Below are positions 1-52,450 of a DNA stretch of 52,450 nt, piece after piece. A model generated the notes under the pieces. The model searched no databases and was not told the DNA's origin. It was given only the letters and a program-made list of their open reading frames with translations. The number at the start of each line of letters is the position of its first letter. The first letter of the stretch is position 1. The position numbers and the translations under genes were made by a program. This DNA comes from a bacterium (GTDB lineage: Bacteria > Patescibacteriota > Gracilibacteria > Peribacterales > Peribacteraceae): assembly GCA_027623015.1 (NCBI GenBank), contig JAQBVR010000004.1:1-52450 (forward strand), in the 5' to 3' direction.

Positions 1-147
1 GAAGGCGGGTCACCCCGACCAATCATTTAAAGTCCAGCTTGCCCATCCGTAGTCCGGAGACGAAGGCGGGTCACCCCGACCAATCATTTAAAGTCCAGCT
101 TGCCCATCCGTAGTCCGGAGACGAAGGCGGATCACCCTGACCAATTA
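1..147. repeat. Tandem 61-bp repeat at the left edge
   Basis: Two full copies of a 61-bp unit start at 1 and 62, and a diverged partial copy starts at 123. The first two copies are identical over the unit. Each contains a GC-rich stretch (TAGTCCGGAGACGAAGGCGG) that is weakly self-complementary. The array is cut by the window edge, so its copy number is unknown. Reading frames through it are unlikely to be coding. Confidence 0.9.
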
Positions 148-159
148 CCCAATTTTTCT

Positions 160-420
160 ATGATCAATTTAGAATCTCGCATACAAGCAATTGAAGATCG
201 TAATGCTCGTGTAGAAGCCGACAAAGGCTGGGAAGTGTCTTGGACTCGTCGCATCACAGTCATGATTATCACCTATGTCACAGCATGCGCTTTCTTAGCT
301 GCTACAGGTGCAGAACATAGCAGGGCATACTTACCAGCATTTGTCCCCGCTCTTGCTTACCTTGCATCTACTATTAGCATCCCACCTCTTCGAAGATGGT
401 GGTCAAAAAGAAACATATAA
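160..420 (+). CDS. Small conserved membrane protein, two helices
   Basis: An 86-residue protein of unknown function. It opens with a charged helix (MINLESRIQAIEDRNARVEA), then a WEVSWTRR stretch, two hydrophobic segments (about residues 32-50 and 57-75) and a basic WWSKRN tail. Both termini are probably cytoplasmic. From memory, similar short proteins with an IExRNxRVExDKxWExSWTRR opening recur in CPR genomes. I chose ATG 160 because the in-frame codons further upstream lie inside the tandem repeat. No clear ribosome-binding site is visible. It converges on the CarS-like gene, with stops 4 bp apart. Confidence 0.75.
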   Translation: MINLESRIQAIEDRNARVEADKGWEVSWTRRITVMIITYVTACAFLAATGAEHSRAYLPAFVPALAYLASTISIPPLRRWWSKRNI

Positions 421-424
421 GATA

Positions 425-952
425 TTACCACCAAACATCTTTCATTCCAGTGTGGTAGCCGATGATGTTCACAAGCACATGTAATACTGGAGAAACAATG
501 AGCAACACTATCCAAGTAGATAGACTGATCTGGGAGACAAAAGAAACACAGAGTAGTGCACCAACAACGAAGTCCAACTGGTCAAAAGGAAACCAAGCCG
601 AGCCAGACTTTTTACCAAGTCGGCGTTTTACAAAAGATTTTACGAGATCTCCGAGTAGTGCTCCGCCACCAAAGAGCAGTGCAAGAATTGGAAGAGGTAT
701 CAATGTGTAATCTAACAAACGATAGGATTCCATCGCATCATTCATTTGAAAATGACGCTGTAGATATACCATCCCCAATGCGCCTAGTATACCAAAGACG
801 AATCCTCTATAGGTCTTGTGTGAGCCAAATAGTCGAGATGATATCGGTGTGCCAAATGGAAGATTTGCAGCCCCAGCTATCACCGGACACATATTGGCAA
901 TGTACGCAGGAAGGATGAGATACAAACTAGCAAGGATGAGTGTGGTGTTCAT
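425..952 (-). CDS. CDP-archaeol synthase-like (CarS, DUF46) membrane protein
   Basis: A 175-residue polytopic membrane protein with the sequence features of the CarS/DUF46 family, which moves CMP from CTP onto a lipid phosphate to make a CDP-lipid. Visible family motifs are LFGSHKTYRGFVFG near residue 43, GDLVKSFVKRRLGKKSG near 98, and DQLDFVVGA near 122; the rest is hydrophobic helices. ATG 950-952 overlaps the TGA of the upstream CDP-alcohol transferase as ATGA, which suggests translational coupling. The pairing implies a CDP-lipid made here is used by that transferase. Bacterial members of this family are poorly characterised, so the substrate (diacylglycerol phosphate or another lipid phosphate) is unknown. 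Confidence 0.85.
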   Translation of the reverse strand: MNTTLILASLYLILPAYIANMCPVIAGAANLPFGTPISSRLFGSHKTYRGFVFGILGALGMVYLQRHFQMNDAMESYRLLDYTLIPLPILALLFGGGALLGDLVKSFVKRRLGKKSGSAWFPFDQLDFVVGALLCVSFVSQISLSTWIVLLIVSPVLHVLVNIIGYHTGMKDVWW

Positions 953-1476
953 CGAGGAAGAGTGCGAAATGATGTTATGTAATCTGCGATACTCCACACG
1001 GATGCAAGCGCTAGTGTAAGTATCATTGATTCTATAGACGTAAGACTATTATTCACCAACATAAGGAGGATGAGAAACTGAAATACTGTTACTACTTTCC
1101 CACTAAACGCAGCTTTCAACTTTCCAGATTTTTTCAAACGATCCCATCCGATAAGTGCACCAATACTGGTGAAGATGTCCCGAAAAAAGAATGCAAAAAG
1201 CATCCACGAAGGAAGTCCATACAACACAAAGCAATACCCAAAGATCATCGCAACAAAAAACTTGTCACAGAGAGGATCTAGCACACCGCCAAGTGGTGTC
1301 ATCGTATGTGTCTTCCGTGCTATAAATCCAACGAGATAGTCTGTAAATGCTCCGAAAAGAAACCACAACACCGCATCTGGATGACCGATTCTCACTATTA
1401 CGACACCAGCCAATGGCAAGCGTACTAGGGAGAGTAGATTTGGGGGGGAGCAAAGTTGTCTTACGATACTTGGCAT
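949..1476 (-). CDS. CDP-alcohol phosphatidyltransferase-like, one catalytic Asp replaced
   Basis: A 175-residue integral membrane protein of the CDP-alcohol phosphatidyltransferase family (PgsA-like), which normally moves a phosphatidyl group from a CDP-lipid to an alcohol such as glycerol-3-phosphate. The signature D-x2-D-G-x2-AR-x8-G-x3-D-x3-D is present as D46, V49, G50, A53-R54, G63, D67, D71, so the second metal-binding Asp is Val (codon GTT). Everything else in the motif is kept. ATG 1476 lies inside the end of the upstream EEP gene (16-bp overlap), and the stop overlaps the CarS-like start. Either the enzyme has altered chemistry or this position carries a mutation or sequencing error. 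Confidence 0.85.
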   Translation of the reverse strand: MPSIVRQLCSPPNLLSLVRLPLAGVVIVRIGHPDAVLWFLFGAFTDYLVGFIARKTHTMTPLGGVLDPLCDKFFVAMIFGYCFVLYGLPSWMLFAFFFRDIFTSIGALIGWDRLKKSGKLKAAFSGKVVTVFQFLILLMLVNNSLTSIESMILTLALASVWSIADYITSFRTLPR

Positions 1477-2192
1477 TGCAAGAGGACGGGAAGATGATCG
1501 GAACGCTGCAAGGATGTGATCACTTTGCAATCCTGTACTTCGATATCTGGTGTACAGAGAAAGAGATCTAGTGCACGACGAGGATGGCAGGAAGGAAACG
1601 TCAACTGCTTTGGGTTACTGATAAGTCGCAATCGCGATCCATTCGTAAGAACATCTAGCTCATCAAGAGATGAAATATTAAAGTCACCGGTCAGTATTGC
1701 AGATGGTAGACGATCCACAATCTCTGCTAAGTACGCGAACTGCTTGAGACGAGCAGATTATCCAAGTGCAAAGTGTGCAAAAAAGAGACTTGTCTTATCT
1801 GTAAGGTTTACCTCGTGCACAAGCCGTTTTGTGCCATACGGCATCCAGTGCTTCTTATGTGTAAGTGAATCTTTAGCATAGAAACCATTCCCCTTCCCTT
1901 TAGACCACGGGAAGTAGCCCATATAACTCTCACCATACTTGCCTGTATAATCATGTGTAGAAAACTGAGACTGCAACATGGTATTCACAGCAGAAGATTC
2001 TTTGAGTTCTGCAAAGCAGCAGACTGTAGGGTCTTGTTCAGTGATCATAGAGCAGATCTCTTCCGAGACTTTTGTATCCACTGCTGTAGGACTGGTGAAG
2101 TACCCTGCCCAGCCAGAGAGGTACCCGGGTAGAGACCCATTGTAGCCACGGCAATGTGCCGTATTATAAAACAAGATAGAACACTCTGTCAT
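1461..2192 (-). pseudogene. Endonuclease/exonuclease/phosphatase (EEP) hydrolase interrupted by in-frame TAA
   Basis: The frame from ATG 2190-2192 reads as an EEP-superfamily enzyme: LFYNTAH near the start, FAELKE near residue 60, HFALG at 140-144, then TGDFN, RALDLFL and SDHLPV near the end. Codon 145 is TAA (1758-1760), but the same frame continues directly into SARLKQFAYLAEIVDRLPSA and the TGDFN motif. No frameshift is needed. All the expected catalytic positions (Asn, Glu, His, Asp-Asn, Asp-His) survive. It follows enolase by 4 bp and overlaps the CDP-alcohol transferase. It could be a fresh pseudogene, a sequencing error, or a gene with readthrough. The substrate is unknown; the family includes nucleases and lipid or inositol phosphatases. 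Confidence 0.75.
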
Positions 2193-2196
2193 AGCG

Positions 2197-3468
2197 CTAC
2201 CTAGCAAAGGGTGATGCATACACAGCCTTGTCTCCTAGCTCTTCTTCGATACGAAGAAGTTGGTTGTATTTACAGACACGATCTGTACGGCTTAGGCTTC
2301 CCGTTTTTATCTGCCCCGTCTTGAGCCCTACTGCCAAATGTGCGATGAATGTATCTTCTGTCTCACCACTACGATGACTCACCACTGCAGTCCACCCTTG
2401 GTCTTGTGTCAGCTTGATGGCATCGACAGTCTCCGAGACAGAACCAATTTGATTGAGCTTGATCAAAACAGAATTCACCGATTTCTTCTCTATAGCCTGC
2501 TGTATGCGCTTTGTATTTGTTACAAGCAAGTCATCCCCAACAAGTTGGATCGTGTCACCTAGCACAGCTGCAGTAGCAGTGAAGCCATCCCAATCTTCCT
2601 CGTGGTGACTATCTTCTATACTGATAAGTGGATAGTCGGCACAGAGCTTCTGATAGAACGTCACAAGATCTTCGGAGCTTACCATCGAACCATCGAGATC
2701 ATATTGTCCGTCTACGTAAAACTCAGACGCAGCAGCGTCGATAGCCAGTTGCATCTTCCCTGTATAGCCCGCCGTGTCTATTGCCTTCACAAGAAAATCA
2801 AACGCCTCTGTTGTATCTTTCACGTGAGGGGCAAACCCTCCTTCATCCCCTACTGAAGTGACATGACCCGCATCTTTTAGCAATTTCTTCAGAGCATGGA
2901 ACGTCTCAGCACCAGCACGAAGAGCATCTGAGAATTTTGTAAAACCTGTAGGAAATACCATGCATTCTTGGAACGACAGTCCACTGTCTGCATGCTTCCC
3001 TCCGTTGATCACATTCATCATAGGTACAGGAAGGACATGCGCACCTTTTACATCAAACTGTTCTGCAAGTGACTGCCAAAGCGACTTCCCTTCCGATGCT
3101 GCACGCGCACGACACACTGCCATAGAGACTCCGAGAATCGCATTTGCTCCAAGTTTGGATTTGTTTTCTGTCCCATCGAGGTCGAGCATGATCTGGTCAA
3201 TAGTACGATGATCGGAAACAGATTGTCCTTTGAGCGCAGGTGTGATGACATCATTTACATTTGCAATCGCTTTAGAGACACCCTTTCCACAGTACACACT
3301 CTTGTCTCCATCACGCAGCTCAAGCGCTTCCATACTTCCAGTAGACGCTCCAGACGGCACTGCCGCTCTCCCAAAAGAGCCATCGTCGAGAGTACATTCT
3401 ACTTCGACAGTTGGGTTTCCGCGAGAATCGAGTATGTGACGAGCATGAAGAGTGGAGATTGTTGGCAT
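2197..3468 (-). CDS. eno: Enolase
   Basis: A 423-residue cytoplasmic glycolytic enzyme that interconverts 2-phosphoglycerate and phosphoenolpyruvate. Clear motifs are ARHILDSRGNPTVEVE at the N-terminus, GDEGGFAP near residue 200, IEDSHHEEDWDGF near 285, GDDLLVTN near 311, LIKLNQIGS near 335 with the catalytic Lys, and SHRSGETED near 366. The length fits the family. I chose ATG 3468 because homology starts there; the longer frame to 3516 would only add unmatched residues. The 5' flank is strikingly C/T-rich (CATTCCCTTCCTCACCTC before ATG) with no Shine-Dalgarno. It heads a run of minus-strand genes with the EEP, CDP-alcohol transferase and CarS-like genes. Confidence 0.97.
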   Translation of the reverse strand: MPTISTLHARHILDSRGNPTVEVECTLDDGSFGRAAVPSGASTGSMEALELRDGDKSVYCGKGVSKAIANVNDVITPALKGQSVSDHRTIDQIMLDLDGTENKSKLGANAILGVSMAVCRARAASEGKSLWQSLAEQFDVKGAHVLPVPMMNVINGGKHADSGLSFQECMVFPTGFTKFSDALRAGAETFHALKKLLKDAGHVTSVGDEGGFAPHVKDTTEAFDFLVKAIDTAGYTGKMQLAIDAAASEFYVDGQYDLDGSMVSSEDLVTFYQKLCADYPLISIEDSHHEEDWDGFTATAAVLGDTIQLVGDDLLVTNTKRIQQAIEKKSVNSVLIKLNQIGSVSETVDAIKLTQDQGWTAVVSHRSGETEDTFIAHLAVGLKTGQIKTGSLSRTDRVCKYNQLLRIEEELGDKAVYASPFAR

Positions 3469-3595
3469 GAGGTGAGGAAGGGAATGATGTGTAGATGATA
3501 CCAGAGAATAGTCCACAAATAATATTTCTCTGCATATTGAAAAAGCTCATCCACTACAGATGAGCTATCCTCAGAAAACAACAACTGCAGAGCGC

Positions 3596-3718
3596 TTAGT
3601 CAACAATCAGTAGAATCAGCGCTCCGATGATGCCAGCCAACAACATACCATAGAAGACACTATGGAGTGGATTTCCTTTGATGAAATCCCAAAGACTACT
3701 GACAGCAATATAGAGCAA
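3596..3718 (-). CDS. Possible 40-residue membrane peptide
   Basis: A short frame with a TTG start, downstream of and in the same frame as the neighbouring membrane protein gene, from whose TAG it is separated by 12 bp. It encodes LYIAVSSLWDFIKGNPLHSV followed by a 15-18-residue hydrophobic stretch ending LLIVD. The composition looks like a real membrane segment. It could also be the remnant of a longer C-terminus cut off by the TAG at 3731. There is no ATG near the start and no ribosome-binding site, so I hold it loosely. Confidence 0.35.
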   Translation of the reverse strand: MLYIAVSSLWDFIKGNPLHSVFYGMLLAGIIGALILLIVD

Positions 3719-3730
3719 GACCCCTACTCC

Positions 3731-4627
3731 CTACCCCCGAACCCTCTCCTGCGCCCTCTTCTGTAATACTGAACAATATGCTGCAGCCATCATGATGACG
3801 ATGGCATTCCAACCAAATCCTGAACTTGGGAGGTGTGCTGGCTTACTGCTCGCTTGGTCATAATGAACACTTACAGGATATGCACTACTCGATGAGGAAC
3901 TCTCCACACGACCTTCAAGTGTGTTGCCATTTCCATTTCCATTTCTGCGATCTTGCAACCGTGCTGCTATGCGATCTCGGCGAGTTTCTAGAGCACGAAG
4001 GCGTTCACGGTATGCCTCTTCACTACTATCACTCGATTCTTGGAGGTTCTTGTCGTCCTTCTGTGCGATCAACCCGTCTTTACCAGGTATAGCAAGGTCT
4101 ACCTGCCACCAGTCACCCTGCCACAGAAGGTCTGCAACTTGTGTATTCCAGTCATACTTCTCACTACCAACTGCGCCAACGACAAATGGGACAAACGCAA
4201 GAGCGAGTAACATGATGCGGATCGAACGCCTACGAATAACTCGAAGGCAGAATACGATGAGCATAATAAATCCAACAATCACAGCAGGAAGTGTCCACCC
4301 CCAAACATACCAAGCTACAGAAGTCGCTATTTGAGGTACATAAGTAGAAAGAAAATCTAATGCCAACCAAAGGAGAAGCATGACGGAAGGGATCCAATGA
4401 AGGAGTCGGAAGTCGTTATCTGCACGGTTAGATCTGAGCAAAGGACCCAATGCCAAAGGGTACATAAGAGATAACACAAAAATGATGGCCCAAGGTACGA
4501 GACTCTCTGTAGCAGATGGAAGCCACGACATCAGCATGCCCGTTATTGCTATTGCGACTCCCAGGAGGAAGACTAAAAGCGTCTCTGTTGTGTGCTTAAG
4601 TGGCATAAGGGAGCTATATTCCTTCAC
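3731..4627 (-). CDS. Membrane protein with LPSSG-type C-terminal tail
   Basis: A 298-residue protein of unknown function. There are about five hydrophobic helices in the first 165 residues, then an extracytoplasmic-looking region (GSEKYDWNTQVADLLWQGDW), a charged Arg/Glu/Ser-rich stretch (about 200-245) with NGNGNG and SSSSSS runs, and a C-terminus made of LPSSG (266-270), a short hydrophobic segment and a basic tail (KRAQERVR). That tail has the layout of a sortase sorting signal, with S for T in LPxTG. No sortase is seen in this window. An alternative start is Met8 (4606). It lies 37 bp downstream of corA and may share its transcript. Confidence 0.7.
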   Translation of the reverse strand: MKEYSSLMPLKHTTETLLVFLLGVAIAITGMLMSWLPSATESLVPWAIIFVLSLMYPLALGPLLRSNRADNDFRLLHWIPSVMLLLWLALDFLSTYVPQIATSVAWYVWGWTLPAVIVGFIMLIVFCLRVIRRRSIRIMLLALAFVPFVVGAVGSEKYDWNTQVADLLWQGDWWQVDLAIPGKDGLIAQKDDKNLQESSDSSEEAYRERLRALETRRDRIAARLQDRRNGNGNGNTLEGRVESSSSSSAYPVSVHYDQASSKPAHLPSSGFGWNAIVIMMAAAYCSVLQKRAQERVRG

Positions 4628-4664
4628 CTAAAGAAAAGTGTCAAGGAAATCACACCCCTTCCTT

Positions 4665-5576
4665 TTAGAGCCAGCGCTTCTTTGCGAAGAATCCAAGCAT
4701 GATGCCTGTTACAAGCAACAGCAGTCCCATAATTCCCAAGAATGCATGTGGTGAATCTGCATAGGGCAAGGAAACATTCATACCATATAGTCCAGTGATC
4801 ACCGTGAGTGGCAACATAGTTACCGAAAAAATCGTTAGAACTTTTACCACAGCGTTTGTGCGGTTACTCAGCCAACCTTCATGTGTATCCTGCAGTGCCT
4901 CAGACAATTCCTTCGCAGTATCAAGAAGTGCCCACTGCCGTTCAATGGCATCAAGAGTGTCATCAAAGTAGAGTGCGAGCTCATCGGAAACAAATTTCTT
5001 ATTTTTGTGTTCGAGTGTTCCTATTAGTGTTCTCTGAGGAAGCAAGATGCTTCGCATCGTAATGATGTTTCGTTTAAGGGTCATAATCTCTCGTAACAAG
5101 TTTACCTGCTCATCATTTTCAAACAGCCGATCCTCTATCACACGTAAGTGCTTGGTGATGGTGTCAACAAGCGGAAAAACATCTTCAAAGAACTGACTCA
5201 TAAGTTCATATAAAAAGAATCCAGTCCCTGGTCCAAGGTACTCCTTTGCCTTCTCCTCAGAAGTATCCAATTGGTTCCAAAGCTTATCTATCAAAGGAAG
5301 GTTGCCTCTATGAAGTGTCGCTAAGAAGTTCTGCCCCAAGAAGATGTTTACTTCTTCTTTGAAGATTCTGCCAGTTTTCTTATTAAGATACGGGATATGA
5401 AAGACCAAAAAGAGATAGTCGTCATATTCCTCAACCTTTGGACGTTCATGTTCACTTAAGCAATCTTCAATGTCGAGCTCATGGAACCCGTACCGACTTT
5501 GCAACTCAAGTAAGTCCTTCTCTGAAGGGTTTCCATCGTCATGCCATGTAATATCACCATGTTGCAAGGTTCGCAT
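4665..5576 (-). CDS. corA: CorA-family magnesium/divalent cation channel
   Basis: A 303-residue CorA-type channel for Mg2+ or related ions. The soluble N-terminal domain (about 1-235) carries SRYGFHELDIEDCLSEHERP and LFLVFHIPY. Two C-terminal transmembrane helices follow, with the diagnostic YGMNV loop near residue 267 between them and a short basic tail (AKKRWL). I preferred ATG 5576 to the TTG at 5585; homology supports MRTLQHG as the beginning. A weak AGGA lies about 20 bp upstream. The length is normal for the family. It is separated from the next upstream gene by 150 bp containing a degenerate word repeat. Confidence 0.95.
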   Translation of the reverse strand: MRTLQHGDITWHDDGNPSEKDLLELQSRYGFHELDIEDCLSEHERPKVEEYDDYLFLVFHIPYLNKKTGRIFKEEVNIFLGQNFLATLHRGNLPLIDKLWNQLDTSEEKAKEYLGPGTGFFLYELMSQFFEDVFPLVDTITKHLRVIEDRLFENDEQVNLLREIMTLKRNIITMRSILLPQRTLIGTLEHKNKKFVSDELALYFDDTLDAIERQWALLDTAKELSEALQDTHEGWLSNRTNAVVKVLTIFSVTMLPLTVITGLYGMNVSLPYADSPHAFLGIMGLLLLVTGIMLGFFAKKRWL

Positions 5577-5675
5577 AATTGGCAAGAAGGAGGTTCCTCG
5601 AAATTCATTATGAAAAGCTTATTGATATTGAAGTCTTGGAGCAACTAAAAGGACAATGTTCCAAGCTCCGAGCTT

Positions 5676-5727
5676 CAAATTCCAAAGAGATACGAAAAGT
5701 AGTTTTTGAATTTGGCATTTGGTATTT
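5676..5727. repeat. Degenerate word repeat (CAAATTCCAAA / TTTGGCATTTGG)
   Basis: The intergenic stretch has a left arm with AAATTCCAAA and a right arm with TTTGAATTTGGCATTTGGTA, so the transcript could fold into an AT-rich hairpin. It is one of many loci in this window built from a locally amplified 7-9-bp word. It sits just after the end of the 133-residue membrane protein gene on the minus strand. Confidence 0.6.
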
Positions 5728-6127
5728 ATCTCTTTTTCTTCGGCAAATACTTCTCCCGAGGGTCTTGCTTAGTCTCACTAGGAAGCTTTTCGTAGTGCCG
5801 AGAGCGAAATAACTTGTATTGAAGAAAGATGTACACAGCAGCAACAAAACCTAGGACTAGCCACCAAAAGCGCATTGAAACGTAACTAATATCTTCTGCA
5901 CGAGCAACAGTAAGCACTAATCCAATGATACCGAACCACATAGAAGCGCTAGACCAAGACTTGCTAAGTTTTCGTGTAATTGGATTTGGTTGCTTCTTTC
6001 TCCAATGCTTCAGTGCAAACGACGTCACAATGAAGAACAAACAGATAAACAAAAAGGTTTGTACTTTTATGTCTTCGTACCCAAGAGCAGGTGGTCGTGG
6101 CCAAAAGATGTATGTAAAAATATTCAT
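5726..6127 (-). CDS. Small membrane protein, unknown function
   Basis: A 133-residue protein that opens MNIFTYIFWPRPPALGYEDI. It has about three hydrophobic helices (roughly 20-40, 62-80 and 85-103) and a Lys/Arg-rich C-terminal tail (REKYLPKKKR), probably cytoplasmic. I chose ATG 6127 over 6163 because the longer frame would overlap the end of the upstream gene. I recall similar short proteins opening with FxxRPPAL in CPR genomes, but no function is known. It is 32 bp downstream of another small membrane protein and probably in one transcript with it and the Lgt-like gene. Confidence 0.75.
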   Translation of the reverse strand: MNIFTYIFWPRPPALGYEDIKVQTFLFICLFFIVTSFALKHWRKKQPNPITRKLSKSWSSASMWFGIIGLVLTVARAEDISYVSMRFWWLVLGFVAAVYIFLQYKLFRSRHYEKLPSETKQDPREKYLPKKKR

Positions 6128-6159
6128 CGCAAGGATTCTCAAGTATTTGACGTGATTTA

Positions 6160-6489
6160 TCAATCGATTTTCGCTGTCTTTTTCTTAGCAGGCTTTGTCA
6201 CTAAAGAAACAAGCATCTCTTCCATCTCACGTTCTTTGATTGTACGAGCGGGTCGGATCAATATATATAAGAGGAATCCAACGACTGGCAATATTGCAAC
6301 AAGGATGATGCAAGTGAACATATACAAGAATGAATGCGTTCTCAGTAAAATATCTCGTGTCGTAAAGAAAACAAGAAATACAACCACAGCACCAAGAATC
6401 AACATACTCAATTGCAAAATACGAAGCATGGGATCATCGGTAAGAATCACAAGCCATGGTTCGAGAAATGATTGGAGTGCGAGAGGCAT
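6160..6489 (-). CDS. Small membrane protein, two helices
   Basis: A 109-residue protein of unknown function. A first hydrophobic segment (about 25-45) follows an amphipathic N-terminus. A second (about 55-77) ends in PVVGFLLYILIRPARTIKER, a stretch that looks conserved in CPR small membrane proteins. The C-terminal 30 residues are acidic and then Lys-rich (KPAKKKTAKID). It lies between the Lgt-like gene and the 133-residue membrane protein, all on the minus strand, which suggests a shared role at the membrane. Confidence 0.75.
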   Translation of the reverse strand: MPLALQSFLEPWLVILTDDPMLRILQLSMLILGAVVVFLVFFTTRDILLRTHSFLYMFTCIILVAILPVVGFLLYILIRPARTIKEREMEEMLVSLVTKPAKKKTAKID

Positions 6490-6540
6490 TACCTATAGCT
6501 TAAAGATTCAGTGTGCAAGTTACAAGATACTAAAGTTTAC

Positions 6541-6579
6541 ACCACCCAACTCCCAACTCCCTACCTCCTAACCCTGACC
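6541..6579. repeat. C-rich degenerate word repeat
   Basis: Short words of the kind ACCCAACTCCC / AACTCCCTACC / CTCCTAACCCT follow one another immediately before the stop of the Lgt-like gene. Similar C-rich words occur at 3721-3750 and 12123-12143, again at ends of minus-strand genes. Confidence 0.5.
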
Positions 6580-7503
6580 CTAAAGATGCGGATACTTCCG
6601 CCGATGTACTACAACGTACACAATCGTTCCAAGTAGTATTAGAACTGACAAGAACTGATTGAAACGCAATTCAAAAGTAGGAAGAAGTAACATCGAACGA
6701 ACAACTAAATAACTACCAAATACAAGAAACAGAAGAAGTTGATAAAGATACAACGCCATCTGCGAAAGGCGTTGTTCAATAGCAGCAAAGATACCAAGAC
6801 TGCAAAACATGCCAACCAGAATGACGAAGTCGATGCGTGTTGCAAATACGGGGATGGAGAAATCTCCACGAAAGTACTCAAAGAAAAATGTTACAATCGT
6901 AGCAAAAAAGATCCCAAAAAGAGTCTCTGCTCCAGCACGATTAGACTTCTTACGAATGATCAGCAAGAAAAATGTTAGGAGTAGGAAGAATAACGCATAG
7001 TAGAGTTGAACAGGATGCACAGGAACAACATAGCGCACACCAAAAGTATCGTAGGTTACCCCCCATGGGACATCCGTTGGCTTACCATACGCTTGACCAG
7101 CAAAGAATTTACCAATCCAGTCAAATGCCATGCCAAAGCACGTTGCTGGCAGAAGGACATCGAGCCACTGCAAAAATGTCGCACGCTGAGTACGAGTGAC
7201 TAAGTACAGCACACATCCAATACCTATCGCACCACCAAGGTAGCTAAATCCCCCATCCCAGAGAATGAAAAATCGCAGTGGATCTCGTAGATAGACACGA
7301 TAATTCGAAATAACCGCTACCAAACGGGCTCCAAGGAGAAAGGCAATAAGGTATCTGCCAGCATGTTGTCGAAAGTGCTGCAAAGATAAATTTGCACTCT
7401 GTGCTAGTCTGAAGAAGAAATCAGCAGCAAAGATGATCCCTAGCATCAGAAAGACCACACGAGTCCAAATAAAGACGGGGCCAATGTTGAAGGCTTCGAA
7501 CAT
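6580..7503 (-). CDS. Lgt-like membrane protein with altered active-site residues
   Basis: A 307-residue, roughly seven-helix protein of the prolipoprotein diacylglyceryl transferase family, which moves diacylglycerol from phosphatidylglycerol to a lipobox Cys. Family landmarks: GARLVAVISNYRVY (58-71), WDGGFSYLGG (82-91), GKFFAGQAYGKPTDVPWG (131-148), VPVHPVQLYYAL, and FEYFRGD. By my recall of E. coli Lgt, the conserved RxGNFxxGE stretch here reads W129-I-G-K132-F-F-A-G-Q138, and the HGG histidine is Tyr (SYLGG). So Arg143, Asn146, Glu151 and His103 equivalents are changed, while Gly154 and the EYFR element remain. A lipoprotein is encoded at 40382-40714, so a lipoprotein pathway of some kind may exist. 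Confidence 0.8.
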   Translation of the reverse strand: MFEAFNIGPVFIWTRVVFLMLGIIFAADFFFRLAQSANLSLQHFRQHAGRYLIAFLLGARLVAVISNYRVYLRDPLRFFILWDGGFSYLGGAIGIGCVLYLVTRTQRATFLQWLDVLLPATCFGMAFDWIGKFFAGQAYGKPTDVPWGVTYDTFGVRYVVPVHPVQLYYALFFLLLTFFLLIIRKKSNRAGAETLFGIFFATIVTFFFEYFRGDFSIPVFATRIDFVILVGMFCSLGIFAAIEQRLSQMALYLYQLLLFLVFGSYLVVRSMLLLPTFELRFNQFLSVLILLGTIVYVVVHRRKYPHL

Positions 7504-7508
7504 ACGCC

Positions 7509-7514
7509 TATACT
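7509..7514 (+). promoter_or_regulatory. -10-like TATACT, 7 nt before a start codon
   Basis: TATACT lies 7 nt upstream of the ATG of the cysteine desulfurase gene, with no Shine-Dalgarno in between. If used, transcription would start at or next to the start codon (leaderless mRNA). No convincing -35 is seen. Confidence 0.35.
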
Positions 7515-7521
7515 ACACGAA

Positions 7522-8646
7522 ATGATTTACCTAGACCACGCAGCAACGACCCCACTTGATCCCCGTGTCCTCGAGGTCATGATGCCATACCTTTGTAATG
7601 TATGGGGCAATCCGTCTTCTCCGCATTCTAAGGGCAGAGAGGCCCGTAGTGCCATAGACGAGAGTCGTCAGACCATCGCAGATCTCATCGGTGTAAAGCC
7701 ACACGAAGTGATCTTCACCGCTAGTGGCAGTGAGGCAAATAGTCTCGCTATGCGTGGACGTGCTGAGAAGTGGATACAACTCCACAGCAAACCTGGTCAC
7801 ATCATCACTGCGAGTGTCGAGCACAGCTGTACTTTGAAGATGGCAGATAAGCTCGAAGCACAAGGGTGGACTATCACCAAACTTGGTGTCGATACCAACG
7901 GACGAATCAACCCTGATGATCTTAAGAACGCACTGACAGAAGACACTGCGCTTGTCACACTCCAGTGGGCAAACAATGAAGTCGGGACTATCCAGCCCGT
8001 AGAAGTCATGGCAGCCCTCTGCGAAGAGGCAGGAGTCCCCTTCCACTGCGACGCTGTACAGGGCATTGGAGTCATACCACTGCCAACAAAACCATTTGAG
8101 ATGATGACGATAGTCGCTCACAAGTTCTACGGACCAAAAGGTATCGGCGCACTCATCGTACGAGACGGCATACAACTCTCTGCACAAGTGATGGGGGGAG
8201 GACAGGAGTTCGACCTCCGCGCAGGCACAGAAGACACACCCAGCATCGTCGGTATGGCAAAAGCCCTAGAACTCGCAATCTCGGAACTCGGAACTCGGAA
8301 CTCGGAACTTCAAAAACTCCGAGACAGCTTTATTGAAAATATCTTACGTGAAATATCGTGCGCATCCCTCAACGGATCTCTTGAACATCGCCTACCCAAT
8401 AACGTAAACATGCGCTTTGCAGGACACGATGCAGAGACTGTCGTCATCAAACTCGATCTCGAAGGTATCTGTGTCTCTAGTGGTGCAGCATGCGTAACAG
8501 GGAGCACAGAGCCAAGCCATGTACTCCAAGCGATGGGGAAAGACCGCAATGCCGCAAAAGAGAATGTACGTATTACGCTTGGAAAAGATACAACGAAAAA
8601 AGAGCTGGATACGGTTGTGGAAGTTTTGAAGAAGGTAATTGTATAA
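7522..8646 (+). CDS. Cysteine desulfurase (NifS/IscS family)
   Basis: A 374-residue PLP enzyme that takes sulfur from L-cysteine for Fe-S clusters or tRNA thiolation. Motifs: YLDHAATTPLDPRV at the N-terminus, ASGSEANSLA near 75, VEHSC near 105, the PLP lysine in AHKFYGPKG near 196, RAGTEDTPS near 234, and the catalytic Cys in SSGAACVTGSTEPSHVL near 325. An unusual patch (SELGTRNSELQK, about 254-265) is encoded by an almost perfect tandem of CTCGGAACT words (8278-8310). This looks like an in-frame insertion of the short-word repeat type seen between genes. No scaffold protein gene is next to it. It is divergent from the Lgt-like gene. Confidence 0.95.
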   Translation: MIYLDHAATTPLDPRVLEVMMPYLCNVWGNPSSPHSKGREARSAIDESRQTIADLIGVKPHEVIFTASGSEANSLAMRGRAEKWIQLHSKPGHIITASVEHSCTLKMADKLEAQGWTITKLGVDTNGRINPDDLKNALTEDTALVTLQWANNEVGTIQPVEVMAALCEEAGVPFHCDAVQGIGVIPLPTKPFEMMTIVAHKFYGPKGIGALIVRDGIQLSAQVMGGGQEFDLRAGTEDTPSIVGMAKALELAISELGTRNSELQKLRDSFIENILREISCASLNGSLEHRLPNNVNMRFAGHDAETVVIKLDLEGICVSSGAACVTGSTEPSHVLQAMGKDRNAAKENVRITLGKDTTKKELDTVVEVLKKVIV

Positions 8647-8701
8647 ATCCCAAATCCCAATTGCATCTATTTTGGGATTTGGGATTTGGATATTGGGATT
8701 T
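8645..8701. repeat. 16-bp perfect inverted repeat of an AAATCCC word
   Basis: The left arm (8645-8660, AAATCCCAAATCCCAA) begins within the stop codon of the desulfurase gene. The right arm (8672-8687) is its exact reverse complement. The loop is 11 nt, and the word GGGATTT continues to 8701. It could act as an AT-rich transcription terminator or a 3'-end stabiliser. It belongs to the degenerate-word class. Confidence 0.85.
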
Positions 8702-8728
8702 AGCAAATATTAGAGATATTGAATACTA

Positions 8729-8756
8729 TTGACATATTTTATTATTAGTCTATAAT
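8729..8756 (+). promoter_or_regulatory. Consensus sigma70 promoter
   Basis: TTGACA (8729-8734) and TATAAT (8751-8756), both perfect consensus, are separated by 16 bp. The flanks are AT-rich. It would start transcription near 8763 and give a leader of about 165 nt before the gene at 8930. It is the clearest promoter in the window. Confidence 0.85.
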
Positions 8757-8798
8757 TCTAGTCTTGCTCATTTAAAATCACCACTAATTCCCCATATA

Positions 8799-8927
8799 TC
8801 CCAATTCTTTGGGAATCTCACTGAGTACTGCCGAAAAGGATTTCGGACCACAGTAACTCAGAAAATACCATGAGATCAACCCTTCAGAGAAGGGGGATCC
8901 GTGGGGAAACGCATGGAAGGAACCATG
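8799..8927 (+). promoter_or_regulatory. Structured 5' leader (candidate cis-regulatory RNA)
   Basis: Four consecutive hairpins can be drawn: TCCCAA-TTCT-TTGGGA (8799-8814); a long bulged stem with CTGAGT/ACTCAG, ACTG/CAGT and CCGAAA/TTTCGG nested around an AGGA loop (8821-8861); CCCTTC-AGA-GAAGGG (8880-8894); and CATGG/CCATG (8912-8927), whose loop AAGGAA is the likely Shine-Dalgarno of the downstream gene. Exposure of that site could thus depend on folding. I do not recognise a known riboswitch consensus here. Confidence 0.5.
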
Positions 8928-8929
8928 AA

Positions 8930-9328
8930 ATGATGAAAAGTAGTCACAAGATGATGACGATCGTATTGGTCACAGCAATCGCGCTTCTGAAGCTCGAGCC
9001 AATGATGGAGTTCGTCAATCATCACCTGGACAAAGACGACAAGGAAGTCGTCCTCGGACAGGAAGCAGAAGTACCCGAACGATTCGAAGAGCAAAATGCT
9101 CAACCGATCGAAACGGTGCACTTCGAAACGGAATTCAAAGGTAGTGTACAGCAAACATACGCGCAACCGCGCAATGTGAAGCTAACATACGCCTTCGAAG
9201 ATGAGGATGGTTTCGTGTGGGTTCGTGAGAACCCTATTGATAACCGCCTCGTTCCCGACGGAGACATCCGCTATGAGAACGGAAAGTACGTTCTCGAAGC
9301 TGGTGCAACCCGCTGGATTCGTAACTAG
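8930..9328 (+). CDS. Small membrane-anchored or secreted protein, unknown
   Basis: A 132-residue protein. Its N-terminus (MMKSSHKMMTIVLVTAIALL) is a signal peptide or signal anchor. The rest is acidic and hydrophilic (DKDDKEVVLGQEAEVPERFE), then a compact C-terminal part with VKLTYAFEDEDGFVWVREN and ENGKYVLEAGATRWIRN. No family is recognised. ATG 8930 (or 8933) is chosen because AAGGAA lies 8 nt upstream and the signal sequence starts there. It is monocistronic: a consensus promoter and structured leader before it, and a terminator 39 bp after it. Strong expression signals suggest an abundant product. Confidence 0.75.
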   Translation: MMKSSHKMMTIVLVTAIALLKLEPMMEFVNHHLDKDDKEVVLGQEAEVPERFEEQNAQPIETVHFETEFKGSVQQTYAQPRNVKLTYAFEDEDGFVWVRENPIDNRLVPDGDIRYENGKYVLEAGATRWIRN

Positions 9329-9366
9329 TGCTGGAGGTCAGTGCCTTACCGGGCCGCTGATCTCAG

Positions 9367-9418
9367 AGAGGAGACGTACCGGCTTTACCTTCTTCGCCTG
9401 CGTTTCCTCTTTTTTTTG
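9367..9418 (+). terminator. Rho-independent terminator
   Basis: GAGGAGACG (9369-9377) pairs with CGTTTCCTC (9401-9409) with one G-U pair; inner bases also allow CCGGC/GCC pairing. A run of eight T follows. It ends the transcript of the 132-residue protein gene. Confidence 0.8.
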
Positions 9419-9430
9419 TATATATTTTTT

Positions 9431-9482
9431 AGAGAAATAAGGGGAATAAAGGAAATAAAAGAAATAAGGGAGTCTCTTATTT
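9431..9482. repeat. Degenerate word repeat GAAATAAGG
   Basis: Four imperfect copies of GAAATAAGG / GGAATAAAGG lie in tandem, followed by a partial inverted copy CTTATTTC near 9475-9482. It sits between two convergent genes and could form a weak hairpin. Confidence 0.6.
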
Positions 9483-9515
9483 CACGTATTACACTTCTTA
9501 TACAAGATATAAATC

Positions 9516-10193
9516 TTATACACTGTTTGTCGTCTCTACGTACCGCTCCATAGCATCTAAGATAACTTGCCTTGCCTCTTCTGCCCTCCCCCAATCTTCC
9601 ACCTTCACCCATTCGTTTTCTGCATTGGTATAGGTGCGAAAGAATTCAGCAACAGTATCTCGTGTGTAGTCTGGGAGGTCATCAACATTGGTAACGCCGT
9701 TAAATCGAGGATCAAACAACGGTACCATGAGAATCTTATCTTCGCGTACGTCATTATGAATCATATGCAACACTGCAACAGGGCGAGCTTCGAGGAGTGT
9801 TCCCGGATACGATGGCTCTGAAAGAAGCACTAATGCATCGAGTGCATTGCCACCTTCGGTCAGGGTTCGTGGAATAATACCAAAATCTCCAGGATATTTT
9901 GTGGTAGATGTCACTACTCCTGCAAGTTTCAAAATACCCATATTCTCATCATACTTATAGATGTTGCTCGTTCCTTGAGGGATCTCCACAATAACATTTA
10001 CCGCTGCAGGAGCTCGTGGTCCAATGGGTACATTTGAGAATGAAAGAGGTATGCCGGCAACTGGCTGCTCCATGGGTGGAGAAGGAATATGCTTCATCGT
10101 CTGTGGCTCCATGACAAGAAAATCTCGTATGAAGGTTCCGACAAACAGAAGTAAGATCGTTCCAAGAAATAACCGAGTAGTGATTTTGTTCAT
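9516..10193 (-). CDS. Membrane-anchored inorganic pyrophosphatase-like protein
   Basis: A 225-residue protein with the family I (soluble) inorganic pyrophosphatase fold sequence, but preceded by a signal anchor (TRLFLGTILLLFVGTFI, 6-22), so the enzyme domain would face outside the membrane. Family motifs: VIVEIPQGTSNIYKYDE near 67, KYPGDFGIIPRTL near 99, and NALDALVL near 116. By recall of E. coli PPase, the metal ligands of DGDPxD read G114-G-N116-A-L-D119, and the later Asp97 and Asp102 positions look like His and Glu. The activity may therefore be changed or lost. It lies 40 bp downstream of thrS on the same strand. Confidence 0.8.
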   Translation of the reverse strand: MNKITTRLFLGTILLLFVGTFIRDFLVMEPQTMKHIPSPPMEQPVAGIPLSFSNVPIGPRAPAAVNVIVEIPQGTSNIYKYDENMGILKLAGVVTSTTKYPGDFGIIPRTLTEGGNALDALVLLSEPSYPGTLLEARPVAVLHMIHNDVREDKILMVPLFDPRFNGVTNVDDLPDYTRDTVAEFFRTYTNAENEWVKVEDWGRAEEARQVILDAMERYVETTNSV

Positions 10194-10232
10194 TGGTTAA
10201 AGTGTATACCTAACACCAAAAAAAATTCAAGG

Positions 10233-12038
10233 TTAAAATGATGACTGTATTTTATGCCCTTCTACATCAGCAATAGTCTTACTCATAAACTCATCAAGAG
10301 ACACTTCCGTCTGGTCTTTACTGACAACACCTCGCACTGTGACACCTCTTGAATTTTTCTCCTTGTCCCCGAGCACTAAAAGATATGGAATTCTTTGCTT
10401 CTCTCCATCTCGCACGCGCTTACCTAGCGAGTCTGATGCATCCATGAAGACGCTACGAATACTTGCAGCATGCAATACCTCTTGCACTTCCTTTGCATAC
10501 TCCTCATGCACATCTGCCACAGGAAGAAGTGCTACTTGGATAGGAGCAAGCCAGAGTGGGAACATCCCAATAAAGTGTTCTATGAGGATACCCATAAAGC
10601 GCTGTGTAGAGCCAAGTATGGTTACGTGCAAGACAGCTGGCCTGTGCGATACTCCATCTTCTCCGATGTAGCTCATATCAAAGTTTTCTGGCTGATTAAA
10701 GTCTAGTTGCACAGTCGTAAGCTGCCATCCACGACCGATAGCATCTTTGACGAAGATGTCGATCTTCGGTCCATAAAATGCAGCTTCACCTTCATCGACG
10801 TCATACTGGACTCCCCACTTCTGCACCGCTTCTATGAGTGTGCTCTCTGAGCTTTCCCATACTGCATCATCCCCAAAGTAACCCTCTTTGTTTGCAGGAT
10901 CTCGTACAGATACCTTTACGCTGATGTCATTGAAACCAAAGATGGCAAACACACGTTCCATAAGTCCAAGAATCATTGTTATCTCAGATGAAATCTGATC
11001 GTGACGTACGAAGTGGTGCGTGTCGTCTTGGGTAAGTCCCTTCACACGTGTGAGTCCAGCAAGCTCTCCACTCTTTTCGTTTCTGTAACATGTTGTGTTC
11101 TCTGCATAACGAATTGGAAGCTCTCTGTAGCTATGTGGGCGCGCATTGAACAGCTCAAAGTGATGAGGGCAGTTCATAGGCTTTAGGATGTACTCGTCTC
11201 CATCTGCGTCTTCCATGCTCGGCATCATCGCATCGTACTTTCCATGGTGACCACTCTGGATATAGAGTTCCTTCTTTGCAATATGTGGGATACCAACAAA
11301 CGTGTAACCAATGCGTTCTTTCTCGGCGCGGATAAATGTTTCGAGTATGTGCTTGATCGTCTCCCCTTTTGGTAAGAACAATGGAAGCCCAGGACCTACC
11401 TTGTCACTGAATACAAAGAGATCCATCTCTTTGCCAAGTTTACGGTGATCTCTTCTCTTCGCTTCTTCGAGCATCTGTAAGTACGCCTTGAGCTCGTCTT
11501 TACTAGAAAATGCAGCAAGGTACAAACGCGTTAGCTGGTCACGCTTCTCATCACCACGCCAATACGCACCTGCCAAGCTCATGATCTTAAATCCATCTGC
11601 AGGGATCTCTTTTACATTTTCTACATGGCCTCCTTTGCAAAGGTCTACAAACATGTTGTTCCCATCGGCGTCGACATTGCGATAGTTCGTCACTTCAGTC
11701 TCCCCTTTCGTAGCGAGGTCTTCTATAAGCTCTACTTTGAAACGCTGTCCCTGCTCTTTCCAAAATGCTATTGCATCGTTGATCGCAAGCGTATCGACAG
11801 CAAATGTTTGTCCTTTATTGATAATGCTGCGCATTTCTTTTTCGATAGTCTTAAAGTCTGCATCGGTAATAGGCTCTTCGAAAAGAAAGTCATAATAACA
11901 ACCCGTATCAATAGGTGGCCCTATGCTGATCTGCGTCTTTGGCCAAAGCTTGAGTACAGCTTGCGCAAGTACATGTGCCAAGCTATGACGCAATTTATAT
12001 AGATCATCTACCTCTGATTCGACTTTGGATGAAGACAT
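10233..12038 (-). CDS. thrS: Threonyl-tRNA synthetase without TGS domain
   Basis: A 601-residue cytoplasmic enzyme that charges tRNA-Thr. It starts almost directly with the editing domain (HSLAHVLAQAV at 18, and DLCKGGHV near 131, giving the HxxxH/CxxxH zinc pocket), followed by the class II core: MNCPHHFELF, RYAENTTCYRNEKSGELAGL, LTQDDTHHF, FYGPKIDIFVKDAIGRGWQL. A C-terminal anticodon-binding domain ends near residue 600. The usual N-terminal TGS domain (about 60 residues) is missing; no upstream in-frame extension restores it. It has its own start 81 bp after dnaA's end, so dnaA-thrS may share a transcript. Confidence 0.97.
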   Translation of the reverse strand: MSSSKVESEVDDLYKLRHSLAHVLAQAVLKLWPKTQISIGPPIDTGCYYDFLFEEPITDADFKTIEKEMRSIINKGQTFAVDTLAINDAIAFWKEQGQRFKVELIEDLATKGETEVTNYRNVDADGNNMFVDLCKGGHVENVKEIPADGFKIMSLAGAYWRGDEKRDQLTRLYLAAFSSKDELKAYLQMLEEAKRRDHRKLGKEMDLFVFSDKVGPGLPLFLPKGETIKHILETFIRAEKERIGYTFVGIPHIAKKELYIQSGHHGKYDAMMPSMEDADGDEYILKPMNCPHHFELFNARPHSYRELPIRYAENTTCYRNEKSGELAGLTRVKGLTQDDTHHFVRHDQISSEITMILGLMERVFAIFGFNDISVKVSVRDPANKEGYFGDDAVWESSESTLIEAVQKWGVQYDVDEGEAAFYGPKIDIFVKDAIGRGWQLTTVQLDFNQPENFDMSYIGEDGVSHRPAVLHVTILGSTQRFMGILIEHFIGMFPLWLAPIQVALLPVADVHEEYAKEVQEVLHAASIRSVFMDASDSLGKRVRDGEKQRIPYLLVLGDKEKNSRGVTVRGVVSKDQTEVSLDEFMSKTIADVEGHKIQSSF

Positions 12039-12119
12039 GCGCCAATAATAGCAGAGGAGAAAGAAGAACGAAAAGAACTAGAGGATCTAAATAGAGCAAA
12101 ACCAGTAACCAGTAACGAT

Positions 12120-13577
12120 CTACACCAACTCCAACTCCCTCTCGATAGCCCTCATCTCCCGCAATAAATTTGGGTCATTGTGTGCTTTACGCTCGATCTT
12201 GCTTACTGCATTCATAACAGTGGTGTGATCTCGGTTCGAAAATATCTCTCCAAGGCGCACATACGTTATACCCAAATGCTTCTTACCAAGGTACATCGCA
12301 ATCTGCCGTGGAATAAGTATCTCATGAACACGAGACGTACCTACCATATCTTGTATAGACACTGAGTAATATCTGCTCGTGGACTCCATAAGATCTTGGA
12401 AAGTAGCGCGCTTCTTCACAACCTTTTCAAAGCCAGTGTCATTGGCCTCATCCATAGGATTTTGCGTCAACTTACCCATGATCTCCGCGATGCTTTTGAT
12501 AGTAGGCATACGCTGCTCTAATTCGTACTGTGCAACAGCCTGCATCAAGATACCTTCAAGATCGCGGACACTACCCGTTGTGTGCTCTGCGATAAACTCA
12601 AGGACTTTCATATCGAGAAAGAGCTCGAAGTCCTGTGTCTTCTCTACAAGAATAGCAAGTCGCGTTTCATAGTCTGGTGCAGACACATCAGCGATCATTC
12701 CACGAGAGAAGCGAGACACAAGACGGTCATCAAGTTTCAGCTCCTGTGGAGGCCTATCTGCAGAGATAATAACTTGTTTATTATCCTCGTACAGTGCATT
12801 GAACGTGTGGAAGAATTCCTCTTGCGTTCGCTCTTTGTTTGCAAGGAATTGCACATCGTCAATAATAAGAACATCTACCTTACGGTAACGAGTACGCAAC
12901 TTCTCCATCTTCTGTGTACGGATCGCTTCGACCACTTGATTTGTGAAGTCTTCTGAAGTTGTATAGACCACAGCAGCCTTTGGCATCGTTTTCAAGATCG
13001 CATTTCCTGTAGCTTGCAGTAAGTGTGTCTTACCAAGTCCGACATCTCCATAAAGAAATAGTGGATTATATTTATCTCCTGGGTTTATAGACACAGCCTG
13101 ACAAGCAGCATGTGCAAGCCTGTTTCCAGATCCAACGATAAATCGCTCAAGACTGTAACGAGGATTAAGAATCTTACTAATAATACCTTCGGCCATCTTT
13201 ACTTCTTGACGCCCTGGCATCTTCCGTTTCTTAAGCTCTGGGAAGTGAATAAGTAAGTCTATACTTCGTTCTCTATTATCCTTGAGAGCACCATCTACCT
13301 TATAAACAATCTTTTCAATTGTCGAATCCAATCCCTGAATCGCCTCGAGTGTTGGACCACGATAATGCTCCATGTGCCAGTTAAGAGACATGGGAAGAGG
13401 TAGACCGACAATGATAGTCGTGTTGTCTTTTCCAAGAAGAGCTGTATCTCGAAACCACGTAATAAACTGACTACGCTGCATATTAGGCTCAAGTATGCGG
13501 AGCACCTCGACCCACAAGTCTTGCAACTTGCGATCTTCTACAGCCGGTAGTACTGCGCTAGAAGAGGCGGATGACAT
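12120..13577 (-). CDS. dnaA: Chromosomal replication initiator DnaA
   Basis: A 485-residue AAA+ initiator that binds DnaA boxes and melts the origin. Domain I is at about 15-95. The ATPase domain carries Walker A GDVGLGKTHL near 178, Walker B DVLIIDDVQFL near 238, and sensor-type SRFSRG near 290. The C-terminal DNA-binding domain carries SNRDHTTVMNAVSKIERK near 443. ATG 13577 is chosen by homology; the frame runs open further up. The start overlaps the end of rseP by 20 bp, so the two are coupled. dnaA is not next to dnaN or recF here, and no cluster of DnaA boxes is seen beside it. Confidence 0.97.
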   Translation of the reverse strand: MSSASSSAVLPAVEDRKLQDLWVEVLRILEPNMQRSQFITWFRDTALLGKDNTTIIVGLPLPMSLNWHMEHYRGPTLEAIQGLDSTIEKIVYKVDGALKDNRERSIDLLIHFPELKKRKMPGRQEVKMAEGIISKILNPRYSLERFIVGSGNRLAHAACQAVSINPGDKYNPLFLYGDVGLGKTHLLQATGNAILKTMPKAAVVYTTSEDFTNQVVEAIRTQKMEKLRTRYRKVDVLIIDDVQFLANKERTQEEFFHTFNALYEDNKQVIISADRPPQELKLDDRLVSRFSRGMIADVSAPDYETRLAILVEKTQDFELFLDMKVLEFIAEHTTGSVRDLEGILMQAVAQYELEQRMPTIKSIAEIMGKLTQNPMDEANDTGFEKVVKKRATFQDLMESTSRYYSVSIQDMVGTSRVHEILIPRQIAMYLGKKHLGITYVRLGEIFSNRDHTTVMNAVSKIERKAHNDPNLLREMRAIERELELV

Positions 13578-14670
13578 CGTAAAAGGTAATAAGGAAGATG
13601 AGAGCAAGTAAGAAGATGAATCCAACCATATTGACGGTAACCTCTAAGCGACGATTTACAGGTCGTCCAGTAATACCTTCTATCAAAACAAAGAGTAAAC
13701 GACCTCCGTCGAGTGCTGGAAAAGGAAGAATGTTTAGTATGGCTAGGCTCAAGCTGAGCAATGCCACTAAGCGAAGGTATGTCATAAACCCAGCTTGAAC
13801 AGACGCATGTGTAAGCTGAGCAATACCAACAAGCCCTGTGATACCCTCTGGTACCTTGGCTGTACGGGCAAGCGAAGAAAAGAGTTGACCTATACCTATC
13901 ACTGTCTGCTTCGTCATGACCTTTGCTTCACGGAGAGCGAGAACAAATGCCTCCCACACATTGCGATCTGGTGCAGAGATATCAAACGGTAAGAGAGAGA
14001 TGAGTACTCCAGATTTTCCTTCGTCAAGAGTAACGCGAAATGTCTCTTCTTCTATAAACCCTTCTCCAGTTTTTACGACATATGTCACAAGAGTTTTCCC
14101 TGCTTGAATTTCTTGAACATCTAGCGTCTCCTGCACTGGTGTTCCATCGACAGATATGAGTAAACTTTTTTCAGGCACACCAACTTTTGCAGCACCACCT
14201 CCACTTATCACTTTATCGATAACTACACCGAGTTGCATCTGCAAAACTCCACCGTCCTGAGCAGCGCGCATTTCGTCAATCGTGAAATATGTTGGTATCC
14301 AGTTACCAGCAGAGAAACCTACAGTAAGTAGTGAGACTGCAAGAAGAAAATTCATAAACACACCTGCAACCAAGATGCACACTCGAGCAGGAATAGATGC
14401 TGAAGAAAAACTTCCAGGAGCTCGTCTCTCTTTTTCTGTCATTGCATTCTCTCCTTTTAATCGAACGAAACCGCCAAATGGGATCCAGTTTAATGTGAAC
14501 TCCGTCCCCTTTTGCTTAAAGAGTGTACGTGCCTTTGGTGGCAGTCCAAAGCCAAATTCCTCAACGACAACTCCAGCTTTTCTTGCAGCAGCGAAGTGAC
14601 CCCACTCATGAATAACAACGAGAACACTAAGCAGTAAAATAAATGCGACTGCTGAAAGAAGAATGGTCAT
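13558..14670 (-). CDS. rseP: Site-2 zinc metalloprotease RseP (M50)
   Basis: A 370-residue intramembrane protease. HEWGH (21-25) in the first helix and NILPFPALDGGRL near 312 form the zinc and active site. A PDZ domain lies between (about 125-205). The last two helices follow. The family cuts membrane-bound anti-sigma factors or leftover signal peptides. ATG 14670 is preceded by a U/C-rich flank (TTTCTTTCTCT) and no Shine-Dalgarno. It is directly upstream of dnaA with overlapping ends. Length and layout are normal. Confidence 0.95.
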   Translation of the reverse strand: MTILLSAVAFILLLSVLVVIHEWGHFAAARKAGVVVEEFGFGLPPKARTLFKQKGTEFTLNWIPFGGFVRLKGENAMTEKERRAPGSFSSASIPARVCILVAGVFMNFLLAVSLLTVGFSAGNWIPTYFTIDEMRAAQDGGVLQMQLGVVIDKVISGGGAAKVGVPEKSLLISVDGTPVQETLDVQEIQAGKTLVTYVVKTGEGFIEEETFRVTLDEGKSGVLISLLPFDISAPDRNVWEAFVLALREAKVMTKQTVIGIGQLFSSLARTAKVPEGITGLVGIAQLTHASVQAGFMTYLRLVALLSLSLAILNILPFPALDGGRLLFVLIEGITGRPVNRRLEVTVNMVGFIFLLALIFLITFYDVIRLF

Positions 14671-14715
14671 AGAGAAAGAAAAATAAATCGAATGGAAAGC
14701 GATGCTACATGCTAA

Positions 14716-14739
14716 GTGGAAAACTTAATAGTTTTCCAC
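14716..14739. repeat. Perfect 10-bp inverted repeat GTGGAAAACT
   Basis: GTGGAAAACT (14716-14725), TAAT loop, AGTTTTCCAC (14730-14739). It lies between comF and rseP, 45 bp upstream of the rseP start. A second pair TTTGTAAC/GTTACAAA encloses AACTTCGAAGTT just beyond (about 14759-14799). It could be a hairpin in the rseP leader, a terminator for comF, or an operator. Confidence 0.6.
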
Positions 14740-14881
14740 ACCAACTTGAACTTGCACCTTTGTAACTTCGAAGTTGCAATAAGTGAATGTTACAAAAAAA
14801 ATCACTGCGAACATTAGTTAAAATAAATGAAAGATTCGCAGAATGAAAATGCAAAATGTAAACTGTAAATTGCAAATAACA

Positions 14882-14922
14882 TTTGAGATTTGGTTTTTGG
14901 AATTTATCTTTTGGAATTTCCT
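14882..14922. repeat. Degenerate word repeat TTTGGAATTT
   Basis: Words of the kind GAGATTTGG / TTTTTGGAATTTATC / TTTTGGAATTTCC run up to the stop codon of the minus-strand comF gene. They are the same class of word as at 5676, 27291 and 31284, but without a clear inverted partner here. Confidence 0.5.
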
Positions 14923-15557
14923 CATCCATGTGCAATGACCCACGCTTCAACTGTCTTCACACCAGCTATCTTCAGTGCATGCGCACATGCATCGAGAGTT
15001 GCACCAGTCGTTGCAAGATCATCAACCAAGGTTACATGTTTCGGAACGGTATTTTTTATACAGGCAAAAGCATCTGCCACTGCAATGAGTCGCTCGTCAC
15101 GATTGCGATGTGCTTGATGACCTGTTGGTCGTGTACGTCTGAGAAGATTGCACACCAGAAGGTCTCGGTCTCGAGCAAGCATCTCTGCAAGAAGCTGTGC
15201 TTGATTGAACCCACGTGAAAATTCTCGTGACCAATGCAGCGGAACAGGACACAGTACTGTGTCACTCCCCTGCATCTCTCTTGTGGTGATCATGATCTTT
15301 CCCAGCGCATCACATAAGGCAGGGATCCTCTTGTACTTAAATGTATGAATAGCACGCTGTAGTAAAGGACAGTCTCTATACATACTGGCAGCAATGATAC
15401 GGTCTATAAACATGAGCCCTCGCATTCTCAGACGTTCTTCACGTTCGATCACTGGATGAGACACGAGCCAATGCACCTCTGCCTCCGTAACCCACTGGCC
15501 TTTGTCTCCTGTAAGGGAGCGGCGGGGGAACATCAAATCTAGTATGCTGGATATCAT
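14922..15557 (-). CDS. comF: ComF-family phosphoribosyltransferase-like protein
   Basis: A 211-residue protein of the ComF family, often linked to DNA uptake. The PRTase core shows CPVPLHWSREFSRGFNQAQL near 105, LRRTRPTGHQAHRNRDERL near 140, and the PRPP loop VTLVDDLATTGATLDAC near 176. The usual N-terminal Cys4 zinc finger of ComF is absent. ATG 15557 overlaps the TGA of the upstream four-helix-bundle gene as ATGA, which fixes the start. No other competence gene is in this window except the pilin-like protein at 32196. Confidence 0.9.
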   Translation of the reverse strand: MISSILDLMFPRRSLTGDKGQWVTEAEVHWLVSHPVIEREERLRMRGLMFIDRIIAASMYRDCPLLQRAIHTFKYKRIPALCDALGKIMITTREMQGSDTVLCPVPLHWSREFSRGFNQAQLLAEMLARDRDLLVCNLLRRTRPTGHQAHRNRDERLIAVADAFACIKNTVPKHVTLVDDLATTGATLDACAHALKIAGVKTVEAWVIAHG

Positions 15558-15937
15558 TTGTTTGTGTGAGAAGTGCTCGACGTAAAACATGCAGAGCGTA
15601 AGCGATGTAACAAATAGCTAATCCTTTGAATGTGATCATCTGTCTTTGAAAACTGCTCGTTTGTAAAATATCCAAGATCACGAGCTAAGAGACAATAATA
15701 ATGCAATTCTTCTAGAGAGGTATGGGCAATACTGTAAAACCGAGCTCGTTCCTTCATAGAAGGCTTAATGCTTCCTTCAGCGAGATTAGCTGGGACGCTA
15801 GATGCTGCTCTACACATCTGATCAATAAGACGAAAGCGCTCATTAGATGGAAATGTCTTTGTTGCAGAATAAATCCATAGGCAAAGCTTGTGAGATTCTT
15901 GCCAAGTAATCATTTTTTGATAAGGACGAATATTCAT
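15554..15937 (-). CDS. Four-helix-bundle protein (S23/IVP family)
   Basis: A 127-residue protein of the 23S-rRNA intervening-sequence/four-helix-bundle family (TIGR02436-like). The N-terminus MNIRPYQKMITWQESHKLCL matches the typical xxWQxxxxL start, and RLIDQMCRAASSVPANLAEG near 37 is the diagnostic stretch. The last third (ARDLGYFTNEQFSKTDDHIQ) completes the bundle. Function is unclear; members occur inside rRNA insertions and also alone, as here. The start at 15937 keeps the whole first helix; 15913 is the alternative. The stop overlaps the comF start (ATGA). Confidence 0.9.
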   Translation of the reverse strand: MNIRPYQKMITWQESHKLCLWIYSATKTFPSNERFRLIDQMCRAASSVPANLAEGSIKPSMKERARFYSIAHTSLEELHYYCLLARDLGYFTNEQFSKTDDHIQRISYLLHRLRSACFTSSTSHTNK

Positions 15938-15969
15938 GCATCAATGATGCTTCCACTCAGAGATCATTA

Positions 15970-16010
15970 GAAGATCACCTCGAGTACGTCGAGCACGTCG
16001 TCCACCTCTT
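15970..16010. repeat. Degenerate repeat of CGAGTACGTCGAGCACGTCG
   Basis: Copies of the word GTCGAGTAC/GTCGAGCAC lie in tandem upstream of the four-helix-bundle gene. A closely related run is at 50888-50919. The rest of 15938-16142 shows nothing else I can name. Confidence 0.5.
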
Positions 16011-16142
16011 CCCCCTTCACAAAGCCAAGAAACCCGTTCCAAACCCACTTAGAACTTAATCAAGCTCAAACAGATGTTTCACCTATATTCCTTGTCCCAA
16101 AGCCTATCAATTGGTAATCTCCTGCAGCCTATTCACATCTTC

Positions 16143-16219
16143 GGGCAATTAGCTCAGTTGGTTAGAGCGTCGCATTGACATTGCGGAGGTCACTGGTTCG
16201 AATCCAGTATTGCCCACCA
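16143..16219 (+). tRNA. tRNA-Val (anticodon GAC)
   Basis: A 77-nt cloverleaf. The acceptor GGGCAAT pairs with ATTGCCC, the D arm is GCTC/GAGC, the anticodon stem TCGCA/TGCGG has loop TTGACAT giving anticodon GAC, the T arm is ACTGG-TTCGAAT-CCAGT, the discriminator is A and the CCA is encoded. An inverted repeat starts within the CCA. Confidence 0.95.
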
Positions 16220-16383
16220 TCCTACGCGCAGCGTAGGATGCCAACCGTAGACTTTTGCGTTTACCTGTAAATTTTACGACAGAGTCGCTGCGGCTACGGA
16301 TGGCGAGCCAGCAAAAGCGAAGGTTGGCCAGACATGGTTCTAACTCCCTTCAATACAGCCCACCACGCCTCACATGTGAGGCG
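16218..16383. repeat. Composite palindromic element behind tRNA-Val
   Basis: CATCCTACGC (16218-16227) and GCGTAGGATG (16231-16240) form a perfect hairpin whose first two bases are the CA of the tRNA. It is followed by a long imperfect palindrome (CCAACC...CTTTTGC, then GCAAAAG...GGTTGG, to about 16327), a stretch resembling a tRNA 3' half (GGTTCTAACTCCC then GCCCACCA, about 16336-16364), and an 18-bp perfect palindrome CGCCTCACATGTGAGGCG (16366-16383). There is no reading frame. From 16384 to 16538 I see only AT-rich sequence. Confidence 0.75.
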
Positions 16384-16538
16384 GGGGGCGCCAATAGTAA
16401 ATTATAGGAGTGTGCCCCGCGTAGCATAATAAATGAGGAGTAGGGCTACATACAGCTAAAATCTCCCTAAAACACCGAATAAAACATTATCTACCGTTAG
16501 TCAATAGTTCCCTGCTGTTAAAAAAACACGTTTTCCGC

Positions 16539-16544
16539 TATAAT
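16539..16544 (+). promoter_or_regulatory. TATAAT -10 box, 8 nt before a TTG start
   Basis: TTTTCCGCTATAAT ends at 16544. The same 14-bp pattern with one change (TTTTTCGCTATAAT) precedes the gene at 26612. No clear -35 is seen. The likely start point is at or just before the TTG at 16553, which would make the message leaderless. Confidence 0.5.
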
Positions 16545-16552
16545 TAAATGAT

Positions 16553-17035
16553 TTGGAAACACAAATACCAACAGACATTCCTCTACTCTCTTGGAGAGCA
16601 CGACGCCGGCCCCTACATGAACGAACACACGTGTGGTATACAATCGCTACCATCGTCACAGGTGTGCTGTTTGGATACAGCATCGCAACGAAAGCATGGA
16701 CATTTGCAGGACTTATCGTTCTCACTGCAGTTGCGTACTGGTTTGGACACAGGATAGAAGATCCAGTCGATGAGATCGCGATATGGGTAGAAGGATTCTT
16801 ACTCGATGGACAATTTGTCCCATGGAGTCACTGCAAAGGATTTTGGCTCAACCAAACTCGCGAATTCACGGAGCTTCGCATCGACCACGACAAAACAATA
16901 AATAGAGACCTCATCATACACACAGGGCCTGTCAGCCCATTGGCGATCCGTACTGTTTTTTCTGGATTCATTCCAGAATTAACACAGCGCAGAGAACCAG
17001 TACTTGACATTATACAAAGATTATGCAAAATTTAG
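16553..17035 (+). CDS. Two-helix membrane protein with C-terminal beta-rich domain
   Basis: A 160-residue protein. A basic N-terminus (SWRARRRPLHERTHVWY) precedes two close hydrophobic helices (about 29-46 and 48-65). Then comes a 90-residue soluble domain (EDPVDEIAIWVEGFLLDGQF, SHCKGFWLNQ) with the alternation of a PH-like beta domain. Similar small proteins with a HERxxxWY start are common in CPR, function unknown. TTG 16553 is the only usable start in frame: an ATG at 16548 is out of frame and a TAA precedes. The stop is 1 bp before the ATG of the giant protein, so they are almost certainly co-translated and may act together at the membrane. Confidence 0.7.
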   Translation: METQIPTDIPLLSWRARRRPLHERTHVWYTIATIVTGVLFGYSIATKAWTFAGLIVLTAVAYWFGHRIEDPVDEIAIWVEGFLLDGQFVPWSHCKGFWLNQTREFTELRIDHDKTINRDLIIHTGPVSPLAIRTVFSGFIPELTQRREPVLDIIQRLCKI

Positions 17036-17036
17036 C

Positions 17037-20000
17037 ATGCTGCACCACAGCACACACAACCAAATTGCCTTCAACCTTAGCCCCGAATGGGAGCGTAGGT
17101 TGCTTTGTGTAACGGGTGATGACGATACGAGTGGCCTAGAATCCCTTGGTTCTGCAGAGAATCTTAAGGGTTTAGAAGATACAGGCACTTCTATTGAAAG
17201 CATGCAAGCTACGATTGGTAGTGCCATAAACGCTGGAGTCCTGAGCAAAGAAAACCTAGAAGCCATCGTCCATAACCCCTCAATCCTGAGTGCTGCTCTC
17301 CAGAGCGGACTTATGAGTGATGAAAAGCGCTATGAGCTAGAGCAGTTCCTACGAAAGAAGGAACCCGAAACCTTTGGCAACCTGCACCCAGAATTACACA
17401 TCCCTGCTAGGCAGATCGTAGAATTCCTACAAAATGAAGATAATGCAGACACTGCGGAGAGTGTGAAAGATGTTCTATCGGAGACACTAGATACTCCCGA
17501 AGCACTACTGAGTCTTACCACGCAGCTCGACCAACGCCTTGGAAAGTATGAGCTTCTCCAGAAGATCCTCTACGAACACGGAGGACTCAGTGTCGGAAAC
17601 CTGATCAACATAGAGAAGATTCAGCAGTTCTTCGATGAATGGCACATGAAAGGCCTAGAAGGAAACGAGGTAGATATTGCTGACTGGCTTTGTGATACGT
17701 ATGACATCCGAGAACCTGATGCAGGTAAGCTTTCTAAGGTATTCAATGAAATCTTTAACAATGACCTCGACCCTGAACTCACCAGAAACATCGAAGTTAT
17801 CGGAACAAATCCTGATCCGAAGAATGCTGAGTTTAATCGCGCTAACGAAGCTGCTCTTAAGCGCATTAAAAAGATTGCACTAGAGAATGGGGACGCAAAA
17901 CAAAAACTAGGAAGACTAGAAGCATCGTACAAAGGACTGAAGCACCGTATCTCTCATGCAACGACTGCATTTACGCAGTTCCTCCGCATGCAAGACAACG
18001 ACCAGTTTGTTACACCAAGCAATGAAACACAACGCAACAGACCACAGACAGTCGATGCACTACGCAGTGAAGTACAGAAGCTGAAGATTGCACTCGATGG
18101 GAATCTGAAAGAGCGAGCAGCACTATTAGAGTCCAACCTCAAAAATCGACTAGAGCAAGATGGCGTACTGGATGCGGATGGAACGCTGAATGCAGAACTT
18201 GTAAACAACCCAGATGAAGTACGGGCTCTCTATGGCATCAGCAACTATGCCTTGCTTGGTCAGGTAATCCCTCGTGCATATGGTGACGTCCAGCGTATTC
18301 AGCGTATAGCAGATCCAGAAGTTCCAGCGAATGAACAAGATGTCGCTCCAGAAATTGGTGATGAAAACTATTTAAGCTATGCACGTAATGCACTCACACA
18401 ACTCGATGAACTCGAACGACGCGAAGGTGATAGAGATGCCACTGGCCATAGAGGGTTTGAAGAACAATACTTCGATGAAGCAGTATTTGAGCAAGAGCAA
18501 TCTACGCAGTGGGCGCAACGCATCGTCAGCGAAGGCAAGCTCCAAGCGCTAACTACTGAAATCGTTAATGGAAACATCCCTGAATCTGTAACCACAATCC
18601 AAGACCTCTTACGTGATGAACTACAATACCAAGACGATGGTACAGATCCTGAGCTGAAGAAAGATCAACTCACAGAAGCAGACATCGATGAATTCCCACA
18701 AGCACTTGTTGCACTGAGGAAACTTGCAGTGAAAGTCGCACGACCATCTGCTTCGGGTCAGGACATCACAGAACTCTACTACCAACTCAATCGCTTTGGC
18801 CAAGACCGCATCATGATGATCTTAGGACTTCTGGAAGACCGTAGAACACGAGAAGGAATAACCAAGGTTCGTGCACAACTTGCAGATACAAAAGAGGTTC
18901 TCAACAACGAACAAACACGTGACAAGCTTACTGCAGATGTAGCAGGCCTCCGCGAAAGTCTCTCTGGTCACAAGCATCTCAAGCACACCGTCTGTAAAAC
19001 ACTACAAATAGGCGATGGGCTGAATATGCAGTACGGAGAAATCTTAACAAAGCTGAAGTACGCAAGTGCGTATGAAGGGAAGAAGAAGGCACTCAAGTCA
19101 GTACGAGAAGCAAAAGTACGGATAGACCAAATGAAACAAGCGGTAAAGTTCCTCGATGGTCTCGACAATGCATTTGAAGAATACCAGGGCGATGTTGGTA
19201 GTGAGACATTTGGTGCCATCACTGGAGATAAGAATGCACCGGCATTTTACAACCGTGATACAGGTATGATCATGCTCAACCGTCCTGCTATCACAAAAAG
19301 CAAAAAGAGCTTAGATGAACATAAAAGACATGAGACTGGGCATGCCATTTTGCACATTCTTACAGAACGCAGCGGTCTTCTCGATGGAAAACTCTTCCAG
19401 ATCTTAAACATCATCCGACAAGATGTGCCGCAGAGTGAAAAGATGTTTGGCTCAAACACTACATTTGAAAAGCTATTACACAAACAAGCAGTCAAATGGG
19501 GGCTAGAACGAAAAGAGGCGATCATTCTGTACCGTGCAAACCAAGAACTGGGAGACCAAAATGCTGCAGCAGCGAAAACAAAAGAGCAATTTGATGAACT
19601 ACTCTTCGATGAACTCATCAACAAGCACGCAGACTGGGTAGAAGGTGGAAGAAAAACAGATAGCACTGACCCCGAGCAAATTGCACTATTCCAGCATATC
19701 GATGACACACTGGTAACAGACGACCAAAAGATCACACTCGACCAGCAGCTTCTCCACAATGCAGAACTCGGTGTTGGAAAAGTAGATGAGGCTCTAGGTT
19801 CATTCGACAATGGAGATGACGACAATGGAGGAAGTAGTGATGCAAGCGCAGACTATGACACTGAAAGAATGCGCGCAATAAATGATAGTGGCGCTGGAAA
19901 TGGCGAAGGTGGAAACGGGAATGGTCAAGATGGTTCTGGAGACTCTATGGACGATGATGAAAATAGAGCAGATAAGAATGAAGTCTTCTCTCTAGATATC

Positions 20001-22061
20001 AACAAGAAAATCCGTGACCAAAGAGCAGAAATAGAAAAGATCCGTGTCACGTATGAGTCATACCGTGAATTCAAGTCTGTCCTTGAGCCAAAGTATGTGC
20101 ACTTCCTCAGTGCACACAATCATGTAAAAGAGGCGTTCTTAAATAAGACATCAGAAGATGAAAATGTAAACACTGCATTGCTCTACATAGACGACAGTAT
20201 GGCAGGAGTACTACAAATACTTAAAGACATCAAAAACAAGAAACTAGACCTGACCAATGCTCCAAGGGAAGGGAAGAAGGGCTGGAGAAGGATCTGGGAC
20301 CATGTGGAATTTATGAGTGTGATGGACATAGTAAATATGGTGAAGTCTGGTGCAGAAGACATTGCTCGTATGTGGAAGCGACGTGGCGAAGCTATGCAAG
20401 CTCGTGTAGGAGAAGGTCTTACAGGCTGGATACCAAATAGTGTGCCATATGCAGGCCGACTAAAGAACGAATACCACAAACGAGCGAAGACGTCTGAAGT
20501 AGAAGAAGTAAACCAATGGAAAGAAGCCCTCAAAGATGACGATAGCTACGAACTCCAAGATCTTCTGGGAACAACACGTAACCCCGATATGGTCCGTGCC
20601 ATCCTTGAATTACTTCAGGAACGTGGACGTATGAACTGGAACGATGAAAAGTTCTGGATAACTCTGAACGCACTCTCAAACTACAACATGCCTATCGACG
20701 CATGTAGACAAGATGATGTACTGCGAGACCGCTGGCTCCAGAAGCTTATCACCGACATCTTCGGAGACAAAGAACACTACTTCAACTGGAAGCAAGGAAA
20801 CGACAGTGCTGTTGAATCTGGCAAAAAGAAATTCACACCAACAGTAGACCAATACGCGAACGTTAGGGGTGGTATGGACGCTGCTCTCGCAAATATGTTG
20901 GAGCTCTTTGTAGAAGGAGATAAACGAGGAAACATCCCCGAAGAAGTAAACCCCCACCTGTACGAAGAGATCATTCACTATGCGATTCGTTATGGAAAGA
21001 TGTCCATGGAAGGCAAGTTCTTCTATCTGATCCAAGGAATTCGATGGGGCCTTCTCCCCATCGACCGTCTACGTACGATGGCTGGTTCTGGAGGAGAATT
21101 CATCAACACCTTCCCATTCATCGACTACTTCTACCAAAAGAACAACACACTCGAAGAGGTCATCGCACTTGGAAAACGATTGGATGGAGAAGAAAATAAA
21201 TTCAAACCTGACAAGAAGACAACCATGTTCGTTCGTATGGAAATCGCAAGAGAAGAGAGTGTAAAGCAACGACTGCGAAAAGGTGTTTCAAAGAAAGGAG
21301 AGGAGACAGACCATGATGACATCCCCTACTTCATCCCTGAGCTCGACTACGGTAGCGTCGATGAATGGCTATCTAACATGAGTGGAAGCCGACAGAAACT
21401 TAGTAAAGAAGCCCTCAAAAACGCTTACGTGGGCTATAGCATGAAATTCAAAACCTTTGCCGTATTGGCAGAAGCTGACCAAAATAAAAGTATGCGATTT
21501 ACGAGTGCGGACATCAAAGATATGGCCAATACAATAGGCTCATACATCCATGGAGATAACATCCTCACAAAAAACGGATTTACAGATAAGAACGTACGAC
21601 CGTCATTGAGCCGAGGAGAATTTGGGCAAAAAGCAGTAATGGCCAATGGGGAAAACTCTGTAGCTGAATACCGCAACAACGTGAACAAGTTTATCGGTGC
21701 AGCTATGGATATTTATATGAATGATGATGCTGTATGGAACAAAATAAACGCTCATAGAGGAGCCCGAACTCCAGAGGAGATTGCAACGCGAAAAAAAAAG
21801 AGGTTGTGGATCGACAGATCAAACTTCGCACTACTTGATTTAGAAAAAAATACATCGAACATGCCACTTGTACGAGAAATAGCTGAATCAACTGGCAAGT
21901 TTATCGAGATCCTAGAGGCAAGGATGCTTGCAAATCCTGAGGCATTTAAAGAATTATTGAGACAATTTAGCTCAGGTGATAAAGCGAAACATTTCATCGC
22001 AGATGGCCCATCTGGAGGATTCACCAACAAAGAAATGTTGAAACTATACAACGGAAAATAA
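17037..22061 (+). CDS. Giant 1674-residue protein with HETGH metallopeptidase-like motif
   Basis: No family recognised over most of its length. It starts MLHHSTHNQIAFNLSPEWER with no signal peptide or transmembrane segment, so it looks cytoplasmic. Residues 1-720 are mostly alpha-helical with several predicted coiled-coil-like stretches. At about 735-790 lies ITGDKNAPAFYNRDTGMIML, then HETGH (765-769) and AILHILTERSGLL: the HExxH pattern of a zincin peptidase, with a hydrophobic strand before it as usual. An Asp/Gly/Asn-rich linker (about 920-982) separates this from a C-terminal helical half (983-1674). ATG 17037 follows the previous gene's stop by 1 bp; dut follows after 40 bp. One uninterrupted frame of 5 kb with even codon use argues for a functional gene. 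Confidence 0.85.
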   Translation: MLHHSTHNQIAFNLSPEWERRLLCVTGDDDTSGLESLGSAENLKGLEDTGTSIESMQATIGSAINAGVLSKENLEAIVHNPSILSAALQSGLMSDEKRYELEQFLRKKEPETFGNLHPELHIPARQIVEFLQNEDNADTAESVKDVLSETLDTPEALLSLTTQLDQRLGKYELLQKILYEHGGLSVGNLINIEKIQQFFDEWHMKGLEGNEVDIADWLCDTYDIREPDAGKLSKVFNEIFNNDLDPELTRNIEVIGTNPDPKNAEFNRANEAALKRIKKIALENGDAKQKLGRLEASYKGLKHRISHATTAFTQFLRMQDNDQFVTPSNETQRNRPQTVDALRSEVQKLKIALDGNLKERAALLESNLKNRLEQDGVLDADGTLNAELVNNPDEVRALYGISNYALLGQVIPRAYGDVQRIQRIADPEVPANEQDVAPEIGDENYLSYARNALTQLDELERREGDRDATGHRGFEEQYFDEAVFEQEQSTQWAQRIVSEGKLQALTTEIVNGNIPESVTTIQDLLRDELQYQDDGTDPELKKDQLTEADIDEFPQALVALRKLAVKVARPSASGQDITELYYQLNRFGQDRIMMILGLLEDRRTREGITKVRAQLADTKEVLNNEQTRDKLTADVAGLRESLSGHKHLKHTVCKTLQIGDGLNMQYGEILTKLKYASAYEGKKKALKSVREAKVRIDQMKQAVKFLDGLDNAFEEYQGDVGSETFGAITGDKNAPAFYNRDTGMIMLNRPAITKSKKSLDEHKRHETGHAILHILTERSGLLDGKLFQILNIIRQDVPQSEKMFGSNTTFEKLLHKQAVKWGLERKEAIILYRANQELGDQNAAAAKTKEQFDELLFDELINKHADWVEGGRKTDSTDPEQIALFQHIDDTLVTDDQKITLDQQLLHNAELGVGKVDEALGSFDNGDDDNGGSSDASADYDTERMRAINDSGAGNGEGGNGNGQDGSGDSMDDDENRADKNEVFSLDINKKIRDQRAEIEKIRVTYESYREFKSVLEPKYVHFLSAHNHVKEAFLNKTSEDENVNTALLYIDDSMAGVLQILKDIKNKKLDLTNAPREGKKGWRRIWDHVEFMSVMDIVNMVKSGAEDIARMWKRRGEAMQARVGEGLTGWIPNSVPYAGRLKNEYHKRAKTSEVEEVNQWKEALKDDDSYELQDLLGTTRNPDMVRAILELLQERGRMNWNDEKFWITLNALSNYNMPIDACRQDDVLRDRWLQKLITDIFGDKEHYFNWKQGNDSAVESGKKKFTPTVDQYANVRGGMDAALANMLELFVEGDKRGNIPEEVNPHLYEEIIHYAIRYGKMSMEGKFFYLIQGIRWGLLPIDRLRTMAGSGGEFINTFPFIDYFYQKNNTLEEVIALGKRLDGEENKFKPDKKTTMFVRMEIAREESVKQRLRKGVSKKGEETDHDDIPYFIPELDYGSVDEWLSNMSGSRQKLSKEALKNAYVGYSMKFKTFAVLAEADQNKSMRFTSADIKDMANTIGSYIHGDNILTKNGFTDKNVRPSLSRGEFGQKAVMANGENSVAEYRNNVNKFIGAAMDIYMNDDAVWNKINAHRGARTPEEIATRKKKRLWIDRSNFALLDLEKNTSNMPLVREIAESTGKFIEILEARMLANPEAFKELLRQFSSGDKAKHFIADGPSGGFTNKEMLKLYNGK

Positions 22062-22101
22062 GAACCTTGCTTCGTATGCAAAAAAAACGCATGCTGCATC
22101 T

Positions 22102-22563
22102 ATGCATGTAGAGATTACCCGTATCGATGATTCTCTCCCGCTTCCGCAGTACGAATCTGCAGGAGCAGTAGGATTTGACCTAGTCACACGAGTGACCACA
22201 ACAGTCGAACCTGGGGCTATCGCTCTCATTCCTGGAAACGTCATCGTGAAAGTACCAGAGGGCCACTTACTCCTCATCACACCACGCTCCTCTCTTCCTC
22301 GCAAGAAAGGACTTGTCTGTCCGCACTCTGTTGGCATCATCGACTGCGACTATCACGGAGATGAAGATGAGATATTGGTCCAAGTCCAAAACATCACCAA
22401 AGAACCAGTGACTGTAGAGCGAGGAGAGCGTATCGCTCAAGGCCTATTCGTCCGTGTCGACCGAGCAGACTGGAAAGAGGTGGAATCACACGCAGCGCAG
22501 AGCAGAGGGGGATTTGGATCGACAGGTTCTCACGTAGAAAATATGACACATGTAAGAATATAG
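22102..22563 (+). CDS. dut: dUTPase
   Basis: A 153-residue trimeric dUTPase that hydrolyses dUTP to dUMP and pyrophosphate. All five motifs are visible: AGAVGFDL (21-28), PRSSLPRKKGL (about 69-79), VGIIDCDYHGDEDE (about 84-97), ERIAQGLFV (about 117-125), and RGGFGSTGSH near the C-terminus. Some positions differ from the commonest forms: GIIDCDYHGD in place of GxIDxxYxGE. It sits between the giant protein gene and the 5'-3' exonuclease gene, all on the plus strand. Confidence 0.95.
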   Translation: MHVEITRIDDSLPLPQYESAGAVGFDLVTRVTTTVEPGAIALIPGNVIVKVPEGHLLLITPRSSLPRKKGLVCPHSVGIIDCDYHGDEDEILVQVQNITKEPVTVERGERIAQGLFVRVDRADWKEVESHAAQSRGGFGSTGSHVENMTHVRI

Positions 22564-22580
22564 TTCCTGAAAGTCTCTTT

Positions 22581-22657
22581 GTTGTAAGTTGTAGGTTATA
22601 AGTTCTAAGTTATAAGTATTTTTCGTAACCTACAACTTACAACTTAGAACTTATAAC
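22581..22657. repeat. Inverted repeat of GTTGTAAGTTGTAGG-type words
   Basis: The left block has GTTGTAAGTTGTAGG then TTATAAGTTCTAAGTT. The right block has the exact complements CCTACAACTTACAAC then TTAGAACTTATAAC, in the same order, so two alternative stems are possible. It lies between dut and the exonuclease gene and is of the degenerate-word class. A similar word family is at 50008-50097. Confidence 0.85.
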
Positions 22658-22672
22658 TGTACTATCGTAAAG

Positions 22673-23632
22673 ATGAAACATCTAGTTTTGATAGACGGCC
22701 ACCATCTTATGTACAGAGCCTACTGGGCTATTCCTCGTACGTTTAAAACTCGAGCAGGTGAGCAAACCAATACGTCTTTTGGTATGGCATCTATGCTGCT
22801 CAATATCCTCCGTGCAGAAGAGCCGGACAATCTGGTGATCTGCTTCGACGAAGGGGATGAAACATTTCGGCATACGGAGATGGAAACGTATAAAGACGGG
22901 CGAGCAGAAACACCAGACGACTTCTACCCTCAGCTTCCTCGTGTCATGCAATTAATAGACACCTACGGCATGTCACGTGTCTCAGACAGGAAATATGAGG
23001 CAGATGATTTCCTCTGTGCATACGCGCGAGCAGGAGAGCAAGTAGGCATGCGTGTCACTGTCATTACTGGCGATAAAGACGCACTACAACTTGCTACAGA
23101 GAACATTCGCGTTGCCATACCGCATAAAGGGTACCAACAGACAGAGTACCTCGGGCCAAAGGAAATCGAAGTGAAGTACGGTATTCGACCAGATCAAGTT
23201 GCATCGTACAAAGGACTCTGTGGAGACAGTTCAGACAACCTTCCTGGCGTTCTTGGCATCGGACCAAAGACTGCAGCAAAACTGATGCAAGACTTTGGGA
23301 GTCTCGAAGGTGTTTACGCAAATCTTGGTGAAATAAAAAGTACTGTGCGCGAGAAGCTTGAACGCGATCGTGAGCAAGCCTTTTTCTGTGAACGTATGGC
23401 TCTACTTATCGACGACATGCCACTGCCAATCGCGCTAGAAGAAACACAATATACAAACATTGCCGCACAAGATCTTATCAACTTCTTCGTTGAACTAGAA
23501 TTTACGATGCTTGTTCGCAGGTTTCAAGCGATGCTCGACACTCCGTATGGCGCTACGCACTTCATAGCTCCAGATTCTGTCGAAACAGCAGCCACCATAA
23601 GTAAAGGGGAAGACCAGATGGTGATGTTTTAA
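22673..23632 (+). CDS. Stand-alone 5'-3' exonuclease (PolA N-terminal/FEN type)
   Basis: A 319-residue flap endonuclease equal to the N-terminal nuclease domain of DNA polymerase I, with no polymerase part following. Metal-binding and helical-arch motifs: LIDGHHLMYRAYW (6-18), ICFDEGDETFRHTEMETYKD near 60, YEADDFLCAYA near 108, TGDKDALQLA near 132, CGDSSDNLPGVLGIGPKTAAK near 186 (H3TH). The protein ends QMVMF, which fits the Qxx(L/M)F beta-clamp-binding pattern, right at the C-terminus. Its job would be Okazaki-fragment flap removal. TACTAT lies 7 nt before the ATG and no Shine-Dalgarno is present. Confidence 0.93.
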   Translation: MKHLVLIDGHHLMYRAYWAIPRTFKTRAGEQTNTSFGMASMLLNILRAEEPDNLVICFDEGDETFRHTEMETYKDGRAETPDDFYPQLPRVMQLIDTYGMSRVSDRKYEADDFLCAYARAGEQVGMRVTVITGDKDALQLATENIRVAIPHKGYQQTEYLGPKEIEVKYGIRPDQVASYKGLCGDSSDNLPGVLGIGPKTAAKLMQDFGSLEGVYANLGEIKSTVREKLERDREQAFFCERMALLIDDMPLPIALEETQYTNIAAQDLINFFVELEFTMLVRRFQAMLDTPYGATHFIAPDSVETAATISKGEDQMVMF

Positions 23633-23912
23633 GCCATTGTGTCATCCTGAATCTGACGAAGTATGAACACATTAGATACTCAGCATTTTTTCGATGGTTA
23701 AATGCATAATTCGATATAATCTTTTAGCCCTATTTTAAGCCAAATAATTCGATCACAATATTTGATCATAAAAGCACCCTTTGCATACAAAAGGTAGTCA
23801 CAAGCCTCTTGCAGTGTCATGCTGCTAGGTACAGACTGATCTTCGCATTACTCGATTAGAAATAAAACGTATCGACGTACGCTTTGATTTTACCTCTCCC
23901 CTCCCCACTCAC
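23633..23912. other. Intergenic region before ftsA
   Basis: 280 bp without a credible gene. It holds a -10-like GATATAATC (TATAAT 23715-23720) with a poor -35, several TTCGAT words, and just before ftsA a pyrimidine tract (CCTCTCCCCTCCCCACTCAC) ending at the ATG. It is probably the promoter region of the ftsA-ftsZ unit. Confidence 0.5.
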
Positions 23913-25145
23913 ATGCCAAAGGATCGCGTGATAGCAAGCCTAGATATAGGAAGTTCTAAAATTCGTACTATTGTTGCTGTTATTGATGCTGATCGCGACC
24001 AAGAGGTACCGAACGTAATAGGAGTAGGCATCTCCCCTTCCCTGGGAATGCGCAAAGGAAATGTTATAGACGTAGAAGAACTTATCCACAATATCATCTC
24101 CTCTCTTGAAGATGCAGAGCGCATGGCAGGTGTGCCAATCAACCATGTGTTTGCTGGTATGAGTGGATCTCATATAGAAGCATTCGACAGTCGTGGCGTT
24201 ATCGCGATCTCAGGATCGGAGATCACCATGGACGATGTCGGCCGTGTTCTTGAGGCTGCACAAGCTGTGAGCATCCCCGCAAACCGTCGTATCCTTCATA
24301 TAGAACCAAAGTCCTTCGCTGTAGATGAGCAACGCGGAATAAAAAACCCTGTCGGCATGACGGGTATTCGTCTAGAAGTCGAAGCACATATCATTACTGG
24401 TCACGTCCAGCATGTGAAGAATGTAGAAAAGTGTGTAGACCAAGCAGGTGTAGACATCGACGAGCTTGTACCTGCAACGATCGCTGCATCTGAAGCAGTA
24501 CTCACGAAAAGACAAAAGGAACTTGGTGTAGTCGTTATCGACGTTGGATCAGGATGCACAAGTATCGTAGTCTTCGAAGAAGGAACTATTCTCCACTCTG
24601 TCTGTCTACCACTTGGTGGCGAGAGTGTTACAAACGACATAGCAATAGGACTCCGCACCTCTATCGACACAGCGGAAAAGATCAAGATTGAGTTTGGCTC
24701 TGTGCTCCCTGAAGAAATTCCAGAACGCGAAATGATAGACTTGTCCTCTGTTAGCAAGATCGACACGCAAACTATTTCAAAGCGCTACATGGCTGAGATC
24801 ATGCAAGCCAGGTACTTCGAACTTTTCTCTATCATCAAAAAGGAGCTTGAACGCATCGGGCGTAGCGGGATGCTTCCAGCTGGTGCACTCCTTACTGGAG
24901 CAGCGTCCAAAGCACCTGGAGTACTTGATCTAGCGCGAGACATTCTAGGACTCCCTGTACAAATGGGATTCCCAGTCGATATAGGAGGAGTTATAGAAAA
25001 GGTCGACGATCCAGCATACGCCACTGCACTTGGTACCCTCGTCTGGGGTATGCGTGAAGGAAAAAGATCCCCTCGAGTTAACCCTGTCCAATTCAAGCGT
25101 GCTGCTGCACAAGTCGGCTCATGGCTAAAGAGCCTACTGCCTTAA
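23913..25145 (+). CDS. ftsA: Cell division protein FtsA
   Basis: A 410-residue actin-like ATPase that ties FtsZ to the membrane. ATP-binding motifs: ASLDIGSSKIRTIVA (8-22), VVVIDVGSGCTSIVVFEEG near 208, LTGAASKAPG near 326. Domain 1C (about 85-165) includes HVFAGMSGSHIE. The C-terminal stretch AAAQVGSWLKSLLP is the expected amphipathic membrane-targeting helix. The length is normal. It is followed by ftsZ after 27 bp in the classic order. The start is set off by a C-rich tract with no Shine-Dalgarno. Confidence 0.96.
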   Translation: MPKDRVIASLDIGSSKIRTIVAVIDADRDQEVPNVIGVGISPSLGMRKGNVIDVEELIHNIISSLEDAERMAGVPINHVFAGMSGSHIEAFDSRGVIAISGSEITMDDVGRVLEAAQAVSIPANRRILHIEPKSFAVDEQRGIKNPVGMTGIRLEVEAHIITGHVQHVKNVEKCVDQAGVDIDELVPATIAASEAVLTKRQKELGVVVIDVGSGCTSIVVFEEGTILHSVCLPLGGESVTNDIAIGLRTSIDTAEKIKIEFGSVLPEEIPEREMIDLSSVSKIDTQTISKRYMAEIMQARYFELFSIIKKELERIGRSGMLPAGALLTGAASKAPGVLDLARDILGLPVQMGFPVDIGGVIEKVDDPAYATALGTLVWGMREGKRSPRVNPVQFKRAAAQVGSWLKSLLP

Positions 25146-25172
25146 ATTCTGTCTTATTTTCCCATTATTCTC

Positions 25173-26438
25173 ATGTCTGATACTCTCCGATCTCTCTTCA
25201 CCGCTTCAAAGTCCAATGGGTCAGCTGGATCCTATGGCGGGACTGGTGACGATGATGCTACAACCAACACTTCCACACGCGAAGTCCGTCCAGATGTTTC
25301 ACCTGGTGCCGACATCCGTGTCATCGGAACTGGTGGTGGTGGTGCAAACGCTGTAAAGCGCATGATAGATGCTAAAGTTCAAGGTGTTGAATTTATCGCT
25401 GTAAACACTGATGTCCAAGCACTCTACCACAACCCTGCCCCTAAGAAGATCACGATTGGTCGTGGAACGACACGTGGACTTGGCGCAGGTGCAAACCCAT
25501 CTATAGGCAAGAAAGCTGCCGAAGAAAGTAATGAAGAGATCAAATCAAGTATCGAGGGAGCCGATATGATCTTCATCACAGCTGGTCTTGGAGGTGGGAC
25601 AGGTAGCGGAAGTATTCCTGTTATCGCAGAGCTTGCACGTAGTATGGGTATACTTACTGTTGCTGTTGTCACGAGACCATTTAGCTTCGAAGGACAGAAG
25701 CGTAAGAAGGTAGCAGACGAAGCTCTCGAAGAGCTCAAGAGCAAAGTCGATACACTTGTCACCATTCCAAACGACAAGATTCTAAGCCTTATCGACAAGA
25801 CCACTCCTCTCACAGAAGCATTCCAAGTCGTAGATGAAGTGTTGCAGCATGCCATAGAGGGTATCGCAAACTTGATCATCGTCCACGGTCTTGTAAACGT
25901 GGACTTCGCTGACGTAAAGTCCATCATGCAAGATGCTGGAACTGCACTTATGGGTATCGGATACGGTACAGGAGATAATCGCGCTGCTGAAGCTGCACGC
26001 GCTGCAGTAGACAGTCCCCTCCTTGAGCAATCTATCAATGGTGCAAAGGGTGTCCTCTTCAATATCACTGGTGGAAATGACCTCTCAATGTTTGAAGTAG
26101 ACGAAGCTGCACGCATCATTACTGAAGCTGCAGACCCAGATGCAAATATCATTTTTGGTGCTGTTATTGATGAAAACTTCACAGGAGAAGTAAAATGTAC
26201 AGTGATCGCTACAGGATTTGATGACATAAAGCCTTCTGAAACATACCAAATGTCCACGAGCGCCTTTAAGCCTCTAGAAAACATCGGAGCACCTGGCTCT
26301 TTCTCATCAAACTATGAATCAAAGAGAAAAGAAGGAGTACCAGGACAGTCCCTCCTAGAAGCCAAATCTACTTCTATTGATCTGAACGAAGAAGAGCTAG
26401 AAGTGCCTGCGTTCATGCGCAAACCTATCAGCAAATAA
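25173..26438 (+). CDS. ftsZ: Cell division protein FtsZ
   Basis: A 421-residue tubulin-like GTPase that forms the division ring. An N-terminal extension of about 45 residues rich in Ser/Thr/Gly/Asp precedes the core, which starts at IRVIGTGGGGANAVKRM. Then come FIAVNTDVQAL, the tubulin signature GLGGGTGSGS near 136, TRPFSFEG near 160, and NGAKGVLFNITGG near 285. The conserved C-terminal peptide is present as LEVPAFMRK, the site that binds FtsA. The linker before it is short. The gene is coupled to ftsA, and a strong hairpin follows its stop. Confidence 0.97.
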   Translation: MSDTLRSLFTASKSNGSAGSYGGTGDDDATTNTSTREVRPDVSPGADIRVIGTGGGGANAVKRMIDAKVQGVEFIAVNTDVQALYHNPAPKKITIGRGTTRGLGAGANPSIGKKAAEESNEEIKSSIEGADMIFITAGLGGGTGSGSIPVIAELARSMGILTVAVVTRPFSFEGQKRKKVADEALEELKSKVDTLVTIPNDKILSLIDKTTPLTEAFQVVDEVLQHAIEGIANLIIVHGLVNVDFADVKSIMQDAGTALMGIGYGTGDNRAAEAARAAVDSPLLEQSINGAKGVLFNITGGNDLSMFEVDEAARIITEAADPDANIIFGAVIDENFTGEVKCTVIATGFDDIKPSETYQMSTSAFKPLENIGAPGSFSSNYESKRKEGVPGQSLLEAKSTSIDLNEEELEVPAFMRKPISK

Positions 26439-26443
26439 AGGAC

Positions 26444-26490
26444 GGTCCGAACCAGAGTGCGTCGGGGTGGCGCGCTCTGGTTGCGGTCCC
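26444..26490 (+). terminator. GC-rich hairpin after ftsZ
   Basis: GGTCCGAACCAGAGTGCG pairs with CGCGCTCTGGTTGCGGTCC around a GGGGTGG loop. The stem is long with a few mismatches. No T-run follows, so it may stabilise the 3' end or act as a Rho-independent pause site rather than a strict terminator. Confidence 0.55.
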
Positions 26491-26579
26491 AAAGCATCGC
26501 AGGAATCAGCAATGCTACAGGAAACCAGTTTAGTAGTATATGCAACAGCTCACCCCTTCCAAAAATGGTGGTTTTTCGC

Positions 26580-26585
26580 TATAAT
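26580..26585 (+). promoter_or_regulatory. TATAAT -10 box in TTTTTCGCTATAAT
   Basis: It matches the pattern before 16553 at 13 of 14 positions. It lies 26 nt upstream of the ATG at 26612, and AAGAGGA sits between them but about 20 nt from the ATG, too far for a normal Shine-Dalgarno. A second TATAAA at 26601-26606 is close to the ATG. Confidence 0.45.
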
Positions 26586-26611
26586 AAGAGGATTTCTTTC
26601 TATAAAATCTT

Positions 26612-27193
26612 ATGCCTAGCAACACCACTACGGACAATCCAGCAAAGATCCTTGACGCTAAAGTGAAGGCCAAAGTTGCTATACAAAAAGAATTAGGATG
26701 GCCTACAGAAGCCAAGAAGCCAATGCTGTGCATCCCTACAGGACTCACAGAAGAGCTCGGAGGTCCACTCTTTACCAAGCTCATCGATGGACTCGTGAGT
26801 CTTGGCATACAGGTTCTTATCCTTGGAAAGGGCTCAGCATCGTATGGAGAGATGGTCTCAAAGCTCTCCTCAGAGAAGAAGCACCTCTTTGCCATCATTC
26901 CAAATGATGAATCGTCTCAAAAACAGATGTATCTAGCAGCAGATATGGCACTGTTCTTGAGTAACCCCAAAGGGATGAAAGAGGTCCAGACCTGCTTAAG
27001 TAATGGTGTGGTTCCTATCAGTCCGAAGAACGATGAACTAGAAAAATACAATGCAATCCAAGAAAGTGGCAACGCCTTTATATTCGATAAGCTTAATGAG
27101 TGGAGCTGTTACGCAGCAGTAGTGCGAGCAGTAGAAACACACGTGTTCCCGTTTGACTGGAAAACGATCCAGAAGCATTGCATGGAGTCTTGA
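26612..27193 (+). CDS. Half-size GT-B protein resembling the C-terminal domain of glycogen synthase
   Basis: A 193-residue protein. The stretch from AKVKAKVAIQKELGWPTEAK through CIPTGLTEELGGPLFTKLID, VLILGKGSASYGEM, FAIIPNDESSQKQMYLAADM and VQTCLSNGVVPISPKNDELE follows the order of the nucleotide-sugar-binding half of GT5 glycogen/starch synthases. The first GT-B half (acceptor domain) is missing, and the EPCGL acceptor motif is not conserved (NPKGMKEV). It may be a sugar-nucleotide-binding regulator or a partner subunit; catalysis alone seems unlikely. It directly follows ftsZ behind its own putative promoter, so a link to division or envelope growth is possible but unproven. Confidence 0.65.
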   Translation: MPSNTTTDNPAKILDAKVKAKVAIQKELGWPTEAKKPMLCIPTGLTEELGGPLFTKLIDGLVSLGIQVLILGKGSASYGEMVSKLSSEKKHLFAIIPNDESSQKQMYLAADMALFLSNPKGMKEVQTCLSNGVVPISPKNDELEKYNAIQESGNAFIFDKLNEWSCYAAVVRAVETHVFPFDWKTIQKHCMES

Positions 27194-27235
27194 TACTCCA
27201 TCGAGGTATTCGATCAATCAAATATACGATGAGAA

Positions 27236-27325
27236 AATCCCAAATCACAAGCACCAAATCACAAAAAAGTAGCTAGCTTGTTTTGATCTTAGGATTTTTC
27301 TGAGATTTGGGTTTTGGGTTTTGGA
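27236..27325. repeat. Inverted degenerate words AAATCCCAAATC / GATTTGGGTTTTGG
   Basis: The left block (27236-27263) has CCCAAATCACAAGCACCAAA and the right block (27291-27325) has GAGATTTGGGTTTTGGGTTT. The two are imperfect complements. It sits between convergent genes (stops at 27193 and 27351), where a two-way terminator would be expected. Confidence 0.7.
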
Positions 27326-27350
27326 AATTCCCTATGTATTCTCTATACGA

Positions 27351-28556
27351 TCACCATATACATTCTCGTTCAGCAATTTCCCCCATGGGCTGGAAGATGA
27401 GAAGCTTTTTTTCAAGAGCTGAATCTAACGTGCGACCACTTTGGTAGCCAAACAGATCTAAACTCCTCGGAACGATGAAGTGATTGGAGTAGCTTGGCTC
27501 CACGCGTAAATTACTATACATCGCAAAGGTTGTTCGCGACTTCAGACCGATGTACGGCGAGATACCATTGAGTATCATGACAAAAAGTACAGCAGATGTA
27601 CCCGTAGAAAATTGCAGGGGCTCACATCGCATACCAGCACGATACGCAAAGAGCACTGCAGTACCAGAAAGGATCAATGCGAGTATGCAGAAGAGCTGCC
27701 ATAGGATGTATGATGCTAAGATGGCAAGGGTATCAAGTGCTAGACCCATCGCTACGAAGACGCCAAGGGAGATGATGATGAGAAACGTAACTGCATAGAT
27801 CCTGCGCAATGCTCTGGTAGGTGGCATGAGCCACGCCCAGCGTTTTTGTACGTCAGACAAGATAGCTGACGGTAAGCACACGAGTAGTAGAGTGATCATG
27901 ACACTTGAGAAATCGTAAAAATGATGCTCAATATCTAGAGATAATGACACATGAAAGAGCACGCCCAAAAAGACACCATAAATACGTGTACGAGAAGGTA
28001 GGAGAAGTATTGCGATAACCGCCTCTGCTATGACCGTGTATAAGATCGCACCATGACCAAAAAACGATCCTTCTGGAGATACCTGCAGAAACGCGGCTAC
28101 ATTTCTCGAAAACTGAATTGCACAACTGAGTGTAGGGTCAAAGAATGCAGTATTGAGCTTCGCAAAGAACGAAAAAGCGTACACAGTGACAAGGAGAAGT
28201 ACCAGAGCAGAGCGGAAACGTTTTTCATCGAACGTTTTACCAGAGAGGGTAGGCAAGAAATGTATGAGAATAACGATGTTTGCGAAAAATAGTACCAACC
28301 TATGGTTAGGTGTTTGGGGAAGGAGAATCAACACATCAACGATCTGCAGAATAGACACTGTCAGAAGACATTTTACACAACTGGGTCGTAGCAGTAGTAC
28401 AATGCACGAGAAGGCTAAGGCAGTCTCAGCGATACTACGCATAGAGAAAGGGTCATCGACAAGTGCTGTATGCCAAGCGATATTGGATGTAAGAGAAAAA
28501 AGTGTTGCACAGCCCCAAAGAAAAGCAAACAATGTTAGAGGAGACAGCTTCTTCAT
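27351..28556 (-). CDS. HTTM/vitamin-K-carboxylase-like polytopic membrane protein
   Basis: A 401-residue protein with about ten transmembrane helices. It is remotely similar to its divergent neighbour and to the HTTM domain of gamma-glutamyl carboxylases: YAFSFFAKLNTAFFDP (126-141) lines up with the family's AGxxKLxADW and keeps the lysine (K133), and FHVSLSLDIEHHFYDFSSVM lines up with the FHxxN/E helix. The C-terminal 90 residues (SRTTFAMYSNLRVEPSYSNH) are soluble and probably outside. ATG 28556 was chosen; further upstream the frame reads through a word repeat. Divergent from the gene at 28655, with a repeat in the 98 bp between them. Confidence 0.7.
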   Translation of the reverse strand: MKKLSPLTLFAFLWGCATLFSLTSNIAWHTALVDDPFSMRSIAETALAFSCIVLLLRPSCVKCLLTVSILQIVDVLILLPQTPNHRLVLFFANIVILIHFLPTLSGKTFDEKRFRSALVLLLVTVYAFSFFAKLNTAFFDPTLSCAIQFSRNVAAFLQVSPEGSFFGHGAILYTVIAEAVIAILLLPSRTRIYGVFLGVLFHVSLSLDIEHHFYDFSSVMITLLLVCLPSAILSDVQKRWAWLMPPTRALRRIYAVTFLIIISLGVFVAMGLALDTLAILASYILWQLFCILALILSGTAVLFAYRAGMRCEPLQFSTGTSAVLFVMILNGISPYIGLKSRTTFAMYSNLRVEPSYSNHFIVPRSLDLFGYQSGRTLDSALEKKLLIFQPMGEIAERECIW

Positions 28557-28612
28557 ATACCGTATACCATATACTAAATTCCAAATACCAAATACCAAAT
28601 ATCAAATCGCAA
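28557..28612. repeat. Degenerate word repeat CCAAATA
   Basis: ATACCGTATACCATATACTA followed by tandem AATTCCAAATACCAAATACC / AAATATCAAATCG words, in the space between two divergent HTTM genes. In translation the word gives IPNTKYQIP-like peptides that artificially extend neighbouring reading frames. Any promoters for the two genes must lie in or beside it. Confidence 0.7.
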
Positions 28613-28654
28613 GCAGCTATTTAGATTTTGTGAGAGAAAGATTAGACTCTCGTT

Positions 28655-29893
28655 ATGCATAGTGATGTTGATGAACGGCCATTTGCCTACTTTCGGATCT
28701 TCTTTGGCATACTGATGGGATGGCAGATCTGGACTGTGCTTACGACACACAGGCTCATAGATGATTTCCTCGTGTCAAAGTTCTACTTTACATATCCAGG
28801 GTTTGACTGGATACAGCCACTCAATATGGCCGCGATGCAAAACGTGATCATCATGATGTTTGTCGCATCTCTCTGTTTCACGATTGGGCTGCTCTATCGC
28901 ATCAGTTCTATAGTTCTATTCAGCGGATACTTGTATATCTTCATCTTGGATCAAACACTATTTTTCCAGCAGTTCTACCTCATCATCCTGCTCTTATTTC
29001 TCATGATATGGATACCAGCACATAAGACAGAATCCATTGATAGTATCTTCAATACGAAGATTCCTGCACCACAGGTATGGCAGCTCTGGGCAGTACGATT
29101 TCAACTTGCTGTTGTCTACATTTTTGCTGGATTGTTCAAACTCAATGCTGATTGGCTCACTGGAGAACCTATTCGTACATGGTTTCCCGAGATTTCTTCT
29201 ATCGGTGTGTGGATATTCGTCTATGGAGGAATCCTTTTCAATCTCTGCATCATTCCGCTGCTTCTCTATAGAAAGACGAATACATTGGGGCTTATACTTG
29301 TCTGCATATTTCATATAACAAATGAACTCCTCTTCAATATCGCAATATTTCCTTGGATCATGCTGGTCCCAACAGTCCTATTTTTCTATCCGCAACGCGT
29401 AACCCGCAACCCGCAACCCCACTACGACAAGGCAACGAGGGGCAGGCCCGTAACCCATAACAATACATTGAAAACCCTCTGCACACTCTACATCGCAGTC
29501 CAGATCCTAGTGCCATTACGAACATTCCTCTACCCAGGGGATTCATCTTGGACGGAAGAAGGAAGAAAGTTCTCCTGGCAAATGATGTTGAGCTACAAAA
29601 ACGTAGAGTCCTTCCAAATGTACTCTGTGAATCCTACAACGCAGAAACGACGAGACATAGACCTGACACAATACATAAACGAATTTCAATCGGCAGTCAT
29701 GATACGTAACCCTCTGCTTACTGCACAATTCGCTCGGTGGATTAGCACAAAATTCGATCCCCCAGCGGAGATCTATGCTCAAACTTTGATATCGTTCAAC
29801 GGTAGAGAGCCTAAAGATATGATCGATACAACTGTAGATCTCTCAAAAACAACAAGAAGGATTCTCCCGGGACAATGGATTAAAGCATTATAA
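28655..29893 (+). CDS. HTTM-domain (vitamin-K-dependent gamma-carboxylase-like) protein
   Basis: A 412-residue protein of the HTTM/VKG-carboxylase family: FAYFRIFFGILMGWQIWTVL (10-29), DQTLFFQQFYL (99-109), AVRFQLAVVYIFAGLFKLNA (146-165) with K162 at the place of the catalytic base lysine of human GGCX, FHITNELLFNIAIFPWIM, and GRKFSWQMMLSYK. The C-terminal 130 residues form an outside domain. Human GGCX carboxylates Glu residues using reduced vitamin K; bacterial homologues are mostly uncharacterised. An inserted patch (TRNPQPHYDKATRGRPVTHN, near 250-269) is encoded by CGTAACCCGCAACCC word repeats (29396-29461). The ATG has no Shine-Dalgarno. Confidence 0.85.
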   Translation: MHSDVDERPFAYFRIFFGILMGWQIWTVLTTHRLIDDFLVSKFYFTYPGFDWIQPLNMAAMQNVIIMMFVASLCFTIGLLYRISSIVLFSGYLYIFILDQTLFFQQFYLIILLLFLMIWIPAHKTESIDSIFNTKIPAPQVWQLWAVRFQLAVVYIFAGLFKLNADWLTGEPIRTWFPEISSIGVWIFVYGGILFNLCIIPLLLYRKTNTLGLILVCIFHITNELLFNIAIFPWIMLVPTVLFFYPQRVTRNPQPHYDKATRGRPVTHNNTLKTLCTLYIAVQILVPLRTFLYPGDSSWTEEGRKFSWQMMLSYKNVESFQMYSVNPTTQKRRDIDLTQYINEFQSAVMIRNPLLTAQFARWISTKFDPPAEIYAQTLISFNGREPKDMIDTTVDLSKTTRRILPGQWIKAL

Positions 29894-29954
29894 GAGGAAT
29901 CTCAGTAAATATGATTGTGAAACCGTTGTCGAGACCTTAAACTCTGCTGCACAC

Positions 29955-29999
29955 GGGTCGGTAGCTCCAGCCTACGCCAAGGCTACGGCCGGCAGGGCA
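29955..29999. repeat. tRNA-Lys 5' fragment joined to a palindromic element
   Basis: GGGTCGGTAGCTC (29955-29967) is identical to the first 13 nt of tRNA-Lys at 30039. It runs directly into a GC-rich, partly self-complementary sequence (CCTACGCCAAGGCTACGGCC). It looks like a partial tRNA duplication interrupted by a mobile-like palindrome. Confidence 0.7.
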
Positions 30000-30038
30000 A
30001 GTACCCGTACAATTGATCTTTCGTCTGCATCCCCTTAT

Positions 30039-30113
30039 GGGTCGGTAGCTCAGTGGTAGAGCAGGAGACTCTTAATCTCTTGGCCGTGGGTTCAAATCCC
30101 ACCCGACCCACCA
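30039..30113 (+). tRNA. tRNA-Lys (anticodon CTT)
   Basis: A 75-nt cloverleaf. Acceptor GGGTCGG/CCGACCC, D arm GCTC/GAGC, anticodon stem GGAGA/TCTCT with loop CTCTTAA giving CTT, T arm GTGGG-TTCAAAT-CCCAC, discriminator A, encoded CCA. An inverted repeat starts within the CCA. Confidence 0.95.
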
Positions 30114-30174
30114 TTCGACTGCGCTCATGGTCTTCGTTGCTTCGCAACTCAGGCCACGGCTTCGCAGTCGAATG
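30112..30174. repeat. Palindromic element behind tRNA-Lys
   Basis: CATTCGACTGCG (30112-30123) and CGCAGTCGAATG (30163-30174) are perfect 12-bp arms around a 39-nt loop with further GC-rich pairing. The first two bases are the CA of the tRNA CCA end. The layout matches the elements behind tRNA-Val and tRNA-Ile. Confidence 0.9.
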
Positions 30175-30415
30175 ACTCTGATACCAATTACTTTTCAAAA
30201 CGATACCAATAATTATAGAATGTTTATCTGCGATTAATGCCGTGAAGCTTTCACTATAGTGAAGCAAGGAGGTTAGATCTACTCATATGAAGAGTATCAG
30301 TTTGAAAGCGAAATGGTATGAGCAAAGCTCGCAAGCTGAGTCGAAGAGCCCAACAAACACATACAAAACTATCCATTCGTCTCGATCCTGTGGATCTCAC
30401 TCATGGTAAACCAAG
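30175..30415. repeat. Intergenic region with a partial copy of the GGTTTACC element
   Basis: 240 bp without a gene between tRNA-Lys and truB. At 30337-30410 the minus strand carries GGTTTACCATGAGTGA, then GAGACGAATGG, and GACTCAGCTTGCGAGC. The first 16 bases match those at 42424 in the element behind tRNA-Ile. A small hairpin GCTTTCACTATAGTGAAGC is at about 30246-30264. Nothing else is recognised. Confidence 0.65.
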
Positions 30416-31276
30416 CTAAAACACCTTCCTCCCCTTACAACAATTCGTTCCATCTTTGAGAGGAGCGAGTATCGCGATGGGAAGATCGTTATGCCATGCG
30501 ATGGTATCTGGCTGGACTTGGTGCTTGATGGCACGACCATGAGCGATGTCGTCTGCTTCACTATCGCTTACATCAATCTTGTTCATGCCTACAAGGATGT
30601 CTTTCAAAGGAATGACGTGGCCCCATGTAGCTTTCTTCGGTGCTACTGCAGACTCCAGAGTCCAATCCCCTACTGTTGTCCGGCACAATCCAGACAAGTA
30701 ACCACCACAGCGGATGGCATCTCCTAGGTCGTGTGCAAGAGAACGAATGTACGTACCACTTCCACAACCCACATGCAGTACTGCTTTGGGGTATTCATAC
30801 GAAACGATAAAACACTCTTGTATTTCAACGGACCGTGTTGGCATGTTCACACCTCTACCCTGACGAGCTTTACGATACGAGCGCTCGCCTCCTATTTTTA
30901 TGGCAGAGTGAATAGGGGGTACTTGATCAATGACACCAAGGAATCGATTTTCGATCATCGTACGAAGCCCTATGAGATCTGGCGGCTCAACTCCTGGCTT
31001 ACGTTGGATCTCTTCTATGATCCCCTCACGATCAAACGTACTACTGATAGCTCCAAACTGGACAGTAGCATCGTATGTTTTTGGTAATTGAGAAAAAAGC
31101 TCAACTACCTTCAACGCCTTCGCGCCAACCGCAAGCACCATCAAACCAGACGCTGCAGGGTCTAACGTACCTAGATGGCCAACTTTCTTCTCATTTAAAG
31201 ATGAGCGAACCATAGAAACTACATCATGGCTTGTTGGCCCTTCGGGCTTATCGATGAGGAGAAAACCGTGTTTCAT
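30416..31276 (-). CDS. truB: tRNA pseudouridine synthase B
   Basis: A 286-residue enzyme that makes pseudouridine 55 in the T loop of tRNAs. Motifs: GFLLIDKPEGPTSHDVV at the N-terminus, KVGHLGTLDPAASGLMVLAV near 30 with the catalytic Asp, KTYDATVQFG near 66, QVPPIHSAIKIGGERSY near 118, and CGSGTYIRSLAHDLG near 173. ATG 31276 is chosen by homology; the open frame up to 31378 is translation of a word repeat (IPNTKYHIP). Length is normal for the short form without a PUA domain. Confidence 0.95.
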   Translation of the reverse strand: MKHGFLLIDKPEGPTSHDVVSMVRSSLNEKKVGHLGTLDPAASGLMVLAVGAKALKVVELFSQLPKTYDATVQFGAISSTFDREGIIEEIQRKPGVEPPDLIGLRTMIENRFLGVIDQVPPIHSAIKIGGERSYRKARQGRGVNMPTRSVEIQECFIVSYEYPKAVLHVGCGSGTYIRSLAHDLGDAIRCGGYLSGLCRTTVGDWTLESAVAPKKATWGHVIPLKDILVGMNKIDVSDSEADDIAHGRAIKHQVQPDTIAWHNDLPIAILAPLKDGTNCCKGRKVF

Positions 31277-31283
31277 TACTTTG

Positions 31284-31357
31284 CATGGTATGTGGTATTT
31301 GGTATTTGGTATATGGAATTTTTCTTTTTTTTTACAATTTGGGATTTGGGATTTCAT
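31284..31357. repeat. Degenerate word repeat GGTATTTGGTATTTGG
   Basis: GTGGTATTTGGTATTTGGTA then, after a T-run (TTTTTCTTTTTTTTT), GGGATTTGGGATTTC. It separates truB from the plus-strand gene at 31411, so it occupies a divergent promoter region and probably contributes to both leaders. Confidence 0.7.
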
Positions 31358-31410
31358 GACATATTTATCATTTCCCATTGAACCAGCAAACGAGTAACAT
31401 ACACAACACT

Positions 31411-31977
31411 ATGTCATTAACCCTCAGCTGGGATCTGTTCGTGATTGTGTTCTTCGCGATTGTCATCACCTACAGCTTCATTATAGGGAAACACGAATCC
31501 GTTAAGATTATCATCTCGACGTACATTGCTATCGTTGCTGCTCAAGCAGTAGGAAACCTGATGCAAAGACTATCTGGAGAATCACAACCCTTCCTCAGCA
31601 CTGTAGGTATCACGGTAGATATCACACTGCTTGCAACAACAAAACTATTGCTGTTTGTAGCTACGATAGTACTACTAGCTGTACGTGGAGGATTTGAAGT
31701 AGAGTACAAGACAGAAGGTGGAGGTGTTGGAGATACTGCACTGACTGGGCTCTTTGGATTCGTAACAGCGGGACTACTCATGTCTACCCTTATGACATTC
31801 GTCGCAGATGTTCCACTCCTCGATAAGAACATTGCACTCACACCAAACATTGCACTCATCACTGCACAAAGTGATCTTATGAAAAACATGATCACCTACC
31901 AAGATGTCTGGTTCGCACTTCCTGCAATCATTCTTCTTATTATTGGATTTACACACGGAGAAGAAGTGGTTGAGTAA
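31411..31977 (+). CDS. Membrane protein, about four helices, unknown
   Basis: A 188-residue protein. Hydrophobic segments are at about 8-27, 34-52, 70-92, 110-133 and 160-182. The pattern SWDLFVIVFFAIVITYSFII, then KIIISTYIAIVAAQAVGNL, with an amphipathic loop (SGESQPFLSTVG), resembles CvpA-like proteins, but I am not sure of the family. The C-terminus (HGEEVVE) is acidic and cytoplasmic. ATG 31411 is chosen because the membrane helix follows directly; the in-frame TTG/ATG codons further up lie near the repeat. The pilin-like gene follows after 218 bp. Confidence 0.65.
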   Translation: MSLTLSWDLFVIVFFAIVITYSFIIGKHESVKIIISTYIAIVAAQAVGNLMQRLSGESQPFLSTVGITVDITLLATTKLLLFVATIVLLAVRGGFEVEYKTEGGGVGDTALTGLFGFVTAGLLMSTLMTFVADVPLLDKNIALTPNIALITAQSDLMKNMITYQDVWFALPAIILLIIGFTHGEEVVE

Positions 31978-32195
31978 TAATGACAAGTCTCATTGCGACG
32001 TAGCAAATCGCTTCGCCTATATCTTTTGGATAAATAAGCCTACATACACTATAAGCCGACAAAATCGCATAAAAATAGTATAACAAGATATATTTTTTCA
32101 TGTTGCAAGTATTCTTTAGTACAAGTACACAATATCCCCTTGCAGAAAGTCTCCACGATAGTAACAATAGGAGAGATTTATCCCCCCTTTCACTC

Positions 32196-32552
32196 ATGTC
32201 TAAAGCTCTACAACTTTTACCTATACAGATCAGCGCCGCAGTGATCACATTCTTCACATGGACTCAGACGTCTATGGCTGGAATCTTCGGACAACCTGCT
32301 GACTTTGGAGGAACAGCAGATGAAGGTGCGTTCCGTAGTAGCGTCACCAATATTATCAAGAAAGTTCTGTCCTTCATGGCTCTTGTAGCTGTAGTCTTGA
32401 TAGTTGTTGCTGGTATCCGTCTTGTCCTCTCTCAAGGAGAAGAGGCAGAGAAAGACAAAGCAAAGAAAACTATTCTCTACGTTGTTATTGGTTTGATCGT
32501 CATCATCATCGCTCGTGCATTGGTTGACATCATCATCACTGCAATCTCCTAG
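32196..32552 (+). CDS. T4SS pilin-like protein (VirB2/PF18895 type)
   Basis: A 118-residue protein with a signal-peptide-like N-terminus (SKALQLLPIQISAAVITFFT), a short polar part, an amphipathic stretch (FRSSVTNIIKKVLSFM), then two hydrophobic helices joined by the polar loop SQGEEAEKDKAKKT. This is the layout of VirB2-like pilins and of the CPR family annotated as T4SS pilin. No other secretion gene is in the window, so the role (pilus, DNA uptake or just a membrane protein) is open. A pyrimidine tract (TCCCCCCTTTCACTC) precedes the ATG, and a perfect terminator follows after 18 bp. Confidence 0.75.
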   Translation: MSKALQLLPIQISAAVITFFTWTQTSMAGIFGQPADFGGTADEGAFRSSVTNIIKKVLSFMALVAVVLIVVAGIRLVLSQGEEAEKDKAKKTILYVVIGLIVIIIARALVDIIITAIS

Positions 32553-32570
32553 TTCTCCAATCTTGAAACA

Positions 32571-32598
32571 AAAAACCAGGGCATAGCCCTGGTTTTTT
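32571..32598 (+). terminator. Rho-independent terminator
   Basis: AAAAACCAGGGC (32571-32582) and GCCCTGGTTTTT form a perfect stem around the short loop, ending in seven T. It ends the pilin-like transcript and, being symmetrical, could also serve the convergent PRC-barrel gene. Confidence 0.93.
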
Positions 32599-32671
32599 TA
32601 TATAGCAGAAATCGTCCCCCATTATCATGGGGCAGAGACGTCACAGTGTAACGTACCAACGGAATACGGAA

Positions 32672-33214
32672 TCAAGAAGGCTTCAAAGGCTCCTGAAATT
32701 TTTCTAATGCAGTTGTGACATCTATTTCTACCTCTTCTATGGGAGATGCCCTATCTCGGACAGTGATAGTATCTATCGTTACTTCTACGATGCTATGAGC
32801 TGGAACAGCATGTATCCAGCGCCACCATTTCTTTGGAAAGAGCCACTGCAGTTGCATGGATTCTGTTTCAAACTGCACATCTCGACAAGTACCGAGACGC
32901 TGTCCACTTTCCGTGGTAATAGTCTGACCAAGAATAGGCCGGCAACCAGTAAGAATAGGTTCGAGTCTGAAGATTTCCATAGGGTCGCATAGTGTGCTTG
33001 CACTGTTTATGGAGACGACAGTTCCAATACTCAAGATGTCATGAGCGACACAAAAAAGCTGCTGATGAGACGAAAAACCTGAGACAGAGACAAATATACC
33101 TTCTATTCCACCTGAATCAGGATGTATCAAAATGCCCGACAGAGTACCCAGAACCTCTTGGGTGGGCTCTTCAACAACTTCCATGCCAAGACAAGTGGAG
33201 AAACGAACCTGCAT
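32672..33214 (-). CDS. Protein with two PRC-barrel-like domains
   Basis: A 180-residue soluble protein. Two beta-barrel-like repeats: the first (about 8-75) holds GMEVVEEPTQEVLGTLSGIL and DSGGIEGIFVSV, the second (about 90-155) holds ILGQTITTESGQRLGTCRDV and PAHSIVEVTIDTITVRD. This is the pattern of the PRC-barrel family (photosynthetic reaction centre H subunit, RimM). Function unknown; stand-alone members often bind RNA or membranes. A WLFPKKWWRWIH patch could touch a membrane. It is divergent from prs, with only 20 bp between the starts. Confidence 0.75.
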   Translation of the reverse strand: MQVRFSTCLGMEVVEEPTQEVLGTLSGILIHPDSGGIEGIFVSVSGFSSHQQLFCVAHDILSIGTVVSINSASTLCDPMEIFRLEPILTGCRPILGQTITTESGQRLGTCRDVQFETESMQLQWLFPKKWWRWIHAVPAHSIVEVTIDTITVRDRASPIEEVEIDVTTALEKFQEPLKPS

Positions 33215-33218
33215 TTGG

Positions 33219-33224
33219 TATAAT
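33219..33224 (+). promoter_or_regulatory. TATAAT -10 box, 10 nt before prs
   Basis: TTGGTATAATTATAC lies in the 20-bp gap between two divergent start codons, so the -35 region would overlap the PRC-barrel coding sequence. Transcription would begin at or next to the prs ATG, which has no Shine-Dalgarno. A leaderless message is likely if this box is used. Confidence 0.5.
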
Positions 33225-33234
33225 TATACACGAT

Positions 33235-34167
33235 ATGCATCTCTTCGCAGGTTCTTCTCACCCGGCCCTCGCCAAAGCTATAGCCAAAGAATTAGGTATA
33301 GAGCTAGGTGCCGTCACACTAAAAAAGTTTAGCTGTGGTGAACGATATGTCCGTTATGAGGAATCTGTCCGCGGCAAAGATGTGTACATCGTGCAGACAA
33401 GCGGACTAAATCCAGATGACGCACTCGTCGAACTCTTCCTCATGATCCAAGCTGCAAAGTTGGCATTTGCAAGATCTGTTCATGTGATTCTTCCAAACTA
33501 TCCTTACGCAAGACAAGATCGTGTTTCACAGTGGCGTGAACCTATATCTGCAAAACTCATCGCTCACCTGCTCGAAGAGTCAGGAGCAGACCACATCATG
33601 ACGATAAATCTCCACTCTGACCAAATACAAGGATTCTTCTCTGTGCCCGCAGACGCACTAGACACAAGTCACATCTTTATAGAATACCTAAAAGACAAGC
33701 ACCTTCCAAACCCTATAATAGTTTCACCAGATATCGGCGGTGCAAAGATCGCAAAGAAGTTTGCAGATAAGCTTGGAGCAGAGCTCGCCATCTTGCATAA
33801 ATCTCGGCCAAGTCACAACAAAGCAGAAATCCTCGAAGTTGTCGGGGAAGTAGACGGTAAAACCTGTATCATCTTCGATGATATGATCGACACAGCAGGT
33901 ACACTACTCACTGCACAAAAAGCCCTTCTTAGTCGCGGAGCAAACAAAGACATCTACGTAGCAGCAACACACCCTATATTCTCTGGGCCTGCCATTGAAA
34001 GGTTAGAAAAAGCTACATTCAAAGAAATTATCGTAACCGATACCATGCCTATTAAAAAGACTGCAGTGAAAGGACTCAAGATACTCTCCGTCGCACCAAT
34101 GATTGCAGAAGTTATCAAAAATGTAGACGAAGGATCGAGTGTGACACAGATGTACGGAAAGAAATAA
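33235..34167 (+). CDS. prs: Ribose-phosphate pyrophosphokinase
   Basis: A 310-residue enzyme that makes PRPP from ribose-5-phosphate and ATP. Motifs: LFAGSSHPALAKAIAKELG at the N-terminus, KKFSCGERYVRYEESVRGKD near 30, PNYPYARQDR near 86, INLHSDQIQGFF near 122, VSPDIGGAKIAKKFADKLG near 161, and the PRPP loop CIIFDDMIDTAGTL near 208. Typical length. ATG 33235 is the start by homology; the frame remains open upstream to 32992 but that part lies over the PRC-barrel gene. Confidence 0.96.
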   Translation: MHLFAGSSHPALAKAIAKELGIELGAVTLKKFSCGERYVRYEESVRGKDVYIVQTSGLNPDDALVELFLMIQAAKLAFARSVHVILPNYPYARQDRVSQWREPISAKLIAHLLEESGADHIMTINLHSDQIQGFFSVPADALDTSHIFIEYLKDKHLPNPIIVSPDIGGAKIAKKFADKLGAELAILHKSRPSHNKAEILEVVGEVDGKTCIIFDDMIDTAGTLLTAQKALLSRGANKDIYVAATHPIFSGPAIERLEKATFKEIIVTDTMPIKKTAVKGLKILSVAPMIAEVIKNVDEGSSVTQMYGKK

Positions 34168-34240
34168 AGGCACCAATTTTCAAGGGGATCAATGTTATCA
34201 AGGTATTTTTATGGAACACAAAACCCAGAACAATACGACA

Positions 34241-34269
34241 GTGACAAACAAAGTATAAGCTAGTACACT
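34241..34269 (+). promoter_or_regulatory. Possible promoter GTGACA-17-TACACT
   Basis: GTGACA (34241-34246) and TACACT (34264-34269) are spaced 17 bp, 32 bp upstream of the start at 34302. Each hexamer is off consensus, so this is a tentative call. Confidence 0.35.
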
Positions 34270-34301
34270 AAGTTTGGTTTCCCCTTTCCCTCTTTCACAA
34301 T

Positions 34302-34958
34302 ATGAAAAATGCTATCACTATACTAATGGCTTTGATCATGACACTTAGTGCTCAGTCAGTATTTGCTGCAGATGGAGACAAGCCTTGTGAGAATATGCAA
34401 AGGATGGAGAAGCTCCGTTGTCTTCGCAGCACAAGACAGGGGAATTCCACAGAAAATAGAAATGATGTACAAGCCAGATCTATAGTAGAACAATGTCGAG
34501 AAGAGCGCGGAACACTCAGAGCTCAATGCTTAAAAGAAGGACGAAGTGTCAAAAGCTACAAAGCAGATAACAGAGAGGTCATCAAAGAGCGAAGGCTGCT
34601 CCAGAGAGGAGACAGGCCAGCAAAAGCTAAGAAAGGATCTGAAAGCATGCGTCGCATGAAAAAAGATGAGCTCAAAGAGCGTCGCATGGCGACTCGAGAG
34701 GAAGGAAACGCTCGAATCGCCCAAAAGAAGACCAGGATGCAGGGACTAAAAGAAAAACAACAAACAGAGCTACGTGAGCGCATGAACACCGTACCAACAA
34801 GAAATGTACTGACAAAGTCAGAAGCAAGGACTAGTGCACGCAGGCAACATGAACGTACACAAGAGCGCAGAAGTGGTATTCGAGCAGCACACGATGCATG
34901 TAAAGACACCCGTGGCACAGATCGACTTCAGTGTCTCAAAGACAATAGGGCAAACTAG
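34302..34958 (+). CDS. Secreted basic helical protein with three CX10C units
   Basis: A 218-residue protein with a signal peptide (MKNAITILMALIMTLSAQSV, cut probably after FA). The mature part is almost all charged helix: Arg, Lys, Glu and Gln dominate, with hardly any hydrophobic residue. Six cysteines are arranged as three pairs with exactly ten residues between: C29/C40, C65/C76, C200/C211, each followed by L(R/K). They could pin helical hairpins by disulfides. No family recognised; it may bind nucleic acid or cell wall. The pyrimidine tract TTTCCCCTTTCCCTCTTTCA precedes the ATG. The stop overlaps the convergent SpeE-like gene by 4 bp. Confidence 0.7.
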   Translation: MKNAITILMALIMTLSAQSVFAADGDKPCENMQRMEKLRCLRSTRQGNSTENRNDVQARSIVEQCREERGTLRAQCLKEGRSVKSYKADNREVIKERRLLQRGDRPAKAKKGSESMRRMKKDELKERRMATREEGNARIAQKKTRMQGLKEKQQTELRERMNTVPTRNVLTKSEARTSARRQHERTQERRSGIRAAHDACKDTRGTDRLQCLKDNRAN

Positions 34959-36523
34959 TGAACTTTTTCTGCCCAAGAAGACGTCAAGTACTCCACTGGA
35001 GCATAGTTATCTGTTAGGACAATCTGTTGAGAAAGATCATACGTCGATAGGTCTACAAGACGGTTGCATAGCCCCTGAAAGAACGAATCACGGTGGCGTG
35101 TATATGTTGTACTACAGAAATCTACCTCTGTATCTCCAGCAAAAGCAACAAAAGCAACATTTTGGACTTCGTCATACCCCTGATCCTCAGATGAAAAGAT
35201 ATAGATATTATTAAAGACAGTCGCAAACGTCTTGATAAGTGACGGAATGATGGAACGCTGGTCATCTGAAAGTGTCCCGATAAAGTTCCCCATAAATACC
35301 CCATCATCAGACAAGCGATCGGAGACAAGCGTAAAAAATTCCTGCGTTGCCATATGCGAAGGAATACTCATACCTGAAGAAAATACATCACCGAAGATAA
35401 AATCATAGCTTCCAGCGCTGTCATGCAAAAATCTCCTACCATCTTCAACGTGACTGGAGATCTCTGGTGGATTGGAATACCCGAAGTATTCTGTCGCTAC
35501 TGCAAGAAGTTTTTCTTCAATATCGACAACATCTATAGCAATGTGTGGAAGCTCTCTGTGAAATACCTCTGGGATCACATATGCACCAGCACCAAGTACG
35601 AGTGCGTTGTCTATAGGCTCTGGAAGAATCGTATAAAGTTTATAAAACTCAGTGTAGGGGAAAAGAAGCTCCTCAGGATCATCGAGAAATAGCGCTGTAG
35701 ACGACGTGCGATCCAGAAAGAGAACTCGTGCTAGCCGAGATTCATGGATGGCTTCAAGGACACGAATCTGCTCATAGGTACCATCTTCTGAGTAGAGAAT
35801 GTTGCTTGGTAATGGGGCACCATATGCCGATGTTGCTATAAAGAAGAAACACAAGGCAATAAGAAATGCTCCAACTTTGTAGATGCTTTGCTTCATCTTC
35901 AGCGACAATCCAATAAGGCCGATTATGATCAAGACAAAGGCAACCGAGATGACAATCTCTTGTACACCGACGAAGGGGATCAAGAGAAATCCTGTTGATA
36001 AACTCCCAACGATGCTGCCAACAGTGGACCAGCAGAAAACAGTACCCGCTACAGTCCCCAGACCTGTACGAGGACATGCTTTCTGTTGAAGAGTAATGAC
36101 ATAGGGAGATAGCATGCCAATGAGTAAGCTCGGCAGCGCAAAGAGTAGCAACGAAAATAAAAGAGGGCCTGCAGTAATGCTGAAGTCATATGCATACCAT
36201 GGCAACACGGTTGTCGTAAGAAAAGAGAGCAGCGCTACGCTACATCCACTTGCGAGAATGATCCCGTAAAGATAGGTACTATCTGGACGGCGATCTGCAA
36301 GTCGTCCACCAATGATGTACCCCAAACTCAAAAATGCAAGAACCACACCGATCACACTCGAAAACGTAAAGATGGTATTACCGTAATAGGGCGAAAGTAT
36401 GCGTGTAGCCACCACTTCTATTATCAGTAGAGCTGCACCAGTGATAAACACAACAAAAAGGAGTATATTGTGCTGCATCCAAGCAAGGAGAGATTTCGGT
36501 ATTAGAAGAGAGGTACGCGACAT
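34955..36523 (-). CDS. Membrane-fused spermidine synthase-like protein
   Basis: A 522-residue fusion. The first half has about seven to eight transmembrane helices (FITGAALLIIEVVATRILSP through KMKQSIYKVG). The second half, from about residue 230, is a spermidine synthase-like Rossmann methyltransferase fold: NALVLGAGAYVIPEVF near 317, VVDIEEKLLAVATEYFG near 342, HVEDGRRFLHDSAGSYDFIF near 365, LTDNYAPVEYLTS near the end. Such fused proteins are common in bacteria; few have a proven substrate, and the GxG motif here is weaker than in true SpeE. A polyamine role is not assured. The small DUF5652 gene is just upstream. Confidence 0.85.
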   Translation of the reverse strand: MSRTSLLIPKSLLAWMQHNILLFVVFITGAALLIIEVVATRILSPYYGNTIFTFSSVIGVVLAFLSLGYIIGGRLADRRPDSTYLYGIILASGCSVALLSFLTTTVLPWYAYDFSITAGPLLFSLLLFALPSLLIGMLSPYVITLQQKACPRTGLGTVAGTVFCWSTVGSIVGSLSTGFLLIPFVGVQEIVISVAFVLIIIGLIGLSLKMKQSIYKVGAFLIALCFFFIATSAYGAPLPSNILYSEDGTYEQIRVLEAIHESRLARVLFLDRTSSTALFLDDPEELLFPYTEFYKLYTILPEPIDNALVLGAGAYVIPEVFHRELPHIAIDVVDIEEKLLAVATEYFGYSNPPEISSHVEDGRRFLHDSAGSYDFIFGDVFSSGMSIPSHMATQEFFTLVSDRLSDDGVFMGNFIGTLSDDQRSIIPSLIKTFATVFNNIYIFSSEDQGYDEVQNVAFVAFAGDTEVDFCSTTYTRHRDSFFQGLCNRLVDLSTYDLSQQIVLTDNYAPVEYLTSSWAEKVH

Positions 36524-36527
36524 GTAC

Positions 36528-36785
36528 CTATGAGCGAAGATGCTTATTGTACTCCTTGTTCGTCATCAGAAGGAAAATAGCTGGAAAGATCCCAGCAGAA
36601 TTCACGATGAGAAGAGCGACATACCAATAATGCTTATTCATACGAGCAGCCCTCCACATAGCCCACCCCTTAAACGCAAGATCTATGAATGCTACAAAAA
36701 CAATCACTCCCATGAGAGAGTTCATACCATATGCATCTCCTACAAAGCCCATATTCTGTGAAAGTATCTGAAAGGATTCACCCAT
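36528..36785 (-). CDS. DUF5652-family small membrane protein
   Basis: An 85-residue protein with two transmembrane helices. The pattern SLMGVIVFVAFIDLAFKGWA, then MWRAARMNKHYWYVALLIVN and AGIFPAIFLLMTNKEY matches the DUF5652 family, frequent in CPR and in some archaea; function unknown. A 4-bp gap to the fused SpeE-like gene suggests one transcript. An alternative start at the second Met (36752) would drop an extension that family members often lack. Confidence 0.8.
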   Translation of the reverse strand: MGESFQILSQNMGFVGDAYGMNSLMGVIVFVAFIDLAFKGWAMWRAARMNKHYWYVALLIVNSAGIFPAIFLLMTNKEYNKHLRS

Positions 36786-36847
36786 GAACAGATTGTACTC
36801 TAGACAAACTTGATTGCAAAGCGCTGTTCACCTACCCTATCGACCAT

Positions 36848-38473
36848 ATGAGACTAAAGCAAAAACCCTTTTGGAATAGCACATATTTCGTATGGCTGTC
36901 GGTGGCAGCAGTGATACTGGGGCTCTGTATCATACAGTTTCAAACCAGCAATCCCATAGCAGTTGATGAAGGCCTACGCCATATTGTCATGGCTGCAGAA
37001 TATAAAGACAATGGCATATTTACAGTAAAAGGATGGGGTGATTATTTCTTCACGGGATACTTTGCTAAACACAACAGCGACCCTTGGTTTCTAGCACATC
37101 TCACCTACATTCCCTTCACGCTATTTGCGAGTCCGATCATTGGCTTGAAGCTATACACAGTCACACTCGTACTTCTTTTGTTGACATGCTTCTATCCCCT
37201 ATTGCGGTACTACAAAACATCACCCCTACTTACAGCACTCTTTCTCCTCGGACTACCATTTGGAAGTGTGACATTTCTCTCGCGCCTCGTCATCGCTCGA
37301 CCGCTTGTCTTTTCTATCGGAGCATTTCTCCTTTCCTACAATGCAATTCTACGTAAACAGTATTGGCAACTGATACCCATCATTGCAATAGCGGTATTAT
37401 TCTCGCACCTATTCCTCTTTGCACTCTTCATAGGACTGAGTACGAGTCTGTGGCTGCTGTGGCAAAAAAGATATGCAGAGTCAGTTTACTGTAGCATAGC
37501 ATCCCTGCTAGGAGTCGCGATCGGTATTGCACTACATCCTGAGACCGGAGAGTATCTCCATTATCTTGTCACCGTCTTCTTTGGGATGGTATTTGGCACA
37601 TCAGATCTGTTAGTCGGTGGTGAAGTACTTTCAGGACTAATCAATCCAGATATAGCACTATGGCTCATCATCATTGCACTCTTCTCCAGTGCATGTTCTC
37701 GATACCGCAAAGCATTTATTCGAGAACTAGTACAGAAACGTCCAGAGATCATACTTACCAGTGTCTATACTCTTATATTTCTGTTGTGCTATATCAAAAT
37801 GATGCGAACAGTTGAGTATCTGTATCCCATTCTCTTGATACTTCTACTACAGATAATCACACTCACAAGAAAGAGGCAAAAAGCGGTAGAGACGTATCTC
37901 CACGAACCGGTCTATCCCAAAGGACGTATAACAGTACTCCACACAATGCTTATACTCTTTTGTTTGACACTATTGACGGCGACACTTAACGAAAGAGGCA
38001 ATAGCAAATATAACATCCTCGAAAGATACAGTGCTATAGAACAAGTCCCTCCAGGCAGTCGTGTTCTTAATATTGAATGGAGTCCTTTCCCGATACTCTT
38101 CTACCTCAACCATGAGGTACTCTACGCTCGTGGCATGGCCCCGCATCTCGATGACTCCACTATCCTCTTCGACAAAACAATCGACCACTGGAAGACAATG
38201 AAGAAACTAAAAGAGCTAGGCTTCGAGAGGGCGAAACAAGAATTTCGTGAACGAATGACGAAGAAAGGATTTTACCTTATACGCGAGGCGCAAGAGCTAG
38301 ACGTTGAGAAGTGGTTACTCGACATTCGTGAGACGTACGATCCAGATGTCATCCTTTTAACGAAGGGCACTCATCCACAATTGATCATGAAATTAGCAGA
38401 GATAAAAAGCATTACACTCTTTGCACAAAGCCCTGCTATTGTCATTTTTGCATTTGCAGACACTCCATCATGA
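36848..38473 (+). CDS. GT-C-like polytopic membrane protein
   Basis: A 541-residue protein with about eleven transmembrane helices up to residue 390 and a 150-residue soluble C-terminal domain. After the first helix comes NPIAVDEGLRHIVMAAEY, where the Asp-Glu pair recalls the acidic motif of GT-C lipid-linked glycosyltransferases (mannosyltransferase/ArnT type). Then ARPLVFSIGAFLLSYNAIL and other helices follow. A role in transferring sugar from a lipid carrier at the outer face is plausible; not proven. ATGA overlap at 38470-38473 couples it to the TylF-like methyltransferase, so both probably serve one glycan. Confidence 0.6.
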   Translation: MRLKQKPFWNSTYFVWLSVAAVILGLCIIQFQTSNPIAVDEGLRHIVMAAEYKDNGIFTVKGWGDYFFTGYFAKHNSDPWFLAHLTYIPFTLFASPIIGLKLYTVTLVLLLLTCFYPLLRYYKTSPLLTALFLLGLPFGSVTFLSRLVIARPLVFSIGAFLLSYNAILRKQYWQLIPIIAIAVLFSHLFLFALFIGLSTSLWLLWQKRYAESVYCSIASLLGVAIGIALHPETGEYLHYLVTVFFGMVFGTSDLLVGGEVLSGLINPDIALWLIIIALFSSACSRYRKAFIRELVQKRPEIILTSVYTLIFLLCYIKMMRTVEYLYPILLILLLQIITLTRKRQKAVETYLHEPVYPKGRITVLHTMLILFCLTLLTATLNERGNSKYNILERYSAIEQVPPGSRVLNIEWSPFPILFYLNHEVLYARGMAPHLDDSTILFDKTIDHWKTMKKLKELGFERAKQEFRERMTKKGFYLIREAQELDVEKWLLDIRETYDPDVILLTKGTHPQLIMKLAEIKSITLFAQSPAIVIFAFADTPS

Positions 38474-39249
38474 AAAGCATATACACACTCAACCCCATCG
38501 TCAGGATCTTCAAAGTGATAAACACCCTTCTTACGAAGCTCTGTGGTCTACAGCTCATACCAGCGATGCAACGCAACGAGCAATTTAGTGCATTTCAGCC
38601 GATATACAAGAAGTGCAAGCCCTATACCATGACATCAGCTGAACGAATGTATGCTCTCCACAAAGCAACGCAGTACGTCGTCCATGCTCATATAGAAGGA
38701 GATATCGTAGAAACAGGAGTCTGGAGAGGGGGAAGCTCGATGGTCATTGCACACACGCTGATAGAAAATATGTCGAAGGAAAGAGACTTGTACTTATACG
38801 ACACGTTTTCTGGTATGGAGAAACCGTCAACTCACGACCGCAATCAGTATTCCCACAAAAGCCCACTGCGAGAGTGGAAGTTTCATAATCGTACGTCACA
38901 CAACAATTGGTGTTACAGCACCAAAGACGACGTGCGGAGCAATATGGCCTCAACAGGGTATCCTGAAGAGCACATACTCCTTATAGAAGGAAAAGTGGAA
39001 GACACCATCCCACAACAGATACCAGAGAAAATCAGCTTACTACGCCTCGATACGGACTGGTACGCATCAACAGCTCACGAAATGCAACATCTCTTCCCAA
39101 GGCTATCGAAGGGGGGCGTGCTGTTTATTGATGACTACAACTACTGGGATGGCTGTCGCAAAGCAGTAGACGAATACCTACAAGAAAATGGCATTACCCT
39201 TCTACTCCTGGGAGTAGATGCTTGGGGAGCTGTAGGTATCAAGTCGTAG
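38470..39249 (+). CDS. TylF-family O-methyltransferase
   Basis: A 259-residue SAM-dependent enzyme of the TylF (macrocin O-methyltransferase) family, which methylates sugar hydroxyls. Motifs: EGDIVETGVWRGGSSMV near 76 (SAM loop), LYLYDTFSGMEKPS near 107, ISLLRLDTDWYASTAHEM near 187 (metal/catalytic Asp), GGVLFIDDYNYWDGCRKAVD near 216. The first 55 residues are a less conserved leader with a short hydrophobic stretch. Probably cytoplasmic. Coupled to the GT-C gene by a 4-bp overlap; 3' end overlaps the convergent GT2 gene by 11 bp. Confidence 0.88.
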   Translation: MKSIYTLNPIVRIFKVINTLLTKLCGLQLIPAMQRNEQFSAFQPIYKKCKPYTMTSAERMYALHKATQYVVHAHIEGDIVETGVWRGGSSMVIAHTLIENMSKERDLYLYDTFSGMEKPSTHDRNQYSHKSPLREWKFHNRTSHNNWCYSTKDDVRSNMASTGYPEEHILLIEGKVEDTIPQQIPEKISLLRLDTDWYASTAHEMQHLFPRLSKGGVLFIDDYNYWDGCRKAVDEYLQENGITLLLLGVDAWGAVGIKS

Positions 39250-40372
39250 TTTTGTCACGCATACGAATAGCGAGAATACTCAAAAAGAAGGAAAAGAAGA
39301 CATTTTGAAAACCTATGATAAATAACGTCGACGCTATCATTGCGAAATCAAAACGTGCTGCATCATTGAGTGGAACGATGACAGTACCAGTGGTATAAGA
39401 AAAGAGAAGATATGCAAATATAACTGCACTACAGAGGATAGCACCCAAAGAAGACAAGAGGCTTTTATCTAGATCATACATACACTGACGTATGCGCATA
39501 GCATCCTGTAGCCTTTGGTACATCTGAAGAATGCTCCATCCCAAAACAATGCACAGCATCATCGAAACGGTGTGCCTCTCACCAACTGTTGGAGTCACGA
39601 CAACCTGCATATCATTGAGCAACTGAACAACAATACCTAGAGAACCGAACGTGGTAAGAAAAAGTCCAGGTGAAAGAAAAAGCCAACGTGGAACCAGAAG
39701 AAGCATAAATCGTAAATGACGCCAGCCATCTCTCCATGTTCGCAAATGCGGAGCAGTCGCTCGGCGATCCTTCGCAAGATCACATGGAACATCTGTAATG
39801 CGCAGACCAGACTTCGCACTTTGAATGATCATCTCTGAGGCAAACTCCATACCAATCGTACGAAGTTCAATGTCTTTAAGAACAGAACGGCGGATAGCAC
39901 GCATACCACCATTCACATCACCTATACGCGTGCCAAAGAACATATTGCAACAAAAAGTCAAAACTGGCGTTCCCAGATACCTATGCAAAAAAGGCATAGC
40001 ACCTTGTTCAATGGTTCCAGCAAAGCGATTGCCTATGACGAGATCATAGCCATCTTCAATTTTCTGAATAAACCTATCTATAGCGCGAAAATCATAGGTA
40101 TCATCTGCATCTCCCAATATCAATATGTCTCCAGTAGCAGCCATGAGACCTCCGTAGCATGCACTGCCATAACCTTGCACAGGAACAGACAGCACTTCAA
40201 CTCCTTCCTGCTCAGCAAGAATCTTGGTTCGATCTGTAGAGTTGTTATCGGCAACCAGAATTTGCCCTTCTACTCCAGCGTTTTGCAAACCCTCTTTTGC
40301 CTTCTGAATACACTGGACTATCGTCGTCTCCTCATTGTATGCCGGGATGATGATAGAAACAGCTAAAGCCAT
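39239..40372 (-). CDS. Family 2 glycosyltransferase, polyprenyl-phosphate mannosyltransferase type
   Basis: A 377-residue protein. The GT-A catalytic domain is at 1-225: SIIIPAYNEETTI, LVADNNSTDRT near 40, GDILILGDADDTYDF near 82 with DAD as the metal-binding motif, GNRFAGT near 115, GMRAIRRSVLKDI near 157, and GMEFASEMII near 171. Four transmembrane helices follow. This is the layout of dolichyl/undecaprenyl-phosphate mannosyl- or glucosyltransferases, which load a sugar on a lipid carrier for a GT-C enzyme, such as the one encoded at 36848. It converges on the TylF-like gene. Confidence 0.9.
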   Translation of the reverse strand: MALAVSIIIPAYNEETTIVQCIQKAKEGLQNAGVEGQILVADNNSTDRTKILAEQEGVEVLSVPVQGYGSACYGGLMAATGDILILGDADDTYDFRAIDRFIQKIEDGYDLVIGNRFAGTIEQGAMPFLHRYLGTPVLTFCCNMFFGTRIGDVNGGMRAIRRSVLKDIELRTIGMEFASEMIIQSAKSGLRITDVPCDLAKDRRATAPHLRTWRDGWRHLRFMLLLVPRWLFLSPGLFLTTFGSLGIVVQLLNDMQVVVTPTVGERHTVSMMLCIVLGWSILQMYQRLQDAMRIRQCMYDLDKSLLSSLGAILCSAVIFAYLLFSYTTGTVIVPLNDAARFDFAMIASTLFIIGFQNVFFSFFLSILAIRMRDKTTT

Positions 40373-40381
40373 ATATACAGA

Positions 40382-40714
40382 CTATAGACGACGAGCTTCT
40401 CTCTCGTAACGAAGAATATTGCCATGAGGAAGATACATAATCTCAAGCTCTTTTTCTGTAAGCTTCAAGATGGTATAGGTATATGTTTCATCACTCTCTA
40501 CCATAAGATGAGAATTATTGGAAATCCTAAACGTTCCTTCGGAAAGTACTGATCCATCGTACACATCCTTCTTTGTTGTACTCGTAAACTGTATAGCAGA
40601 CTTCGGGTCATCCATAGAGACCCACGAACCTTTTAGATGCCATGCATCAATAGAATCACTCTGTGTACAGGCTACGAAGAGTAATGGCAGGAGAAAGAGG
40701 AAGAGTTTGTTCAT
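40382..40714 (-). CDS. Small lipoprotein with lipocalin-like C-terminal domain
   Basis: A 110-residue protein. The signal peptide KLFLFLLPLLFVACTQSDS carries a lipobox (FVAC, Cys at about 17). The mature part shows LKGSWVSMDDPKSAIQFTST, a DG turn, then GTFRISNNSHLMVESDETYT and YTILKLTEKELEIMY: the strand order of lipocalin-like small domains, predicted outside the cell. ATG 40714 is chosen because the signal peptide starts there; the longer frame would overlap the acyltransferase gene. It is evidence that lipoproteins are made here, although the Lgt-like protein at 6580 has altered residues. Confidence 0.75.
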   Translation of the reverse strand: MNKLFLFLLPLLFVACTQSDSIDAWHLKGSWVSMDDPKSAIQFTSTTKKDVYDGSVLSEGTFRISNNSHLMVESDETYTYTILKLTEKELEIMYLPHGNILRYEREARRL

Positions 40715-40757
40715 ACGAAGAGTGTAACATAGCAAGAAACTGAACCAGATGAGAATG

Positions 40758-41735
40758 CTACTCTTCCATCGAGGCAACAAGGATCTCTCTCAAGCGTAGT
40801 TCCATCTCTGTTTGCATGTCTATTGCTAGATTTTTACCAAGAAGTTTTAGATCTGCTCCATCACCACTCCATGCTTCGATATCATCCATAAGGGATGAAT
40901 CTGGCTCATAGGGTCCTCGCGTTATCAATAATGGTCTTTGGTAGGCAGGTACACTACTACCAAGCCCATTTGGAAATGTTTGTAACGTGTCTACTATTTG
41001 TAAATCCATGCGTGGAGACTTATCTCCTCGCAACTGCGGTTGAAGATAACCCCGTATTACTTCGATGCACAGGTCTTTCATAACAGGTAAAATAGCTCCA
41101 GAGGCAGATCTAGTACCTTCAGCATAGATTTTTACAGGAGTCTTATTTTGTACTATGTCACACACATCTTTCCATACTCTTTCACGCTCAACTTGAAATT
41201 GTTTTAGAGCTGTTCTCCTATGTTGTCTAAATTCTGTCATACTAGGTCTCTTCAGAGCAATGTAATTCATTTTCCTAAAAGCAAGCGCTCTGACTACCCG
41301 TGAAATACTTTTCATATTCAATCGAAATCTTTCTTCATCTGAAAAACATTCAGTTAACTCTTTTTTCAATACTGTTTTCGTGCCTTTTGGCTCTATGGTA
41401 TGAGAAAGAAGTGTGTCGAGCATTCCAAGGCCCTTCTTTTCCGCCCCCTCCCCTGCAGCATTGTCACTTGGCCCTTGATGATTCGAAAAGATGAGGTCAG
41501 GAAACCCCCTTGATTCATCTACAATACATTGTAGAGAAAAAGCACCCTCTTCCTCTATCTTTGTACGAAAGCCAGTCGATAAGTCATTGGCAGTTCGTCT
41601 ACCAAGTGCTGTTTTTACCGTGAGCCATTTAAAGTGATTAGATAACCTTGTAACAAATGAAGGATCTAACAATTCACTACTTTCATGAATCTCCTGATAC
41701 AGCGCTTCTATGGATGGTTCATTGGGGTTAGGCAT
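40758..41735 (-). CDS. PlsC-like acyltransferase, divergent
   Basis: A 325-residue soluble protein. The acyltransferase box HX4D is seen as H86-QGPS-D91 (in FSNHQGPSDN), a later MNYIALKRPS near 156 fits block II, and AEGTRS (205-210) fits block III of lysophosphatidic acid acyltransferases. No transmembrane segment is evident, unlike typical PlsC. If active it would add an acyl chain to a glycerolipid or other acceptor. It stands between the lipoprotein gene and the DHFR-like gene. With CarS-like and CDP-alcohol transferase genes it makes a small set of lipid enzymes. Confidence 0.65.
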   Translation of the reverse strand: MPNPNEPSIEALYQEIHESSELLDPSFVTRLSNHFKWLTVKTALGRRTANDLSTGFRTKIEEEGAFSLQCIVDESRGFPDLIFSNHQGPSDNAAGEGAEKKGLGMLDTLLSHTIEPKGTKTVLKKELTECFSDEERFRLNMKSISRVVRALAFRKMNYIALKRPSMTEFRQHRRTALKQFQVERERVWKDVCDIVQNKTPVKIYAEGTRSASGAILPVMKDLCIEVIRGYLQPQLRGDKSPRMDLQIVDTLQTFPNGLGSSVPAYQRPLLITRGPYEPDSSLMDDIEAWSGDGADLKLLGKNLAIDMQTEMELRLREILVASMEE

Positions 41736-41861
41736 AGTCCATAACTATGCAGAATAACTCATTATATGTCTATCAGAAGAGGGCATAGATCTTCTAAAAA
41801 CATGAGCATGACCCATAGCAAAGTGATAGGCGAGTAAGACCCAGTACGTTAGTATCTTCGT

Positions 41862-42389
41862 ATGAGTAAAGTGATTCTCTACATCGCCATTAGTGTAGAT
41901 GGCTACATAGCCGATAAAGAAGGTGGAGTCTCTTGGCTTGATGCCTTTGGAGACTGTGACTGTGGGTACACAGATTTTATGGATTCCGTTGGTTCGTTGA
42001 TCATGGGAGCAAAGACCTACGAGCAGATTCTTTCCTTTGACATTGATTGGCCGTACAAGGAAAAGAAGTCCTACATCCTCACCCACCGGAATCTAGAAAA
42101 ACACCCCAGTGGAGATATCGAATTCTGTGATGACGATATTGAATCGATAATTTCAAAGGCAAAAGAATCAGCGAAAGAAAAGAATGTGTGGCTAGTTGGC
42201 GGGACCAATGTGGTGACATCTTTCCTGAATGCAGGAGCTATAGACGAGATGATGATCTTTGTTATTCCAACGCTGCTAAATGAAGGAATACCTCTGTTTA
42301 AAGAAGTAGCATCTGTGCAGTCATTGAAACTACACGAAACAACGTCGTACGATAATGGAATAGTGCTTCTTCATTATTCCAATAAGTAG
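41862..42389 (+). CDS. Dihydrofolate-reductase-like (RibD C-terminal) protein
   Basis: A 175-residue protein of the RibD C-terminal/DHFR-like family (YyaP/YwjB type). Motifs: VILYIAISVDGYIADKEGGV at the N-terminus, SLIMGAKTYEQIL near 45 (nucleotide binding), NVWLVGGTNVVTSFLNAGAI near 107, and DEMMIFVIPTLLNEGIPLF near 127. It uses NADPH; the substrate is unknown, and a true folate role is doubtful for stand-alone members. TAGTAT lies 6 nt upstream of the ATG with no Shine-Dalgarno. The tRNA-Ile element follows its stop directly. Confidence 0.9.
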   Translation: MSKVILYIAISVDGYIADKEGGVSWLDAFGDCDCGYTDFMDSVGSLIMGAKTYEQILSFDIDWPYKEKKSYILTHRNLEKHPSGDIEFCDDDIESIISKAKESAKEKNVWLVGGTNVVTSFLNAGAIDEMMIFVIPTLLNEGIPLFKEVASVQSLKLHETTSYDNGIVLLHYSNK

Positions 42390-42393
42390 TGGG

Positions 42394-42463
42394 CACTTCG
42401 ACTCAGTCTGCTAAAAATCTCGTGGTTTACCATGAGTGAAGCCTCGAAGGGCTGAGTCGAATG
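42394..42463. repeat. Palindromic element behind tRNA-Ile
   Basis: On the minus strand, following the tRNA, CATTCGACTCAG is the first arm (its CA is from the CCA), and CTGAGTCGAAGTG closes it; the perfect arms are TTCGACTCAG/CTGAGTCGAA. The loop includes GGTTTACCATGAGTGA (plus strand, 42424-42439), also found at 30396-30411 in reverse. Confidence 0.9.
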
Positions 42464-42538
42464 GTGGGCGACGGAGGACTTGAACCTCCGACCTCGACAT
42501 TATCAGTGTCGCGCTCTAACCAGCTGAGCTAGTCGCCC
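42462..42538 (-). tRNA. tRNA-Ile (anticodon GAT)
   Basis: A 77-nt cloverleaf on the minus strand. Acceptor GGGCGAC/GTCGCCC, D arm GCTC/GAGC, anticodon stem CGACA/TGTCG with loop CTGATAA giving GAT, T arm GGAGG-TTCAAGT-CCTCC, discriminator A, encoded CCA. An inverted repeat starts within the CCA. Confidence 0.95.
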
Positions 42539-42633
42539 GTAGATGTGAATGATACCTAAAGCCGCAATACGATACTGGCGAAAAAGTAGTTTTTCAATCA
42601 GAAAAACGGCTAACTGCGCAGTTTCTTATAAAA

Positions 42634-44268
42634 CTACGCCCCCTTTATCCATCCACTAAACGTCTCTAGGGGAAGACTATAGGGGAATTCTTTCCCATCT
42701 TGGATGATCTGGCTGATCTCCCCTTTGGCAATATTAAAGTGGAAGTCGAAGGTCAGATCCCCTGCTGCTGTACTGAAGATGACACGGCGGACACGAGCTG
42801 TATTTGGCTCCATAGCTCTTATCTCTGTATTCACTGCGAAGACTGCTCCCATATCGCGCAAGATCGCATACGTACGAGCCTCTACTATATCTGGACTATA
42901 TTGAGCGACCTCTTCTATGTCATCCTGAGCCTGAGGAAGTACGACCTCCTCTGGAGCGTCATCCTGAGGTTGCCGAAGGGTAACAAGCATGGCAGCGACA
43001 TTGATCTTCTCGAATTCATGATAGGTCTGGAGAGTATTGAGCATCTCTTCAGGGATCTTATCATGTACGGATGAACCAAGCGTAAGCAAGGCTTCTGCGA
43101 GACGACGTGCACGTTCTGGGTACCCAAGACGTTGAGCGTCAGCCACGAGAGGGATGCCTGTTGCTATCACCTCTTCGAGGAACTCAAGACTATGGTCACT
43201 ATCCATTCGACCTGCAATGCCTAATATCTCCTGCACCCAACGTTCTATGAGAAATGCAGACGCTGCCTGCGCTGCGTTATCGGACGCTGGCAGTGCAAAG
43301 AGCCGAGTCATGATGGATTCTTTCATGCTGTCTGGACCAAAGAGTGTCCATGTCACTTCACGCCACCGCGGGTCTAAGGAAGACAGCAGCCAAATGTCTT
43401 CATCCACAATGAGATGTGTCAAAAGAACCATCGTCATAGCTGAGTCGAGATCGAGAGTATGCATCAAGTGAATGATCATATTCGTTGTTGCCTCACTTTG
43501 AAAAGCTTCTCCATAGTCAGAAACACTTAGAAGGCTCTGCACTGCATGAATATCTTTGGACTCGATGCGTGAACGAAGTGTGCCTAGAAGCTGTGTTTGC
43601 CATTCATGTTGGGTGCGATCTTGTGCGCCCTGCATTCGCAAAGCAGGAAGTGTGGACCAACGAGAAGCTGGTAATGCATTACGAGAAGCTGGAAGAAGAT
43701 CAGCGCTATCCACTGATGGCATATACGAAAGGTTCTGTAACTGACGAACAATAAAGCGCTGCGGCAAGATGTCTAGCTTACGATCCGCCTTCCATTGCAC
43801 TAGCCCTGCAGAAAGACGTGAGATATTTCCATCACGACCTTTCCACTGCAATCCTGATGGTACAAGTACTCTGTGCAAAGCATCACGGACGAGAACAGGT
43901 GTGGTAAGCGCTGCTATAGAAATGTCTCCACTATGGTAAGAAACATGAAATGCTCCAGCCAAAGCTACGATGTGCATATTCCCTACAGTAAAATGGGAAA
44001 CGCCATCACTAGAGACAAGTGCGGTTCCGTTGAGAAATGCTGATCCAGAGGCATCAAAACCATCGCCACTATAGACCGTCACCTGTGCTCCCGATGGAAG
44101 CTGTGACACAACTCCTTCAGACAATCCCATGATCACCTCTTCGCCTGTGCTCAGCTCAGATACAGAAGCTTGGTAGCTTCCTTGGAATAGAGAGATACCT
44201 ATGACCAGTGCGAGAGCTGGTGCAGCAACGAAATGCCTATGAGATGAATTGGTGTGTTTTTTTGTCAT
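42634..44268 (-). CDS. Large secreted or anchored protein, unknown
   Basis: A 544-residue protein. The N-terminus (SSHRHFVAAPALALVIGISL) is a signal peptide or anchor. Residues 40-150 form a beta-rich domain (GAQVTVYSGDGFDASGSAFL, GVSHFTVGNMHIVALAGAFH) like a FecR-type domain: repeated short strands with Gly turns and 'LSAGLVQWKADRK' at its end. The middle (210-430) is helical with repeat-like pairs, and the C-terminus (about 470-544) ends in GDLTFDFHFNIAKGEISQII. A Pro/Ala/Ser patch (LPASRNALPASRWSTLPALR) forms a linker. No firm family. It is the only gene between tRNA-Ile and ruvC. Confidence 0.65.
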   Translation of the reverse strand: MTKKHTNSSHRHFVAAPALALVIGISLFQGSYQASVSELSTGEEVIMGLSEGVVSQLPSGAQVTVYSGDGFDASGSAFLNGTALVSSDGVSHFTVGNMHIVALAGAFHVSYHSGDISIAALTTPVLVRDALHRVLVPSGLQWKGRDGNISRLSAGLVQWKADRKLDILPQRFIVRQLQNLSYMPSVDSADLLPASRNALPASRWSTLPALRMQGAQDRTQHEWQTQLLGTLRSRIESKDIHAVQSLLSVSDYGEAFQSEATTNMIIHLMHTLDLDSAMTMVLLTHLIVDEDIWLLSSLDPRWREVTWTLFGPDSMKESIMTRLFALPASDNAAQAASAFLIERWVQEILGIAGRMDSDHSLEFLEEVIATGIPLVADAQRLGYPERARRLAEALLTLGSSVHDKIPEEMLNTLQTYHEFEKINVAAMLVTLRQPQDDAPEEVVLPQAQDDIEEVAQYSPDIVEARTYAILRDMGAVFAVNTEIRAMEPNTARVRRVIFSTAAGDLTFDFHFNIAKGEISQIIQDGKEFPYSLPLETFSGWIKGA

Positions 44269-44342
44269 ATTTAGATGAGCTCAATATGAGTAGAATCCTT
44301 TTATATTAGCGCAAAAAGGCTATTTTGACAATCACAGCCTAC

Positions 44343-44370
44343 TTGCCATTCCACTGTATGGCAGTATAGT
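44343..44370 (+). promoter_or_regulatory. Promoter TTGCCA-16-TATAGT before ruvC
   Basis: TTGCCA (44343-44348) and TATAGT (44365-44370) are spaced 16 bp and lie 9 nt before the ruvC ATG. There is no Shine-Dalgarno, so transcription would begin at or by the start codon. Confidence 0.6.
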
Positions 44371-44379
44371 AAACATCTC

Positions 44380-44868
44380 ATGCGCATCCTTGGAATAGAC
44401 CCTGGCTTGGCAACTATCGGTTTAGGTCTTATAGAAGCCGAAAACTCGCATAATGTATCGGTTATTGATTGGCTAACCATTACTACGCCAGCAGGGCTAT
44501 CACTAGGGCAAAGACTACTAGAAATACAGAAGGATTTGGACTCATTTATTACAGAGTCGCAACCAGAGCTCATCGTGATAGAAAAAATCTACTTTGCTAC
44601 CAACAAACAAACTGGCATAGATGTAGCACAAGCACGAGGTGTCATCGTTCTCAGTGCTATGAAATCTGGAGCTGAGGTCCTCGAAGCGACTCCCCTACAA
44701 CTCAAGTCCTGCATTACGGGAGATGGCGCAGCGGACAAGCTACAAGTACAAACGATGGTACAACGAACACTTAAACTCAACGAACTCCCAAAACCTGACG
44801 ATGCAGCAGATGCACTCGCACTAGCTCTCTACGGAGCTTTTACACATAAAACATCGGTCATCGTTTAA
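44380..44868 (+). CDS. ruvC: Crossover junction endodeoxyribonuclease RuvC
   Basis: A 162-residue Holliday-junction resolvase. The four acidic catalytic residues are visible: ILGIDPGLATIGLGLIE (Asp7), IVIEKIYFATNKQTGIDVAQ near 65 (Glu), and PDDAADALALALYG near 138 (two Asp). ARGVIVLSAM follows the family. Length and start are typical. The stop overlaps recF's stop on the other strand by 4 bp; no ruvA or ruvB is nearby. Confidence 0.96.
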   Translation: MRILGIDPGLATIGLGLIEAENSHNVSVIDWLTITTPAGLSLGQRLLEIQKDLDSFITESQPELIVIEKIYFATNKQTGIDVAQARGVIVLSAMKSGAEVLEATPLQLKSCITGDGAADKLQVQTMVQRTLKLNELPKPDDAADALALALYGAFTHKTSVIV

Positions 44869-46004
44869 ACCTTGGTCGCTTTGGCCCCCTTGGTCCCTTT
44901 GGCCTCCTTTTCAAGCAATATACCATCCCCTACCTCCCACACTACAGCATCGAATGAACCAGAAGGTACATGCGTCGTCGTGATGATAACTTGGTATCCA
45001 CTAAGTGATCGCAACAGTGCATCTTGATGATCTGCATCTAATTCAGAGAACACGTCGTCTAAAAGGATGAGTGGCTTCTCACCACAACGTAATTCAAGAT
45101 AGGAAACTTGCAAAAGTAATAATGCTAAAAGAGATGTGCGCTGTTGTCCACGAGACGCAAAAGACTGTATGGACCTTCCACCTATCGCAAGGTGCCAGTC
45201 TTCACGGTGAGGACCAACTGTTGTCGCTTGAAGGATGCAATCACGCTTACGGTTATTCTTCAGTAACGTGCGCAACTCTTCTTCCATCACATCGAGTTCT
45301 GTTTCTGTTCCCTTTCGATCATATGCAAGAGCAATGCCTTCCCAACTCTCACCAAGAGAAACTATCTCCTCAGGAAGAGTCAGCTGTAACGTACCAATGA
45401 GTTCGAGCCGTGCATGCGTGATGTATGCACCTACTTCAGCAATTTTTACGTCCCACACATCAAGGTGTGACTCATCTGCCTTTCGCTCTGCTATCTGCTT
45501 AAGAAGAGCATTTCGTTGTTTGAGAACCTTCTGGTACTGCGAAAGAGTTCGCATATACACAGGAGAAACTTGGCAGAGTAGTCTATCGAGAAACTTCCGT
45601 CGCTGAGATGGAGAGCCGCCAAAGAGGTCCAACTCTTGAGGAAGAAATACCACCGTAGGGAGTACTCCCACCATACCATCTACTGAGCTGCGAACGTCAT
45701 TGAGAAAGTATGCCTTCTGCACACGAGGTGCCGTTTGACTAACAACTTCCAATGTATATTGTTCTCCAGCATCGTTGCATGCCTTCCCTGTAATGCGATA
45801 AAACTCAGTTCCCCACTGCATGAGGTCAAGTTCTTCTGTATGTAGACAAGAACGCGTAAGCGACAAGATAGATACAGCCTCTATGATGTTGGTCTTTCCA
45901 ACACCATTGGGTCCGACAAGTATGTGCACGTCCCCTTGAGAGAGATCTACCGAGAGCGAGTCATAAGAACGAAACTGTGTGATCTGCAATGATGATATTC
46001 TCAT
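44865..46004 (-). CDS. recF: DNA repair/replication protein RecF
   Basis: A 379-residue SMC-like ATPase that loads RecA at gaps. Motifs: Walker A GPNGVGKTNIIEA near 30, the family stretch RRKFLDRLLCQVSPVYM near 127, QRTSLLALLLLQ near 288 and signature region with Walker B KPLILLDDVFSELDADH near 308. ATG 46004 is 1 bp after the TAA of the Nudix gene. The frame open up to 46421 lies over that gene and is not coding. The C-terminal tail KGTKGAKATKV is encoded by CTTTGG/CCTTGG word repeats (44869-44909), so it may be a recent addition. Confidence 0.96.
   Translation of the reverse strand: MRISSLQITQFRSYDSLSVDLSQGDVHILVGPNGVGKTNIIEAVSILSLTRSCLHTEELDLMQWGTEFYRITGKACNDAGEQYTLEVVSQTAPRVQKAYFLNDVRSSVDGMVGVLPTVVFLPQELDLFGGSPSQRRKFLDRLLCQVSPVYMRTLSQYQKVLKQRNALLKQIAERKADESHLDVWDVKIAEVGAYITHARLELIGTLQLTLPEEIVSLGESWEGIALAYDRKGTETELDVMEEELRTLLKNNRKRDCILQATTVGPHREDWHLAIGGRSIQSFASRGQQRTSLLALLLLQVSYLELRCGEKPLILLDDVFSELDADHQDALLRSLSGYQVIITTTHVPSGSFDAVVWEVGDGILLEKEAKGTKGAKATKV
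44869..44912. repeat. Word repeat CCTTGGTC/CTTTGGCC inside the end of recF
   Basis: CCTTGGTCGCTTTGGCCCCC / CTTGGTCCCTTTGGCCTCC run in tandem and encode the last residues of RecF (Lys-Gly-Thr/Ala-Lys rich). It is one of three loci in this window where a degenerate-word repeat lies in frame inside a gene. Confidence 0.7.
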
Positions 46005-46005
46005 A

Positions 46006-46479
46006 TTAAGATTGTATAGTGCGAATACCCTCTGCGACCAATGCATCGACGATCTCTTTGTATTCTGCGCGTACAAGATAGTCTCCGATTTTATCTGGAA
46101 GTACCCATGCATAGGCATCGATCTCGTCACCATCCACAGTGACGACTTGGTCCATCTCTGCAACAGCGATGACAAACCCAAGCGTCTGACCACAAACATT
46201 GTCTGGACGGTATTGCCTATAGGACTTCGGAAAATCATACCGGTATGTACGTTCTGACTCTTTGAGAACAGTGGCAGTAATGCCAGCTTCCTCTTTGAGT
46301 TCTCGAAGAGCAGCTTCCGATAAACTCTCTCCATCTTCGATGCCACCTTGAGGAATCTGCCAAGAGTCTTTCTTGCGTGGTTTATGTACAAGAAGTACTT
46401 CATATGCCAAACCATCTGCATCTTTTGGGCGCAGAACTGCTATAGAAGCACACGCGCGATAGATATCAGAAGCAGTCAT
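46006..46479 (-). CDS. Nudix hydrolase, RppH-like
   Basis: A 157-residue hydrolase. The Nudix box G-x5-E-x7-REUxEExGU is seen as GIEDGESLSEAALRELKEEA followed by GI (about 46-67), preceded by DSWQIPQGG, typical of the RppH/Ap4A branch. It could remove pyrophosphate from 5' ends of RNA or hydrolyse dinucleoside polyphosphates; motif alone does not decide. TATAGTTATAGT lies just before the ATG, with no Shine-Dalgarno. recF follows at 1 bp, so they are in one transcript. Confidence 0.93.
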   Translation of the reverse strand: MTASDIYRACASIAVLRPKDADGLAYEVLLVHKPRKKDSWQIPQGGIEDGESLSEAALRELKEEAGITATVLKESERTYRYDFPKSYRQYRPDNVCGQTLGFVIAVAEMDQVVTVDGDEIDAYAWVLPDKIGDYLVRAEYKEIVDALVAEGIRTIQS

Positions 46480-46488
46480 TGACTATAA

Positions 46489-47358
46489 CTATACAGCATG
46501 CACCTCCTCTGTCGACAACGTTGTCTTCTTCATCATGCAATACATCCCCGCGCTCATAAACATGGTCCCAATCCACTGATAATTTGTAGGAACCTGGCCA
46601 AGGAAAATATACGAGAAGAAAATAGTAAGTGCTGTAGCACCAGCTACAACAATGAAAATAGTATTGGTAAGTTGCAAACGACGAAGCCCTTGGTAGAAGC
46701 ATGCTTTGGAGATGATCAAGATCCCAATGCTAAATACGAAGAGTAATACAAGTGATCGTGTATCGATCGATCGCACTGGTTGTTCATACATATACGACAA
46801 AAATAAGAGGATGGTTCCACCAAGGATAAATCGAAGACACAGAAGCATCATAGGAGACATATGATTGAGGGCCTTTTTCGCAAAGGTATTTCCGATGGGA
46901 AAGAAGCACGTAGCAATAACAATAAAGATGTCCCCATGATTCATTGCGAAAGAACCGTTGTACAGCACACTGAGCGTACCCAAGATAATGAGAAACACAC
47001 CCAGAAGTTCAGATGTGTTGAGCCTATCTTTCAGGAAGAAAGCACCAACGATGAACGACGTGACTAATTCGAAGCGAAGGAGTAATCCTACATTTACAGG
47101 ACTTGTGTACATCGCTCCGTAAAAGACAAATATCTGTGAGATGACGACGATATTGATCACGACCATCAGTACATATCCATAGGCATAACGAGGAATGTGC
47201 TTACGAAACTCCCCTGTCCACAGCAAATAGACAGCAAGGATGACCGCTGCGATGAATGAACTCACTCCTGCAAAGAAAATAGGGGGCAAACTTCCGATAA
47301 TCGAATGGATCAAAATAGGGTACATACTCTCAAGTAACATATTTCCAGCCAAAAACAT
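46489..47358 (-). CDS. EamA/DMT-family transporter
   Basis: A 289-residue ten-helix permease of the drug/metabolite transporter type, in two five-helix repeats. The first repeat has YGAMYTSPVNVGLLLRFELV then GVFLIILGTLSVLYNG; the second has GNTFAKKALNHMSP, FYQGLRRLQLTNTIFIVVAG and WIGTMFMSAGMYCMM. Substrate unknown. Start ATG 47358 (MFLAGNMLLESMYPIL) is preferred; a GTG at 47391 would lengthen it by 11 residues. Located between rpmG (37 bp upstream) and the Nudix gene, on the same strand. Confidence 0.88.
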   Translation of the reverse strand: MFLAGNMLLESMYPILIHSIIGSLPPIFFAGVSSFIAAVILAVYLLWTGEFRKHIPRYAYGYVLMVVINIVVISQIFVFYGAMYTSPVNVGLLLRFELVTSFIVGAFFLKDRLNTSELLGVFLIILGTLSVLYNGSFAMNHGDIFIVIATCFFPIGNTFAKKALNHMSPMMLLCLRFILGGTILLFLSYMYEQPVRSIDTRSLVLLFVFSIGILIISKACFYQGLRRLQLTNTIFIVVAGATALTIFFSYIFLGQVPTNYQWIGTMFMSAGMYCMMKKTTLSTEEVHAV

Positions 47359-47395
47359 CTTTACCAAAGAACTAAGGGTTGTACGACTCACAAAC

Positions 47396-47590
47396 CTATT
47401 TGGAATGTCGCTCCTCCTTGCACTTTACTGCAACCTGTTTTTTGCACTTTGGGCAGTACTTTTTGAGCTTTTTAGCATGTTCCTTCCAGCCAATAGCGCT
47501 TTTGTCCTGCTTGTGAAAGCGGACAGTCCCTAGTCGGTTTCCCGACTCGGTGCATGTTACGGCAAAGACAGTTCTCTTTCCTCTAGGCAT
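47396..47590 (-). CDS. rpmG: Ribosomal protein bL33
   Basis: A 64-residue protein. The C-terminal half (KKLKKYCPKCKKQVAVKCKE) has the second Cys pair and basic tail of bL33, and the N-terminal half (VFAVTCTESGNRLGTV) matches its first strand; there the expected CxxC reads CTES, so one of the four zinc ligands is missing. A 10-residue insertion (HKQDKSAIGWKEHA) is longer than in most. It is the only ribosomal protein gene in the window. The 5' flank has no clear Shine-Dalgarno. Confidence 0.85.
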   Translation of the reverse strand: MPRGKRTVFAVTCTESGNRLGTVRFHKQDKSAIGWKEHAKKLKKYCPKCKKQVAVKCKEERHSK

Positions 47591-47685
47591 AGTGAAAGCA
47601 TTTTAGGGGAGAATGCGGTGATTGCAAGTAAAATTAGCGCGATTCTAAACTTTGAACACCTTTGTACTACTTGTTCTATTAAGCC

Positions 47686-48606
47686 TTACTTTCCTGACTG
47701 CAAGAACGTAAACGCACTATTAGCCGCAATGCACCCTTCTCCTGCAGCCGTAGCAAACTGAGCGAAGTAGTTACTCGCATCGGTCACATCCCCAGCACCA
47801 AAGACACCTGCGACATTGGTACGCATGCCAGCATCGACCTTAAGATGGCCCTTTTCATCTACTTCACAGCCCATCGCGATAGGAAGAGACGTCGCTGGTG
47901 TAGAGCCAACCTCTATAAAGACACCATCAAGATTTATGGTATCGGACCCTTCAAATTCTTTGTCGAGCTTCAGACCACTTACCCGCCCCTCTCCAAGAAT
48001 TTCTGTGACATTACGCTCAAGCACAAACACCACGTTGTCTTTCTCTTTCACTTTATCGACCCAGTAAGGCTCTGCACGAAAGGAATCACGTCGATGAATA
48101 AGGTACACCTTGTTTGCAACCTGAGCAGCGATTGCCGCTCCTTCGACTGCACTATCTCCTCCTCCTAGCACGGCGACGTCTTTTCCTTTGAAAAAGAATG
48201 CATCACACGTTGCACAGTACGTGACACCTTTACCAGACAGCTCTTCTTCTCCTGGGACACCAAGATGGCGCTTGTTAGACCCTGTAGCAAAGATAATGGT
48301 CTTCGCTTCATCGGACTCACCATTTTGATATTTCAGGCGATACCCGCCATCTATTTTCTCGATAGATTCTACACGAGCCACTTTATGCGATACCTCATCG
48401 AAGGAGAGTGCATGGTTCTTAAAATTCTCCATAAGCTCAGGTCCAGGGATCTCCACTTCACCAGGCCAGTTCCCTACCTCTGCAGCAGTGATGCCCATCC
48501 CTCCTTCTACTTCACCAACAACTAATGTCGCAAGCTTATAACGAGCAGTGTACACTGCCGCAGTATATGCAGCGCAGCCAAGGCCTATAATCGAAACGTC
48601 ATACAT
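47686..48606 (-). CDS. trxB: Thioredoxin-disulfide reductase
   Basis: A 306-residue FAD/NADPH enzyme that reduces thioredoxin. The first Rossmann motif reads DVSIIGLGCAAYTAAVYTAR (GxGxxA in place of GxGxxG), the redox site is CATC in YCATCDAFFFKGK near 135, the NADPH motif is VLGGGDSAVEGA near 153, HRRDSFRA near 176 indicates NADPH preference, and the C-terminal FAD motif is VAGVFGAGDVTD near 270. ATG 48606 is preferred; the longer frame is translation of a word repeat (48608-48657). Length is normal. Confidence 0.95.
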   Translation of the reverse strand: MYDVSIIGLGCAAYTAAVYTARYKLATLVVGEVEGGMGITAAEVGNWPGEVEIPGPELMENFKNHALSFDEVSHKVARVESIEKIDGGYRLKYQNGESDEAKTIIFATGSNKRHLGVPGEEELSGKGVTYCATCDAFFFKGKDVAVLGGGDSAVEGAAIAAQVANKVYLIHRRDSFRAEPYWVDKVKEKDNVVFVLERNVTEILGEGRVSGLKLDKEFEGSDTINLDGVFIEVGSTPATSLPIAMGCEVDEKGHLKVDAGMRTNVAGVFGAGDVTDASNYFAQFATAAGEGCIAANSAFTFLQSGK

Positions 48607-48607
48607 C

Positions 48608-48657
48608 TTCTTCAGGATAAAGGAACCAACAACGAGGAACAAGGAACTAAGAACTCA
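48608..48657. repeat. Degenerate word repeat AGGAACCAAC/AAGGAACTAAG
   Basis: Words AAAGGAACC / ACGAGGAAC / AAGGAACT / AAGAACTC follow one another between the trxB start and the glutamate dehydrogenase stop, both on the minus strand. It fills nearly the whole 57-bp gap and extends the trxB frame upstream by 12 codons. Confidence 0.6.
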
Positions 48658-48663
48658 AAAAAG

Positions 48664-49947
48664 TTACAACCAACCACGAACTTTCATAGCTTCGAGCATT
48701 CTCTTTATACCAACTGAGAAAGCTGCATGTCTGTAACTCACTTTTTCACGTCGTGCTTCGCGTCGTACTGCTTTGTATCCTTCGAGGATGACACGCTTGA
48801 GCTCGCTATCGACTTGCTCCTTCGTCCACTGCTCCCCACTACGACCCTGAGTCCACTCAAAGTAACTAACAGTTACACCACCGGCATTGGCAAGCACATC
48901 AGGGATCACACGAACATTCATTGTTTCAAAGATAGCATCTGCCTCTGGAGTAGTTGGGCCATTTGCAAGCTCTAAGATGTACTTCGCTTTGATGTTCTTT
49001 GCATTGTCTGCAGTGATGACATTGTCCAAAGCCGCAGGAATAAGGATGTCACAAGGAAGCTCTAGTATCTCCTCATTGGTGATATGTTGTACGTTATCCA
49101 TCTTCATACGACCAATGTCACACACAGAGCCTTCGCAGTACTCTCCAGCTACAGAACCAGTCTTTCCCTTATACTTCTGAATACGGACAGGATCTATACC
49201 CTCTGGACTATACACACCACCTTGAGAGTCAGAGACTGCAACGACTGTGTACCCTGCATTGTGCAAGTAATGCGCCATGTGTGCGCCTGCATTTCCAAAT
49301 CCTTGAATAGCAACAGTAAGCTCCTCGGGGTCGAGCGCCTCGCGATCCATCATCTCTTGGAGAATAAAGAATCCACCACGAGCAGTTGCAGTGTCTCGTC
49401 CGAGGGAACCACCAAAGGCAAGAGGCTTACCGGTGATAACTGCAGGACTATAGGACTTTGTCTGCTTTTCATATTCATCACGCATCCATGCCATGATGGC
49501 TGGAGTTGTGTTTACATCTGGAGCAGGACAGTCGATGTCTGGCCCGATATGGTCCTGAAAAGCACGAATATATGCGCGAGCAACTTTTTGCACTTCTGCT
49601 TTCGTAAGCTCTTTTGGGTTGCACTGCACTCCCCCTTTCCCTCCTCCAAATGGAATGTTCACCACAGCAGTCTTAATAGCCATAAGGGCAGCAAGCGCTT
49701 TTACCTCATCTTCATCTGCTAGTGGATGAAAGCGAATACCACCTTTAAATGGTCCACGAGCGTTATTAAACTGCACACGAAATGCAGGAAGTTCTATAGT
49801 CGAACCATCTTCTTTTTTTATCTTCAGTGATTTCTTATGGATAAACTGTGGCTCTTCAAATAGAGCTTTTTCTGCATCTGTAAGCTGCAGCTTTTTTACA
49901 ACAATATGCATTGTATCTTTGAACCGAGTGTAAGGTGTGGAGGACAT
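48664..49947 (-). CDS. gdhA: Glutamate dehydrogenase (Glu/Leu/Phe/Val family)
   Basis: A 427-residue NAD(P)-dependent dehydrogenase. Motifs: ARGPFKGGIRFHP near 63, the catalytic lysine region NIPFGGGKGGVQCNPKELT near 97 to 115, DIDCPAPDVNTT near 137, FGGSLGRDTATARGG near 178, IQGFGNAGAHMAHYL near 209 (NAD binding), and SYFEWTQGRSGEQW near 373. Typical length. TATAGT lies 9 nt upstream of the ATG (rc of 49957-49962) with no Shine-Dalgarno. It could link ammonium with glutamate; direction cannot be read. Confidence 0.95.
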   Translation of the reverse strand: MSSTPYTRFKDTMHIVVKKLQLTDAEKALFEEPQFIHKKSLKIKKEDGSTIELPAFRVQFNNARGPFKGGIRFHPLADEDEVKALAALMAIKTAVVNIPFGGGKGGVQCNPKELTKAEVQKVARAYIRAFQDHIGPDIDCPAPDVNTTPAIMAWMRDEYEKQTKSYSPAVITGKPLAFGGSLGRDTATARGGFFILQEMMDREALDPEELTVAIQGFGNAGAHMAHYLHNAGYTVVAVSDSQGGVYSPEGIDPVRIQKYKGKTGSVAGEYCEGSVCDIGRMKMDNVQHITNEEILELPCDILIPAALDNVITADNAKNIKAKYILELANGPTTPEADAIFETMNVRVIPDVLANAGGVTVSYFEWTQGRSGEQWTKEQVDSELKRVILEGYKAVRREARREKVSYRHAAFSVGIKRMLEAMKVRGWL

Positions 49948-50007
49948 AGAGGTACTATACTAGATGATATTTGGAGGTGCTGTGATTTGCATCACTTTCC
50001 TATCTTG

Positions 50008-50097
50008 TTATTGGTTATAAGTTGTAGGTTGTAGGTTGTAGATTATATACAAGCGCATAATACTTATAACTTAAAACTTACAACGTATAACCAGCAA
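50008..50097. repeat. Inverted degenerate words GGTTATAAGTTGTAGG / ACTTATAACTTAAAAC
   Basis: The left block (50008-50045) has GTTATAAGTTGTAGGTTGTA, the right block (50066-50097) has TACTTATAACTTAAAACTTAC and CGTATAACC. They form an imperfect hairpin between the stop of the CADD-like gene and the gdhA start. The word family is close to that at 22581. Confidence 0.75.
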
Positions 50098-50763
50098 CTA
50101 GCACCCACAATCCATATCGATCCCCGCAAGATCGCATACTGCATCAAGTACTTTATTCTGTGCAGATAGTGATTTCTCAGCAGCAATCTTTGCAGTGCTC
50201 TCGTTCAGATCAACAGTCATCCATACACGCAAGTGCTTCTCTTCGCCAAGGTGCTCGTCAAAGTAGATATGCGCATCTTCAGTAGTAAGTGCATAAAATT
50301 TACAGAGTCCATCTTTCTTTGATTGTGCAATAGCTGGAAGCTCCTTTTCCATTGCGTACATAGCAGTGACACCATCTTCAAATGTACCTTCTGTTACAGC
50401 TTCGAGCTCAGACACGGCTTCGTGTACTTTTGCAGAAGGAACATAGTTCTCTAGCTCTTCATTCGATACACCAACACTACATGCAAACCTCTTCCACAGT
50501 TCTACGTGCTCTTGCTCCTCTTTCATATTCTCTGCGATCATCGCCTTCATGGCTGGGTTACGATCTCCTGCACGCTCCAAAACGCGCCCAACTATCCCCG
50601 GTATTCTCTTTGCCAGTTGGAAGTACTCTTTTGCATACACTTGCATATCATCCATCGAGAGTTCTCCAGCATTCCACTTAACGTAGAAAGGGTGCAAAAG
50701 TAAACTGCGAGATGCGATCAAATCATCAAAAGCTTCAACAGTGACAGATGAAGATGTAGGCAT
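50098..50763 (-). CDS. CADD/TenA-like heme-oxygenase-fold protein
   Basis: A 221-residue protein. HPFYVKWNAGELSMDDMQVY (24-43) followed by AKEYFQLAKRIPGIVGRVLE resembles the CADD/PqqC branch of the heme-oxygenase fold; EEQEHVELWKRF near 81 and EDAHIYFDEHLGEEKHLRVW near 167 supply the Glu/His residues expected for a di-metal site. Chlamydial CADD makes p-aminobenzoate from its own residue, which makes this a candidate for folate synthesis, but only by family. The end is DMDCGC, an unusual Cys-rich tail. Its start is preceded by a C-rich tract (CCCATCTTCCCCCTCCACGA). Not in an obvious operon. Confidence 0.75.
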   Translation of the reverse strand: MPTSSSVTVEAFDDLIASRSLLLHPFYVKWNAGELSMDDMQVYAKEYFQLAKRIPGIVGRVLERAGDRNPAMKAMIAENMKEEQEHVELWKRFACSVGVSNEELENYVPSAKVHEAVSELEAVTEGTFEDGVTAMYAMEKELPAIAQSKKDGLCKFYALTTEDAHIYFDEHLGEEKHLRVWMTVDLNESTAKIAAEKSLSAQNKVLDAVCDLAGIDMDCGC

Positions 50764-50884
50764 AAATCGTGGAGGGGGAAGATGGGTGTAGATTATTACC
50801 AGTGATGTCTTGCTGCAATAAAATTTAGCAGAAAAGGTTTCCTATGTTTCCTACGTTTACAAAGGTATTGAAGTGCATTATGAA

Positions 50885-50916
50885 AAACGTCGAGTACGTC
50901 GAATACCTCGAGCACG
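50885..50916. repeat. Degenerate repeat ACGTCGAGTACGTCGAATAC
   Basis: Tandem GTCGAGTAC / GTCGAATAC / CTCGAGCAC words stand before the stop of the BtuF-like gene. They match the words at 15970-16010 (shared CGAGTACGTCGA). Confidence 0.55.
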
Positions 50917-51678
50917 TTAGTGAAGAAGTTCAAACCCCCATCCATACAGTCGTTGTGCACCCTCGACAAGACGTGGTCCAGGTCTATTGAGAAGTGAGTC
51001 GTCGATGACACGGATCGCATCGTCTTGTACTGCGCGCAGAACATCCCAGCCTTCTCGCTCTTTGAGAAGTGTTGGATCTACAAGAGTTCCCGCACCACAC
51101 CAACTGATCACGATCATATCTGGGTCAAATGCTACAACCTCCTCAAGCGTGACTTCGCGACTGAGTTCTCCTGCAGAAATAGGAAACTGCTCACACCCTG
51201 CTATGTGTGTTACTTCTGGTACCCAGTTTCCACTCGCCATGGGAGGCTGATGCCACTCCTCTATATACACACGCGGACGCCTAGGAAGAAGTCCAGACTT
51301 GCGCTTCACATCTTTGAAGCCCTGTTGCATGCGCAAAACAAGCGCTTCTGCCATATCTTCGACAGACAAGATCAACCCCAACTCTCGGATGCCTTCGTAC
51401 AACGTATTGATTGTTCGATAATCCTGATGCACCACGCTTAGTCCTCTGTCCTTCATCTGAGTCGCTAGCTTTTCTTGGATGATGGTACTCGTGATAACAA
51501 GCTCAGGTTCGAACTCCATGAGAGAAGAGATATCGACATTCTGGTGATCTTTCAAATGGGGAAGATATTTTACACTCTCTGGGTAATTACTAAACTGATC
51601 TGTGCAGACGATCTGTTCCTCTAGCTCAAATGCAAACAGGATCTCTGTAACCGCTGGTGAGAGAGAGGCAATCTTCAT
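50917..51678 (-). CDS. BtuF-like periplasmic-binding-fold protein without signal peptide
   Basis: A 253-residue protein of the BtuF/FhuD type (ABC transporter substrate-binding fold, B12 branch). It starts MKIASLSPAVTEILFAFELE, with family motifs TDQFSNYPESVKYLPHL near 26, PELVITSTIIQEKLATQM near 57, PRVYIEEWHQPPMASGNWVP near 135 and DPDMIVISWCGAG near 185. There is no signal peptide or transmembrane segment, and no permease or ATPase gene is next to it, so it is unlikely to serve a classic importer; similar cytoplasmic proteins exist in other bacteria. Substrate could be a cobalamin or a tetrapyrrole. Clear start: homology begins at Met1. Confidence 0.85.
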   Translation of the reverse strand: MKIASLSPAVTEILFAFELEEQIVCTDQFSNYPESVKYLPHLKDHQNVDISSLMEFEPELVITSTIIQEKLATQMKDRGLSVVHQDYRTINTLYEGIRELGLILSVEDMAEALVLRMQQGFKDVKRKSGLLPRRPRVYIEEWHQPPMASGNWVPEVTHIAGCEQFPISAGELSREVTLEEVVAFDPDMIVISWCGAGTLVDPTLLKEREGWDVLRAVQDDAIRVIDDSLLNRPGPRLVEGAQRLYGWGFELLH

Positions 51679-51751
51679 TGGAAGATAGTATATGGAATAT
51701 GGAAAAGCTTTGTATATATAATGTATGACAGTGTATTACTTTTTATATACA

Positions 51752-52105
51752 CTATGCTGCGTCGGATTCACGAGAATCAGTATGATCTGCAAGTTTTGGG
51801 CCAGTTTCTTCGATGCCAGACAATTCTCTCCAACGTAGATTTGCAGCATCGAGTAAATCTGGAACTGTTGCTCCGAGCTTTTCTCCTGAATGCTCTAACA
51901 TAGAAGCTAGTGCTTGAGAAAATGCTATTTGTGGTCTTTGATCATCTTCAGTTGGTGCCCCAAATACTTCAACACTTGCAGTACGAGCAGCATGCATTAA
52001 AACTTTTAAGTTACAAACAGCACTATCAACAAGCTCCCTAAAAGCAGGGTCTTGCCTCAATGCATCAAATGATTTCAATGCCGGTTCTGCGTTTGGCTCA
52101 GCCAT
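51752..52105 (-). CDS. Hypothetical acidic protein
   Basis: A 117-residue protein, no family recognised. Helical and acidic: FDALRQDPAFRELVDSAVCN, then QRPQIAFSQALASMLEHSGE and a disordered acidic C-terminus (ETGPKLADHTDSRESDAA). No signal peptide. The frame is clean and the codon use looks like its neighbours, so it is probably real. A CT-rich flank (TTCTTTCTAGAT) precedes the ATG. Confidence 0.6.
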   Translation of the reverse strand: MAEPNAEPALKSFDALRQDPAFRELVDSAVCNLKVLMHAARTASVEVFGAPTEDDQRPQIAFSQALASMLEHSGEKLGATVPDLLDAANLRWRELSGIEETGPKLADHTDSRESDAA

Positions 52106-52225
52106 ATCTAGAAAGAAGTTAGTAAGATCATCCTCTTTTTAAAAGGTAAGTCAAGAAGGCTATACATATAAAAGAGTAATGAAAGCATATTCCATCGAAC
52201 CGCAAAAACGGTAAGATGGGTGCAA

Positions 52226-52450
52226 GCCGGAGTGGCGGCCCACCTACGTTCTGTTACGCAAGCTTCACAGAACTTCGGCGGATAAATAACTCAATCATTG
52301 TTCATTCTCTTGTATCATTGCACTATTGCCGGAGTGGCGGCCCTCCTACGTCTGATGACTTCGGCGGGTAAATAGCTCTGACATTGTTCATTCTCTTGTA
52401 TCATTGCACTATTGCCGGAGTGGCGGCCCTCCTACGTCTGATGACTTCGG
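52226..52450. repeat. Tandem 86/102-bp repeat at the right edge
   Basis: Units start at 52226 (102 bp), 52328 (86 bp) and 52414 (cut by the window end), each opening GCCGGAGTGGCGGCC and containing CTTCGGCGG(G/A)TAAATA and CATTGTTCATTCTCTTGTAT. The first unit has a longer hairpin (TTCTGT...ACAGAA). The opening is related in style to the left-edge repeat (CCGGAG, GGCGGGT). From 52106 to 52225 I see AT-rich sequence and no gene. Confidence 0.9.

Follow-up and report, generated by a model that had tools for sequence, protein, structure and literature searches.

A giant protein of Candidatus Peribacteraceae with a predicted M78-like gluzincin domain is encoded directly behind a small membrane protein

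Introduction

The locus described here raises the question why an ultra-small bacterium with a genome of 1.1 Mb, a member of Candidatus Peribacteraceae (Patescibacteria), devotes 5 kb to a single gene near dnaA. We analysed the gene within a stretch of 52,450 nucleotides (hereafter the window, to whose positions all coordinates refer unless a locus handle is given). A preliminary description of this DNA had proposed that the gene product, referred to as the giant in the following, is a large metallopeptidase-like or structural protein that is anchored or regulated by a membrane protein encoded immediately upstream. In the open-access literature, we found no paper describing the giant family, and in the literature searched, the architecture of the giant, the fold of its core and the gene pairing are undescribed, whereas its catalytic motif belongs to a familiar type.

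Results

The giant gene (17037-22061, plus strand) encodes 1674 residues, is present as a single copy in the 1.1-Mb genome and covers 9.6% of the window, in agreement with the tenth estimated before. The absence of a recognised domain and of a signal peptide, also part of the preliminary description, held up: searches of the 1674-residue protein against Pfam and NCBIfam gave no match, and hydropathy revealed neither a membrane segment nor a signal peptide (strongest 19-residue value 1.1). The long helical parts that had been noted are likewise reflected in AlphaFold2 models, which are almost wholly helical.

The gene is flanked on one side, on the opposite strand, by genes for a ComF-like protein (a name that is our own reading of a weak phosphoribosyltransferase match), an M50 peptidase, DnaA and ThrRS, and on the other side by those for dUTPase, a 5'-3' exonuclease, FtsA and FtsZ. 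This setting is an ordinary chromosome near dnaA and no mobile island, and a mobile or phage nature of the giant gene was rejected, as collections of phages and plasmids contained nothing similar. The M50 peptidase gene, which is of the site-2-protease type and lies between dnaA and the giant (13558-14670, minus strand), is kept in about 20 Peribacteraceae loci. Elsewhere in the same genome (L178:11976-17001), two tandem pairs, each of a small gene and a gene with one membrane segment, are followed by a large open-ended reading frame.

Of 96 related genomes, 53 contain a homologue of the giant, as do 32 of the 380 examined phylum-wide, and all of these belong to the same class; the named relatives that carry it are mostly Candidatus Peribacteraceae, Peribacteria or Peregrinibacteria. 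Within the family, the full-size form or a part of it is present in 35 of the 57 sampled genomes, as counted from the homologue table. The choice of query mattered in these searches, as a scan of the collection with the single giant protein gave no match and relatives were found with an alignment as query. At two loci of distant class members (L078:11118-19001 and L080:1-7806), the giant gene is directly followed on the same strand by that of a second giant, which exceeds 2600 residues, and these two second giants are homologous to each other.

Upstream, the small membrane protein (16553-17035, plus strand; 160 aa, TTG start, TAG stop) consists of two hydrophobic helices (about residues 26-65) followed by a domain of about 95 residues that is predicted to be cytoplasmic. 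Positively charged residues before the first and after the second helix suggest a cytoplasmic location for both termini. Neither protein family nor PDB sequence collections contained a match to it. The TAG ends at 17035 and the ATG of the giant stands at 17037, one base past the stop, as described before. A TATAAT box at 16539-16553, 8 bases before the TTG start, is absent from the list of a consensus promoter scan, which itself gave no excess over shuffled sequences; given the placement of this box, the transcript of the membrane gene could be leaderless.

The proposed check of the two-gene order in relatives came out positively throughout the Peribacteraceae. Of 29 loci of this family, 28 have between -1 and +8 bases from the stop of the membrane gene to the start of the giant, and 24 have between -1 and +2, figures for which the start candidate nearest to +1 was picked, a choice that favours small gaps, though few alternatives existed. 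From these distances, the giant appears to be translated in step with the membrane protein. The membrane-protein family, found in 84 of the 96 relatives and in 231 of 287 genomes sampled from the whole phylum Patescibacteria, is far more widespread than the giant. In other classes of the phylum, the gene is mostly solitary, with VirB2-like genes near it in a few of the loci listed among the 20 inspected, and hence the membrane protein must have a role that is independent of the giant. In other families, a gene for 500-880 residues behind the membrane protein was considered as a form of the giant and rejected (hhalign probabilities of 0.04% and 0.2%).

One could argue from this phylum-wide occurrence, usually away from the giant outside the class, that the two genes are merely transcribed together for convenience, as suits a compact genome, and that their products have no joint function. 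The coupling within -1 to +8 bases is, however, kept family-wide despite varying flanking genes, and the adjacency even survives the replacement of the giant by a short form (see below), which makes a pairing of convenience improbable to us.

The giant contains exactly one HExxH motif, HETGH at residues 765-769 (19329-19343, plus strand), with H765 and H769 as presumed zinc ligands and E766 as the presumed catalytic residue. It lies within a domain of about residues 640-905 (18954-19751, plus strand). The number of such motifs expected by chance from the composition of the giant is 0.06, which is low but not decisive; the single motif becomes significant because H765, E766, H769 and E859 are kept in 33 of the 34 Peribacteraceae giants that reach this region, so that the motif is retained in the full-size family, as the homologue check had asked. 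In the sole exception, L042, it reads EEKEH. Among 33 aligned relatives, the N-terminal half shows a mean identity of only 17%, with E19, E766, H769 and E859 as its only invariant residues and H765 conserved in more than 90% of the same sequences. The invariant E859 (19611-19613, plus strand; family consensus LMDELxNKYA) represents a candidate third ligand, and the spacing between H769 and this Glu varies from 56 to 94 residues in the family.

The AlphaFold2 model agrees with the placement of the motif behind a strand that had been postulated from the sequence. It predicts a strand at residues 744-748, a helix at 759-778 that carries HExxH and a further helix at 841-869 with E859, all at a pLDDT of 92-96. 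HETGH would thus sit in a helix and not in a surface loop, with a candidate third ligand at hand, and an HExxH helix behind a strand together with an invariant downstream Glu supports, as far as the model goes, the gluzincin pattern.

Profile comparison points to a particular kind of gluzincin. When the domain profile was aligned by hhalign with an M78 alignment built from peptidases of related genomes, a probability of 94.8% was obtained (E 5e-8, over 48 columns that span the strand and the active helix), compared with 0.9% and 0.04% for two unrelated alignments that served as negative controls. In a profile search of the PDB, IrrE proteins came out on top (E 0.06-0.1), followed by FtsH and, further down, small neutral protease, none of them significant alone. 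At the gathering cut-off of Pfam PF06114, the window protein gave no match, and one of 33 relatives matched at E 0.002. The Glu helix ExEANxFA that M78 proteins carry about 30 residues past HExxH was not found, the family having xDELLxxYA at a spacing of 56-94 residues. Foldseek returned no significant match for either half of the giant, and PDB matches that paired the whole N-terminal half with de novo helical bundles were discarded as apparent composition matches.

In distant class members, HExxH and a later E-x-x-A helix are present in 9 of 15 giants, at a spacing of 47-76 residues according to an automatic alignment, and 6 of the 15 are devoid of an HExxH peptidase. Since the similarity between the peptidase regions of Peribacteraceae and those of the distant families is weak (12.5% probability), a common origin of the two is not apparent.

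Outside the peptidase-like domain, the giant comprises an N-terminal tag (residues 1-25, 17037-17111, plus strand; consensus MLxxxxxxxFAxxxSPxRERRLLxFA), the Asp/Gly linker noted before, which was located at about residues 911-985 as an Asp/Gly/Asn-rich segment of low model confidence (19767-19991, plus strand), and a C-terminal helical core (residues 1090-1560, 20304-21716, plus strand). The core is the most conserved part, with D1097, W1161, G1197, P1219, N1255, E1310, G1320, R1344, P1360, R1412, K1415, D1425, H1426, D1428 and N1462 invariant in the family, and its AlphaFold2 model reached a pLDDT of 85 and a pTM of 0.83. A known fold for the core was sought in the PDB and among viral models, and none was found.

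In nearly all cases checked, Peribacteraceae that lack the full-size form encode a short protein of about 790-1320 residues directly behind the same membrane gene. These short forms share the first 60-250 residues of the giant, and with them the tag (E about 1e-5 to 1e-14), and most of them also possess the front of the C-terminal core, with E values of 1e-11 to 1e-29 after two iterations that are optimistic, as some of these sequences were part of the iterations. The forms of 1110-1320 residues mostly carry HEL[TA]H followed by HE[IAG]L about 60 residues on; in those of about 790-870 residues at the same locus, no peptidase domain was seen. HExxH-like strings in some short forms, such as DHEKKH in L193, were rejected as peptidase motifs, as they lie inside the core region. 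In a tree of the core, which is rough owing to long branches and partial rows and has an arbitrary root, the short forms make up a clade of their own and the presence of the peptidase changes at least 4 times. As the short forms keep tag and core and the forms of about 790-870 residues are without a peptidase, tag and core represent the constant parts and the peptidase a module between them.

This modularity qualifies the metallopeptidase reading of the preliminary description. That part of it which concerns the domain itself stood, with its helical HExxH preceded by a strand, the distant invariant Glu and the clear preference for M78 over the controls; as a description of the giant as such it needs adjusting, given that the peptidase is missing from short forms and from six of the 15 distant giants, so that constancy lies in other parts of the protein. 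It is therefore conceivable that the giant is mainly a structural protein or scaffold, the zincin-like domain being an accessory or a pseudo-enzyme, i.e., a structural zinc fold or a peptide-binding module. The constancy of tag and core, the existence of forms and of six distant giants without HExxH, and a core whose conservation greatly exceeds that of the peptidase region would all fit. Within a fast-drifting region, however, the invariant positions are just the presumed ligands and the presumed catalytic Glu, and a structural zinc site alone has no need of E766, so that we regard a scaffold with an inactive domain as rather unlikely.

Clusters around the membrane partner in some other families hint at a link to type IV secretion. 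In four code-25 genomes (L203:3398-5437, L204:6684-8654, L205:7633-9591 and L206:2158-4184), the membrane gene stands fourth behind genes for PrgI, a TrsD-like and a VirB2-like protein, where PrgI was confirmed by Pfam in two of the four genomes and the other names are given by resemblance. The clusters continue with additional membrane genes, with SecG-like genes in two cases, and with a gene for a solute-binding-protein-like product of about 720 residues. Other families show the order membrane protein, unrelated soluble gene, further gene and polytopic protein, with the giant directly next in several of them, and in L202 a TrwB/HerA-type ATPase gene adjoins this locus. The polytopic membrane protein family is present in 87 of the 96 relatives (Gracilibacteria), for instance at L178:7666-9396 on the minus strand (G000:C12), L076:4133-6685 and L202:5845-7941, and in every one of the 15 Peribacteraceae genomes tabulated, 17-31 kb separate its gene from the membrane gene. 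By its VirB6/TrbL-like layout, that is, by topology only, the polytopic protein is a candidate VirB6; it has no Pfam match, sequence tests gave no tie to VirB6, and the TrbL_3 profile was uninformative, as it matched neither this protein nor the controls. The clustering itself is uneven, being seen for the membrane partner in the four code-25 genomes and not at most loci of other classes, and for the giant beside the VirB6-like gene in some families only. Homology to secretion subunits was not apparent for either protein, the giant giving no family or fold match and the membrane partner no family or PDB sequence match.

Such a link could also mean that the giant is itself a substrate, an effector that is exported by the secretion-like machinery and whose protease acts in a host bacterium. 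The association of the membrane partner with PrgI/TrsD/VirB2-like genes and of the giant with the VirB6-like gene in other families would be in accordance with this, as would the fast drift of the N-terminal half and the broad reliance on host organisms that is attributed to Patescibacteria (PMC12102498). Against it stand the single copy per genome, the fixed synteny with dnaA, dUTPase and ftsAZ and the lack of phage or plasmid copies; moreover, a helical multi-domain protein of 1674 residues is an unlikely substrate, and no export signal was seen in it. We regard export of the giant as improbable, to about the same degree as a pairing of convenience.

Discussion

Taken together, the best explanation from our point of view is that the locus encodes a cytoplasmic assembly associated with the membrane and equipped with a regulated zinc endopeptidase, and we assign a probability of roughly 0.55 to this reading. 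What can be read from the sequence are the coupling of the genes, the conserved HExxH and Glu, the strand-helix placement in the model and the modular loss of the peptidase; from there, we infer zinc binding, catalysis, a physical complex, a location of the giant at the membrane and a substrate. The two proteins would assemble on the inside of the cytoplasmic membrane, where the two-helix protein would form the membrane part with its C-terminal domain directed toward the cytoplasm, and the giant would serve as a cytoplasmic helical scaffold whose constant tag and core dock the assembly. Anchoring or regulation of the giant by the membrane protein, as suggested in the preliminary description, would be compatible with such an arrangement. 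In most Peribacteraceae, a putative M78-like gluzincin zinc endopeptidase would be placed between tag and core. Enzymes of the M78 type, among them ImmA and IrrE, act by cutting single regulators, and by analogy the likely action would be a site-specific, regulated cleavage of one or a few partners located at the membrane rather than bulk degradation. Should the domain prove to be proteolytically active, it would offer a first enzymatic entry point to a locus that is widespread in Gracilibacteria and unannotated.

It is less certain that the assembly serves the type IV secretion-like machinery of Patescibacteria. One could speculate that the pair represents an undescribed cytoplasmic module of a Gracilibacteria machine of this type, matured or switched by the M78-like protease that it contains, and that the linked polytopic protein is the VirB6 reported as missing, a proposal that we put forward only tentatively and consider unlikely in its entirety. 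A survey of type IV secretion in Patescibacteria found VirB6 scarce or absent in Gracilibacteria, and PrgI and TrsD not near virB4 (PMC12102498); the locus offers candidates for parts that this survey did not find.

Several known systems can be compared with the locus. In relation to the type IV secretion system described for Patescibacteria (VirB4/PrgI/TrsD/VirB2; PMC12102498), no VirB4 was identified beside the membrane partner and the giant has no counterpart among the described components. The likeness consists in the position of the membrane partner in a PrgI-TrsD-VirB2-like cluster in the four code-25 genomes and, in other families, in a polytopic protein of VirB6 layout between membrane partner and giant. 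DUF6782, M41 FtsH, WLM/Wss1 and eCIS_core (PF13699) share the HExxH active helix with the giant, but each was touched by one member or at a non-significant E value. As regards M78 (IrrE/ImmA type, PF06114, minigluzincins), we term the domain M78-like and not a member, because the motifs TIAHELGH and ExEANxFA are absent from it and the distance from the second His to the Glu is 56-94 residues in the giant family as compared with about 30 in the M78 members aligned. M78 proteins are furthermore small, whereas the domain here is embedded in a giant. What both have in common is the edge strand (IYVN-like), the HExGH helix and the later Glu helix.
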